Source: Chrysemys picta bellii (Eukaryota > Chordata > Testudines > Emydidae). Taken from it: a DNA stretch of 64,000 nt. The DNA lies in contig NC_088791.1 in NCBI RefSeq assembly GCF_011386835.1, forward strand, positions 8,494,998 through 8,558,997, in the 5' to 3' direction. A program made the position numbers and the translations under genes. Of this stretch, positions 1 to 64,000 are shown one piece after another (the first letter of the stretch is position 1; the number at the start of each line of letters is the position of its first letter). Below the pieces are notes generated by a model. It saw nothing but the letters and a program-made list of their open reading frames with translations. It did not search any database and was not told the origin of the DNA.

Positions 1-107
1 AGAGACCTTCTAAAAATGTTAAAATGTATGACTGGCACGCGAAACCTTAAATTAGAGTGAATAAATGAAGACTCGGCACACCACTTGTGAAAGGTTGCCG
101 ACCCCTG
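1..107. mobile_element. hAT DNA transposon, right end only
   Basis: The stretch ends in GGTTGCCGACCCCTG. Its reverse complement, CAGGGGTCGGCAACC, looks like a hAT-type terminal inverted repeat (TIR). The left part is cut off by the window edge, so the element length and target duplication cannot be checked. Assignment to hAT rests on the CAGGGG-type terminus, which two fuller elements in this window share. Confidence 0.5.
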
Positions 108-3100
108 TGCTAGGCACTGAAATGTAAGTACAATATTTGTATTCCAGTTGATCTATTTTAAAATTATATGGTAAAATGAGAAAGTGAGCAGTTTTTCAGT
201 AATAGTGTGCTGTGACGCTTTTGTATTTTTATGCCTGATTTTGTAAGCAAGTAGTTTTTAAGCGATGTGAAACTAGGGGGTACGCAAGACAAATCAGACT
301 CCTGAAAGGGGTATTGTAGACTGGAAAGGTTGAGAGCTACTGTTCTAGCCCACGCTAAGGAGGAATCCTGCATTCTGGACTTCGTACCAGGCCGCCCAGA
401 AGAGAAAATTCAATCTCCTAGAAGGCCGGAAGAGAAGTGAAACAAAGAAGGATCGTATCTTAATGCAATAGCGAAATGAGAGACGCAGAACCACCCAGCC
501 TTCTGGTGCCTTACAATTTGTATGTAATTTCAATTTATGGGAAGATGATTGTCCTAACGAAAGAGAATTGTCTAGTTGAGTAAAGTTAAAATAGCTGTCA
601 AAAATTAATTGATATAACTAGGCTCTTAGCCAATTTCTGTAAACCTGACAAGGTGTCAGGATACTGTTATATGGGTGGGGCTGGTTAGTCTGTTTTTCTT
701 TTGTGTTTGTCTTTTAACATTTGCAGATAGCTTTATGTCAACACAATTTAGAGCCTGGCTTGTCCCTGACTTCTTTCTTCACTTGTGGAGTAATGAGGCC
801 GAGTTCCTGTGGCTCAAGAGAGCATGAAGGGGAATGGACTAGTCTAGTCAGAAACCACTCTGGCATCCCACCAGGCTTTTAATTCCTCTTTCCCAGCCCC
901 TCTCAAATCACCCCACACTAGTAGTGGGACGTGAACCAAACGTAAAGGCCAGACAGTGACCTGCAAATGGCTAGCTGGACATATTTGTCTCCCCAGTCCT
1001 GTTAATTGAGTTTCCAACTTAAACACAACTGGACAGCAAATCAGTGAAAAATGGGTCCTCTCCAGTGTGAAACACCACAATTTTAGCTTGTCGGAGCTAG
1101 TTCAAGAGTTCTTTGCACTGGTTTCTCTATTGCATCAGAGGAGTCGGTGGTTTTCAGAGACTGTTAGAAAAGGGGAAGCGTCAACTCAATTTTCCCTTGT
1201 CCCCCACGACTATAAAATAGCAACAATGAGCATGATGCATGCAATTTGGGGAGGGTGGGGGGCATAGTGGGCTGCTCTTGCATCTGAGCTCCCAGCCAAT
1301 CATGTACTCTAACAAATACTCTGTGATAGCTGCATGCTGTCCTGTCCCAGGCATCAAAGTTCCGTGGGAGAATCGCTGAATGTCAGCCCTGGCTATTCCA
1401 GTAGAGAGAGAGAGACACGGTAGATTTATGCAACAGGTAGTTGGTTGACCTCAGGACACAGTCACACCCTTGTGAGTAATTGCTTGCTTCTTAGATTAAT
1501 TACGGTTTCTCCATTTGCTCCCAGAACTTTAAAATTCCAACAAGACTTTATATGTAATACAGGAGCATTACAGACTTCCAGATCTTGTGGTGTGGTGGGA
1601 TGGGAGCGCAGAAGGGGACAAGTAGTGGAGAAAGATCACACTGGTGGTGATCCAGACTCCTGAGTTAGTGACCACCAGGGGTAGGGAGATGGTGGGTCCC
1701 TGGGGGGAGAAGAACCGTGCAGCAGGGGCCTGAATCTCAGGGATTGGATTCTGTGTATCGCTACCAGTAGTTTGTGGAAGCCCAAGACTATAACAAGAAA
1801 AACTGGCTTCGTTCTAGTTGTTCCTGAATTGCCTAAATACCACTTTGTGAAACAAGGTGGGTGAGACCTAATTGTCTTGCTAATATCCTAGGACCAGCGC
1901 GCTACCCCAACACTAAATATCCTGTGTGCACCAAACACTTAATGCTGTTGTCGTGTCTGATCTCCCAAGCAAAGCAAGTTTGGGCTAGATCATTTCTGGA
2001 ATGGGAGGTCTCAAGCAAACACCTAGTTGCTGCCATAAATGGTGTTAGCAAATAATCATATGCTTACTCTCCTCACAAGACGCTAGAAGACCCATACCAG
2101 ACAACTTAAAATAAGAGCCAGAATGAGCCTTCCACTCTTCTTTAGCATCAAGGTAACAGAGTGATATAAAATAACCCCACTCAGAAACGGATGTTCAAGA
2201 CCCACCAAGCCCTAAAATCAAGTCCATATCCTGTACATCAGGAAGAACAGCAAATAAACAGTAACCCCCCCCCACAGCAAGCAATAGTGATATACAGAAA
2301 CGTCACCCTATCAGACTGCCTTAGCACAGTGAGAGACACAACATAGGCAGGCTCTGACAATCACACGCTGGACGTGCAGGGAGGAACTTTGTTAACCATG
2401 TGCCACGGTAAAAAGGAGACATTTTCCGTTCCACCGTCCAAACTCTGAGCTGTGGGGAAAGTGCTTCCTCAGAAGATTTCCTGTTGAAATGCAAGGAAGG
2501 AAAATTGAGCCCGGCTCTGAAAGAGGCTGTTAGGATACAGAGGCGACAACAGTAACCGTAAATGTGGCAACCTGCTACCAAGTAGAAACAAATAAGATGG
2601 AGTGGACACCTGGTACAAAAATCCATTATTTCTCTGAAGTCCTATCCTGTGTCCATCTGACCGTACTGTATCTTGTATGCTTGCTCATCTCAATAAGCTT
2701 TGTTTAAATGAGTGATCCAATAGGTGGCGCTCTTCCCTCTGGGTCAGTACTGAGCAAATGCCCAACATCGTGGCAGATGGACCTATGCCACTGCACGTAC
2801 TTCGTACAGTGCCTAGCACAGAGGTGCTACCATAGCCCAAATCTTTGATGAAATGTGAAACGGAAACACTGGCCTCTTATAGTGGTTAAAGATGGAAGCC
2901 CTTCTCGCGAGAATAAAACGCAAGATAGTAACGTTGGTATCCTAGCTGAATTCCAAATGGAGAGTCGTTCCTCTTTCCTAGTTTTCGCTGCAGTTTCCGA
3001 TGGATAACAATCGAAAGGTCTCAGGCCTGCTTCTCAGCATGTTCAGTGGCCAGGCCCAAGGTTATCTGAAAGCTCGCCTGACGCTCCAGAGTGAGGACTC

Positions 3101-3452
3101 TGGGGTCAACAGCTCTGCTCCTCCGGCACAGAGAAACGTTCTCCCATGAGGGTAAAGCGCTTCAAGAGATGGAGCTTTCTCAGGGGCTGGTCTGAGACTG
3201 GAACAAACTCCCCCAGGAACTAAGGACCATCATAAACCTTATCTTCTTCCTCTCCAAGTGCAAGGTGCACCATTTTGACCAGCCTTTTCTAGCAAACAGT
3301 GTGTACATAAAAAAGTATCTCTCTCTCTTTATCAAACCCAAACACTCCACTGCATGCACAATTCTCCTCTTGGGGGAAGGATAAGACAATGAGCCACAGG
3401 TGACAGCTGCATTAAGCAATGTGAATAACGTGACTGGAAGGTGCTCAGATAT
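108..3452. other. Probable intron 1 of SLC35B4, no recognisable gene
   Basis: I see no exon-like stretch here with convincing splice sites and no match to the missing first coding exon of SLC35B4. Short open frames on both strands have no recognisable motifs. The sequence is AT-leaning and not CpG rich, so the promoter and exon 1 of SLC35B4 most likely lie upstream of the window. Confidence 0.5.
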
Positions 3453-4000
3453 CAGGGTGGATAAAAATCAATGATTTTTTTTTAAATAAAAAAAATGGAT
3501 TTTTTTAAATTTACATCAGATTTTTTTGATAAAATGCATTTTGAGGAAAACACCTATCTAAAGATATCTTTGAGCTATAATGTATCTTAATTAAAACTAT
3601 CTCATCATGGAATAAGGATTATAAATTCTAATTCTATAGTATGAGACAATATATTCATGTCATGTTTAAGAAGAGTTTTGTAAATGAGTTCCAGTAGTTC
3701 ATGGATTAGGAACCCAATCTTATGGGGGTCAAGGGGCTTCTGTATAGTATTTAGTATAATCTTGCTATCTAACCAATGGGGCTCAGTGCTCAGTCTAGAA
3801 GATGCCATCAGAGATGCTTAGTTTTGCAGTTCTCAAACTGTGGATTTGTGTTTCCAGAGATAACATGCTTGTTAACAGCAAAAATGTTTTCAAATAAATA
3901 AATAATATATAGAGGTAAAAAATAACAGACCTCAACCCTATTGTCCCTCTGAAAAATTGTGTACAGAGTGTCAATCCCTTACCTCTCTCTAAAAGTGCAA
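3453..4000. mobile_element. Probable hAT element, left end (right end not located)
   Basis: The segment starts with CAGGGTGGATAAAAATCA and continues as a very AT-rich stretch with poly-T and poly-A runs. A CAGGGTGGAT start fits hAT-type termini. I could not find the matching right terminus, so the end coordinate is approximate and a hAT assignment is tentative. Confidence 0.35.
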
Positions 4001-4337
4001 AGTTTCAAAAAGTTCAATGAAGAGAAGATTGTTGAGTGGTGTTGCTGTGCACTGTTAAACAGCTGGCAAGCTGCTCCCCAGAGGTTGCTAGATCCCAGTG
4101 ATGAGTGAAGTGATCCTTGTGAGTAGTTTGTATATGAATTTACAGTGGAGTGTAAATACTGCAGTGATGAGGGATATATAAGAGCCACGCTAGGTAAGCT
4201 TGTCAGGTGCGTTAGAATGGTAAGCGCTGGTAAGAGCTCTGTGAATGTGTGTAAGCTACTGGTGTCCTCAGTGCATTCAGTTACTATATACTGTGTGTCA
4301 TTATGTTTCTCCTTCTCTCTCTTCCCCACAAATCCAG

Positions 4338-4451
4338 AGAGTTTCCAGGATGCGGGAACATCGTGACATTTGCACAGTTCTTATTTATAGCAGTGGAAGG
4401 CTTTATCTTTGAAACCAACTTTGGAAGGAAGCGGCCAGCCATCCCAATAAG
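4338..4451 (+). CDS. SLC35B4: SLC35B4 exon 2
   Basis: The acceptor follows a long pyrimidine tract ending in AAATCCAG. The donor is AAG/GTACAA. The first base completes an Arg codon begun in exon 1 and the last two bases (AG) start the next Arg codon. AG also occurs at 4339 and 4341, so the acceptor could shift by 2-4 bases. The chosen site preserves phase with the human exon 1/2 junction. The exon encodes the second half of TM1 and the following loop. Confidence 0.9.
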
Positions 4452-7400
4452 GTACAATAGACGTAAATGCTTTGACGGGGCTTGAATTGACTAGATATCT
4501 GTTATCTCTTAGCATTTAATAAAACAGTTTATCCATTTCTCCTGTCTAATCCCCATTCCCTTTCCAGAGTTAGCAACGCTTCATTCAGAACCTGTCATGC
4601 CTGGTAAAATATTAACTCATTTATCTAGGATTATTAATAGGAAACTGTTTTCAGAGTCTTCTCTCCTGAGGAACATGTTAGTAGCTGTTTAGTAAGCGAG
4701 CGTTACTTTTAGGTGACTGGATCTCTCTGGGGTTTGGTAACGAGTGGGGCCCACTGGCAATCTGGGGGGAAAGAAGTCTTGCAAAATTCTTGTTTTACCC
4801 CCACTTATTCTGTAGGGGACAATCCTCCATTGGCAGCAGTGTGGCCTAGAAAACCTGATGGGTTTTTCCACCTGTAATCCCTGTGACTTGATGGCCTGTG
4901 TGAAATGACTTGATTTCAGACTGGTGCCTAGTAGATCGCTAAATACCAGCCCATTCGCAGTTGGTCCCATTGTTGGCAGCCTCCTTACGGAGACTGAATT
5001 CCCCACCCACCCTGGAGTAGATGTGGGAACACTGTTGCATGTAAGGGAGGGAGACTTGCACCGCCTGGGCTGTTCCTGCTCTGAGGATGAGCAGAGAACT
5101 TGAGTCTCTGGGGCTGACAGATTAGTGCTGCCCAAGCCTTGTGTGAGAACATCTAGAAGGAACTTCCCGGTCATCAACTTGCTTTGCTGACCAGCCCCGT
5201 GTGTTTCCCTTTCAGATACTACCTGATCATGGTGGCCATGTTCTTTACAGTCAGCGTCGTGAATAACTATGCCCTGAATCTAAACATAGCCATGCCGTTG
5301 CACATGATCTTCAGATCAGTGAGTACCTCTGCCAGCCTTTCTCTCCGTGTGCACAATGTCCCAGGGGAGCAGAACACATCCGTTCAGTCTCCCTCCAGGC
5401 CTGGTGGAGGAGCAGAGTTTTGCATTGACATCGAGTGCTTTATAGCTACAATACGTTGTACATAGATAGCAATGTTATTAATGGAGAAAAGATGGCCTTG
5501 TGGTTAAGGCATGGGGTCAGGGCTTAATATGGGTTCAGTTCCCAGCTCTGCAATAGATACCCTTTAGAATTTGGGCTGTTCCCTTATTGCCTGTGCCTCA
5601 GTTTCCCCATCTGTCAAATAATACAACCACCTGACAGGTGATTTGAGAACTAGTTAATCTTTGGGAGGCTTTTGCACATTACAGGGAGGGCCATTGTCAC
5701 GCACACACCTGGCTGTCAGGGCTGGGAACTTGTTTGTCTGCTCCTTATTCCGGGGGGCATCAAGGCCTGGAGAAGCTTCCTTCTTACAGATGGGGAAACT
5801 GAGGCACACATAGGTTGAATAACTCACCTAGGATCACAGAGGGAGTTGGTGTTAAAGCTAGTATCTAGACTCTGGAGTTCCTGGCTCCCTGCCCTGCGTT
5901 CAGACTGCAAAATAACTTGCTTCTGTTTCATGTAAAACCCCTGCATTTCACTGGTAATGTGACCTATTCGTCTGTTTGGCACAGTATAGGATAGGTTTGA
6001 AAAGACTGCCCCGTATGAATGCAGTCCGGGAGAAGGATATGTGAGTTTGCATGTGCAAACACTCGGCAGCTATTTTTTAGTTGTACTGAGCATGTTGGTA
6101 GCACGTCTGAAAAGTAAATTAAAGTTTTGCCTGCCCTTTACATCTCTAGTTCCCTACAACTTGCGGATTCACTGATGTGTTTTTTATGGTGCTTCATAGG
6201 CACAGAGTGCTATACGAAAGGTGAATTGTGCCAAAATAAAACTACTAGCATGGAGAGATGTATTAACCCGGGGTGGGCAAACTACGGCCCAGGGGCCACA
6301 CCCGGCCCTTCAGATGTTTTAATCCGGCCCTCAAGCTCCTGCCGGGGAACGGGGGCTGGGGCTTGCTCAGATCCATGCTGTGGCTCTGCGTGGCTCCTGG
6401 AAGCAGCAGCATGTCCCCCCTCCAGCTCCTACACGTAGGGGCAGCCAGGGGGCTCCATACGCTGCCCCCATCCCAAGCGCTGCCCCCACAGCTCCCACTG
6501 GCTAGGAACTGTGGCCAATGGGAGCTGTGGGGGCGGTGCCTGGGATCGGGGCAGTGTGCAGAGCCGCCTGGCCGCGTAGGAGCCGGAGGGGGGACATGCC
6601 GCTGCTTCCGGGAGCTGCTTGAGGTAAGTGCCGCCAGGAGCCTGCACCCCTGGCCCCCTCCTGTGCCCCAACCCCCTGCCCTAGCCCTGATCCCCCTCCT
6701 GCCTTCTGAGCCCCTTGGTCCCAGCCCGGAGCACCCTCCTGCACCCCCAACCCCTCATCCTCCCTTCCCCCCCGCACCCCAACCCCTTGCCTCAGCCCGG
6801 AGCCCCTTCCCACACCCTGAACTCTTAATTTCTGGCCCCACCCCAGAGCCCTCACCCCCTCCCACACGCCAACCCCCAATTTCATGAGCATTCATGGCCC
6901 GCCATACAATTTCCATACCCAGATGTGGCCCGTGGGCCAGAAAGTTTGCCCACCCCTGTATTAACCCAATGAGCCATGAAATGTACGAACAGGATCATCT
7001 GGGTAAGAAGATGTCACCTGAAAGCTGAACCCCACTTCAAGGAAACTAAACCCTTCTCACCTCCTCCCTTTTGCAGCACCCTGCCCGGTTAAAGGCCCAC
7101 ACAGCATGAATGCGCAGGCGCACGCTGCTAGTCCTTCATGCGCCCCTAGGGGGTGCACAATGCTGCCCCGTCCATGTTACTCTCACGAATTTTAATGTCT
7201 GCAAAACAGTGGCCAGGTGAACTTACATTAAAGCAAAAAGGAAATGTATGCTTGAGTATCAGGTATCGCGCACTCGGCGGTGGAGTAACCTTCCATGAGA
7301 AGCAGTGGATGGCCAATGGCTTGACACATCTTAAATCTAGACTGTTTTTAAAAAAAAATAAGAGGATACGATCTAGGAACCAGTCCTGTGCTAAGCTAGA

Positions 7401-10400
7401 TAACCTCATAGTTCTCTCACCTGAACATTATCGTACCTGAGCCATCCCCAGATAGATAGAGGACCTAGGCTTATTCCCCACAATGTTGATGCCAGAAACT
7501 CCTTTAGTTTGTTCTCTTCCTGAACTGCCCTTGTAACTGTTTTAGTGTAAATACGACAAGGAGAAAGCCTAAATTTCCCTGCTGCATCCACAAGTCCTAT
7601 TACTTCTCTTCTCTGGGTCTAATGAGAATCCGTCCCTCTCTGATTTCGGTCTCTCTCCGTCCTCCTCTTGAGGCTGTTATTTCTATTAGTGAACTGTACT
7701 TAACTGTTCAGAGCACACAGGATTTCTCGTGGAATGTGTTTCTATTTCTGGGAGGGTACCTGACACACTGACCTTGTTTTGCTTTTCTCTCTCCCCGCTC
7801 CCCAGGGCTCTCTAATAGCGAGCATGGTTCTAGGCATCATCATTTTGAAAAAAAGGTAAATTTGTACCTCCCAGTTTCATCAGAAAAATGTATGTTATTG
7901 ACTTAGTGCAACATCTGATAGTCAGCGGCATTTGGCACATGTGAAAAACTGTTCATCTGCAAAGTGCTTTAGACTTGATCTGTCATCCCCCAGTGTAAAT
8001 GTTATCCTCCTCTCACTGGTGGGGAAACTGAGGCACTGAAGGTAAGTGACTTGCCAGAGGTCAGGGCGGGAGTCCGTATCAAAGCTGGGATTGGTGCTCC
8101 AGCCGTACCTCTCTAAGGCAAACCTGAATAGGGAGCACTTCAGTACTACTGCTTTGCATTTCTGTTTCACCGTCTGTCTGAGAAGTACAGTGTTTTCTGA
8201 TCATTAATCGATTAAGCCCTATATCACCCCTTACTGATAGGTAAGTAGTGAAGGAGAGTTGGTCCCAGGTTGCTGCTCGTGGGCTGGCCGTGTGACTATA
8301 AGTGGCGGAGGAGCGATAGGGAGGAGAGTGCTTTGTCACTCCCTTTGCAGCCACCAGCCTTCCAGCTGAGGCCTGGGTAGGATTCCCTTCTGTATGGGGT
8401 CTCGGCTTAAATACTTTTTCAAGAAGCTTTTGTTTTTGCTGCAATAGGAGGTGTGGGTCTTTGTCCCTCACCAGTGGCTGGTTTATGTAAAAGATAAGTC
8501 GACAGCTAAGCGAGCTTCAGATGCTCATACTGTTAGCGCTGATGAGCCAGGGTTTGAGACGTGCTGCTGGCCCAGGCAGGAGTGGGGCTAGGTATTGCAG
8601 TAAAGCTCTCTTCTGCTGACCTTTCCATCTGTGTGGGGGTATCAGGGAATGAAAAGTAAATGGCCCAGCAAGAGAGTAATCAGAATGACATGATCTTAAG
8701 GCTCCCTATCTTGTGATCTAGTGGGGCTAGGAACCCTTTGATCCCGGACTAGTTCTTGGAAAGAGAGCACTTAAATCTCTGAGCATGGAAAGGGCTAGAA
8801 CTGAAAGAGCTTTTTCCTTGGATCTTCTGTTCAACAGTTTCCAATCAGTAGTTACTCCAGATTTACACCAGGGTAACTGAGCAGAATCAGGCCTAATGCC
8901 TCTTCCGTGCAGCATTGGGTGAAAGCTCCCCGGTTGAAAAGGGTGGACAAGAATGCTGAAGTCTCTCTGTTCTTCTCTTGTTGCAGATACAGTGTGTCTA
9001 AATACACATCCATAGCCCTGGTGTCTGTGGGGATCTTTATCTGCACTTTAATGTCTGCAAAACAAGTGGTAAGGAATGCTTTTCAAGTGTCTGAGTCTGT
9101 ACAGCTGGGAGCCCTATTAGCAGCAGGAGCTGACACCGATGCCTTAATCAGGCAATTCCCTTTGTATCAATGGGAAGAAAGTACACTGCGTATTTTTTGT
9201 CCGTTTCCCTAGAGATCTTTCCCACAGTCAGACACCGGATTTTTGCTGGCCTTCACATTTTTTTTAGTTCAAGGTGCCTTTTATGACATGCTGCTTAGTT
9301 TTTGCTTTTCCTACGGGCACACTGAATATCGCGTTACTTTCACCTGCAGAGGAAACAAAAATAATTGGGGTTAATGTAATTGATTATTAGCTGCTTAGAC
9401 TGGCAGTGGCTATCGAAAAACCTTACTCTCAGCTTCCAGAACAGGTCTCTTTTCAAACTAGAATTTTCCAGGCCTGGCCCAAAACGAAGTGTGATTTTTA
9501 TTTTTTGGGTAAGTTGGAGCATAAACAGGATGGCAATTTTTTGCGAGCAAGGTTTTGGGTGGGGAGAATACACACAAGTGTGTAACTTTTCTTGTTTGAG
9601 GTTTTTCCTTCTTGGTTTAGCCGCTTTTACGCAGGTCAGGCCAGTAAATTGAAACCGACCATGGAGATAGGACTTAGAGAGATGCCCCTTCCAGTGTCTT
9701 GGTGAAAACTGATTTAATCTGGCCCAGTTTTGAGGGTCTGAATAGTGTGTAAGCCCATTGCAGACTTGCAGTGACAATAACATTTTATCATGGGGAAAAT
9801 ATACTTAAGAACATAGGATCGGAAGGGACCAGAGAGCAATCTCCTGCTGTCACAGGCAGCTGTAGAGAGGAAAAACTTAGAAGTTTAATTGCGCAATAAC
9901 TTTCAGCAGCTCCATTGCTCTGATACAGAGACAGCTGCTTACAGGTAGTCGGCAGTGTAAGAGGCTGGGTTCTGTAAGATCCTTGCTTATTTAAATGCAG
10001 ATTCAGGAGATTAATGCATCCACAGATGCATTAAACAGCTGCACTTCTAGACTAGACTAGTAGTAATAATCCAAGTTAACTTTAATAGATCCACAGGAAA
10101 TCCTGTGAGTTAGGCATGTGCCACAGAGTGCAGGCTTGGGTATCGGCATATGTGAGTCTGTATCCCATTTTCAATAGACACACGCCTGAATACGTCTGTT
10201 TTCCACCCCGCAAAAGACGCTGTGCACCTGCAGACTTGGGCTGTGCCAGCATGCTACTTTTTTATTATTATTGGTAATTGATTATTTTTTCCAAATACAA
10301 CAAATGTCCCAAAATACCAGCTTCATCATAACACACGCAGTCACTCAAGAGTTAGGATAAAGGGAGGGGAGGGGAAGCGACGTGTCTTCAGCCAGCGTGT

Positions 10401-13400
10401 TTCTTTGAAAGGGATGCTTTGCTGATCAGTCTTCATCTTCTGTCCAACAATTCCACTAAATCAGGGGTGAAAGCCGTAACTGCCACATGCTCTCTTTAAC
10501 CAGTGAAGGGAGTGCAGAGGAAGGACACTCCGGGCTGTCTTCGATATACTGTTTGTATAGGTTTGGAACACAATCCATCAGCTATTGGGAACAGAGAGAC
10601 AAACTTAGTCACTTGGAAACTCCCAAACTGCATACATTATAATGATCTGACTCTCTTCTCCCCACCTTCCCTAGGCTTCTAAATCCAGCTTAGGCGAAGA
10701 GGATGGACTCCATGTCTTCATGTGGTGGCTGTTAGGTCTGTAAGTGCAGTGACGCTAACTGGCTTTGAAATTATGTTGGACGGGGCTGATCTCCAGGCCT
10801 GCAGCTGTGCTTAAACGGCATGGCAGCAGAGATGGGTCGGACACCCGGCTCCAGGGATCAGTTGCGTTTCTGCTATCGATTTAAGCAGACTCCCTGTTGA
10901 TACAAGCCTATCACATTGCAAAAAGTCGCTTGCAACCAGCTGGTCAAAGATAGTATCCGAAGTGTTTGTGTGCGGGGTGGGTTAGTGATGGAGCTGTGTT
11001 GCTCCTTTATCAGGTCCCTTCCCAGGTTACTTTTCCGCAGTGAATTTGAGAGATTCATGTTAAGTCAAAAAGGGCAGAGTCTGATCTCCATTGGACGGGT
11101 GCCACTGATGAAACCAAGATTAGAATCTGGGCCTAGCTCCGTAAAGCAGACTCCCTATAGGAAACAGACATGGGAGGCTAACCTGAGAAATGATGGCTTC
11201 TGAAAATATTGCAGCATCCCGTCATCAGCTGAAGCTGGGGATGGGGAGTAAAAAACTGCGTAGAGATCAAAGGGCAGTCTCAGCCCTGGGTGTCACTCCA
11301 TTGCCTACAGCAGGATTAGACCAGGGATGTATTTGGCCCCATGTGTATGCCGACAATATTGGCCCACTTCCTCCCTACAATAGAAGGGCCTTCTTGTTCA
11401 CTCAGGTGCTGCAGACTACACCGTGTGGGAGCAGTTACCTGCAAACTTGATTGTATTTTATGGGTCTGATGTACCACAGAGGAGCCTTTTTAGAAAACTG
11501 GCCCTGAAGAGTTTAATATGGCCAGTCTTCACTTTCTGGCTGCTTTCAGGGGCTGGGGTTGATACCTTGAGGAACCCAATATTGCATGTGGGGCAGTAAT
11601 TCCGTCTGTGCGCGGCAGGGGCTGGCTTCCGATTTTCAATATCGGTCAAGGGGGTAACAACATCTAAAGCAGCTAAATCGCTTTTGAAAATGGGCCTTAG
11701 GTGCTTAAATCCTATTGGCTTTCCATGAGACTTAGCGCCTAAGTCACATGGGTAAAATATTCAAGACCCCTAACATCTTTCGGCTGTGGCACTGGTCTCT
11801 TGTGGGCTTTCCCATTCTCATCCGTTTCAAGTCACACCCCGGAGATCTGCCTACGCTGATTGATTTGAGGTTTATTAAGCGTTGAGGCAGGGACAGTAAG
11901 GCTGCTTTTGTGTTACAGGTATCACGGCACTGACCTTCGCCCTCCTGATGTCAGCCAGAATGGGGATCTTTCAAGAGACCATCTACAAACAGTTTGGAAA
12001 GCATTCCAAGGAGGCGCTGTTTTACAATGTAAGCAACTGCTGGCTTTATCTCAAACCAAACCATTTCGAATATAAATTTCATGCAGTTTTCCAATCCGCT
12101 CTATGCGATAGAACCACTGACCCAACTGGAGCCTTTTTTTAGAAAGAATCCAGAGCTGAACGCCCTGATCCTACGGTCAGAGCCATGCGGGCAATCCCTG
12201 GCCGTGCTCGGCACTAGGAAATGTTTTGTAGGAAATAATCCTCCACAATGATTTTATAATAAGTCTCTTCCCATTTCTACGTCCTATGATGCCAGGTTAC
12301 TATACTGTAGAGGGGGTTGGGGAAATGAGGCTGGCATTGATCAAAAACTGTCCCCAAACCTCTCACTCAGGTGTTCGGCCCTTTAGAACATGAGGGCTGG
12401 GTCAACGAATGCATTTCATCCTGTCGTAATCCCAGGTTGCTTTGCCAAGAGTGACTGATCATTTTGACTTGGGGTGGGACGGATGGATAAGCTGTACGTG
12501 AGCTCAATTAGAAGTTTAAAGCATTTGTCCTTTAATATTAGTTGAAATGCACATACACTGGATTCTCTGCATGGTGTCAGTTTAAAGCTCTGCATTGGAT
12601 TTCTCTCTCTTGCCATAGCATGCCCTGCCCCTCCCTGGCTTCCTCCTCCTCGCTCCGGACATCTACGCCCATGCTGTTCTCTTCAGCCAGTCTGGTGAGT
12701 TTTCTTTATGCAAGTTGATGCTCTTGTGGGTTCCCTGCAGTGCAGGAATCTCTGGGTGAGATTCTCTGGCCGGTGATTATGTAGGTCAGCTTAAGTAATT
12801 ATAATGTTCCCTTCTGAACTTAAGTCTGTGGATGGCTATGGAGAGTGCTTTAACCCAGCAGAGGGATTAGAAACTCGTCAAGTTCCCAACCCTGCTAATA
12901 CACCCGTGCTTAACTTTATCTATCATCAGTAGTCCCGTCAAAATCAGTGGGTCTGTTTTGTGTGCATAAAGTTACTCACACGCAGAAGTGAAAACCTGAA
13001 AACTGGTGAATGTTATTGTTAAATAAACCCCACCTCACAGACACAGATCCCCAATTTTATCAGACAGCCAAAAACTTTTCTACGTGATGTTTCGTAAACA
13101 GGTCCCCCTGTAATGCACAGCTCATCTTCCCTAGTCAGTCACAGCCATATAAAAATGAAAAGCCTTCTATCCAGGGGGAAAGAAGGGCTGTTCTTCCTCC
13201 CCATTCAGAAAATCAAGTGATAACAGATTTCATTAAAACATTCACATAAGTGATGCCGGTGAGCACAATCATGGGAATGAACAGGCCAGATTCTTTGGTT
13301 GAAATTGGATTCCGTAGCTCGGAAATTGGAATCAATGAAGCTACAGAGGCTTACAGCAGTTGAGGATCTAGCCCACGATGCATGACCGGGTAGATGAACT

Positions 13401-16400
13401 GTGTGAAAATGACAAATGTTTTCATACAGCTTTTTCACGCAAACTTCTCCCGGCGGGTATTGCCAGCACAGAGTTGCCTTGGTGAGATTTCCTTTCCTCC
13501 CCAAAAAACTTGCAGAAGCACGTGTGTAAAGTTCTCATGTTCTTGGCAATGTTCTCATGTTCTCATTGCCAATAGCTGCTTGATAACGGGCCCCTCTTCA
13601 GCTGTGAATTCAGAAATGCACAGCTCTCGTGGTGCTTATCATGGCAAAAGCTTTGCCCAGCGTCTGTGTGTAATGCACATACAGCAGGAGACACCAAACA
13701 GTGAGCAGTAAGAGATGCCACCTCACCGTGCTATTTCTGTCTAGCGATAAAAGTCAAGTTACCACACTGGATCAGAACCAGAACTGGGCCCCTTTCCAGG
13801 TGGTAGGGCCCCGTGCCGCTGAAGCATGTGCAACCGTTACTGCTGTCCAGTCTGCTTTAGAATGCCATTGAATCTGAATACCCTTCGGTCTCCAGAGCTG
13901 TGGTGTGTTTATCCCTCGCACGGATACAGCATGGTCAGTCGCAATGCAAGCTCCCCACAGCTTTTCCTTGAGGCCTCGCCGAGTGAGACGCAATTGAGAG
14001 GCTTCCCTGCTGACCACCAAGAAGGGGGCTCGTTGCCATTGTGTGTGGTTTTGAGCTTTTAAAAGCTGGGCCGAGATCAGACATGAACCTTTCTTCTTTC
14101 CTCTCTCCTCGCAGAGCCATTCCAAGTCCCGGGGATCGGGCTGACCTTGCCCATCATGTGGTTCTACCTCGTCATGAACGTCATCACTCAGTATCCTTCA
14201 AACGCACTGGTGGTAGAACCAGGGCAGGCAGCGGGGATGCTAGCGCGTTGAGAAAACTGGGCCGAAAGATCAGTTGTGTAAAGCCTGCCGTGCGCTCTTA
14301 GACCTCCCTGAATTCAGAGCTAACGTCTCTGTAGCGCAAGAGGTGCTGTCAGCTGCTGAAGCAGCGTGCGTGTTGTTTCCAAGAGACCAGAGACATTGAC
14401 GGATGCGCTTGAGCTGATGTAAGGTACCGACCCAGCAGCTAAACTTTTACTAGTAATAATTATTGGAAGTGTGCGCGTGAAGCTGGAAAAGGCAGGCAGA
14501 GAGGGTCCCGGCAGAGAAGCCTTTGCTCTCTGAATTCAGGCAGAATGCAGTGAGGGAAGGCAACAGAAGAGACGGAGACCCAAGCTTTTGATAATGGCTT
14601 GTTTGTTATGAACACACCTCAGCGATTCCGGGATGAGACAGACACGCCTGCAGTTTGTCGCTTGCGGTTATTGTAAGCTCTTTATGTGGAAAGGGGGAGG
14701 GGTCTGTTTCTGTTCCCTCCCAATCTCTGTGCAAGGATTGCTGTTCTGCAATGGCAACTGGTGTGCCCCTGCGTATAAAGCAACAGTGGTTCCTCTAGTA
14801 CAATAGAGCACCTCCTGTCGTCGTGCAGCAAACCAATCCTCCACCTAGACCAGTATCCCTCTCTCTGACAGCAGCCACTGCAGGGTACTTCAGAGGACAT
14901 TTGGAAAGAGATCCAGACAGCTGTGCATATATAATTTGAGTCAAGTAGGAGCAGAAGCCAGCCTAGCGTCCTGTGTGTGTGGAATGGCTTGACAACTAAC
15001 TGGCTTTAGCACTTAGGCAACTCTATTCACCTATGATTGAGCTCTACCTTGGTCTTCTACGCTTACTGGGCCAGAGGAGGGTGGAAATATTCCTGAGAAT
15101 ACAAACACTCTTGCCTATCCAGGGGAAGGGGAAAGATGGATCAGTGAGAAGCTTCCTGATCCTCTCCCCTCCCCCCCACCCAAAAAAAGGCAGCCACCTG
15201 GCTCTGTGTTGAAATTCTACCACCCCTTTGTCTTAGAATTCCTCCCGCAGCTCTCTGTCCTTATTTCACTATTCCCTCTGCACCCTAGCTAGGAGCTCTT
15301 CTACTTACTGCTTCCCAAGCCTCTTGGTAAAAAAAATACCTCCTTAAACACGTCTCTCCTATATTCTAGCAAGGGGACGTGGAGGGGCAGAGACTTCTCC
15401 ACTCCAGCTGTTTATTAGCTTATGCCCTGCAGCAGGAGGGTTGCTAGCTCTTAGATTTAGCCTACCTGGTCTTGCAGCAGGTGCTGTTAGCATATCAGTG
15501 CAACTTTTTAACCCTTCTTTAAGAGAGCGGCAGCTCTAGCACCGTGTGTTTGGTTTTGAGATTATGATGGCTGGATTCTCAGAGAGCTCTGGCTGGTGTC
15601 GAAGACTGGGAGGATTCATATAGACCAGGGGTGGGCAAACTTCGGCCCGGGAGCGTCATCCAGCCCTCGACCTACTGCGGGGAACGGAGTCCGGGGCTTG
15701 CCCCACTCTGCATGGCTCCCAGAAGCAGTGGCATGTCCCCTCTCCAGCTCCTAAGCATAGAGGCAGCCAAGGGGCTGCGCAAGCTTCACCCACCCCAAGC
15801 GCTGCCCCCGCAGCTAGCATTGGTCGGGAACCACAGTCGATGGGAGCTGCAGGGGCGGCACCTGCAGACAGGACAGCACACAGAGCCACCTGGCCGCGCC
15901 TCCGCGCAGGGGCCGGAGGGGGGACATGCCACTGCTTCTGGGAGCTTCTTGAGGTAAGTGCCGCCCAGAGCCTGCACCCCTGACCCTCTCCTACAACCCC
16001 CTTCCCCAGCCCTGATCCCCCTCCCGCCCTCAGAACCCCTTGGGCCCAGCCCGGAGCACCCCTAATCCCTCATCCCCAGCCCCACCCCAGAGCCCACACC
16101 CCCCTCCTGCACCCCAACCCCCAATTTTGTGAGCATTCATGGCCCGACATACAATTTCCATACCCAGATGTGGCCCTCGGGCCAAAACGTTTGCCAACCC
16201 CGATCTATAGACACTGCAAACAGCTATGGAAACATAGTAAGGGCTTAGAAGAGGAGAGCGAATCTTGTGTCTCGCTTTAAAGTCAACTCTTTCTGGGTGG
16301 GGGTGGGTCTTGAGTATTCCCTGGTGGCTGGTGGCCTTAAGTCATGTAAGTCTAGCCCTGAATAATGTGGGGAATGAGACTACTAGCTCTTACACTTAAA

Positions 16401-17588
16401 GGCGCATGGTAGTGATCCCGAATCTCCTAGGGTTTGCCCGCCATTGAAGGACATCCTATCACCCCTTGTATTGGGAGAGCTGTAAAGGTGTGTGGACGGG
16501 GCATAAAGCGCCTGCAAACCCAGCCTCCGGGCACGGGGCATAGAGCAAAGGAGAAAGATCTCCCAGCCGTGCTCCATTGGCTTGTTTGGATTGTGCATGA
16601 ATGGCTGGCTGGAGCCTGGGGCGGGGGGAGCTTTGAGGTGCCTTTGCAGCTATGTGGGGCAGATGAGCCTATATAGACTGTAGGCAATTGGGACACCAGG
16701 CAGCAGGAGACGCACCTGTGGATATCTCTCATGGCTACGAGCAGGGGCAGCGTCTGTACGTGCCATGAAACAGGGAGGAAGAACAAGCCAGGTGGCAAAT
16801 CAGAAATATGTTAGCATTAAAAGAACATGAGCAAACCCAGCTTCCTTCAGGAGTGAGAGGCCTTCACAGAACTGGGAAGGGCGACGGGGACAGAGGGCCT
16901 GGGGGGTGCTGCAGGACTGGAGTGAGTTTAGCAGAGCTGAGTGGGAGCCCATGGCTGGAAGAGCAGGGAGTGGAAGGAGGGTTGCAGGTCAGGACGGAGG
17001 GGCATCAGCAGAGCTGTGTGTGTGGGGAGAGCAGTACTGGAATAGGAGGGTGGGGTGGGGGGCAGGATTGAGGGGCATGTCCGTGTGGAGAGAGACCAGG
17101 AGGAGGGACTATGGGTCAGGCTGGAGGGGCATTGGCAGAGCTGGTATGAATGGCAGGGGTTCTGCAGCTCAGAAAGTAGCACTTAGCGGCACTATCCCTG
17201 CCTCAAGGGGTGCTCTCCGTTTCACTTTCCTGAGCCCTTCATCCGTCTGCTGGACCCACCCACGGCCCCCGTGTTATCAAACAGCCGACCACCGGCATGT
17301 GCTTCTCTCCACTCGCTGTGCCCTTAACTCGCCCCACCCAGATACGTGTGCATTCGGGGAGTCTTCATCCTCACCACGGAGTGCACCTCCCTCACCGTCA
17401 CCCTGGTGGTGACGCTGCGCAAGTTTGTCAGCCTCATCTTCTCCATCCTGTACTTCAAGAACCCCTTCACCGCCTGGCACTGGCTGGGCACCCTCTTTGT
17501 CTTCATGGGCACGCTGATGTACACCGAAGTGTGGAACAGCCTGGGGCCTCTGGTGGCCAGACAGAGGAAGGAGGCCAAGAAGGAGTAA
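4338..17588 (+). CDS. SLC35B4: SLC35B4, nucleotide-sugar transporter (exons 2-10 of 10, partial at the 5' end)
   Basis: This gene encodes the solute carrier 35B4 antiporter, which moves UDP-xylose and UDP-GlcNAc across the Golgi/ER membrane for glycan synthesis. Nine coding exons with canonical GT..AG borders read through in phase: 4338-4451, 5216-5318, 7806-7855, 8987-9068, 10675-10735, 11919-12028, 12619-12694, 14115-14190 and 17342-17588. Together they give 306 residues. A first exon of 25 residues plus one split codon, as in mammals, would bring this to 331, the usual length. Recognised blocks include GCGNIVTFAQFLFIAVEG (exon 2), NNYALNLNIAMPLHMIFR (exon 3), LMSARMGIFQETIYK (exon 7) and FVSLIFSILYFKNPFTAWHW (exon 10). 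The protein is hydrophobic throughout, as expected of a multi-pass DMT-superfamily transporter, and ends in a lysine-rich tail. Exon 1 and the promoter are not in the window. No stop or frameshift interrupts the exons, so the gene appears functional. Confidence 0.96.
5216..5318 (+). CDS. SLC35B4: SLC35B4 exon 3
   Basis: Acceptor TTTCCCTTTCAG/A, donor TCA/GTGAGT. One leading base completes Arg, followed by 34 whole codons. The exon encodes YYLIMVAMFFTVSVV and the strongly conserved NNYALNLNIAMPLHMIFRS block. Confidence 0.95.
5484..5660 (+). repeat. MIR-type SINE (+)
   Basis: A tRNA-like head (TGGCCTTGTGGTTAAGGCA) is followed by TTCAGTTCCCAGCTCTGC and then TGCCTCAGTTTCCCCATC, the order seen in the MIR/CORE-SINE consensus. 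It lies in an SLC35B4 intron. Confidence 0.65.
5765..5905 (-). repeat. MIR-type SINE (-)
   Basis: CAGATGGGGAAACTGAGGC, followed by material reading as the complement of the MIR head, indicates a reverse-oriented MIR copy. It sits about 100 bp from the forward copy at 5484. Confidence 0.6.
6269..6958. mobile_element. Non-autonomous hAT element with an 8-bp target duplication (copy A)
   Basis: The element begins CGGGGTGGGCAAACT and ends AGTTTGCCCACCCCTG, near-perfect TIRs. It is flanked by the perfect 8-bp duplication TATTAACC at 6261-6268 and 6959-6966, which is diagnostic of the hAT superfamily. The 690-bp interior is very C/G-rich and has no transposase. Long overlapping open frames inside it are low-complexity Pro/Gly-rich artefacts. 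A second copy of this family is at 15626. Confidence 0.9.
7806..7855 (+). CDS. SLC35B4: SLC35B4 exon 4
   Basis: Acceptor CTCCCCAG/GGC, donor AAAAAG/GTAAAT. The exon is only 50 bp long and encodes GSLIASMVLGIIILKK plus two bases of the next Arg codon. The conserved transmembrane motif and the phase on both sides support it. Confidence 0.94.
7975..8110 (-). repeat. MIR-type SINE fragment (-)
   Basis: GGTGGGGAAACTGAGGCACT followed by AAGTGACTTGCCAGAGGTCA is the reverse complement of the MIR core region. The borders are approximate. Confidence 0.55.
8987..9068 (+). CDS. SLC35B4: SLC35B4 exon 5
   Basis: Acceptor CTTGTTGCAG/A, donor CAAGTG/GTAAGG. One leading base completes Arg, then 27 codons encode YSVSKYTSIALVSVGIFI and the following CTLMSAKQV. 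This matches the conserved transporter segment. Confidence 0.95.
10675..10735 (+). CDS. SLC35B4: SLC35B4 exon 6
   Basis: Acceptor CCTTCCCTAG/G, donor TTAG/GTCTGT. It encodes ASKSSLGEEDGLHVFMWWLL plus the first base of a Gly codon. The acidic hydrophilic loop is variable in the family, while the WWLLG end is conserved. The donor has GTCTGT rather than GTAAGT or GTGAGT and is the weakest in the gene. Confidence 0.9.
11919..12028 (+). CDS. SLC35B4: SLC35B4 exon 7
   Basis: Acceptor TGTGTTACAG/GT, donor ACAAT/GTAAGC. Two leading bases complete Gly, then 36 codons encode ITALTFALLMSARMGIFQE and TIYKQFGKHSKEALFYN, one of the best conserved parts of the family. Confidence 0.96.
12619..12694 (+). CDS. 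SLC35B4: SLC35B4 exon 8
   Basis: Acceptor CTTGCCATAG/C, donor GTCTG/GTGAGT. It encodes HALPLPGFLLLAPDIYAHAV and LFSQS plus one base. The phase joins exons 7 and 9 without a stop. Confidence 0.94.
14115..14190 (+). CDS. SLC35B4: SLC35B4 exon 9
   Basis: Acceptor CTCCTCGCAG/AG, donor ACTCA/GTATCC. It encodes PFQVPGIGLTLPIMWFYLV and MNVIT. Two trailing bases (CA) form Gln with the first base of exon 10. The motif is the conserved late transmembrane segment of SLC35B4. Confidence 0.94.
15626..16204. mobile_element. Non-autonomous hAT element, copy B
   Basis: Same family as the element at 6269. It starts CAGGGGTGGGCAAACTTCGG and ends near GTTTGCCAACCCCGAT. It is flanked by ATATAGAC (15618-15625) and CTATAGAC (16205-16212), an 8-bp target duplication with one mismatch. 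The interior is about 110 bp shorter than in copy A but keeps the same GC-rich order. Confidence 0.85.
17342..17588 (+). CDS. SLC35B4: SLC35B4 exon 10, terminal coding exon with stop
   Basis: Acceptor GCCCCACCCAG/A. One leading base completes Gln, then 81 codons and TAA. The sequence includes YVCIRGVFILTTECTSLTV, then LRKFVSLIFSILYFKNPF, then GTLFVFMGTLMYTEVWNSL, all strongly diagnostic. The last residues are QRKEAKKE. The reading is GC-rich compared with the upstream exons. Confidence 0.97.
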
Positions 17589-20500
17589 AGGACTGTCTCA
17601 ACAAGGACCTTTTGTTACGGTTTTACGGGGCAGAGCCCCAGGGACTCCCCTGCAAGGGGGGTTGTTTCTGTAATAGAGAGGAGCTGCTGGCTGTGCCAAG
17701 CTGGTGGGGAACGTGTAGCCTCCGCTGGGGAAGAGAACGAGTTTAGCGTTCGGCTCGCAGCCCCTTTCGTTTTAAAATGGCCCTTTTAAAATTTTTAATA
17801 CTGTAAAGATAACGTGCGTCCGTTACACGCTGTCCCTGCACTGGCCCCCTGCCTGTGGTGCTGTCGGCCCATCCTCCCTCCCCACCTGTCTGATTTAACC
17901 CTTTGGCTGCCATCCATTACCATTCTTACTTTATTGGCAGCCTGGTGCACTTGCGCCCTGACCCGCCCGGTGCTGCTAACGCCCAGCGCAGCATTGTAAA
18001 GTTCAATCACAACGCGTGGATGCCAAGCCCTGACTTCTGGACTGGCTCCCTCGCTGCAGGGGGCATTCAAAACAGCTGCAGCTACCAGCTCTTCCCAAGT
18101 CCACTGATCCCTCTGTGAAATCCTCGGCCGTTCTTGACTCATGGCTAGGAATGATGCATTCTGCATCGAAACACTCCATTTGTGATATCGCGTTGTGGGC
18201 TCTTCGGTGAGCCCAGATGTGAGAGAGTCACTGAGATGGGAGAGACTTTTAAAAGGTCAGTCACACCGTTGTCCTCGTCTCTTGCTTCATTGAGACACTG
18301 AAGTATGTAAGATCAGGACTTGACTCAGTTTCTCTTTGTGAGTGACCTTTTAAAGCGCAGGTGACAAATGGCACCAGGGGACTCCATCCTTGTCAGCTGG
18401 CCAGTTCCCAGGTCGCTTTTCCCCTCCTAATTGCTAGTGTAGTAAAGCCAGCCCTGAGCCAAAGAACCCAGCTGGACCAGAAAGGTTCTCCAGGCCAAAT
18501 TAGAGCCCCAGTGACTCCTAGCAACCCCAGAGTCCAGTGGGCTTGTCGAGATGAGACTGATTAGAATTGAGACTATTCTACTGGAGCACAAGATGCAGTA
18601 GCCAAGAGTGAGTGAGCTGGAGGCTGTCGGCTCTGCATGGCTAAGAGTAGAGGCTTTGTTTGTGTTACTGAACGCAGCCAGGGAACAGATCTCTCCAATC
18701 AGAAGGTGCCTCTTTTACATTCCCTTTGCAGAGGAGAACCACCCCGTTGAGTGACGTGCCCAGTGAAATTGCAGGTGTTTCCTCCGAAGGGCTCAGAGGA
18801 AGTCAGCCACGTTGAAGGCCTTTGCGTGGCTGACTGTCCCCTGAATCCCACAGTGAAGTTACTACTCAGGTCTAACATGGCTCTCCCTGTGATCACCACT
18901 CTTTCCCCCGTGCGGCTGCTGTTTGAACCTCTGCATCAACCAGGTGTGGCGCTCCCGTGACATCAGGTCCATAAAGATGGCTTCCCCTTAGTGTCCTGCT
19001 AAATGACATTGCAAGATCTAGCAGCCAACCTTTCCCATCTTCACTTCGATTTGGGTGTGCCAGTTCTTTGTGCCGGACCATTTCTACCCGCCTGTGTTAG
19101 GATTTATACATCCAGGCCCCGGGTGAGGTTTTGGATACGTACATCCTACTGTTTGGCTGCCAGTGCACAGGCAAGTTCTGTGCATTGTGGTAGACCTGGC
19201 CAGCAGTGTTCAGGAATGAGCCTGCACAGGGCTTGTAGCAACAGAGCATTAATAGTGTCCTTTCTAGGAGCAAGGAGGAAAGATAAATGTGCAGTAACAA
19301 ACCCACAAGTGAGTACTGGCTGGGACTCTGCTAATGGGTGAAAGGTAAGAGGCATAAACCGATCTGAATACAAAGCCGAGATGTTCCTATATTAGATTAC
19401 ACGTACTGCCCTCAAGCAGCTAGCCGAGCATCTGACTAGAAGAAGACGCGATAGCGGAAGAGCGAAAGCCATCATAAGTAACTCTGAGGGTGGCAGCCTT
19501 CGGCGGTCTCAGCAGAGAACAAGGTCTGAATTAGCCACTGTGATGGCCTTTAGCAGAGGTCCCTATAGGTCACAGCTGGTGCCTTGTGGGAAAGCTTGCA
19601 AGGTCACTTCCTGGAACTGTTCCATAGCCAGATTAGCTCCCCATTTTCAGCTGTCTTGACTTTGAGCAGCTGGTCAAACTAATTTACAGTTTCCTTTGCT
19701 ATTTAAAGTGTCTGCTCATAACACAGACTAAATGAAAGGGGCATAATCAGCCAGCCTGTCCTTTTCATGCTCCGTTGTTCCTAACGCTCTTTAAGTTTGA
19801 CACCAAGACTTGTTCCATTGGCTGCGCCTCTGATTTGTCAGAGAACAGCTCACAATTAAACACCCCTATGTTACAATCAGTGTTCAAGTGGACGGGAAGG
19901 GATTCACTGCCTTTGAAGTTCATTGTTCCCTGTAACTGTGAAGCCGTCCATAGCAGGATGGAGTTGGCATCTACTTGCTCAGAGCAATATTTCTGAGGAG
20001 CAAAACTTCCTGCCTTCGGAGTGTCCCAAACGGCAAATGGTTTTCAAAGTATTTTCTCTGGCAGGGGGAGAATAAGCCTGCACGTTCACTAGACTGTCTA
20101 TCCCTCCCGCCCACAAATAACTTGTTTGAAACCCTGCTTCAGCTCATCAGCTGGTATATACATACCCTGGGAAAGACCAGCCCAGAAGCAAGATTTGCAT
20201 CTTGATCTTCATCGCGGGGGGGAAAAGCTTTTTACGCAGACTCAGAGCAGGGAGCGTGTGCAGCACAAGGAGAATTCAGTGTTAGAGCAGCAGTAGAGCT
20301 GGTAGATCAAAGAGTGGAAATATGGCCTGGGGCTGAGACATGGAGTCAGATTCACCACTGGCTTCCCCGCCACATAAAACCAGTTTACACTAGCTGTGAA
20401 TGTGGCTCAAGTCGTTTGGGTTCACCTTTGCCAGCCAAACAATAGCTTGGCAAGTGTAAAAGTGAATGTAGCGTAGTATTGTACGTAGGCTGCTCTCATT

Positions 20501-20975
20501 CATCAGCTCCACTCTGTGTGGTCTCTTGTTTCATGTGATGCAGTTATTTTTTTGGCCATGTTCTGGATTTGGATTTTATTTGAATGAAATCAACATGATG
20601 TTTTTAATATACAGTATCTCTGTTTACAAGACAGTCTAGGTGTCGCAGAGTAGTTATCACCAGACGCCGGTAGTGATGGCTTCCCTTCTGTATTCTAGTA
20701 TCTCCAAGTGATAGTCTCTATAAACTCATGAGAGGCAGAGGGGAAGGAAAATGCTGAGACAACCTGGACTATCCAGAGACACTGTCAGGATCCTCCCAGG
20801 AGAGGAGGTGGACTTGTTTTTAAAGTGTACACTTGAATGACCAACAGTGATTTAGTGCATATGCAAATAGACACTTGAAAAAGCCCAACCCTGAAGATCT
20901 GAAATGCTTTCTGAATGGAAGTAGAGATTTAGGGGTTTTTTCTTTTGTTAAATAAATCTGCTCCTGACCCTTCGC
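17589..20975 (+). other. SLC35B4: Probable SLC35B4 3' untranslated region
   Basis: No further coding exon is seen after the stop. The stretch is largely free of recognisable transposons, in contrast to what follows, and reaches a plausible polyadenylation signal at 20951. A 3.4-kb 3' UTR is inferred from this alone. Transcript data would be needed to fix the end. Confidence 0.45.
20951..20956 (+). terminator. Candidate poly(A) signal AATAAA for SLC35B4
   Basis: AATAAA is followed within about 40 bases by a T/GT-rich stretch (CTTTTGTTGTGACTGTGAC), the expected downstream element. It is a good signal on the sense strand after the SLC35B4 stop, but use of it is not proven. Confidence 0.4.
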
Positions 20976-21012
20976 TTTTGTTGTGACTGTGACTTTTACT
21001 GTTTAATGTATG

Positions 21013-21335
21013 GAGATATACCTATCTCATAGAACTGGAAGGTCATCGAGTCCAGCCCCCTTCCTTCACTAGCAGGACCAAGTACTGATTTTTCCAGGGC
21101 CGTAGCAACAAAGAACGTGGCCCCCTCTGAACATATGTTGGTGGGGCCCCTTACGATGCAGAAACTGGAATGTGGTATTTATTTTGCCACTTTTAGGGGC
21201 CCCCTCTGGTCAGAGGGCGCTTGCTACGCCTCTGGATTTTTCCCCAGATCCCAAAGTGGCCCCCTCAAGGATTGAACTCTCAACCCTGGGTTTAGCAGGC
21301 CAATGCTGAAACCACTGAGCTATCCCTCTCTCCGG
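21013..21335 (-). repeat. tRNA-derived SINE with CR1-like tail (tortoise Pol III/SINE type), interrupted by a hAT MITE
   Basis: On the - strand the right end reads as a Pol III promoter: an A-box-like TAGCTCAGTGGTTTCAGC and a B-box-like GGTTGAGAGTTCAATCC with tRNA spacing. The other end carries GGCTGGACTCGATGACCTTC, which resembles a CR1 3' tail. Such tRNA-plus-CR1-tail SINEs are characteristic of turtles. A 140-bp hAT MITE (21095-21234) splits it. Confidence 0.75.
21095..21234. mobile_element. 140-bp hAT MITE with a perfect 8-bp target duplication
   Basis: The left end CAGGGCCGTAGCAA and the right end TTGCTACGCCTCTG form TIRs matching at 12 of 14 positions. The flanks GATTTTTC at 21087-21094 and 21235-21242 are identical. 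The insertion lies inside the tRNA-derived SINE and is therefore younger than it. Confidence 0.9.
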
Positions 21336-23702
21336 TATGTTCCTTCTGCTGAACACTCTTTGCTAAGGGAAGTAGACCAGGTACTGCTGCTATGAAGTCC
21401 TACTGCCTCCAATAGGTGGGCTTCAGAGCGGGCTCTCTGGTTTCAAGGTTAACCTTCCCTCCCGGGAGCAGCCAGCCAGCCCCAGCGTTTGCGGATGACG
21501 GTATGCCACGGCTCAGTCCAGAATGTCAGTGTTGGCTTCCAAACAAAAATGAACATTGAGCAGCCAACGCCACGTGAGCAACCAAGGAGCCCTGGCCTTC
21601 CTGCTGCTACCTGATCCAATTCTGGAGGATCTTGATTATCCATCAGTAAAGAACATGCACTGAGGGGGGAACAGAGGATGGCAGCAGAATCAGACTTAGA
21701 ATGGAGTGGTGGAAACTAGGGTTTTTTTTCCAGTGGGGCAGAACCCCCATCTCTTCTTGAAGTCGGTGGGAGCTGAAAACCAAGCTCTTTAGTTTTCTTT
21801 TCTAGCTGGGAGGGCAAGGCTGATTTGAAAGCTAATTGCTCTAAAGTTAGACTAAGAGCAGTGGCTACTTTAGCTTGGTCTAAACTCAGATTTAACACAA
21901 TCCCTGTCAGCCTACCCATCGCCGATATCTATATCGCCTCTATTACAATGGGGCCTGGGTGTCTCATACTCTAAACAGAACAGCCCTGTAACGTAGGGCA
22001 GTGCTAGTCACCCCAGTTTACAGATGATGAACAGGGGCACAGAGAATTGAACCTAGGTGTCCTGAGTCACACCCTAGCCATCCGACCAAAGTTTTGGAAA
22101 GGAACCTCACCCAGGTAGCAAACTGGCAGGGAGCAACTGGCTTTTTTTGAAGGGCTAGGACCTAGCATATGGATGGAAAGTCCTTGTTATCCTAATGTTG
22201 TCTTAGAATTCTGTATTGTTACAGCCCCTACAACTGTCCCACAGCCTTCTCCCACACCTGGCCTATCCCTTAGAAGCAAAACTCCACCTCACACAATGCA
22301 CGGTTAACCTGTGGAACTCATCGCCATGGGATGTTGAGCTGGCAAAAGTATAACTGGGTTCAAAAAAGAATTAGAGAAGTTCATGGAGAAGAGGTCCAGC
22401 AATGGCTATCAGCCAAGATGAACAGGGATGCAACCTGTCCATATGCCTGACACATAAGCCCAGATTCTCAGAAGTTGGGTGCCTAAAGTGAGATGCCCCA
22501 AGTCCTTATTAAGCCAACTCACTAAGTGGGCCAGTGTTTAGCGTGGGGACTGCTGGGGGCTCAGCACTTCTGAAAATCAGGCCTCGTATTGAGTTGCCTA
22601 AATATCGACTTCACTGCCTAAAGCCAGGCTGCTAACTTCTGAAAAGCTTGGTATACAGCCGTGCTTTGTACTTTTGTTCGTATTTTGTTCAGTCCTGCTG
22701 TTTGGCTCTCGCTATCCAATGAAGACATAAGACAGACCCTCATACAGGCTTTCTACGATTAAAGCCAAGTAGTGGGGAATGTGAGTTGATAAAGAAGCAG
22801 ATGACCAAGGTCCTTCTATATGCTAGCGAAGGCTAAATCACTTTATAAAGGGGTAATGTGCTAACGAAGATACCTCTTCAAAGCCTGGCCGTAATTTCAT
22901 GTTTAACATACACGCCTATAAAACCCACATATTACACATTTAATAGCTGCACTTAATTCCGGAGCAGTTATGTCGTCTATATTTCTAATTTAACAAATCA
23001 TCTTTCTTCCCTAACATTGCAGAGGTCTGATTAATACGTCCTCATCTGCTGGGCTCTTCATTCATAAAAGCTAGAGGTTTTAGCGTGAAATCTTTGCCTT
23101 TCAGTGAGGGTGCTTGTGTTTATTAACGACTTCAGTCTGTCTTCAGCCCTTCCCACTGTGCAGGTCGAAGGAACAAGGGACTTGTAAAGCAAAAAGAAAC
23201 TCTTACGGTTCCTTTGGAGATCTGACTAAATCCTGGTTGCTTTTGAGGTGTAAAACCGGCTCCTGTCACTAAATGAAACGAGAGGGGAAGAAGGTGATTC
23301 TGCGAGCAGTAAAGATGTCTTCATAAATCACACCCGACAGCACGGTTCATTTTTGTGGAGCCTCCTTCATTACAGTGAACATAAATCAGCAGCTGCAGAG
23401 GCCAGGAAGATTTAAAAAAAAAGGTGAGATTTACTGACAAGGGAAATGGGGGAGGGGAATTAATTTGCATGGTCACAGTTCAGGGCAACTGCACCTCCCC
23501 ACCCCCCCTTGGGGTCCAGCATGGGCGCCTACTCTTACGCCTCCAGCACCCCAGCTGTCACCTCCCTTGGGCAGAGACGGCATCTCTCTCCCTCCTGACC
23601 AGCGTATTTCCAGGTTGCACAGGTCCTTGTTTACACTGTGAGTTCCCTAGCAACCCTGCTTTGGCTGCCTTTGCCTCAGAAGTGATAACAGTGAATTACT
23701 AT
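21336..23702. other. Intergenic stretch with MIR and old CR1 fragments
   Basis: A reverse MIR-like fragment lies around 22005-22085 and an old CR1 3' fragment at about 22240-22440. I see no exon-like structure in the rest. Confidence 0.5.
22240..22440 (+). repeat. Old CR1 3' fragment (+)
   Basis: Material encoding the C-terminal end of the CR1 reverse transcriptase ORF is visible: AACCTGTGGAACTCATCGCC, then GGGTTCAAAAAAGAATTAGA, then AGCAATGGCTATCAGCCAAG. The same series occurs at 24610 and near 53030. It is diverged and truncated. Confidence 0.65.
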
Positions 23703-24398
23703 AGAATCATAGAATATCAGGATTGGAAGGGACCTCAGGAGGTCATCTAGTCCAACCCCCTGCTCAAAGCAGGACCAACCCCAACTAAATCACCCCAGCC
23801 AGGGCTTTGTCAAGCCGGGCCTTAAAAACCTCCCAGGAAGGAGATTCCACCACCTCCCTAGGTAACGCATTCCAGTGCTTCACCACCCTCCTAGTGAAAT
23901 AGTGTTTCTCAGGGCTGGTCTACACCGGGGGGGGGATCGATCTAAGATACGCAACTTCAGCTATGCTATTCGCGTAGCTGAAGTTGAAGTATCTTAGTTC
24001 GACTTACCTGGCTGTCCTCATGGCGGCGAGTCGACCGCCGCGGCTCCCCCCGTCAACTCCGCTTACTCCTCCTGCCGAGGTGGAGTACGGGCGTCGATTC
24101 GGGGATCGATTTATCGTATCTAGACGAGATGCGATAAATTGATCCCTGATAGATCGATTACTACCCGCCGATCTGGCGGGTAGTGTCGTCGTGGCCCTAA
24201 TATCCAACCTAGACCTCCCCCACTGCAACTTGAGACCATTGCTCCTTGTTCTGTCATCTGCCACCACTGAGAACAGCCGAGTTCCATCCTCTTTGGAACC
24301 CCCCTTCAGGTAGCTGAAGGCTGCTATCAAATCCCACCTCACTCTTCTCTTCTGCAGACTAAATAAGCCTAGTTCCCTCAGCCTCTCCTTGGGGTGAT
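23703..24398 (-). repeat. CR1 LINE 3' fragment (-), split by a Harbinger MITE
   Basis: The left end reads ATAGAATCATAGAATATCAG then GGAAGGGACCTCAGGAGGTC, the complement of the canonical CR1 3' terminus. The body continues through CCACCTCCCTAGGTAACGCA to TTCCCTCAGCCTCTCCTTGG. Removing 23912-24197 restores continuity of the CR1 sequence. Confidence 0.85.
23912..24197. mobile_element. Harbinger-type MITE with internal hairpins, inserted in CR1
   Basis: This 286-bp element has ends GGGCTGGTCTACACC and GTCGTGGCCC, flanked by TCA/TAA, a decayed 3-bp duplication. Inside are successive inverted repeats: AAGATACGCAACTTCAGC pairing with GCTGAAGTTGAAGTATCTT, and GGATCGATTTATCG pairing with CGATAAATTGATCC. 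The same layout appears at 32854 and 54253. Confidence 0.75.
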
Positions 24399-24557
24399 TT
24401 CAGCCGGATCCTGACCCTCAGGGGTGTTGGGTCCTGCCTGGCACTCACCCCCAGTGGTGGCTCTTGCAGCACCTGTGCTGTGGGGCTGACTGGGCTTGGC
24501 TCTCTGTTCCGGGTGTTGCAACCCCTGGGGTTGCAGTGCTGCTCAGGTTTGGGGTCA

Positions 24558-25582
24558 CCAAATCAAATTAATAGGCAGTGGGTTTAAAACAAATGAAGTA
24601 TTTCTTCACACAACACGCAGTCGACCTGTGGAACTCCTTGCCGGATGATGTTGTGAAGGCCAAGACTATCACAGGGTTCAAAAAAGAACTAGATAAGTTC
24701 CTGGAGGATAGGTCCATCCTCCAGGGAAGAAGGAGTGCTAGGCAGAGAGGGGCTCCACTTAACGAAGAGAGAGAAGAGCATCTTCGCAACCTAGTGAAGA
24801 GGGCTTTAAACTAGGTTCACCGGGGGAAGTGGGATGCCGGGAGGAAGCACAAGCAGGAGAGCGTAAGAGGGGAGGACTTCTGACTCATACTGAGAAAGCA
24901 GGACAATCAGTGAGTTATCTTAAGTGCCTGTACACAAATGCAAGAAGCCTGGGAAACAAGCAAGGAGAACTGGAAGTCCTGGCACAGTCAAGGAATTATG
25001 TGACTAGAATAACAGAGACCTGGTGGGATAAATCACATGACTGGAGTACTGTCATGGATGGATATAAACTCTTCAGGAAGGACAGGCAGGGCAGAAAAGG
25101 TGGGGGAGTGCATTGTATGTAAGAGAGCAGTATGACCGCTCAGAGCTCCAGTATGAAACTGTAGAAAAACCTGAAAAAAGAACAGGAGTACTTGTGGCAC
25201 CTTAGAGACTATCAAATTTATTAGAGCATAAGCTTTCGTGGACTACAGCCCACTTCCTCGGATGCATATGCAGTGACCATGAGATAGTCGAGTTCAGGAT
25301 CCTGACACAAGGAAGGAAGGAGAGCAGCAAAATACGGACCCTGGACTTCAGAAAAGCAGACTTTGACTCCTTCAGGGAACTGATGGGCGGGATCCCCTGG
25401 GAGAACAACATGAGGTGGAAAGGAGTCCAAGAGAGCTGGCTGTATTTTAAAGAATCCTTATTGAGGTTGCAGGAAAAAACCATCCCAACGTGTAGAAAGA
25501 ACAGTAAATATGGCAGGCGACCAGCTCGGCTTAACGGTGAAATCCTGGCTGACCTTAAACGAGAGCACTTCCAGTTTACCTG
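24558..25582 (+). pseudogene. Rearranged CR1 LINE fragments (+)
   Basis: Two CR1 pieces lie in tandem. The first (about 24558-24716) encodes the C-terminal end of ORF2, including VDLWNSLPDDVVKAKTITGF. The second (about 24780-25582) is the start of ORF2: CLYTNARSLGNKQGELEVLA, then ITETWWD of the apurinic-type endonuclease. After a short repeat insertion it resumes with SDHEIVEFRILTQGRKESSK. Internal deletions and stops make it non-functional. Confidence 0.75.
25172..25263 (-). repeat. Short hammerhead-like repeat, single unit (-)
   Basis: On the - strand it reads GCATCCGAGGAAGTGGGCTG, then TAGTCCACGAAAGCTTATGC, then AAGGTGCCACAAGTACTCCT. This is the unit that forms the palindrome at 49475-49634. 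A 7-bp stem (GTGGGCT/AGTCCAC) lies between a CCGAGGA box and GAAA. It interrupts the CR1 endonuclease region. No clear target duplication was found. Confidence 0.7.
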
Positions 25583-25723
25583 ACTGTAATAAACTCCTCT
25601 CTCAGCGGGTCAAAAGGAAAAACCCTTGCTAGGGTCAAGAGTCCAATTTTACAGGGCATGAAGCCTCCCGGGCATTAACGCTTTAACTAGGGCTGAAGGT
25701 ACTGCCTCTGTTAGAATAAATAA

Positions 25724-25739
25724 GGCCTGGTCTACACTA
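25724..25739 (+). repeat. Harbinger left terminal inverted repeat
   Basis: GGCCTGGTCTACACTA abuts the TAA flank. It pairs with the right end at 30562-30577 and resembles the termini of the MITEs at 54253 and 62614. Confidence 0.85.
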
Positions 25740-26119
25740 GGCGTTTATGTCGAAGTTAGCGCCGTTAAATCGAATTAACCCTGCACCCGTCCACACTGCG
25801 ATGCTATTTAGTTCGACATAGAGGTCTCTTTAATTCGACTTCTGTACTCCTCCCCGACGAGGGGAGTAGCGCTAAATTCGACATGGCCATGTCGAATTAG
25901 GCTAGGTGTGGATGGAAATCGACGCTAATAGCTCCGGGAGCTATCCCACAGTGCACCACTCTGTTGACGCTCTGGACAGCAGTGCGAGCTCGGATGCTCT
26001 GACCAGCCACACAGGAAAAGCCCCGGGAAAATTTGAATTTGAATTCCTTTTCCTGTCTGGCCAGTTTGAATCTCATTTCCTGTCTGGACATCGTGGCGAG
26101 CACAGCAGCACTGGCAACG

Positions 26120-28166
26120 ATGCAGAGCTCTCCAGCAGTGATGGCCGTGCAGTCTGGGAATAGAAAGAGAGCCCCAGCATGGACTGATCGTGAAGTCTTG
26201 GATCTCATCGCTGTGTGGGGCGATGAGTCCGTGCTTTCCGAGCTGCGATCCAAAAGAAGGAATGCAAAGATCTACGAGAAGATCTCTAAAGACATGGCAG
26301 AGAGAGGATACAGCCGGGATGCAACGCAGTGCCGCGTGAAAATCAAGGAGCTGAGACAAGGCTACCAGAAGACCAAAGAGGCAAACGGACGCTCCGGATC
26401 CCATCCCCAGACATCCCGTTTCTACGAGGCACTGCATTCCATCCTCGGTGCTGCCGCCACCACTACCCCACCAGTGACCGTGGACTCTGAGGATGGGATA
26501 CTGTCCACGGCCGGTTCCTCAGACATGTTAGGGGACGGGGAAGATGAGGAAGGAGATGAGGAGGGCGAGGCAGTTGGCAGCTCTCACAACGCTGATTTCC
26601 CCGACAGCCAGGATCTCTTCATCACCCTTACAGAGATCCCCTACGAAGCGTCCCCAGCCATTACCCCGGACACAGAATCTGGTGAAGGATCAGCCAGTAA
26701 GTGTTGTAAACATCTAAACATTTATTTTTAACAAAACAGGAATATTAACAATTAAAAGAATGGGTTGTTCATGATTAGTGTGCCCTAGGCGCTTAACGGT
26801 TTAGTAAGGGGCAGTGCAAGTTTTGAAAAGAAATCTAGCAATGTCCGGTTTTCAGTGATTGTCCTGCACAAGCCGCTCTACTGTGTATTCCCTGCTACTG
26901 CAGCTACAGTAAAATGCGGTCTATATGTGCGGGGATAGAGCAGTAATCCTCCTGGGACATCTCGATGAAGCTCTCCTGGAGGTAACTTGAAAGCCGTTGC
27001 ATGAGGTTCTTGGGGAGAGCGGCCTTATTGGGTCCTCCGAAGTACGACACGTTGCCGCGCCACGAGATTATCAGGTACTCGGGGATCATTGCTCTGCACA
27101 GCAGGGCGGCATACGGCCCTGGTCTTTGGAGGCTTTCCCGGAGCATTCTCTCTTTGTCGCTCTCGGAGATCCTCATCAGGGTGATGTCGGCCATGGTGAC
27201 CTGCTTTTAATTAGGTAGGGGAATGTTAGTGTTGGGACTGCTTTCCCGTTCCTTTACAGAACTGTCACCGCTGGTTTGCAGCCACGCGGTGGAGGCGGGA
27301 GAGGGGCAGCCGAAAGGGATCATTCCCGGGGACAGCCGCGAGGGGGTGGGACAGGGGCAGAGTTCCCGCTTGCCGGATTGCTGGCAGCAGGGACTGACAT
27401 TGATTTAAATGTGAAATGAGGCCAGTGGTAATATAAAAGTTTTAAACTGCCACAAGTGTACGGCTTACCATGTCTGCCTGCAACAGAAATTCCGTTGTGC
27501 TGCCTCGCTTCTCAAATGTGCTGTTCAAGACCCCAGGCACAGAATGCGAAGGCCGAGAATTCGACCTTGTGCTGAGTGCGCATGTGAAAGGTGCTGTGCA
27601 TGGTCTTGTTCACAGAGAAAGACTATGTTCTTTGTTCACAACTACATTTATCTTTCAGAGGAATTCACTCCCTTTTTCCCATTTCCACAGCCCCGTCTGC
27701 GACTGTCTCACAACCTAGCCTGGAATCACACTCCCAGAGGCTAGCGCGGATTAGGCGTAGGAAGAAGAGGACACGGGAGGACATGTTCTCTGAGCTTATG
27801 GCCTCTTCCCAAGCCCAGGCAGCACAGCAGACCCAGTGGCGGGAGAACTTGACCCGAATGCACCAAGCCAACATGGATCGGGAGGAGAGGTGGCGGCAGG
27901 AAGACCAGCAGGCGACTCAAACGCTGCTTGGACTACTGAGGGAGCAAACGGACACGCTCCGGCGCCTTGTGGATGTTCTGCAGGAACGGAGGCAGGAGGA
28001 CAGAGCCCCGCTGCAGTCCATCTCTAACCGCCCTCCCCCGCCACCAAGTCCCATACCCACCTCACCCAAAGTGCAAAGAAGGAGAGGCGGCAGAGTCCCT
28101 GCTAACTCTCACTCCACCCCTGCAGAGAGCTCTAGTAGCAGAAGGCTCTCATTTCCCAAAATTTGA
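26120..28166 (+). CDS. Harbinger Myb/SANT-like DNA-binding protein (two exons)
   Basis: The partner protein of PIF/Harbinger transposons binds element ends and helps bring the transposase to them in the nucleus. Exon 1 is 26120-26696 with donor GCCA/GTAAGT. Exon 2 is 27691-28166 with acceptor CCATTTCCACAG. The joined frame is open for 350 residues. Residues about 15-110 form a trihelix/Myb-SANT-like domain (KRAPAWTDREVLDLIAVWGD, then KIYEKISKDMAERGYSRDAT, then CRVKIKELRQGYQKTKEANG). A Glu/Asp-rich linker follows. Exon 2 gives a Gln/Arg/Glu-rich, probably coiled-coil segment and a Pro/Ser-rich basic tail. An in-frame upstream ATG at 26033 would add 29 residues; I prefer 26120 because the upstream part is not domain-like. 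It converges with the transposase gene. Confidence 0.85.
26721..26726 (-). terminator. Candidate - strand poly(A) signal for the 96-codon ORF
   Basis: TTTATT on + is AATAAA on -. It lies about 180 bases beyond the stop of the small - strand ORF at 26904-27194. It is consistent with a transcribed third gene but could be chance in an AT-rich intron. Confidence 0.3.
26904..27194 (-). CDS. Unrecognised 96-residue ORF inside the Harbinger element
   Basis: I do not recognise this protein. It starts MADITLMRISESDKERMLRE and ends with EDYCSIPAHIDRILL. It has a balanced, non-repetitive composition with regular hydrophobic spacing, and its start context, CACCATGG, is close to the Kozak optimum. It lies antisense within the single intron of the Myb/SANT gene. 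Described Harbinger elements usually have only a transposase and a Myb-like protein, so it could be a third element gene, an exon of a longer antisense transcript, or a chance ORF. An AG just upstream (AAAAGCAG/GTCACCATGG on -) could act as a splice acceptor, but its pyrimidine tract is poor. Confidence 0.45.
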   Translation of the reverse strand: MADITLMRISESDKERMLRESLQRPGPYAALLCRAMIPEYLIISWRGNVSYFGGPNKAALPKNLMQRLSSYLQESFIEMSQEDYCSIPAHIDRILL

Positions 28167-28237
28167 AAAGTTCTTTCCTTCCCGCCTGACACAAGCCCAC
28201 GTCCAAGTTTCACCTCCCAATGCCATGTGTAGTTGAT

Positions 28238-28243
28238 AATAAA
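28238..28243 (+). terminator. Poly(A) signal of the Harbinger Myb/SANT gene
   Basis: AATAAA lies about 70 bases after the Myb/SANT stop codon, before the inverted repeat that separates the two convergent genes. Confidence 0.6.
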
Positions 28244-28462
28244 AAATTCGTTTCTGTTAACTACTGTTTCAATCATGTTCTTTTGGAGGAGGAGGGGAAA
28301 GGGGGTTGGAAATTGGACAGGACAGTCTCCTTTGGCAGGGTACATAGTCGGGGGCAGGCACAGCAGCAGGGCACATACACAGTGCAGTGATGCAGTGACT
28401 AGTTGCCCCGGTTAGTCTGGGAGGTTGTTTTGATGTAATGTTGGGGGGGGTGGGTTGCTCTG

Positions 28463-28574
28463 TGACTTTGTGGCGGGGGAGGGCAGTTACAGATCTTAAG
28501 CGCCGGTCCTTAGACAGGATCACAGAGCCACACAGCATGGGATCTGTAACCGTCCTCCCCCTGCCACAAAGTCA
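28463..28574. repeat. Inverted repeat between the two convergent Harbinger genes
   Basis: Arms 28463-28495 (starting TGACTTTGTGGCGGGGGAGG) and 28541-28574 (ending CCACAAAGTCA) are complementary except for about three mismatches and one gap. The loop is about 45 bases. The structure lies between the poly(A) signals of the convergent Myb and transposase genes. Confidence 0.7.
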
Positions 28575-28794
28575 AATAGACCTCCCATACACACAGTCCC
28601 GATCAGGAGGGGTGACAGGCTCCGTTGAAACAAGCATCCCACCGCAGCGGAGCCTGTCAATCCTTGAGTTTAGAAGCTGCATTCGCATCACAACACTAGA
28701 CCCGCCCCGCACCACAGTCTGCGTCCCAGTTTTAAAAAATTCCCGCTAAAACAGTATTAAAGAAAACGGTGTGCTTTAACAAAGTAGAACTATT

Positions 28795-28800
28795 TTTATT
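28795..28800 (-). terminator. Poly(A) signal of the Harbinger transposase gene
   Basis: TTTATT on + gives AATAAA on -, about 115 bases downstream of the transposase stop at 28916. Confidence 0.55.
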
Positions 28801-28915
28801 TCGACACGTGTGTTGGAGGGGGGGTGAAGGGGGTATGTAACTGGATAGGATAGTCAACATTACCTGGGTAAAGAAACGGGGGCAGGTTTAGCTTCTCAGT
28901 ACACAAACTATAAAA

Positions 28916-30199
28916 TCACAGGTTACCCTGCTCACTCAGGAACTTTGCTTTCAAAGCCTCCCGGATGCACAGCGCGTCCCGCTGGTCTCTTCTAATCGCC
29001 CGGCTGTCTGGCTGTGAGTAATCACCAGCCAGGCTATTTTCGTCAACCTCCCACCCCGCCATAAAGGTCTCCCCCTTGCTCTCACAGAGATTGTGGAGCA
29101 CACAGCAAGCTGCTATAACAATGGGGATATTGGTTTCGCTGAGATCACAGTGAGTCAGTAAGCTTCTCCATCTCCCCTTGAGACGGCCAAAAGCACACTC
29201 CACCACCATTCTGCACTTGCTCAGCCGGTAGTTGAAGAGTTCTTTTTCAGTGTCCAGGGCGCCAGTATAGGGCTTCATGAGCCAGGGCATTAGCGGGTAG
29301 GCTGGGTCCCCGAGGATGACTATAGGCATCTCCACATCCCCAACAGTTATTTTGTGGTCCGGGAAGTAAATACCTTGTTGCAGCCGTCTAAACAGACCAG
29401 AGTTCCTGAAAACACGAGCGTCATGAACCTTGCCCGGCCATCCCACGTAGATGTTGGTAAAACGTCCCCTGTGGTCCACCAGTGCTTGCAGCACCATGGA
29501 AAAGTATCCCTTTCGGTTAATGTACTGGGTGGCCTGGTGGTCCGGTGCCAGGATAGGGATGTGAGTTCCATCTATGGCCCCACCGCAGTTTGGGAATCCC
29601 ATCGCTGCGAAGCCATCTATGATCGCCTCCACGTTTCCCAGGGTCACTACCTTTGGCAGCAGTACATCAACGATTGCCTTCGCTACTTGCATCACAACAA
29701 CCCCCACGGTAGATTTGCCCACCCCAAACTGGTTCGCGACTGACCGGTAGCTGTCTGGCGTTGCAAGCTTCCACAGGGCTATGGCCACTCGCTTCTGTAC
29801 ACTCAGTGCAGCTCGCAACCGGGTGTCACTGCGCTTCAGGGCAGGGGACAGCAACTCACAAAGTTCCAGGAAAGTTCCCTTCCGCATGCGAAAGTTTCGC
29901 AGCCACTGGGATTCATCCCAGACCTGCAGCACTATGCGGTCCCACCACTCAGTGCTTGTCTCCCGTGCCCAGAATCGCCGTTCCACGGCATCAACATGAC
30001 CCATTGCCACTGTGATGTCCTCGGCGCTGGGTCGCCTGCTTTCTGACAGGTCTGTGCTACTCTCAGACTTCAGGACATCACCGCGGTGCCGTAGCCTCCT
30101 TGCCTGACTTTTCTGCATCTGCCTCAGGGAAACCTTTATGATAAGCTGCGAGACGTTGAGAGCGGCCACAACTGCAGCGATGGTCGCAGCGGGCTCCAT
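28916..30199 (-). CDS. PIF/Harbinger DDE transposase (HARBI1-like), intact
   Basis: This nuclease cuts and joins the element's ends, working with the Myb/SANT partner encoded on the opposite strand. It is a single uninterrupted 427-codon frame. The N-terminal third is basic and Ser-rich. A helix-turn-helix-like region (YRSVANQFGVGKSTVGVVVM) lies at residues 151-170. The DDE_Tnp_4-type catalytic core follows, with D210 in GAIDGTHIPI, D278 in ILGDPAYPLMPWL and E314 in VVECAFGRLKGRW. The length and all three acidic residues fit active family members. It starts with ATG at 30199, about 380 bases inside the right TIR. The most similar sequence in the window is the decayed copy at 34.4-35.2 kb. Confidence 0.95.
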   Translation of the reverse strand: MEPAATIAAVVAALNVSQLIIKVSLRQMQKSQARRLRHRGDVLKSESSTDLSESRRPSAEDITVAMGHVDAVERRFWARETSTEWWDRIVLQVWDESQWLRNFRMRKGTFLELCELLSPALKRSDTRLRAALSVQKRVAIALWKLATPDSYRSVANQFGVGKSTVGVVVMQVAKAIVDVLLPKVVTLGNVEAIIDGFAAMGFPNCGGAIDGTHIPILAPDHQATQYINRKGYFSMVLQALVDHRGRFTNIYVGWPGKVHDARVFRNSGLFRRLQQGIYFPDHKITVGDVEMPIVILGDPAYPLMPWLMKPYTGALDTEKELFNYRLSKCRMVVECAFGRLKGRWRSLLTHCDLSETNIPIVIAACCVLHNLCESKGETFMAGWEVDENSLAGDYSQPDSRAIRRDQRDALCIREALKAKFLSEQGNL

Positions 30200-30561
30200 G
30201 CTCGGAGTACAGTGGCGTCCGCGCTGTCAATGACTGGAAAAGCGCGCGAACTGTTTTCCCGCCGGCGCTTTCAGGGAGGGAGGGCGGGAGTGATGGACGG
30301 ATGACGACAGTTTCCCAAAAGCACCCTCGACTCATTTTGTTACCCAGAAGGCATTGCCGGCTACACCCAGAATTCCAATGGGCAGAGGGGACTGCGGGAA
30401 CTGTGGGATAGCTGACCACAGTGCACCGCTTCGAATGTCGACGCTATCACCGTTAGTGTGGACGCACAAAGTCGAATTACTGTCCTTAGTGTGGACACAC
30501 ACGTTCGACTTTGCAATATCGATTACAAAAATTCGATGCAAGTAAAATCGAACTACTCTCG

Positions 30562-30577
30562 TAGTGTAGACAAAGCC
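30562..30577 (-). repeat. Harbinger right terminal inverted repeat
   Basis: TAGTGTAGACAAAGCC is the inverted partner of the left end, followed by TGA. The reverse complement GGCTTTGTCTACACTA matches MITE termini in this window. Confidence 0.85.
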
Positions 30578-30580
30578 TGA

Positions 30581-32850
30581 GACACTAAAGCTTTTCTCTT
30601 CTCTAGCCGCACGACTTGCAGGCATCTAAGATTGGCACTCACAGGCCAGGAGCTATCCCCACTTTACAGATGGGAAAGCTGAAGCACAGGAAACCCAGCC
30701 CCACACAGCCAGGGGGTGGCAGACAACGGAATATAAACCAAGGCCCAGAGCCTGAGCTGCGGTTGTGGATCCCTCAAGGAGGGTTTGGTGGAAATCCGCC
30801 TTTAACACTTGATCCTATGCTATCCTGACATTGGCCTGAGGACTGCTCTGACCCCAAGGGGCCAAGCCAAGCCGCTGGCATTGGCTGCAGGAGAAGGGTT
30901 AGCGTAAGAGTTGCTAGGCCAGCTCTATGCCACACAAGATTCCCCAAGGTCTAATGGCCAGACAGACAGACCAGCTTCGGGGCCATTTTCCATTGTGGAA
31001 GCAACTTAAAGGGAGTTGGGGTCTAGATCTTCTGATGCCAACACCTGGACCTTAGCCACTAAACTGTTTCCTCTCATAGGCTCCTGTCCTGCAATGGAAT
31101 CTGCTAGCACCGGGCTCCAGGCCCGGTGGGGTCCCATTGACACGTTTTCATGCTCATACTTGCTCACGGGTATGAACACTTAATACACATACAATAAAAA
31201 TGTATGTAACCCAGGGCATGAAAATGAAACTCATCATTAGGGATTTTTTTTTTTTATGAGGTGGAACAATAGCTCAGAAGTTTGAAATATTTGGTGGGAT
31301 CTGTCCAAATGGTAAGATTTGCTGGGAACCCTGCTCATTCCTTAATTAGCTATTGTCAAGCGCTAAGTATTATTGATTAGGGCTCTGATCCTGCATCAGG
31401 ATCCACCAACTCAGACCCCTGCACCCCAGGGGAGTCAAGGTGACTACTTGTGTGAGTAAAATTAGCCACGTGCAGGACTTGACTCTAAATGATCACCCCT
31501 GGGAATGAAAGTATAGGCATTAAAATACAAGTGTTCTGAAGCAGCCCAATTCTGGCACCTTTACTCCCACTAAGTACTCCTTGAGCAGTCCCCTTGATCT
31601 CAGAAGGATCACTTGCGGATTAAGGTCCTGATCCTGCAACCTGATCTGTAGCAGCACAAAGCCCCGAAGTCAGCGTATGGGGATCAGTCTGCAGGGTCAT
31701 GGAGAGCAAGGGGGGAAGAATCAGACCCACAGTACGTTCGCAGCCATTCATCGTCTGTCCCTAGAATAAAGTGAATCAAAGGTACCAAGGAAATACACTC
31801 TTTGCAGCAAAAAAGTGCTCTACCTCTACTGTAAAAAAGGATAATTCACTTTGACAGCAGCCAAACTAACAGCCTATTATGCAGCGCATTCAATTAGACA
31901 AGCTCCTGCGGGAACAGAAGTTCGCTAGCCACCACTGGAATGCAACAATATTCTTTAAACAGGTATTTTTGGAAACAGATTTGTGCTTTCTTTTGCCATA
32001 TTGTAGAAATGAAGACCAGCCCTGCAGTTAGTATCTGAGCGGACTGTGCAGCTGTGGTAAAAATACATTTTTGGTAACTAGCTGAGATTGTTGGGCCACC
32101 TTAAGAGAGATGAAAATACCTGGGCTTTTATACCCAGCCAAGAGCCCATAGGGTGGGTTTTCATCGTTCACACTGTTGTTCCCTTTGAGTCTAGCATGTT
32201 CTGGAGTGAGTACTTGCTTCTCCCCTGCTTTGCATCTTGCCGTCATTTACCCCTATGCAGAAGCGTTTTTACACCCACTTTGCACAGCTGTAAAAGACTC
32301 TGCCAGGAGTAAAGTGCTGGAGAATCAGGCCAGTTAAAATCCCACCCTTTGTCCACCACAAAGCGTGCAGTAGGTTGGACTAGATGGCTATCCTCGGTGC
32401 TGGAACCAGGGGTACTGCCGTACCCCAGGGCTTGAAGTAGTCATAACCCAAATCCAGGGTTTCTGCCTTCAGCACCTCCCATTATAAAAAACTGTTCCAC
32501 CACCACTGCTGCCTATAGATCCTAGCCATCTTTATCCTCACTTGTAACTTGCTTTTCCTTTAGCCCTCAAAAATTTCCAGTAGCTTTGCAAGAGGGAGTA
32601 ACATCGATATTTTACTTTATTATTTATGGATCTAATCCAAACCCCATTGCAATCAATGGACAGATTGCCACTGACTTCCATGGGCTCTGGCTCAGGCTCT
32701 TAGCTCGTGGATGCGTTCCATTCCTTACATTAGCCAATGGCTCAGGGATACCCTCCACAATTCCGCCTCTTTTCAGCTCCGCTCTAAGCTCAGAGGGCCA
32801 GTAAAGGTCATTGTGATGGATCGTTTCTGACGTCTCGGACTTTGTGGGAC
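30581..32850. other. Intergenic stretch, no gene seen
   Basis: A reverse MIR-like fragment lies at about 30655-30730 (TTTACAGATGGGAAAGCTGA). I find no exon with convincing splice sites and no further transposon ends. Confidence 0.45.
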
Positions 32851-32853
32851 TAA

Positions 32854-33132
32854 GGGCTGGTCTACACTCAGGGGGGATTGATCTAAGATACGCAACTTCA
32901 GTAGCTGAAGTCGAAATACCTTAGATCAAATTACCTGGGGTCCACATGGCGCGGGATCGACGGCTGCGTCTCCCCCGTCTACTGCGCTACCGCCGCTCGC
33001 TCTGGTGGAGTTCCGGAGTCGACGGTGAGCGCGTTCGGGGATCGATATATCGCGTCTTAACGAGACGCGATATATCGATCCCGGATAAATCGATTGCTAC
33101 CCGCTGATACGGCGGGTAGTGAAGACGTACCC
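32854..33132. mobile_element. Harbinger-type MITE with internal hairpins, TAA duplication
   Basis: TAA at 32851-32853 and 33133-33135 flanks a 279-bp element starting GGGCTGGTCTACACT and ending AGACGTACCC. Internal inverted repeats include CTTCAGTAGCTGAAG, and GATCGATATATCGCGTC pairing with GACGCGATATATCGATC. It belongs to the same family as 23912 and 54253. Confidence 0.85.
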
Positions 33133-33427
33133 TAAGTCTTAACTCATGCTTGCTAATCAGTGCCCACCTAACTGTGGCTTGTCTAGGCCAAATGGAGATA
33201 AGATCCTTGTCTTAATGTCTAACAAACTTTCCATACCTTAGCTTCAGGCCATTTCTCCTTGCCACCATCATCCAAAACCATGACGAATGGCCTTCCTTTG
33301 TTTTGAGTGTATTTAAGGAAGTATTTACAAACCTAGATCCTACCGGCTGTGTGCTCCTCACGCCAGTCTTCTCTTTGCATAACTCATGATCAGTGCAGTT
33401 TTTTCCCTCTCTCCCCATGTATTAGAA

Positions 33428-33600
33428 CTGTCTGGTGGTTAGAATAGGGGTCTGGGAGCCAGGACTTCTGGGTTCTAGTCTCAACGCTACACCCTGTGAG
33501 ACTGGCAAATCATTCCAGCTCTCATTTTATCCATGTGTAAAATGGGACTAATACTTAATCTCACAGGTTGGGTGAAAAACTACATAAATTATCTGTGAAG
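33428..33600 (+). repeat. MIR-type SINE (+)
   Basis: CTGGTGGTTAGAATAGGGGT, TTCTGGGTTCTAGTCTCAAC and ATCCATGTGTAAAATGGGAC follow the MIR order. Confidence 0.6.
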
Positions 33601-33734
33601 AGATGAATCTTGTGTTCACAAAGCAAGAAACCATAGTCTTGGGCATTGCTTCTGACTGCTGAATGTTTACTTGGGGGGAAAAAGGGAAATTAAACAGCTT
33701 GTAATACTGTCCCCTGTAAAACTCAGAGACTTAA

Positions 33735-35900
33735 GCCATATCTACATTACAACGTTAAGTCGACTTTATGTAAGTTGACAGCAAGTCTCCGAATTAAGCA
33801 CGTCGATCTTGTGTGTCCACACCACGCTCACTGTGTCGGCGGAGTGCGCCCTCACTAGTAGTGCTTGCATTGCTGCATGGTGCACTGCACTGCAGGTCGC
33901 TAGCGCACACTGCAAGTAGCCGAATGGAATTTTGGGTAGGGCTTGCAATGCCTCATGGGACCAAAACATTGTCGCGGGTGGTAATGGGAACATGGTATTA
34001 GCCTCCCATGATGCACTTTCCTCCCTCCCTGAGAGCAACGGCAAACAAACCAAGGCTTTTTCACGTCTTTTAGTCGCGCAGATGCCATAGCCCGATAAGC
34101 ATGGACCCCGCTCAGCTATGCACTCTTGTTGTGAGCATTACAAACACCTTGTGCCTTAGCCTGCAGTATTTCTACAGCTGAGACAGGAGCCGCCATGTGG
34201 AACATTGCGATGTCACACAAGCAGTCCTGCTGCAAGCCATAGAGCGAAACAAGCCGCAGCTGCTGGGGGCAGTCGCACATCAGCTGAACACAGTTGAGCA
34301 CCGTTTCTGATCCCGGGAAAGAAGCCCTGATTGGTGGGACCGGATCGTTATGCAGGGATGGGATGACGAGCAGCGGCTGCAGAACTTTTGAAAGCGGAAG
34401 GCCACATTCTTTGTGCAGAACTTTTCCCAGCCCTGAAGCGCAGCAATGCTAAAATGAGAGCTGCTCTGACAGTGGAGAAGCAAGTGGTGATCGCTCTATG
34501 GAAGCTTGCACCACCAGACTGCTACCGGTCAGCGGGGAATCAATTTGCAGTTGGTAAATCCACCATGGGAGCTGTTGTGATCCAAGTGTGCAGGGCCATT
34601 AATTGACTTCTGCTAAGAAGGGTAGTGACTCTGGGCAACATGCACGACATAGTGGATGGTGTTGCCGTGATGGGGTTCCCTAACTGCAGTCGGACGATAG
34701 ATGGCACACGTATCCCAATCTTGGCACCAGAGCACCTTGCCAAAGCGTACATAAACTGAAAAAGCTACTTCTCAATGGTGTTGCAAGCGCTGGTGGATCT
34801 CAGAGGCCAGTTCACCAACGTCAAGGTGGGCTGGTCAGGGAAGGTGCATGACGTGCGCATCTTTAGGAACACAGGTCTGTTCAGAAAGCTGCAAGCAGGG
34901 ACTTTCTGTCCAGACTGCAAAAGAACCATTGATTATGTTGCCATGCCAATGGTGATCCTGGGAGACCCAGCCTACCCTTTGCTCCCAGGGCTCATGAAAC
35001 CTGCCGCCTGGACAGCTGTAAGGACGTTTAAAAGGTCATTGGTGCTGTTTGCTTATGAGGTTAGACCTCAGTGAAAGCAATATCCCCATTGCTATTGCTG
35101 CCTGCTGTGTGCTCCGTAATATCGGTGAAACAAAGGGAGAAAAGTTTCTGCTGGGGGTGGGGTGGGTTGAGGCTGAGCGCTTGGCAGTCAATTTTGAGCA
35201 GCCAGATACCAGGGCAGAGCCCATTGAGGGGCTCTGCAGCTCTGTGAGGTTTTGAAAACCAGTTTCAGCAATGACTCACAGTAATGTGACACTTACCTGT
35301 GGTGTTCCTTACCAAACTCTCCCTTCCCTTGCCTTTTCTCCCCTGTAAACTCCACCCCCACCAACCACCATGTGTGGAATGAACAAAGAGCCTTTTTTTT
35401 TTCTCAATCCATTTTGTTTTATTATGCACACAAACACAGACAGCAAAAAAAGTAAGATAACCTTGGGCAAAAGGACTGATAAGATTGGGAGGGGAGAAAC
35501 AAGGAAAGCTTGTTTGCAGGTGCACTGCAGTAACCATAAAAGGTCTGGGAATGGGTGCCTTCAGTTCCTTGTACCCTCCCCTGGCGTCGAGGGCAAGGGC
35601 TACCAAACTCCCTCCCCCTCGCCCCGTCTCATAGAACATTTGGGGGAGGAGGATTGAGAACTGGGCAATGCTGGCAGGCAGAAGGAGGCTAGCATCCATC
35701 TGCCTTCCTTGAAGCTCAACCCGATGTCTCCACATGTCTGATTGGTCCTTCATAATCCACAGTATCTCAGCCTTTGTGGGAGAAGGCCAGGGGAGAGTGT
35801 GTGCGCGCGCCTGGGGGAGGTTGGTGAGGGGAGAGTGCAATTGAATACATTGTTGAACTGACACCATCACATTTCAAAAACCAATATCTGTCTTTATTAG
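33735..35900 (+). pseudogene. Decayed PIF/Harbinger element with transposase pseudogene
   Basis: The left end GCCATATCTACATTACAACG after TAA resembles a Harbinger terminus. Between about 34320 and 35260, + strand segments in shifting frames match the intact transposase at 28916: FPALKRSNAKMRAALTVEKQ, YRSAGNQFAVGKSTMGAVV, MVLQALVDLRGQFTNVKVGW, MVILGDPAYPLLPG. Stops, frameshifts and a deletion of the segment carrying the catalytic Glu show it is dead. A - strand open frame at 35265-35870 is where the convergent Myb-like partner would be, but it has no recognisable domain. I did not find the right terminus. Confidence 0.8.
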
Positions 35901-36404
35901 TTTTAAAATCAAGAGTTCTCCTACTATCCGAGGCCCTGATCCTGCAAACACTTGAGCAGTGACATTGAACTCAAGTGTGCTATTCATGTTCATAAGTGTT
36001 TGCAGGCTCCGAGCCCTAGAGAATTAATTCAAAACTGGAAATTCTCCTTACACACAAATACAGTCAGCTACTATGAATGTAAGTGAGCTAACATATGCCC
36101 TCACCCAGCAAAGATTTGCCCATGCAGAGCTGATGGCAGGACCCGGGGCCTCTCTCTGCTGCCAGCTGGGAAATAAGAGAAATGTTATACGGCGGGCATG
36201 ACCAGTGTGCTCAGAAGTGGATAGTACACCAAAATAACAACAAGCCCTGCATGGGAGAGATTAAAATCAAGAGCACCGATCCTACAAAGACTTAAGTGTG
36301 TGCATAACTTTACCCGAGTAGACCCAGAGAGTCAAAAGGTGCTCATGTGCTTAAAGTTACACATGTGCATCAGTGTTTGCAGGACTGGGTCATAAGGCGT
36401 GGGC

Positions 36405-36533
36405 TGTGGGGGCGCTAGGACCCTATGAGGTGGGAGGTTGCTCAGGCTGCAGTCTGAGCCCACAAGTCTACCCAGCAATGAAACAACCCTGCAGCCCGAG
36501 CCCAAGTTGGCCGGTTGCTGTGTAGACATATCC
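36405..36533. mobile_element. Truncated Harbinger-type MITE (right half)
   Basis: The right end TGCTGTGTAGACATATCC followed by TAA is a Harbinger-like terminus. The adjoining sequence has GCAGCCCGAGCCC and the related AGCCCACAAGTCTACC. The left terminus is missing, so borders on that side are approximate. Confidence 0.5.
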
Positions 36534-36879
36534 TAAGATACAGGAAAATTCAGGTCACCCTGGATAGCATAGAGGAAGGAATAACATGGAGGTGGTGGTG
36601 GTGGTTTTTAAATGGAAGTGAACAATTTGGTGGGTGTTGGAGTGTTTAAGGGGGATCTGAATGTGGGAAAGGTTGTGACTTGGCGGACTGGGATAGGGAC
36701 AGAAGTCTATGTATAGGAAAAACACACAGACATGAGGTGTGGGAGAAGGCGATATCTCTCAGTACCTACAGTCCGTGTTTCCAGAATATGCCGCCTATAG
36801 CTACTTAAACAAGGATGCTACAGAACTCTGTGTTCTCAGGGTGTGTTTCTCTTTTGTTAATTAGAACATTATATAATAA

Positions 36880-37040
36880 TAGTGACTATCACGCAAGGAT
36901 CTCAAAGCACTTTAATATTTTAAGCCTAACAGCAATAGTGAGAGGTAGAGTGATATAATTATCCTCATTGGTAACAGTGGAAATGACATACTTAGAAGTT
37001 AAGTGACATGCCCCAGGTTACAGTGGAAATCAGCAGGAAT
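36880..37040 (-). repeat. MIR-type SINE fragment (-)
   Basis: GGATCTCAAAGCACTTTAAT and AGAAGTTAAGTGACATGCCC resemble the complement of the MIR 3' half. Confidence 0.5.
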
Positions 37041-37632
37041 AGCAGTAGGGGCCAGATTTCCAAAGGGATTTAGGCACCTACAGATGCAGATCGACACCTA
37101 ATGGGATTTTCAAATGCTACTAAACAGATTACATACCTAACTCCTACTGAAACTGGAAGTTAGGTGCCTAATTTGTGGAGACACTTTTGAAAAATCTCTT
37201 CAGGCACCTATCTGCATCTTGAGGTGTCTAACCACCTTGGCCGTGGCACATTTACCACGGAATGCCACAACATGCTCAGCGCTCGCTTGGTTGCCAAAAG
37301 CGGTAAGATCACCAATGGCTGACATAGGCTGAACCTCCAGCCAGCCCGGCTTAAAGACCTAGCTGGAGAGAGGATCCTGGTGGGCTCAACCTGTAAGGGT
37401 GCTGTTTCCTTTGGGAACGTGCCTTGAGGAGGATACCTTTGCATATCTGACCCGATGAGTTTTGGCCCTGCTCATGCAAAACCTGCTGTAAAAATTGGCT
37501 CCTCAGAAGAGAGGTTTCTTCTCAGGGAGGTGGCACAGAGCTAGCTGCGGTTTGGGGACACTTTAGGCCGCTCGCGAGATAGTAAGCTTCCTAAAGTTGG
37601 GTTCTTCTATAGGCTTCACTGTATTTTTATAA

Positions 37633-38089
37633 TACACCTCTACCGCGATATAAGGCGGTCGTGGGGAGCCAAAAATCCCTACCGCGTTATAGGTGAAACG
37701 CCGTTATATTGGGGTAGCGGTGGCAGGGCTGCAGCGGTGATTTAAAGAGCCCAGGACTCCAGCCGCAGGGAGCCCCAGGCCCTTTAAATCTCCAGCCGAG
37801 CCCCGCTGCCTCAGCCCCGGTGTAGCGGCGGCAGGGCTCCAGCAGTGATTTAAAGGGCCCGGGGCTCTGGCCGTGGGGAGCCCCAGGCCCTTTAAATCGC
37901 TGGCCGAGCCCCGCTGCCTCAGCCCCGGTATAGCGGTGGCAGGGCTCCAGCAGTGATTTAAAGGGCCCTGGGCTCCCTGCAGCAGCCGGAGCCCCGGACC
38001 CTTTAAAGCACCGTCGGAGCCCCGCTGCTACCGCGCTATATGCGAACCTGTGTTATATCCGGGTCGCGTTATAGCGGGGTAGCGGTGTA
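37633..38089. mobile_element. TA-flanked MITE with a triplicated 108-bp core
   Basis: The ends TACACCTCTACCGCGATATA and TTATAGCGGGGTAGCGGTGTA are inverted copies. TA at both tips fits a Tc1/mariner-pogo type insertion, though no transposase is present to confirm this. The interior contains three tandem repeats of a unit beginning TAGCGG at 37715, 37823 and 37931, an exact 108-bp period. Confidence 0.75.
37715..38036. repeat. Three tandem 108-bp repeats inside the MITE
   Basis: Units start at 37715, 37823 and 37931. Each contains GGCAGGGCT, GTGATTTAAAG and, in the first two, GAGCCCCGCTGCCTCAGCCC. The third unit is more diverged at its end. Confidence 0.9.
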
Positions 38090-39095
38090 TTTATTAAGTT
38101 CAGGATATTGGATTTATCCCTTACATACCATGATCTGTTGTTCTTTTTTTTGTCTAATTTAGATTTTACGGGCCCCGGCCAAATTCTGATCAGTTACATT
38201 GGGGTAAATCCAGAGCAGTTCCACAAGCAAAGTTTAATCCACTCTGGTATAACAGATCATAGATCATGTCTTCTCACATTTGCAAAGTGCCAGGCACATG
38301 ACTGGTGTTATATAAACAGCAATAGGGCTTCACAGTGCAAGCTTATAAGAGCAGGTTATTTGTTCAGTAAATATAACAAAGTAAATATATATAGTCATAT
38401 AAATTAATAATGAAAAAGGTTAACGTCTGAGTTTTGTTTAATATTGAGACTCCATTTCTCTTATATATGGCAAAAACAGATCTCAGCATAATCAGAAAAT
38501 AGTTAAAACTTTAGCAAAATCAAATTAATTAAAGATTTTTTCTGATCATTCCTTTGTGGGTTGTTTGTTTAAATATACCTGTATATTAAAAATAACTTCT
38601 CATTTCTAAAGATATAGCTTCTATAAAAGGTTGCCTTGGAATGAAGTAGTTTCTCTTCCTCACTTAAATCTAAGTATCACATTAAATCTCTCTTAGCAAA
38701 AACTAATTCAGAAGTCTTGTACTATAAGCAACATTATCGTCAGAGGCCTTGAAGCTTCCACACCTCAATTAAGTCAGTGAAATAGAAAAAATATCCCTGG
38801 AAGATCTGATCATATGGATCTCGGGGAAAATTCTGTGACATTTCCAAGTGGGGAGCATCTGGGGAAATCATTTCTAGCTCTGGGAAAAGCAGAAAGTACT
38901 TTTTAATAAAGTTATAAATAAATAACTTTTTTTAAAGAGAAGAGTGATTCAGAATTAATCAGAGATGGATTCAGAAAGATAATATTCTTTGATAGACTTT
39001 TCTTTGTGTGGGGAGGAAATTATATCAAAACCAGTATTCAAGTTAGACTGCAGAAATGGGCATGATCAAGGCAATGCCTCAGCCGATGTCAACCC
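38090..39095 (-). other. Region downstream of the LRGUK stop, possibly its 3' UTR
   Basis: This AT-rich stretch has no ORF of interest and no recognisable transposon. No canonical AATAAA on the - strand was found close to the stop. A variant ATTAAA occurs near 38900. Confidence 0.35.
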
Positions 39096-39247
39096 TCAAG
39101 GGTTTGTCTTTTTCCGCCCTGATGGGATTGGAGGTAGGACGGGTTTGGTGTTGGAGCCTGGTCGGTTTGCAATCTGGGGCACACGAGGAGAACCAGACTT
39201 GGATTTGCTGGCTTTTTTTTCAAGCGTGTCACTAGAGAGTTCAGCGT
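39096..39247 (-). CDS. LRGUK: LRGUK terminal coding exon
   Basis: Acceptor TTAATCCTTGCAG/AC on -. Two leading bases complete Asp, then 50 codons including TGA at 39098-39096. The peptide contains KKASKSKSGSPRVPQ and NRPGSNTKPVLPPIPSGR. Confidence 0.75.
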
Positions 39248-42200
39248 CTGCAAGGATTAACAAACAAATTAGTAAGCAATTTCAAGGAAGTAAAGATTGT
39301 TCTCACTGAACAACACTATATAATCCCGCCATTGGTCTTCCTCTCTGGTACCCCACTCCCTCGCAAGCCCCACAGCAAGCAGACATTCTTTCAAAACTTG
39401 CACCAGCTGAGAAATCTGCGTGTGATTCAACTGGAACTTTCCCAGTGGAGAACGGATCTATACTGAGCCGGTGACCCTTAGTTCAAATGATCTTATAGGG
39501 GCCAAAGGAAAAGGAAGATGTAGTCTAGCTGGGGAACTCAGCCCAGAGAGGAGGATGGGGGCATGAGGCACCCGAACTACAACTCCCATGAAGCATCACA
39601 GCAAAATTTTTGCACTGAAATTTTTTGTGTTGTTTTTCAATAAAAAGTTGAAATTTTAAAAAAAATTTATTTAGCTGAAAACTCAATTTTCTGTTGAAAA
39701 ACAGTTAACAGGAAATTTTCAACCAGCCCTAGTGACTACCCCTAATTCATAGAAGTGGAAAGTCAACTACATGCCAACATTTATTACCACCATTTGGTGT
39801 TCGTAAGACATGTACTATTAGAAGCTGAGACAATGTAATTGCACCGTAATCTGGATATACGTATACCCCGATACTCAGACCTCAGTGGTTCAGGAACCAA
39901 ATTAGCGATCAACATTAGCCAAAGAGCCACAGTCATGTGAGTTCATTGTTTCATTTACTGCAGTACTATATATTCCTATTTAAACCCAATGAAAGGGGAA
40001 ATATTTAGTTTGTTTATATATATATATAATTCTCAAAGCAAAATGGCTGACCAAGTATTATTATTTTATAAACTACAATTGGTTAATAAATAGTAAAAGC
40101 ATCCTGATTGGTTAATAGCTTAGATTGGTTAATAATTAAATCACACAGTGTTTTAATATCACGTGCTGCAAAGAGCCGCGGATGCCACATTAAAGAGCCA
40201 CTTGCGAGCCTCAGTCTGAGTATCACTAACCTACACGATAATTACCGGGCCCTTATTACAAAGGCTGAGCAAAAAAAGTAGATTATTTTGGAAAACAATT
40301 CAGACCTTTCAAACTTTCCATTCCATTGCGGACTCCTCCAATGTCCCCACATTCTGCATTGGCCTCTTCGGAGTATCGAGCACTAGGAACTGGGCTCCGG
40401 GCAGACAAGCTTTCTGTTGAAAATGCACCAGCCGAGGACATTATAGATAACCCACTGGTGGCACGTGATTCTCTGGAGCTGAGAGTGAGAATGGATTTAT
40501 TCTTTCGTGGTAGTAAAAACCATACACTGTGAGTTTGTTTAACATGACTTCAATGACACCAGTAATATTGTCAGTCAGGAGCCTGAAATAAAACATCAGA
40601 CTCACCAGTTATACAGCACTTTTCCCACACATGACAACACTTCTTTGGAGGTAGTAAACAAAACTGCCAGCACCCACTTTAATTTTTAATGTATTTAACC
40701 AATCACAGACAGGGAAAGAAAAACAGAGGTTCATGCTACAGTGTGAATCAGCTGGAGAGATGGGATTCGAACTCAAAGAGTTCCTGTTTGTCAATTCTAT
40801 GTTCAGCATAATAAACGGTGTCTCTTAGTGAGTGATTTTGGGAAAAAATGAAGAATTTACAAAAATTACAAAGATCTATTTATTTAATAGAAGATCTGGG
40901 AGGCTCATAAGGAAATGTTAACATTGTCTAGAAGACACATCCAGGCAGAATCAAAGGATGGTTTTGTGGTAAAGGCCCTAAACTGGGATTTAGAAGATCT
41001 GGTTTCAGTTTCCAGCTCTGGCACAGACTCCCAAGGTGATCTTGGGCCAGTCTCTTTCTGCCTCAATTCCCCTTCTGTAAAATGAAATGAATAATACCTC
41101 CTTTCTTCCACACTTTCTCGGTCTTGTCTATGTAGAGTGTACACTCCTCAGGGAAAGGACCATCTCTGACCATGCATATGTACAGTGCCTAGCACAATGG
41201 GCGCTGGAGAAAGCAAGCACCTCTGTAATACTACTAATAAATAACCTGGCTGTTGGGTAGCCTATACAGAAGCAGTTGGTGATCTCACTTCACCCATCAG
41301 TGGGCAGGTCTCTGTGGCACAAAGCCACCTCTACATTTGGCTCTACTGTGGGAAATCAACATAGAGGCCAAGGCCTGAATGGGCAGCTTGCCTGCAGGTC
41401 AACATGGACACAGATTAGCATGACAATGCTAGAGCCTGGGTTGTCGCTTGTTCTGGGCCTACATAGATTTCAGTCTCCAAGGGTGTGAATCCAGCATCTA
41501 TAACAAACACTGAATTTGTTTAAGCAAAAAAATGCTTGATGCACAATTACTGCAAAGAAGTACCAGTAAATACCCATTTTAAACAAGAAATCACACAGAA
41601 ACTTTTAAGAGACTGTAATAGACATTTAATAAAGTCCATCTTTACACAACAGCTGTTCTGGCCTATTGTGTGAAAGAAAACATTGATTCGTAGATTCTAA
41701 ACTTGGGACCATTCTGGTTATCTAATCTGACCTCCTGCACAAGCCAGGCCAGAGCATTTAGCCCAATGATTCCTGCGTGGAGAGCAATTACCTGTGATAA
41801 CACTGTGATTAGAATGTCTTTGGGGGAGAAGGGAGAATGGTTTAAGGAGCAGACAAGGTTATGAACTGGCAGAGCCTTTGAAATAAAAAAATAAGGAAAT
41901 TCAAAATATGAGGGGGAAAGAATCAAAAGAATGAGATACAATAGTGGCATAAAGCCCAGAAAAAAACACCAGGAAATGATCTTTACTGAAGGCCTGATCC
42001 TGGCCCATGGACAGCAATGGAGATTCTGCCATTGACCTCAATCCGAGCAGGATTAGATCCTGAGAAGTCCTGAACATTCACATCTCTCGCTGAAGTCAAT
42101 GTGACCTGGGGGTGTCCTGCTAAGGCAATGTGCTTAACCCTAACAGTGATCTCCCCATAATACCCACCAGGCGTCATTACAGGATGGCAAAGCAATTCCT

Positions 42201-45200
42201 GGGAGTTGTAAATCCAGGCTAAGATTAAACAGCAGCTTTGGGTTTTTCAAAAATATCAGTGCCAATGCAAATACTAGTTTCTGAAGGGTCAGCTCCCTGC
42301 TCTGCTATTCTAGAACACAGCCCTGCATCTGTCTCCTAACAGAAACTAAAAATAAATCGCATTCAGGTTGGAATTTAACCCCCCGTCGATCTCTATATAG
42401 TATACATGAACATGTCATGTCTGACCGCAATGGGATACAATCCAATGCAATAACAGGCAATTCTGAGTTGTCTTTCAGTGTCCCTGAATAGCGACGGATT
42501 ACGATGTGGCATTTGTGACACAAGGTATATAACTAACGACAAGAAAAACGCTTGATGTCTTTCTGTTAACTCATCCCTCACACCTGGTGAGTTGTAATAA
42601 ATCGTATCGGGTTCTGCTAGGGTGACCAGATAGCAGTGTGAAAAATCAGAACAGGGAGTGGGGGGTAAGAGGTGACTATATAAGAAAAAACCCTAAATAT
42701 TGGGACTGTCCCTATCAAAACGGACATCTGGTCACCCTAGGCTCTACTGATAAGTCTGATACGGGCTGTGCACAAAGGGTCCTGATCCTTGATTGGGCCT
42801 CTAGGCATAAATGTAATAAAAATAAACAATTATATACTACAAGACTCCTGAAATGTTGCTCAGCATGAAAAACAAATACCAGTGAATTGGGTGGGGTAAG
42901 CAGGGGTTATATGGCCCCTGCCATCACAGAATCTGTGTGCTTGTCAACTCATTGACTTTTAGTGGGAATTGGGCACCTAACTGCCATTTGTGCCTTTGAA
43001 ACATCTCCCCCAGGCATTACCCCAGCCAAGCATTCTGTAAATCCGTTCTGATCATCTAGCGCATCTTCAACCCCTCACTATAAGGGCACTGGGAAAATAA
43101 TGAGTGTATACAGTTAGGTAGGGATGGCCAGGCTTCTCTTCAGAATTTACTTTTCTCCTCTTTTCCTTCCACCAAGACAAATTCCCCACCCCGTGACTGT
43201 TAAAGTGAAAAGAACAGAAAATAAGCATACTCAAAATAGGACAAGGAAGTGGAATAATGAGATCATAGTGCATATAACCGATATATATATAAAATAAATA
43301 CATTGAGGATTAAAGCAGTGGACTGTAAGGGGGTCTCATATGTACACTCACTGTACTGTATGTATCTGTACTGGACTGCAAAACAAATTCTCAGCTCTAA
43401 GATACATAATTCCATGTTAACACATGACATTGCAGCAGATCAGTGTTTTCCATTGCATGTTGTATGGTGGTGATGGGACCCTTAACATTAATTCATTAAT
43501 ATTTTCTGGGTCAGACCCTCAGCTGGTGTAAATCAACCTAGCTCCATCGAAGTCAATGGAGCTGCACTGATCTACACCAGCTGAGCATCTGGCTCCACGT
43601 CTGCACTGGCTAAGGGACCAGTAACAACCAAAGTTGTTTAGGCCCCTGTGTGAAGATACGTGGAGAACCCACATTTATGAGGGAAGAGATTAGTAACCGG
43701 CAGAGGCTATCCGAAGTCTAGGAAGCGTGGATCATGGGGCCTTCTTCTGTGGGACCATGGAGGGTTCGGCCCTGACGTTCACCTGACAAGGTAGAGAGGA
43801 GATCACAGAAGGAAAAGAAGGCCAGAGGTGTGCTGAAAGAATGCAGGTCCCTGTGCAGCCACCCACTAGACATGTGCTCTGGGCTGGCCCTTGGAACAGA
43901 ACCATGGGATTCCTGTTTTCTATTCACAGACCAGCTACAGTACTGAGCATCACCGCACTAAGGCCTGCAGGCCTCCTGCTTTAAGGGATAACAGTTGGTT
44001 CGGTTTCCATAACAGCTCAAACTAGGGCAGTAACTGACGAATGTGATGAATTACGCATAGAATTTGGGACGCTCCCCAATGAGTTCTCCAACTCATTAGT
44101 TGGCCCTAATCCCAGAGGTGAGGAGACAGTGCTTTGTTTGCTACGCCCACAGGCCAGTAATTCACATTTGCACCATACGCTTACCGCACGCGACTTTTCA
44201 TTCTACTGCTTCTGCCATCCCAAATGTTGGAAGCATGGAATTGAAAATAAAAGAATATTAATTCACCTCAATACACAAACCAAAAATACCCACCACAGGT
44301 CTTAGCATTAAGTTTCTGAAGTGATGTTTTACAAAAGCACTAGAGGGAGTCTATACAAGAGCATTGCCATCCTGCCTATGAACAACTCTCATCCAAGCCT
44401 TCATTATTTTTCCTTGCAAGAGGATCTGACAACATGACTGTATATTTTGCTGTAGGCCTGATGCACGCACAGAAAATGAATCCGATTAGCAGTTTGCTTT
44501 CTCTCTCCTCACAGTTGTTTTCCCACTGTGTTATTAAGAGCGTTAAATGAAAACACTGCTAAAGTCAAAACACCAAACTGTGCTAGAGTGGAAAGACACA
44601 TTTATTCCCATATGTGAAGGGCTTTAACGCTTTTACAACTCATCATAGCTTCACACTCACTGGGTTATGGGTCTTGCCTCTTTACTGGTGTGGGCAGATG
44701 ATGCATAATCCCTTGGCAACCTATTATGCACTGTGTCTCTCTCATGCATTCACTCTGTTCCCTTCAGCACACTCCAATATGGTACAAGTACACAGTACAA
44801 TCTAATCCACAGAGACCTACCATTTCAACATTTTTACAGCGTGTTAATTAACTTCTGTAATTACAGTGGCCGGCTGGACAGCATATAGTGGAAATGTATG
44901 AGCTCTTTAAGATTTAAACAGAACAGTCAGTGTATTTCACCAGCAAGTTTATCCACAAAAAAGCAAGAACTCTGCAGCCTAAAGGACAAGGGATAAAGTG
45001 AACTGCAAAGGGATTGTGGATGTTTTGCATCTCTCACGATCAGACCAAGACACTGTCGACGTACACAAGTTTTCAAGCACTAATTAACACTACCTTTTTA
45101 GAAAGGTAAAAAAGACATACAGAAAAAAAAAAAGATCCCTTTCAAATACCCCTGGAAAGGGACTATGGTCTGTGTGGAACGAGAATGGGACTGGCAGTCA

Positions 45201-48200
45201 GGAACCAATAAATTCTAATCCTGGCTTTACCACTGACTCATTGGACAAACGAAGGCAAATTAATTCACCATGCTGTGCCTCAGTTTCCCCTTCTCTAAAA
45301 ATGAAGATTAGACTTCCCTATCTCTGTCTCCTACCTGGAGTAGAAGACCGAGGCCTATCTCCCCAACCTCACAGCAGCAAAGGATCACTCAGAGGTTTCC
45401 CAGCCAGGATCAGGAGGAACTGGGAGTTCAGTGCTCGAGGCTCTAGCTGCCCCCCGCCCTCAAGCTCTTTGCCATCTTTGACTGAGAGGGTCCAGGCATA
45501 AGAAGGGGTTATAACAAAGGCACAGGGACACAGGGTGGGAGGGTTGGATAGAGTGAGCAGGAGGGATTGCTGATGCTGAAACAATCCACACGATCAGAAT
45601 TTGAGGAAACAGGGATATCACCACCAGCCCCTCCCGGCCCAATGGTATTCCAGTCACCAACAGTCTCTCCTTATGTAGAGGACAGAAAAACATTGTGGTC
45701 TCCTGGATACCACTGTGCAGTAACTGTTGGTAAATTATGACTTTAAATAGTGATCACTCTAGTTTTGTTTCTCTACGTGGAGTCCCAGTCTCTTCCATTC
45801 TTCTCCCCATCCTTTACCATTTTTTCCTTCCCGTCTCCAACATGCCCCCTTAAAAACAAAGCTCGTGAAATCTTCAGTCTGCAGCTATGTCATCCACATG
45901 AGTTACAGCACTTATGCACTATCATTCCCAGGTTCTGTTTTACATTGTAGCAACATGTGTTTAGCAAGGCGACTGATGTAACAGAGGAGACACCTGCATT
46001 AGTTGGAGAAATGGTTTTAAGTCTTGTGCGATACAGCATTATCCTTCAACTTGTCCAGCAATAATCTGTTCATCCAACAGCTAAACTCACCTGGTGTCTG
46101 GGCTAGCAGGGGGCAGACTCCGGTCTTGGGTGACATTACTTCCACTTGGGAGCATAGAGGTATACGATGGTGGCTCCAGTAATCTGTGTGGGCTGATCGC
46201 TGCGGGGGTACTTGCAAGATGCCTGAAATGACATCAAAAGAAAGTTAATCAGGCGGTGCATACATTCATGTACGATAATACACTACTTTCAACACACTGA
46301 TCTAGTGTCCTTCATCAGAGTATCTCAGAGTGCTTTATAAAGCTGGGTTAGTATTATGCCAATTTTACAGATGGGGAAAGTGAGCCACAGAAGTTAAAGC
46401 CAAAACTTCCCATAGCTCCTAGATTTTAATGGGAATTCTGACAGCACCTTTAAAATTCAGGCCACTAATGTAGATCTCTAAATGGATATAGGTGCCTAAC
46501 TTTAGGTGCCCATGTTTGAAAATTTTGGCCTAAGTGACTTGCCCAAGGTTACGTATCAAGGCACCAACTGCAGCAGTAAGAGAAAGCGGGAGTCCAGACT
46601 CCCAGTCCCCATCTCTACTTAGTAGACCATGTTGTAATAAAACTTGTGTGGTACAACAATAAACACAAACTCCTGGAACTACAATCAGTATTGCATCTAT
46701 GCACTCCTGATTCCAAAGTGGTAAGCTAAGCAAATGTGTTTTAATGAAAAAAAAAATGGTTTTGATCTATTAAAAGATGCTATGCCTGTTAAGGGTGAGC
46801 TTTTCAAAAGCACTCAAGTGATTTAGGAGCACAGGTCCCATTTGAAAGTCTCGCCTACAGCATTATTTTTCTCATCATCTTGTGTCTATTATTAACAAGG
46901 CCTGGAGTTCCTTCTTCATGTCTTCTACAACAGTCACTCACGGTAACATCTAACAAAACGTAACCCATGCTAACTGCAGTATTGCCTCCATTTTATACAT
47001 AGACATTAGTCACAGTGCCAAAGAGCACTGCTGAATTTCCAATGTAAGAGAAGTCCCTCTTAAAATGTTTTATTTAAAATTAAGTTACAGCTCTTAAAAG
47101 ATGTCCTTTATCTATCCTATGTACAGGTGTAGCAGCCATCTTGCTGATACACCCCAACTCAGCACTGAAGGAACCTCTTCTAAGGGTGACCAGCCAATTT
47201 AAGTGCCATGTCCCCTCATTATTTAGCTCTTCTGCTAAGATTGCCAATAATGTTGTCAATTGCAGAAATGGTTTGTAGATCCTTGTCCCATAGGAATCAC
47301 AGATACTAGAATCACAAAAGATCTTTTAGGTTGTCTAAACCAACCTTTGTCAATGCAGGACTGTTCCCTATTGTACGTTTTCTAGTGCTTTGTCCTGTTT
47401 ATTTTTTTAAATGTCTCAGTGATGGGATTGTCACCAGTTTCCTTGGGGAATCATTCCATAGCCTAACACATCTCACTGCAAACAGGATTTTTCTGCCATT
47501 GGTCTTTCATTTGCCCTTTCTTAGTTTCATCCTATTAATCCTACTTATAAATAAATCTCCCTTAAAGTGAGACCACAAGTATCTACTGCATAGGCCACCA
47601 AACGGTTGCCAGCAGGTAACAGCTTTTGGTCATTATTGGCCTGAACCAATTACATAGAGAAAAAAGGTCCTTTATCCCATTGCCGGCCCTCAGAGCCACT
47701 GATGGCTCTCAAAAGCCTTCTAAATCAATGTCATGGCATTTAAAAGAAACAGAAAACAACCCTCCTCCCACACACATATCCTAACAAATATCTCCACTCA
47801 ACATGCAATGCTGAAACACGCAGCTCGACAGCAGAGGTTAGGAGAGCTCAGACAGAAATCTGAGACGAGGATACATCATGCACCACTTCCGATGGAAGGT
47901 CACAGTCTAAGGACTTGTCCGCCACAGGAAAATGGACTCTGCTCCCTGAAATGAAGGCTTTGATTCAGAATCAGTGACCCATTCTCAAAGGCTAAATCCC
48001 TACTGATAGATACACTTAAAACAACCAGCCAGACAATTGAAAGAAACGTGTTTTAAAAGGCTTCACAGGGATTTCCCCCTCCCCGCCAAATCCCTTATTT
48101 TTCACACTGACAATTGAGTTTGTGACTGTCATTAAGGTTTTGTCATCAGTTTCATTAGAAACATTCATATTCAGGGAGTTTATAATTTCTGTTGCTCTCG

Positions 48201-48204
48201 GCTG
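39096..48204 (-). CDS. LRGUK: LRGUK, C-terminal exons only (3' end of gene)
   Basis: Three - strand exons join in a compatible phase: 48204-48108, 46222-46091 and 39247-39096. The final exon ends in RPGSNTKPVLPPIPSGRKKT before the stop, which I recognise as resembling the C-terminus of LRGUK (leucine-rich repeat and guanylate kinase domain protein, needed for sperm head shaping and flagellum formation). LRGUK is a neighbour of SLC35B4 in mammals with converging orientation, as here. The encoded tail is Ser/Pro/Thr-rich and disordered, as expected beyond the kinase domain. The LRR and guanylate kinase exons are not in the window and should lie to the right. The two upstream exons are supported by splice sites and phase rather than by recognised homology. 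Three small inverted-dimer insertions and a CR1 lie just upstream of the 48204 exon, and a DIRS element lies further upstream. Confidence 0.65.
39870..40224. mobile_element. Probable hAT-like MITE
   Basis: GATACTCAGAC at the left and GTCTGAGTATC at the right are perfect 11-bp inverted repeats. The interior carries AAAGAGCCACAGTCATG and TTAAAGAGCCACTTGCGAG, a pattern like gene-poor hAT relics. Exact borders and the target duplication are unclear. Confidence 0.55.
40950..41250 (+). repeat. MIR-type SINE (+)
   Basis: GGTTTTGTGGTAAAGGCCCT, GTTTCAGTTTCCAGCTCTGG and TTCTGTAAAATGAAATGAAT follow MIR order, ending near GCGCTGGAGAAAGCAAGCA. Confidence 0.6.
42617..42740. mobile_element. 124-bp MITE with perfect 15-bp terminal inverted repeats
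   Basis: CTAGGGTGACCAGAT at the left and ATCTGGTCACCCTAG at the right are perfect reverse complements. Flanking octamers GGTTCTG and GCTCTAC are similar but not identical, so the superfamily (possibly hAT) is uncertain. The interior has no coding potential. Confidence 0.85.
45165..45330 (+). repeat. MIR-type SINE (+)
   Basis: AATCCTGGCTTTACCACTGA followed by GCTGTGCCTCAGTTTCCCC is the MIR core. Confidence 0.65.
46091..46222 (-). CDS. LRGUK: Probable LRGUK penultimate exon
   Basis: Acceptor CATTTCAG/GC and donor CACCAG/GTGAGT on -. Two leading bases, 43 codons and one trailing base match the phases of the exons on either side. The peptide (ILQVPPQRSAHTDYWSHHRI then PLCSQVEVMSPKTGVCPLLA) is Ser/Pro-rich and not recognised by itself. 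A second frame is also open, so phase agreement is the main support. Confidence 0.55.
46223..48107 (-). other. Probable LRGUK intron
   Basis: It contains a long reverse MIR-like copy at about 46295-46640 and otherwise no recognisable gene or transposon terminus. Confidence 0.4.
46295..46640 (-). repeat. Long MIR/CORE-type SINE (-)
   Basis: TTTACAGATGGGGAAAGTGA, AGTGACTTGCCCAAGGTTAC and GGGAGTCCAGACTCCCAGTC occur in complement order. The central part, CTAACTTTAGGTGCCCATG, is an insertion or a variant. Confidence 0.6.
48108..48204 (-). CDS. LRGUK: Probable LRGUK exon
   Basis: The acceptor is strong: TTTCTTTCTTATTCAACTGCAG on -. The donor TCA/GTGTGA is only fair. The exon has 32 whole codons plus one base, starting QPRATEIINSLNMNVSNETD and continuing to TVTNSIV. 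The trailing base fits the exon at 46222. Sequence homology is not recognised. Confidence 0.5.
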
Positions 48205-48261
48205 CTGCAGTTGAATAAGAAAGAAAAACATGTCAGCTAAGTTAAATTACACACTCTGAAG

Positions 48262-48518
48262 CATATGCAGTGTTGATGTAGCCATGTTGGTACCAGGATA
48301 TTAGAGAGACTAGGTGGGTGTGGTACTATTTTTTATTGGAACAACTTCTATTAGGGAGAGAGAGGAGCTTTCGTGCTTCCACAGAACTTCTGAGTATATT
48401 TCAGTACTTCTGAGTACATTTCCCAGACCTGAAGAAGAGCTCTGTGTAAGCTCGAAAGCTTGTCTCTCTCTGAACAGCACAAGCAGGTCCAATAAAAGAA
48501 ATTACCTCATCCACTTTG
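48262..48518. mobile_element. 257-bp inverted-dimer insertion with an 11-bp target duplication
   Basis: ACACTCTGAAG at 48251-48261 is repeated exactly at 48519-48529. The insert holds two diverged head-to-head copies of one repeat. The left, on -, runs outward through GCACGAAAGCTCCTCTCTCT to a tail GGTACCAACATGGCTACATC. The right, on +, runs CCTGAAGAAGAGCTCTGTGT, then AAGCTCGAAAGCTTGTCTCT, and ends near CCAATAAAAGAAATTACCTC. A CTGAAGA box, a 5-bp stem (GAGCT/AGCTC) and GAAA give a hammerhead-like layout. Confidence 0.85.
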
Positions 48519-48814
48519 ACACTCTGAAGAGGACATCCATGAACCTAGGGCCACAGTTACTGCCTCTTTCTTTCTGCCCCCAAAATGGGCACAGAATAAT
48601 GTGGCAAAGCAACATTATGTTGTACCTGTATCCTGTACCCATCAACCCTTAACCAGGGGACGGGGCTACTCAGGAAGACCAGGGCTTTAAAAAGCCCATT
48701 CCAAAGCGACCAGAGGAGCTAGCGAACAGGAGCGGCTAACGGGAGTTTTGCGAGGGAGTTCTCCAGGGAAAGTGTGTGTGTGTGGGGAGGGGATACATAC
48801 ACTTAACATTCCTT

Positions 48815-48914
48815 CAAGTATCAGAGCGGTAAGTGAGTCTGGATCTGTAAAAAGCAACAAAGAGTCCTGTGGCACCTTATAGTCTATAAGGTGCCACAGG
48901 ACTCTTTGTCGCTT
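48815..48914. mobile_element. 100-bp inverted-dimer insertion with a 12-bp target duplication
   Basis: TTAACATTCCTT at 48803-48814 and 48915-48926 is identical. Arms 48850-48882 and 48884-48916 form a 33-bp hairpin with one mismatch and a one-base centre. The outer left part, read on -, ends in a tail (CAGATCCAGACTCACTTACC) resembling the tails of the neighbouring insertions. Confidence 0.85.
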
Positions 48915-49011
48915 TTAACATTCCTTAAACTTCTTGAAACTTAAAGCCAAAAACACCCCCTGATAAAAACAAAACAAGAACAAAGGAACAAGCTTCAGGA
49001 GTAAACAGAGA

Positions 49012-50113
49012 ATGCAGGCAGAAGTCCAGCAACAGAGTGGGGGTTCCCCAGTTTATTGCACCCAATGCAGCATATATGATTACCTGCCCTATGGGCAGGT
49101 GGTGAATGTGTCCCTTTGGTGCAAGGAGCTTCTGGGCCTCAGAGACCACGTATGGGCTTTGGAGACCAGGATGGCTGAACTGGAAGAGCTAAGGGAGATA
49201 GAGAAGTACATAGAGGAGACTTTCCGGGACACAGTAGAATGGTCCCACCCCCAGTCTGAAAGCCTCTCTGCTGTTGAGGAGGGTGAAAGTCTCAGGGAAG
49301 AAGAGCATCTAACTGGAGCAGAGGGAAACGATCCCATAGTTGGGACCCTCCTTCTAGATGATGTTGCGGTATCTTCTCACACTGAGGATACCTCTCCGGG
49401 GGAGGGAACTCTAGTTATTAGGAAGAGACAGGTATTAGTAATGGGTGATTCGATCATTAGAAACATAGATAGCTGGAGTACTTGTGGCACCTTAGAGACT
49501 AACAAATTTATTAGAGCATAAGCTTTCGTGGACTACAGCCCACTTCTTCGGATGCATCCGAAGAAGTGGGCTGTAGTCCACGAAAGCTTATGCTCTAATA
49601 AATTTGTTAGTCTCTAAGGTGCCACAAGTACTCCTGTTCTTCTTTTTGCGGATACAGACTAACATGGCTGCTACGCTGAAACCTGTCATAGATAGCCGGG
49701 TTTGCGATGACCAGGAGAACTGCATTGTGACTTGCCTGCCTGTTACGAAGGTTGCAGATCTCTCGAGACATCTAGATAAGCTTATGTGTAGTACTGGGAA
49801 GGAGCCAGTGGTCCTGGTACACGTAGGTACCAATAATATAGGGAAAGATAGAAGAGAGGTCCTGGAGACCAAATTTAGGCTGCTAGGTAAGAGACTGAAG
49901 TTCAGGACCTCCATGGTAGCATTCTCTGAAATAATTCCAGTTCCACATGCAAGGCCAGTTACACAGGCAGAACTGCAGGGTCTCACTGCGTGGATGAGAC
50001 AATGGGGTAGGGAGGAGGGGTTTAGATTTATTAGGAACTGGGGCAACTTTTGGGAAAGGGGGAGCCTATACAGAAAGGATGGGCTGCACCTAAACCAAAA
50101 TGGAACCAGATAG
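49012..50113 (+). pseudogene. CR1 ORF1 (esterase domain), broken by an insertion
   Basis: CR1 ORF1 is an RNA-binding/chaperone protein with an SGNH-type esterase domain in this clade. The first part (49012-49473) has a Cys-containing N-terminus (CTQCSIYDYLPYGQ), a coiled-coil-like stretch around ALETRMAELEELREIEKYIE and the nucleophile motif VMGDSIIRN. After the 213-bp insertion the frame resumes at about 49697 with HVGTNNIGKDRRE and ends with KDGLHLNQNGTR. These three blocks are the GDS, GTN and DxxH signatures of the esterase. Insertion plus duplication adds 223 bp and shifts the frame. Confidence 0.85.
49474..49686. mobile_element. 213-bp insertion containing a perfect 160-bp palindrome
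   Basis: CATAGATAGC at 49464-49473 and 49687-49696 is a perfect 10-bp target duplication. Positions 49475-49554 and 49555-49634 are exact reverse complements, 80 bp each with no spacer. The right unit continues into a tail TGCGGATACAGACTAACATG then GCTGCTACGCTGAAACCTGT. At the unit start, CCGAAGA, the 7-bp stem GTGGGCT/AGTCCAC and GAAA give a hammerhead-like layout. Confidence 0.92.
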
Positions 50114-50214
50114 CTGGCGCTTAAAATTAAAAAGGTCATAGAGAAGTTTTTAAACTAAGGGCTGAGGGAAAGCCGACAGATGCGGAGGAGCATGTGGTTC
50201 AGACATCCCTTAGG

Positions 50215-53070
50215 GGAAGATCTATAAATGGAGATTCGCTATGTCCTAATAAGGAGGAGAGGATGGAAGATGATAAAATACAGGCAGGATCTGATGAGAA
50301 ACAGTCAAAAGGAAAAAAGTCCCATTCAATTACATCATGTAATGGCAGACAGCTAAAAAGTAACAAGTTTTTAAAGTTCTTATATACAAATGCTGGAAGT
50401 CTAAATAATAAGATGGGTGAATTAGAGTGCCTCATATTAAATGAGGATATTTATATAACAGGCATCACAGAAACTTGGTGGTATGAGGATAATCAATGGG
50501 ACACAGTAATACCAGGGTACAAAATATATCAGAAGGACAGACCAGGCCGTGCTGGTTGGGGAGTGGCACTATCTGTGAAAGAAAGCATAGACTCAAATGA
50601 ACCAAACTGTACCATAGACTCTCTATGGATAGTAATCCCATGCTTGAATAATAAGAATATAGCAGTAGGGATACATTACCAACCACCTAACCAGGATGGT
50701 GATAGTGCCTGTGAAATGCTCAGGGAGATTAGAGAGGCTATTAAAATAAAAAACTCAATAATAATGGGGGATTTCAACTATCCCCCTATTGACTGGGTAC
50801 ATATCACCTCAGGAAGGGATGCAGAGATAAAGTTTCTTGACATCTTAAATGACTGCTTCTTGGAGCAGCTATTCATGGAACCCAAAAGAGGAGAGGCAAT
50901 TCTTGGATTTAGTCCTAAGTGGAGCATCTGGTCCAAGATGTGAATATAGCTGGACTGCTTGGTAATAGTGACCATAATATAATTAAGTGTAACATCCCTG
51001 TGGCAGGGAAAACACCACAGCGGCTCAACACCGTAGCATTTAATTTCAGAAAGGGGAACTACACAAAAATGAGGAGGTTAGTTAAACAGAAATTAAAAGG
51101 CACAGCACCAAAAGTAAAATCCCTGCAAGCTGCATGGAAACTTTTTAAAGACGCCATAATAGAGGCTCAACTTAAACGTATATCCCAAATTAAAAACCAT
51201 CGTAAGAGAACCAAAAAAGAGCCACCGTGGCTAAACAACAAAGTAAAAGAAGCAGTGAGAGGCAAAAAGGCATTCTTTAAAAAGTGGAAGTTAAATCCTA
51301 GTGAGGAAAATAGAAAGGAGCATAAACTCTGGCAAATGAAGTGTAAAAATATAATTAGGAAGGCCAAAAAAGAATTTGAAGAACAGCTACTCAAAGACTC
51401 AAAAAGTAATAGCAAAAAAAATGTTAAGTACACCAGAAGCAGGAAGCCTGCTAAACAACCAGTGGGGCCACTGGATAATCGAGATGCTAAAGGAGCACTC
51501 AAAGACGATAAGGCCATTGTGGAGAAACTAAATGAATTCTTTGCATTCGTCTTCATGGTTGAGGAGGTGAGGGAGATTTCCAAACTTGAGCCATTCTTTT
51601 TAGGTGACAGATCTGAGGAACTGTCCCAGATTGAGGTGTCATTAGAGGTGGGTTTGGAACAAATTGATAAACTAAACAGTAATAAGTCACCAGGACCAGA
51701 TAAGATTCACCCAAGAGTTCTGAAGGAACTCCAATGTGAAATTGCAGGACTACTAACTGTTGTCTGTAACCTATCATTTAAATCAGCTTCTGTACCAAAT
51801 GACTGGAGGATAGCTAATGTGACGCCAATTTTTAAAAAGGCTCCAGAGGTGACCCCAGCAATTACAGGCCAGTAAGCCTGACTTCAGTACTGGGCAAACT
51901 GGTTGAAACTATAGTAAAGAACAAAATTGTCAGACACATTGATGAACATAATTTGTTGAGGAATAGTCAACATGATTTTTGTAAAGGGAAATCATGCCTC
52001 AGAAATCTACTAGAATTCTTTGAGGGGGTCAACAAGCATGTGGACAAGGGGGATCCAGTGGATATAGTGTACTTAGATTTTCAGAAAGCCTTTGACAAGG
52101 TCCCTCACCAAAGGCTCTTAAGCAAATTAAGCCGTCATGGGATAAAAGGGATTGGTAACTGGTTAAAAGATAGGAAACAAAGGGTAGGAATAAATGGTCA
52201 GTTTTCAGAATGGAGAGAGGTAAATAGTGGTGTCCCCCAGGGGTCTGTACTGGGCCCAGTCCTATTTGACATATTATGATCTGGAAAAAGGGGTAAACAG
52301 TGAGGTAGCAAAATTTGCAGATGATACAAAATTACTCAAGATAATTAAGTCTCAGGCAGACTGCAAAGAGCTAAAAAAAGATCTCTCAAAACTGGGTGAC
52401 TGGGCAACAAAATGGCAGATGAAATTCAATGTTGATAAATGCAAAGTAATGCACATTGGAAAAAATAATCCCAACTGTACATATAAAATGATGGGGTCTA
52501 AATTAGCTGTGACCACTCAAGATAGCTTGGAGTCATTGTGGATAGTTCTCTGAAAACATCCACTCAATGTGCAGCAGCAGTCAAAAAAGTGAACAGAATG
52601 TTGGGAATCATTAAGAAAGGGATAGATAATAAGACAGAAAATATCATATTGCCTTTATATAAATCCATGGTACGCCCACATCTTGAACACTGCGTGCAGA
52701 TATGGTCGCCACATCTCAAAAAAGATATACTGGACTTGGAAAAGGTTCAGAGAAGGGCAACAAAAATGATTGGGGTATGGAACGGCTTCCGTATGAGGCG
52801 AGATTAATAAGAATAGGACTTTTCAAATTAGAAAAGAGACTACTAAGGGCAGATATGATTGACATCTATAAAATCATGACAGGTGTGGAGAAAGTTAATA
52901 AGGAAGTGTTATTTACTCCTTCTCATAACACAAGAACTAGGGGTCACCAAATGACATGAATAGGCAGCAGCTTTAAAGCAAATAAAAGGAAGTATTTTTT
53001 TCCACACAATGCACAATCAACCTGTGGAACTCCTTGCCAGAGGATGTTGTGAATGCCAAGACTATAACAG
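50215..53070 (+). pseudogene. CR1 ORF2 (endonuclease and reverse transcriptase), frameshifted
   Basis: ORF2 nicks target DNA and reverse-transcribes the element RNA. The APE-like endonuclease begins near 50350 (LKFLYTNAGSLNNKMGELEC, ITETWW) and includes IIMGDFNYPPIDW. A frameshift near 50920 leads into GNSDHNIIKCNIPV and a Lys-rich linker. A further shift near 51860 precedes the RT core: DIVYLDFQKAFDKVPHQRLL, NSGVPQGSVLGPVLF, then the catalytic KFADDTKLL. A small deletion lies just before the FADD box. The C-terminal region (LPLYKSMVRPHLEHCVQIWS) is followed by more shifts. Confidence 0.88.
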
Positions 53071-53327
53071 GGTTCAAAAAAGAACTAGATAAATTCATGG
53101 AGGATAGGTCCATCAATGGCTATTAGCCAGGATGGGCAGGGATAGTGTCCCTAGCCTCTGTTTGCCACAAGCTGGGAATGAGCGACAGGGGATGGATCAC
53201 TTGATGATTACCTGTTCTGTTCATTCCCTCTGGGGCACCTGGCATTGGTCACTGTCGGAAGACCGGATACTGGGCTAGATGGACCTTTGGTCTGACCCAG
53301 TATGGCCATTCTTATGTTCTTATGATC

Positions 53328-54252
53328 AGACAGGAAAGCCACCAAATCTCTCACACAGCCACCTGCGTGGAATACTCATGCCCTGACCATGAGCTATCCG
53401 TGCAGAAGAGAGTGTATCAGGCGTGTCATGTTAAAATGCATGGAACATACCTCCTTACCACTAAGCCCCATTCTGGAAGGCAGCAGTGAAGAGACTGCAA
53501 AGTGTGTGAATTCTCTGAGTTGGGGTGGAGCCAGGACCGTGACACTGTCAATTACACTTTGCAGTTCTCTTCTTGGCCATGCCTTCTCTTCTTTACTCAT
53601 ATGTGTACGTGACAGAATCCAGGCCCTCGGGGGGCATTCAGGGGAATGCAACAAGTTATTCAATGGCTACGGGCCTGATTTCAGTAAGACCTCACCCCAG
53701 CCTCTTATTTTGTATCTTTAATAGCAAGGGCACAATTGACACGAGCTAGATATTATTATTAGATGTCAAACTACTCGGTTGTGCCCACATACTGTATCAG
53801 GTAGTTAAACATCAAAATAACCTCAATTGCAACTGCACATAGCTACAGGCAAAAAATAAGGAAGTCCAATTTTAAATGATCTCAATTTAAAAATATAAAT
53901 TTATGTAGTTATTCCTTTGGCTGTTGCAATAAATAAAACAGAACTGATTCTTCCTTTAAACCACTTTTAAAACCAATATAACTTCTTTGATTTAAACTGA
54001 GCTACTTTTGATTTACATTGGTCAAGGACATGTCCCAAAATCTTAAAACATCCAATTCAGTAGTTTATAGCCTTGTATAAAATGCTAGGCAGTGAACACT
54101 GGTATTTCTATATGGCAAACGTTCTGTATATTTACCAATTAGACCGTTGTGCTTTTTTAAAAACAGTCAGGTATTTTATTATAGCTATAAATGTATTTTG
54201 TTCCAAAGTATTTACAATGCCCTCAATGGAACAAAGTTTCTTTCCATACTAA
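53328..54252. other. Intergenic or intronic stretch, nothing recognised
   Basis: No exon with good splice sites and no transposon terminus was found. If LRGUK spans this area it is intronic. Confidence 0.4.
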
Positions 54253-54538
54253 GGCTTGGTCTACACTACCCCCCTAATTCGAACTAAGGTACGCAACTTC
54301 AGCTACGTGAATAACGTAGCTGAAGTTCGAAGTACCTTAGTTCGAACTTACCTCGGTCCACACTCGGCAGGCAGGCTCCCCCGTCGACTCCGCGGTACTC
54401 CTCTCGCCGAGCTGGAGTACCGCAGTCGACGGCAAGCACTTCCGGGTTCGACTTATCGCGTCCAGACTAGACGCGATAAGTCGAACCCAGAACTTCGATT
54501 TCCAGCCGTCGAACTAGCTGGTAAGTGTAGCCAAAGCC
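54253..54538. mobile_element. Harbinger-type MITE with three internal hairpins, TAA duplication
   Basis: TAA at 54250-54252 and 54539-54541 flanks 286 bp starting GGCTTGGTCTACACT and ending AGTGTAGCCAAAGCC. Three inverted repeats follow in series: TTCGAACTAAGGTACG with CGAAGTACCTTAGTTCGAA; CGTCGACTCCGCGGTACTCC with GGAGTACCGCAGTCGACG; and GGGTTCGACTTATCGCGTC with GACGCGATAAGTCGAACCC. It is the best preserved copy of this family in the window. Confidence 0.92.
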
Positions 54539-55378
54539 TAAGTTCATCCATTGTGGCAAACAGTGGTTTTCCATTTTCCATTTCCAACGGAGCTTGGAGT
54601 TAATATAGCTTTTTTGAGTCTCTTTCTTTCTTTGTCTATTAGCATCTTCAGTTATGTCAGCACAACTCTAGGATCAGCATTCTCTCAGTCAGTTCAACTG
54701 CACTGCCAGTAAAAGAGATAGCGTTCGTCTAAGTCCTATGTAAACAGTAATTCTCTTTTGCTTGACAACAGAGTACTGTAAGAAGCTCACTCCCATGGTC
54801 ACTGAACTTTGAGATTAAGAAACATTTTCCCTGAATGGGTATATTGTATTGTAAATGAAAGCAGACAATGTACAAGAACAAAGCTGACACGAGAAAAATG
54901 ATGGCTGTCAAGAGAATTTTTTATAATCAAATTTCAGAGAGATGTGATTTGTACTTGACTTGTGTAGCCAAGTAGAAACAGAAGAAATGTCCAAATAAAA
55001 TACACATTGGGAAAAAATAATCTAAGTCACAGACAGATACTCCACGGAAAGGAGAAACCTAGGAATGACCAGGAAGTCAGACCTGGGTTTGTCACACAGA
55101 ATGACTGCAAAAGGCCAATGCAATTTTGAGCTGCATATGCAGTGGCAAAGAGGTATCATGTCCCAGAGACAGAAGGTAATTGTGTCATCTTTGCTACCCC
55201 TTGTTGCAGCTGCACCTGGATCAATTCTGGCACCTAATTACCGGATGTTAACAGATTGTAGGAAATTAAGAGCAGAACACCAACGTTTACCAGGGGGCTA
55301 GGGGAACCGACTTATGAGGAAAGATGTAACTATATGTAGTTTGGCTAATTGCTGACTAATAGAGAGTGGAGACATGGT
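54539..55378. other. Non-coding stretch between a MITE and the DIRS element
   Basis: Nothing recognisable apart from A/T-rich sequence. Open frames are short and without motifs. Confidence 0.4.
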
Positions 55379-55427
55379 AAGAGGAGGTTACTCACCCTGT
55401 GCAGTAACTGACGTTCTTCGAGATGAG

Positions 55428-55591
55428 TGTCCCTGTGGGTGCTCCACTACAGGTGTTGGTGCGTCCCTGCGCCTTCGCCCGGAGATTTTTGCAGCAGTAC
55501 TCATAGCGGCCACGCATGCTCAGAAGCTGCCCCCCGCTGTGACTCTAGGTTAATAGTACGCATGCGTGGCCGGTCTCCTCAGTTCCTTCTC
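55428..55591 (+). repeat. DIRS left inverted terminal repeat
   Basis: It starts TGTCCCTGTGGGTGCTCCAC and ends CTCAGTTCCTTCTC. It pairs with 61263-61100 over 164 bp, with one difference noted (CTCAGAAGCTG here, CTCAAAAGCTG in the other copy). It contains the palindromic ACGCATGCGT. Confidence 0.92.
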
Positions 55592-55636
55592 TACCACGGC
55601 GGCCCCCCAACTCCGAAGTAGAGGGGAGGAGGGTGG

Positions 55637-55749
55637 GTAGTGGAGCACCCACAGGGACACTCATCTCGAAGAACGTCAGTTACTGCACAGGGTGAGTAAC
55701 CTCCTCTTCTTCTTCGAGAGATGTCCCTGTGGGTGCTCCACTACAGGTG
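55637..55749. repeat. DIRS internal complementary region
   Basis: Positions 55637-55708 are a perfect 72-base inverted copy of 55379-55450, the outer left end. Positions 55707-55749 (TTCTTCTTCGAGAGATGTCC and onward to CTACAGGTG) match the reverse complement of the outer right end, 61278-61236. In DIRS elements this region is the template that joins both termini during circle formation. It lies just 3' of the recombinase ORF, as expected. Confidence 0.9.
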
Positions 55750-55767
55750 ACTGAAAAGCGGTGTACC

Positions 55768-57156
55768 TTAAGGAGGTAGGGACTTCGGATCTGGTAGGAA
55801 CGCCGTTGAAAGTACCGCCCTGCCCAAGCGTATGTCAGATAGAGGGCCTTGAGTAAGGGCATAGTGTTTAACAAAAGTGTGGTCAGAGGACCAGGTGGCT
55901 GCTTTACAAATGTCAGCCAAGGGAACTTTGCGTAAGAACGCGACAGAGGCAGCCAGAGATCTAGTGGAGTGTGTTCTAATGCCGTCTGGAGGTGTAACCC
56001 CCTTCATCTGATAGCACAGTCGTATACACTGGGAGATCCAGTTCGAGAGTCTCTGGGTAGAAATAGGCGTGCCTTTGGAGCGCTCTGCAATAGAGACAAA
56101 AAGTCTGGAAGAGGTTCTAAAAGGTTTGGTTCTATCCAAATAGAATGACAAGGCTCTGCGAACATCTAGTGTATGCATTGAGGTTTCAAAGGAGTTCGCA
56201 TGTGGTTTTGGAAAAAAAATCGGCAGGTGTATGGGTTCATTAATATGGAATGACGAGTGTACCTTTGGAAGAAATTTGGGGTGTAATCTGAGGGTAACCT
56301 TGTCTTTAAAAAATATCGTATATGGTGGGTGTGCCATAAGAGCTGCTATTTCTCCTGCCCGTCTGGCAGAGGTAATTGCCACTAGAAACGCTGTTTTCAT
56401 CGAGAGGTGTAAAAGGGAGCACGTGGCTAGGGGTTCGAAAGGTTGTTGAGTTAGGGCAGACAGTACCAGATGAAGGTCCCACGGGGTGGTCGGTGGTTTA
56501 ATGTCTGGGTATAAGGTTTGTAGTCCCTTGAGGAAACGCTTCGTAATATCGTGAGCAAAGACAGACGTATCATCAATTCTGTCGTGGAAAGTCGTAATAG
56601 CAGCTAAATGGACCCTGATGGAGCTGAACGAAAGGCCGGATTGCTTAAGGCCCAAGAGATAGTCCAATATAATTGAAAGAGGTACCGAGGTAGGACAAAG
56701 GTGTTTAGCAGAACACCAATGTGTGAATCGTTTCCACTTTTGAAGATAGGTCTTGTGAGTAGATTGCGTTCTGCTATGTAGGAGTACCTCCTGAACTTGT
56801 TCGGAGCAATCTAATTCGCGTTGGGAGAACCACGTAGGAACCAGGCCTTGAGGTGAAGCATGGACAGGTTGGGGTGGAGAAAACGGCCGTGCTGTTGAGA
56901 TAGAAGGTTTGGGATAAGCGGCAGGGAGATTGGTGGTTGGATTGACATTCTGGTGAGGAAGGGAAACCACGGTTGTCTGGGCCACGATGGGGCAATGAGG
57001 ATCACCTTGGCTCGGTCCGTTCGTATTTTTATCAGAACCCTGTTGAGAACTGGTATCGGGGGAAACGCATAAAATAGGTTTCGGTGCCATGAGATCATGA
57101 ATGCGTCCCCCAGGGAATGTTTGCCCAGTCCTGCTCTGGAGCAGAAATTGAGACAT
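55768..57156 (-). CDS. DIRS tyrosine recombinase, intact ORF
   Basis: This enzyme integrates the circular DIRS DNA by site-specific recombination instead of a DDE integrase. The frame is open for 462 codons. The N-terminal part (1-110) is Pro/Ser-rich. Core-binding helices span about 125-215 (THKTYLQKWKRFTHWC). The catalytic domain carries the first Arg in TSARRAGEI (R265/R266), HSTR (H396, R399) and the nucleophile Tyr432 in KHYALTQGP. All R-HxxR-Y residues are present. Its start overlaps or abuts the end of RNase H at 57185 in another frame, as is common in DIRS elements. Confidence 0.92.
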   Translation of the reverse strand: MSQFLLQSRTGQTFPGGRIHDLMAPKPILCVSPDTSSQQGSDKNTNGPSQGDPHCPIVAQTTVVSLPHQNVNPTTNLPAAYPKPSISTARPFSPPQPVHASPQGLVPTWFSQRELDCSEQVQEVLLHSRTQSTHKTYLQKWKRFTHWCSAKHLCPTSVPLSIILDYLLGLKQSGLSFSSIRVHLAAITTFHDRIDDTSVFAHDITKRFLKGLQTLYPDIKPPTTPWDLHLVLSALTQQPFEPLATCSLLHLSMKTAFLVAITSARRAGEIAALMAHPPYTIFFKDKVTLRLHPKFLPKVHSSFHINEPIHLPIFFPKPHANSFETSMHTLDVRRALSFYLDRTKPFRTSSRLFVSIAERSKGTPISTQRLSNWISQCIRLCYQMKGVTPPDGIRTHSTRSLAASVAFLRKVPLADICKAATWSSDHTFVKHYALTQGPLSDIRLGRAVLSTAFLPDPKSLPP

Positions 57157-57184
57157 TTCTTGTTTTTTGCAGTTGCAAAAAGGT

Positions 57185-58750
57185 CTATGGTTGGGTAACC
57201 CCAGGTGCTGAATACATCGTGAATGGTTTTCTCGTTATCTCCCACTCGTGGTCCCATGGGAAGCGTCTGCTTAGTTCGTCCGCTGTGGTGTTCATGATTC
57301 CGGGAAGATAGGCTGCTGATACCCGGACGTTGTTCGCAATGCACCAATTCCAGAGCTTCATAGCCTCTGTGCACAGCGAATGGGATCGAGCTCCGCCCTG
57401 CCTGTTTACGTAAAACATGCATGCAATGTTGTCCGTCATTATGCGTACGTGATGATGCTTGATTAGTGGCAGGAAGTGACGGCACGCGTTGCGAATGGCT
57501 CGAAGTTCTAGAACATTTATGTGCAGGGAGGTCTCGGTTGGTGACCATAGCCCCTGTACTGTGTGATGAGACATATGTGCATCCCAGCCTGTCATAGATG
57601 CATCGGTGGTCAGAATGAATGATGGAGCCTGTTGAAGAAACGGGACTCCAGAGCAGAGGTTGGAGTGGACGGTCCACCAATGTAGCGAATCTTTGACTGG
57701 AGTAGGCAGGGAGAGAGTCTTGTTTAAAGAGTGCATATTCGGTTTGTAGACCGTTGCCAGCCACGCTTGGAAGCACCTCATGTATAGGCGTGCATTCTGG
57801 ACGACAAAAGTGCACGAGGCCATGTGACCTAGTAGTTGCAGGCAGTCTCGGGCAGTTACCTGAGGGCTGTCGCGAATAATTGTGGCCAGTTGGTTTATGG
57901 AATTGAAGCGATCGGGTGGGAGCGATGCTAGCCCCGTCCGGGAGTCGAGGTCTGCGCCTATGAACTGCAGGTGCTGGGTGGGGCGTAATGTGGATTTGTC
58001 TGTTTATTTGTAGGCCGAGAGATAGAAAGCAATCGACTGTGAGCAGTGTGAACCGGAGCGCCTCGTCGAATGTTGAAGCTTTGAGGAGGCAATCGTCGAG
58101 GTAAGGGACACTATGACCCCTTGTTTCCTGAGGTAGGCAGTGACTTCAGCTAGAAGCTTGGAAAAAGCACGGGGGGCTGTAGATAGTCCGAAGGGGAGTA
58201 CCCTGTATTGGAAATGTGTGGAACCGAGGGTAAATCGGAGGAAACGTCTGTGGGCCGGATGTATAGTGACATGGAAATAGGCATCTTGTAGGTCGAGGGC
58301 AGAAAACCAGTCGCCCTGCTCCAGCGCTGGGATTATGGTAGTGAGGGTAACCATCTTGAACTTTTGCTTTTTGATGAATCTGTTGAGCCGCCTGAGATCG
58401 AGGATTGGTCGCCATCCCCCATTTTTCTTCTCCGTTAAGAAATAATGGGAGTAAAAGCCCTTCCCTCTGTGTCGTTCTGGCACGACTTCTACTGCTCCCA
58501 GATGAAGGAGATGTTGCACTTCTTGGAGGAGTAGCTGCTCGTGAGAAGGGTCCCTGAAGAGGGACGGGGAGGGTGGGTGGGTGGGAGGTAAGGAGAGGAA
58601 GGGGATGACGTATCCAATTGTAACTACCTCTAAGACCCACTTGTCGGAGGTAATCTTCCTCCATTGATGGAAGAAAGGTCGTAGGCGGTGTCCAAAGATA
58701 GGTGTGTCGGCTGAAGTGGGGGCGTTGCTTTCTAAACCCTCGACCAAGTC
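57185..58750 (-). pseudogene. DIRS reverse transcriptase-RNase H, frameshifted
   Basis: The RT part (58747-58115) has EKKNGGWRPILDLRRLNRFI, WFSALDLQDAYFHVTIHP and VLPFGLSTAPRAFSKLL. The YLDD active-site box is present near 58090-58105 but in another frame, so there is a frameshift just before it (about 58108-58118). RNase H follows in 57823-57185: ILTTDASMTGWDAH, INVLELRAI, RIMTDNIACMFYVNRQGG and NTTADELSRRF supply the D-E-D-D residues. The part between the frameshift and 57823 is also readable but interrupted. Confidence 0.9.
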
Positions 58751-58751
58751 T

Positions 58752-60932
58752 TCAAATCTGCCTATTAGCTGGTGGGGGTTGAGGTGCCCCTGCAGAGTTT
58801 GGGCGACGTCGCTGGAATCTTGGTCTTTGACGTTGTGGTTGTTGCTGTTCCTGCGGTCTATGGGAATGTTGTGTAAATGCGGGATAACGTGGCCGGTGGT
58901 ACGGTTGGTATCGATATTGCCGTCTTCTGGTCGTAGGTGCCTGGAGACCTAGAGACCGGAGGGTTGTCCTGGAGTCCTTCATTGAATGAAGCACTTCATT
59001 CGTGGTAGAAGCAAAGAGTTTGTCACCGTCGAAGGGAAGATCTTCAATTGTGCTCTGAACTTCGCGAGGAAAAAAAGGAAGAGGAGAGCCATGAGCCCCG
59101 TCGCATGACTATCGCTGTAGCAGTCGATCTTGCCGCTGTGTTGGCTACATCGAGGGCTGCTTGGAGAGCGGTGCGTGATATGGCTTGTCCCTCAGAAACC
59201 ATAGCTCTGAACTGTTGTTTTCTTTGTTCTGGAATGTCATCAATAAAGTCCATTAACTTATTATAGTTTTTATGGTCGTATTTTGCCAGGACTGCAGTAT
59301 AATTAGCTATACGAAATTGGAGGGTGGAGGATGCATAGACCTTACGACCAAAAAGGTCCAATCGTTTGTTATCCTTGTTGGGTGGGGCAGAACGAGAATA
59401 CTGTTGTCTAGCCCTCTGGTTCGCAGCGTCTACTACCAATGAATTTGGTGTTGGGTGGGTAAAAAGGAATTCAGAGTCCTTTGGAGAGATAAAATACTTC
59501 CTGTCTGCTTGCTTGCAGGTAGGTAGGCTTGTCGCTGGAGTCTGCCAGATGGACTTAGCGGGTTCTAAAAGGGCTGCGTTAATTGGGAGTGCCACTCTGG
59601 AGGAAGAAGGGGGCTGTAGGATGTTCGTTAGCTCATGCTGTTGTTCGGTGACCACGTCCAGGTTAATTCTCAGGTCACTGGCAACTCTTTTAAAGAGGTC
59701 CTGGAATTTTGTATATTCATCTGAGGGAGTGGGAGGAAGGGGAAGTAATGCTTCTTCAGGTGCCAGCTCCGGTTCTGTTGGAACAGGAGTAGGGCTAGGT
59801 TTATCCTGGGAGCGTGGCTGTGTTGCCAGGCGTCTCGTGTCACTGGCATATTCGTTAGGAGACGGCGCTGGATCAGTGTTGCGCCTGGTCGAGTGGCCAC
59901 GGGGCATGTATTCCCGAGGGTATGATGCCCATGGTGTCCAGTATCGCCATGGTGGCGGGTAGGGCATAGGTGGTGCCATCCAGGGGTTCACCCCCCAGGA
60001 GGCAGGGTCCTGAGAGTGGGATGAGGTAGTTTTCTCATAACCCCTATTGCCCTGGGTCCGGGGCTGGGAGTCATGATATGGAGAAAAAACTCCCTGCGGA
60101 TCTGTTTCCTCCTCACTGGAGGAAAACTGCTCAGATCCTGACTCAGGCATTGAAAAAGAATATTCATTCATGAGCGGAGACTGCAAGGTAGGTGATACCA
60201 GAAGATCTGCTGTCTGGGTAAAGTGAGTTAATGAAGCTCCTGCGGGAGATGAAAGCTGAGCCGGGAGAGGCTGCCGCACAGGAGCATTTCCGCGATCGGG
60301 TTTCTGCCTGTGATCTCTGTGTCAGAGTGCACCGCAGGGGTCGGTGCCGCGGTCGGTGCCGGGCGGGCAATATCAGGCTGCCTGGGGTCAGGCATGCTGT
60401 GGAATGTCGGCATCGTCTCATTTGCGGTGCCGAACGGTGCCGTAACAGAGGCAGGCAACTGGAAGCCTGATGCCTCGGCACCGGAGCCTCGCGCCGCCGC
60501 CGGAGCCTCAGGCGGCTTTTGCGCGGTTCCCGAAGAGCCCGGCTCATGAAAGTTGCTGAGGCGAGGAAACACAGGCAGAGAGATCGTTGATCTGCCTGGA
60601 GATACTTTGTGCCTCATAGCCTTGTTTGGTGAAGAAGGGTGCCCCTTCTTCGTAGATTTTTTCAGTTTTTTTGAGGCGGGGGGGCTGTGTCGGGTCGCGG
60701 AGCCGGCTTCAACGCCTGGGTCTGAAACTGACCCGATAGACTTTTGAAGGAGGAGCAGTTTAAGTTTAAGCTCCCTGTCTTTCCGTGCCCTGGAGCTGAG
60801 TTTACAGCAGTGGGCACATTTTTGGGGAATGTGAGCTTCCCCCAAACATTTTATACACTTTGAGTGTCCATCCGATAATGGGATAGCTTCCTTGCAGGTA
60901 GCACAGCGCTTGAAACCGGTGGAGCCCGGCAT
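58752..60932 (-). pseudogene. DIRS gag-like ORF, frameshifted
   Basis: The start at 60932 gives a Cys-rich N-terminus, KRCATCKEAIP then CIKCLGEAH and CAHCCKLSSRARKDREL, a zinc-binding-like pattern. A basic and Pro/Ala-rich region follows. The frame is lost near 60230-60280 and continues in another frame to about 59044, with Ser/Pro/Glu-rich sequence (SGSEQFSSSEEETDPQG) and a helical block (KVYASSTLQFRIANYTAVLA). It shifts again toward a Gln/Arg-rich end (to 58752). The role by family is RNA binding and particle assembly. Confidence 0.75.
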
Positions 60933-61099
60933 AGCCGCGGCTGACAGAAATTTTTTTTTTTTTTTAAACAGATAAACGGGGTAAGTAACTATACTAACAG
61001 AGAAAAACTGACAAGAACTGGTTACTAAAGGGTAATTGTGGCAAGAGTGAAGGATTTTCTAATGAGTCTGCTGAGCTCCGTCTCAGGCCGGGGACGGTT

Positions 61100-61263
61100 G
61101 AGAAGGAACTGAGGAGACCGGCCACGCATGCGTACTATTAACCTAGAGTCACAGCGGGGGGCAGCTTTTGAGCATGCGTGGCCGCTATGAGTACTGCTGC
61201 AAAAATCTCCGGGCGAAGGCGCAGGGACGCACCAACACCTGTAGTGGAGCACCCACAGGGACA
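61100..61263 (-). repeat. DIRS right inverted terminal repeat
   Basis: GAGAAGGAACTGAGGAGACC to GGAGCACCCACAGGGACA is the inverted partner of 55428-55591. It lies upstream (5') of gag on the coding strand, where the promoter is expected. Confidence 0.92.
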
Positions 61264-61278
61264 TCTCTCGAAGAAGAA

Positions 61279-62610
61279 CAGTCTAATTTTCTGAACTGCA
61301 TAAAAATGAAGAGGAATTATGTTGAGTAGTACAAGGGGTATAACTAGGAGTAATGGGATGAAACTGAGATAGCGATAATTTAGGGTAGATACCACAATAA
61401 TCTTTCTGAGAGGGAGATGTATTACACTATGGAAGAGCCTTCTAAGGTGAAAGGCCAATCTCAAGGTACATTTAAAACTAGACTGGATATTGCACTAGTA
61501 AACATACTACAGGGAATAATCATACACTAGCCATTGGTATGGACTAAATGACCTGTAGGTCTCTTTTCTATCTAATAGCTATGATTTCAGGGTTCATTGT
61601 CCAACTCTCAGAGTCTCAACTGTTCATATTTATGGTATTTCCTGACTTCGCTCCTTGCATCACCATATGGAACGGAGTGTTGTCTACTCCTGCATGCAAT
61701 TTGTTTTCACTGAGCACAGATGTCCCTGGAAATACCAACTGAGGGTGATAGGAGTTTCTTTCACCTATCTGACAGCTCTGCCAAAACAAAGTCTTATTTT
61801 CACTCCAAACACAGAATCCAAAGTATGAGCAAGGCACGGTGAAATAAAGGCAGCAAAGAGCAGTGGACTAACAGTATGTCTATGCTAGAAATGTAAGTTG
61901 ACCTAATATACACCGGTGATGTGCATCCACCGACCTCAGAGGGACAGAGTGGGGAGCTAAGAGGCCAGTCTCTCAACTGGGTACCCTGTCCCATAGACTC
62001 CCAGAGGGCTGCCCCCTCCTCCCAGCCGGGAGCCAGGGGAAGTTGCCCGAGGCTTCTCGCCCCTCAGGAGTGGGGTCCAGCTGCTCCAGCTTCTCTGCCC
62101 CCACCAACTGCTCCCTACTGAGAGCTAGGCAGCCTTGTCATTGTGTGTGTTATAAATTCACAGTCCCAGATATACTGCAGGTTGGCCTCACACTGTTAGT
62201 TTAAGACCATTGCAGCTCTCAAGTCTGAGGGCGCATCTCCATGTAAAGGGCTTAACTGTAGGGTTCGACTTAAACCCTTTAAGGAGGAGAGTCAGCCATG
62301 GGACTTGTGATCTTTGAGAGTTTCTGATCATTCATCTTGTAGACGCAATGGGGAAGAAGTTCAAGATGGACATTTTTCATTTGGCTGAAAAGGACGTGAC
62401 TCATACAAATGCCCGCATTACCTTTGAAACAGCTGGGCATATGCACTAGGAGCCTTCCCCAACAGCGCCTGCCGTGCTGCACATTGCCGCCTCTGCAGAG
62501 ATGCTTCTTCCTGAGCAAGAAATATGATCAACTTATTACAATAACTTACAAGTACATACAGGCCTTCAAAAAAAAGGGTAACAAATGGCCATGACATTCC
62601 TGTCTCTGGC
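61279..62610. other. Non-coding stretch, nothing recognised
   Basis: No splice-flanked exon or transposon terminus seen. A short CR1-like fragment may be present near 61440-61600 (TAGGTCTCTTTTCTATCTAA), too weak to call. Confidence 0.35.
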
Positions 62611-62613
62611 TAA

Positions 62614-62909
62614 GGCCATGTCTACACTAGAGACCTTACAGTGGCCCGGCTGTACCAATGCAGCTGTGCCGCTATAAGATCTCTTGTGTAGCCACTCTAT
62701 GCCAATGGGAGAGAGCTCTCCCGTCGACGTAGTTAAACCACTTCCAATGAGCGGCGGTAAGTATGTCGGCAGGAGAAACTCTCCTGCCAGCATAGTGCTG
62801 TGCACACTACCACTTATACCAGTGTAACTCATGTTACTCAGCGGGGTGTTTTTTCACACCTCTGAGCAACACCAGTTTTGCTGACAAAAATGGTAGTGTA
62901 GACATGGCC
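62614..62909. mobile_element. Harbinger-type MITE, TAA duplication, 296 bp
   Basis: TAA at 62611-62613 and 62910-62912. The ends GGCCATGTCTACACTA and TAGTGTAGACATGGCC are perfect 16-bp inverted repeats and resemble the TIRs of the autonomous element at 25724. The interior differs from the hairpin family, so this is a separate MITE family. Confidence 0.92.
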
Positions 62910-62912
62910 TAA

Positions 62913-64000
62913 GACTCTTGAGTGTATAGGTTTATCTATACTGGGAAATTACATTTTGTTATAACACGTTAACTAACAGGGTGTTAAATATCAGTCAGCA
63001 CTCAGTGTAGACAGGACTTTTGTCTTTAAAGTCACACCTGGTTTTAAACATGGCGGTCCTGGTTTACAATGAAGCCCTGATTCTTCACTACATCTGAGCT
63101 ATGCTAGGATGTAGCAGAAAGGGATGACTGCAGGGAGCTGGTTGATTCGCAGCCCCAGTATAAATTAAAGCAAGAATAATCCTACTTTAATTGATGCTGC
63201 TCGCATAAGGTTTCTTTCACCAGCAAAGGATGCAGTATAGTAGAATTTGGCTCCAACACACTCCTGACATGCTGCTTTCCTTGTCCGCTCACTCTAAGGG
63301 TAGAGGGAGTGGTTGGTGGCTACACCACTTCTGCCAACTCTACAGCAGCTGAGATTCCCCCTACACCGAGGGAATTCTCTGTTGGAAATCTACGGTCACT
63401 CTCAGGCTACTGTGAACACCTAGCATAAGGGAGCCTTAGCAGACTGGAGAATCCATCCCTGTGGTGTTAGTTAACATGTGCTGCAGCAGAACAATATAAT
63501 TTCCCACTGCAGACAAACCCAGTGTGGGTAAGGCAAGAGAAAGCTCAAAAAACAACAACAGTCATCTTGTGGTGACATTATCACATACTGGTTTGGCATC
63601 ACGATGGGACAATAAGACCCCCCACCACAGTTTATCTGGTGGCTCTCTGTGACCCCCATCCCAGTAATGGCTCTCCAGATGGCAAAGGATGAACAAGAAA
63701 GAGAGTCCGATTGTCTTGTTGTACCTATTCACCCACAGATTGTTGTGAATTCCTTCCCTTTTGCTACTCCAGCAAGGTCCAGGCCTACACAGATTTCAGA
63801 CAGATGTTTCACAAAGCATGTGCTTTGTAAAGAAGCAATTCTTTCTGATTTTTGTATGGATTGCAGGGCCTGGTTCTGTACTGCCTTGCAACTTGTGTAG
63901 TTATTTCTACTTGTGCAACATTGGTATAATGTGTTTTGAACCCAGCAGTTGCAAAGGCCAGGGAAAATGATGGTTCTTTTCCTGGTCAGCAAGCCTTTCC
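62913..64000. other. Non-coding stretch to the window end, nothing recognised
   Basis: No LRR or guanylate kinase coding exon on the - strand was found here, so the upstream LRGUK exons must lie further right. No transposon termini were identified. Confidence 0.35.

Follow-up and report, generated by a model that had tools for sequence, protein, structure and literature searches.

The three insertions at 48262-48518, 48815-48914 and 49474-49686 of the window, by which we mean the whole 64-kb stretch of Chrysemys picta bellii DNA that was analysed, are 3'-terminal pieces of Penelope-like elements (PLEs). Each of them is a head-to-head inverted dimer between target duplications of 10-12 bp, just as an earlier note on this DNA had described them. 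Concerning their origin, we consider it probable (about three chances in four) that such insertions are made by two-sided target-primed reverse transcription, in which each strand uses a different RNA start site. The element type is already known, as are inverted dimers and a short optional tail as PLE features, and in the portions of the literature consulted inverted dimers appear as an established structural class of PLE (PMC3846280, PMC11167929). The occurrence of one tail per dimer, the sequence unique to each arm, the resemblance between the arms, and the symmetric target are new as far as our searches show. A strict rule of one tail per insertion was not found stated in the sections of the PLE literature searched, and no paper was found that combines PLEs, the hammerhead ribozyme, and turtles.

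Three inverted dimers and their source element

The first dimer belongs to family 1. Its left arm (48262-48388, minus strand) carries the 3' tail at the outer, left end, its right arm (48417-48518, plus strand) is tailless, and the 11-bp direct flanks ACACTCTGAAG lie at 48251-48261 and 48519-48529. The right arm contains a hammerhead-like core, CTGAAGA...GAAA (48429-48457, plus strand), a pattern match that the Rfam models did not recognise. The second dimer, of family 2, consists of a tailed left arm (48815-48883, minus strand) and a tailless right arm (48884-48914, plus strand) between the 12-bp direct flanks TTAACATTCCTT at 48803-48814 and 48915-48926; owing to the palindromic centre, the inner boundaries of its arms may be off by a few bases. 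In the third dimer, of family 3, the tailless left arm (49475-49554, minus strand) is a perfect inverted copy of 49555-49634, and the tail is found on the right arm (49555-49686, plus strand). Both of these arms match the hammerhead-like pattern CCGAAGA...GAAA (49524-49551, minus strand, and 49558-49585, plus strand). The direct flanks CATAGATAGC at 49464-49473 and 49687-49696 can be read as 10 bp without or 13 bp with one mismatch. Direct repeats of equal length around same-sized stretches occurred in 1, 25, and 8 of 20,000 random placements within the window for dimers 1, 2, and 3, respectively.

The arms are 80 bp long, 100% complementary, and without spacer in dimer 3, 37 bp and 95% complementary in dimer 2, and 33 bp and 85% complementary in dimer 1. 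Dimers 2 and 3 are the sole inverted repeats of the 64-kb window that pass a seeded scan (innermost 6 bases paired, arms of at least 30 bp, complementarity of at least 90%, spacer of at most 60). The tail, AACATGGCTAC and variants thereof, is borne by the left arm in dimers 1 and 2 and by the right arm in dimer 3, and the arm without tail ends about 40-55 nt before the tailed one. The arms can be assigned to three related families (f1, f2, and f3), in agreement with the earlier proposal of different subfamilies with a common tail. The shared tail itself had been noticed rightly in every dimer, but it is present on one arm only and not on both. A fourth copy in the window is a single tailless family-3 arm (25174-25267, minus strand), for which inspection by eye found no target duplication.

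PLEs had been offered before as a candidate source, and this is supported by longer copies, which hold PLE-like reverse transcriptase and GIY-YIG fragments. These copies run, in pieces, from the unit into the 3' region and a GIY-YIG/reverse transcriptase frame (L013, L025, L029, L066, L067, L092), and the same downstream coding sequence enters the unit in L013, L025, L067, and L092. The L029 fragment contains GTRMAPQFANIFMADLE...YIDD, a motif that in our assumption resembles the PLE-type reverse transcriptase, and matches Pfam RVT_1 with an E-value of 1.4e-4, which is under the curated cut-off. The L025 fragment matches Pfam GIY-YIG with an E-value of 1.1e-3, just under the curated cut-off. 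The L029 fragment had no Pfam match of its own in the GIY-YIG test; among its relatives are two Chrysemys proteins that bear the name GIY-YIG domain-containing and a further protein with PF01541 (P0003), and proteins of Lepidochelys, Gopherus, and Chelonia match it at 68-88% identity. Homology thus supports the reading of a putative GIY-YIG domain upstream of the terminal repeat. P0003 is a partial 'GIY-YIG nuclease family protein' recorded under Listeria monocytogenes on a contig of 345 bases; it is 71% identical to the reptile element and probably represents reptile DNA contaminating a bacterial assembly. Two further PLE traits are present here, namely inverted terminal repeats with a short tail on one of them, and target duplications of variable length, with a mode of 12 bp.

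Pattern matching located the hammerhead-like core CYGANGA...GAAA in the single copy at 25174-25267 as well as in dimers 1 and 3; Rfam did not call it as a hammerhead. Over the window, Rfam gave no match at curated thresholds, and its hammerhead models did not recognise the dimers at low thresholds either. The low-threshold matches in dimers were mostly to microRNA models (49496-49613 and 48838-48930 in the window; L040, L045, and L053). A microRNA identity of the dimers was rejected as an artefact, the models fitting the hairpins, and palindromic PLE copies could pass for microRNA genes. When collections of viral and prokaryote sequences were searched, a degenerate 17-base pattern matched two viral contigs (L009 and L010) and a 21-base pattern matched nothing.

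Immediately downstream of dimer 3, with a partial overlap, follows an open reading frame with a GDSL lipase-like domain that scores below the cut-off (in 49012-51875); the next reading frame in this region has an endonuclease domain above the cut-off. The part of the first frame left of dimer 3 gave no Pfam match, and an empty site for dimer 3 was not found in the DNA searched. The region is probably a LINE, presumably of CR1 type, whose first reading frame appears to have been interrupted by dimer 3. Elsewhere in the window, a Myb/SANT-like reading frame of 232 residues (26033-26731; PF13837, E-value 1.1e-21) and one of 427 residues with a DDE_Tnp_4 transposase domain (28916-30199; E-value 1.1e-36) are encoded on opposite strands. 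The pair is reminiscent of a DNA transposon, which we take to be of PIF/Harbinger type, and both genes are open. A cluster of minus-strand reading frames at 55768-60932 with a reverse transcriptase (58004-58747), an RNase H (57185-57823), and a LAP2alpha-like match just under the cut-off (59044-60279, minus strand) is probably a second, unrelated retroelement.

Frequency of dimers in the genome

The assembly searched comprises 2.37 Gb in 9732 contigs. Exact 25-base words of the repeats are found 2828 times (f2 core), 1807 times (f2 tail junction), and 21,861 times (f3 tail), and reversed control words of the f2 core, f2 tail, and f3 tail gave no match in the genome. Fourteen pieces of the genome, taken at round coordinates on 12 contigs and together 140 kb long, yielded 11 insertions, which gives about one in 13 kb. 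Extrapolation from these few pieces leads to a rough genome total on the order of 200,000 copies.

The head-to-head dimer is the commonest form of these repeats. In sample (a), obtained with a one-arm f2 query including the tail, 26 of the 40 scored loci, every one of which was read, are dimers, among them dimer 2 of the window. Sample (b) consists of 40 loci in genomic order, the window's own left out, that contain an exact tail-free f2 core word; 22 of these are dimers, 21 recognised by script and the interrupted L096 by eye. In sample (c), the 140 kb, dimers account for 8 of the 11 insertions, and in the window for three of the four copies. The shares in the three samples support the view that making or inserting this repeat involves inversion. 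Neither a prevalence of monomers nor a failure of the duplications to recur, the outcomes that the earlier note had set against its own reading, was found, and the duplications far exceed the controls with mismatched flanks. Among the first 100 of the 2828 core sites listed, all 16 close pairs (less than 600 bp apart) are head-to-head, minus then plus, and no close pair is tail-to-tail or on the same strand.

The non-dimers amount to 14 of 40 copies in sample (a) and 18 of 40 in sample (b). At least four single arms of sample (a) have a duplication of 10-12 bp (L013, L025, L030, L035), and five of sample (b) have one at, or at most 10 nt from, the 5' end of the arm (L102, L109, L111, L113, L133). 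Because single arms with their own duplication exist, inversion is not obligatory. L100 and L132 end in a scrap of 9-12 bases resembling a second arm, and L101 has a cut-off opposite arm at its end; these three were noticed by eye and excluded from the dimer count. The remaining non-dimers of sample (b), of which short pieces were read, may be of either kind. The family-1 loci came from a dimer query, and therefore their dimer share (37 of the 38 loci read, out of 40 scored) is not used as a frequency. Five of them (L004, L005, L008, L044, L056) contain the same f1 dimer with similar flanks within 100 kb of contig C20 (18.59-18.69 Mb), which is probably due to local duplication and not to new insertions; four of these (L005, L008, L044, L056) were left out of the f1 set of 33.

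Additional copies, not included in these shares, were seen in the flanks of other loci. L014 and L031 contain extra dimers, with the tail on one arm wherever it could be read, and L003, L012, L016, L038, and L040 contain extra single arms. At L031 (1-378), an f3 dimer sits inside an arm of an f2 dimer and therefore gives the relative age order of both copies.

Tails, target sites, and arm ends

In the f2 samples, the 140 kb, and the window, every dimer has one tailed and one tailless arm, the tail being about 40 nt long. In sample (a), all 26 f2 dimers have one arm whose outer end is at unit position 124-132 and one whose outer end is at 85-93, the end of L024, where the aligner had over-extended, being set from its duplication. 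The tail-independent sample (b) matters because a query containing the tail cannot reveal dimers without it. Here, too, a tailed arm is paired with a tailless one in all 22 dimers; L131, over-extended by the aligner, was settled by eye from its duplication, and the second arm of L120 ends at about u63. The same holds for 8 of 8 dimers in the 140-kb sample, where L093 is interrupted by a later insertion and was read by eye, and for the three dimers of the window, two of them (dimers 1 and 2) being counted in the f1 and f2 sets as well. Within family 1, one clear full tail is present in 29 of 33 events and two in none; in L048, L050, L054, and L075 the tail is partial or too diverged to call, and in L046 and L072 the tailless end falls beyond 96-113, where the alignment is doubtful. 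A dimer with two full tails was thus seen neither in the f1 and f2 sets nor in the 140 kb or the window. Close opposite tail pairs were absent from the first 100 f2 tail sites listed (65 checked by script and the rest by eye) and from the first 100 f3 tail sites listed. Of the 16 core pairs, 13 contain one exact tail word, three contain none, and not one contains two.

The flanks of the dimers match far more often than expected by chance pairing. An exact match of at least 8 bp is found at 25 of 47 dimer loci, five of which are the C20 loci of one local duplication event, versus 1.4% of mismatched flank pairs; at 19 of the 47 the exact match is at most 6 bp. If one mismatch is allowed, a rule without a separate control, duplications of at least 8 bp are present in 22 of 26 f2 and 18 of 33 f1 dimers. 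The modal length is 12 bp (14 of 39 and 9 of 18 in two sets), and boundaries are uncertain by 1-3 nt where the ends overlap T runs of the element. For the base count the target sites were turned so that the tailed arm is on the left, and T was dropped from the background because a maximal match cannot precede the element's own base. With this correction, the first set has C before the duplication in 23 of 40 and G after it in 20 of 40 sites (p = 1.3e-4 and 3.7e-3), the second sample in 12 and 9 of 18 (p = 9e-4 and 0.047), and both together in 35 (position -1) and 29 (position +1) of 58 (p = 5e-7 and 5e-4). The signal of the f1 sites alone is weaker (C in 9 and G in 6 of 18). The target is symmetric, C/about 12 bp/G, as would be expected for a dimeric enzyme that cuts each strand before G. 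In a dimer of a fourth subfamily (L094, 3874-4020), about 8 bases separate the usual tail end from the 12-bp duplication, perhaps because its RNA start site is further downstream.

The arms of one dimer resemble each other. In family 2, the identity within dimers is 0.954 compared to a mean of 0.921 for re-paired arms, and none of 2000 shuffles came as high as the observed figure (25 of the 26 dimers being measurable). In family 1 it is 0.872 compared to 0.861, with 5 of 2000 shuffles as high, and the excess is small. Twelve variable f2 sites were tested. At the two with two common bases, sites 84 and 48, the arms agree in 22 of 25 dimers (12.9 expected) and in 15 of 20 (9.2 expected); with rarer variants there is little or no excess (4, 7, and 8 agreements at sites 8, 17, and 27, with 4.4, 7.4, and 8.7 expected). 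This resemblance fits an origin from one RNA, from sister RNAs of one locus, or gene conversion. The inner junctions and the arm lengths vary between dimers. Several f2 cDNAs, for example those of L028, L032, L033, and L062, have their 5' end close to CATGCGTCTGACG, immediately ahead of the hammerhead-like core, which might point to a favoured stop or an RNA end at this place.

A target-primed cDNA that folds back at its free end and copies itself would also result in an inverted repeat, and self-priming on an antisense template has been proposed for rotifer Penelope from recurrent junction palindromes, being the explanation favoured in the sections consulted (PMC3846280). The perfect 80-bp palindrome of dimer 3, without any spacer, and the high identity of the arms are compatible with fold-back. 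However, a copied arm should be contained in the other one. Instead, the tailless arm reaches at least 10 nt further 5' than the tailed arm in 9 of 26, 7 of 21, and 8 of 33 dimers (24 of 80 in total); the reverse holds for 5, 6, and 0 (11 of 80), and the two are within 10 nt in 45 of 80, extents being measured up to the reference start in these counts and the tail of L050 being unclear. In the 24 dimers each arm has sequence that is absent from the other, and therefore neither is a plain copy of the other. The arms of L116, bracketed by an exact duplication of 14 bp, have no sequence in common at all (u92-124 in the tailed and u1-88 in the other arm). In addition, fold-back needs a second-strand synthesis that stops about 40 nt short every time. 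The 11 and the 45 dimers are allowed under fold-back, and later deletion at the palindrome centre could also produce asymmetric arm ends in some copies and rescue it in these cases. The arm ends are thus strong, although not final, evidence against fold-back copying, which we regard as unlikely.

L1-like twin priming, in which the second target end pairs by chance inside the same RNA and an inverted segment is generated, seems less likely still. Twin priming of L1 also gives one RNA source, junction microhomology, and target duplications, and would account for these features here likewise. It differs from two-sided priming at two start sites mainly in that the internal start is a matter of chance and not fixed. 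The starts of the tailless arms are narrow and not scattered: all 26 f2 dimers of sample (a) have them at unit positions 85-93, a range no wider than that of the tail end, and 19 of the 21 scripted dimers of sample (b) have them at 82-93. Moreover, the dimers are the main form, and not a minority as under twin priming. It is very improbable that the dimer itself is the mobile unit, copied as a whole in the manner of DNA transposons that have terminal inverted repeats. The f1 dimer query did match many loci across nearly its full 257 bp, but the inner junctions and arm lengths differ among dimers, the outer ends differ in that one includes the tail, copies with a single arm occur, and longer copies hold reverse transcriptase and GIY-YIG fragments; a MITE, with its fixed termini and fixed interior, was rejected on the unequal ends and variable junctions. 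Least credible of all is a chance rearrangement or two adjacent separate insertions, because a single duplication brackets both arms and all 16 close pairs share the head-to-head order, even if repeats of this abundance (2828, 1807, and 21,861 exact 25-mers) will have neighbours.

Proposed two-sided priming and related systems

Under two-sided target-primed reverse transcription, a GIY-YIG endonuclease would nick each strand once, about 12 bp apart, at the symmetric C/about 12 bp/G target, and both exposed 3' ends would prime separate cDNAs on the element RNA. The tailed cDNA would begin at the distal RNA start site, and the tailless cDNA would begin about 40 nt further upstream, at the second one. 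Both would extend toward the RNA 5' end, halt at variable points, and join head to head, and repair of the staggered cut would yield the target duplication. A single RNA would presumably be the source for each insertion, and the subunits of the enzyme would presumably be assigned to the two sites. The inverted dimer would then be the usual product, and single arms would represent insertions one of whose cDNAs is absent, very short, or was overlooked. For a PLE of the anole, not for the turtle family, the use of two start sites and the extension of both strands have been demonstrated in vitro, in the portions of the study consulted (PMC11167929).

Several observations count against this reading. 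As many as 14 of 40 and 18 of 40 copies were not counted as dimers, and both the identity excess and the target signal are weaker in family 1. The high arm identity could stem from gene conversion. The coding region is seen in fragments only, which are below the Pfam cut-offs, and the hammerhead was not called by Rfam. In addition, start-site use was equal on top and bottom strands in vitro, as far as described in the sections consulted (PMC11167929), which does not by itself predict one start of each kind per insertion.

The closest structural counterparts are the Penelope elements of the rotifer Adineta vaga. In the parts of the source consulted, Pen2a and Pen3 have inverted pseudo-LTRs, most frequently head-to-head, and there is an optional 31-bp tail on one repeat, one repeat is 37 bp shorter, and duplications are 8-10 bp long (PMC3846280). 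The turtle dimers share with them the inverted repeats, the head-to-head majority, the tail on one repeat, the duplications, and the junction palindromes. However, the rotifer copies described there are few and mostly coding, in full or in part, whereas most copies read here are about 100-270 bp long, non-coding, and very numerous, and the duplication is about 12 bp. For the rotifer, self-priming on an antisense template is favoured; in the turtle, the arm ends speak against fold-back copying. Inverted pseudo-LTRs and 3' extensions have been noted in PLE elsewhere too (PMC8969392, in the sections consulted). Another close counterpart is PAc, a Poseidon PLE of the green anole, which in the consulted portions of the report combines GIY-YIG and reverse transcriptase, has a hammerhead motif, cuts and extends both strands, and uses two adjacent internal start sites that define a tail of 30-40 nt (PMC11167929). 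According to the same portions, PAc prefers AT-rich (ATT) targets and not C/about 12 bp/G, and its strands do not differ in start site, whereas here each dimer has one tailed and one tailless end.

The hammerhead-like motif and the link to the PLE machinery also recall the non-autonomous animal retrozymes. Retrozymes are tandem units that produce circular RNA. Those of animals carry type I hammerhead motifs with PLEs suggested as mobilizing machinery, and PLE hammerheads are called minimal variants, in the sections consulted (PMC7761336). In contrast to these, the turtle units are inverted and, in longer copies, continuous with PLE 3' sequence.

The completion of the second strand in PLEs involves further steps that are yet to be validated according to the portions consulted (PMC11167929). 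The contribution of the turtle data is a pattern, established by counts, which agrees with two-sided priming at two start sites, one for each strand, and weighs against fold-back. With tens of thousands of short, readable products (21,861 exact f3 tail words), the genome is a natural experiment on strand completion, and the one-tail pattern, the symmetric 12-bp target, and the arms that are often not copies of each other make the question directly testable. The findings also explain a large class of palindromic repeats with hairpins resembling microRNA precursors. With about as much confidence as doubt, we propose in addition that PLE insertion may be a concerted two-ended reaction by a symmetric dimer whose halves are forced onto different start sites, so that every complete insertion would receive exactly one tail. 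If this is true, the 'optional tail' of PLEs would be the obligatory mark of one strand and not a variable feature.
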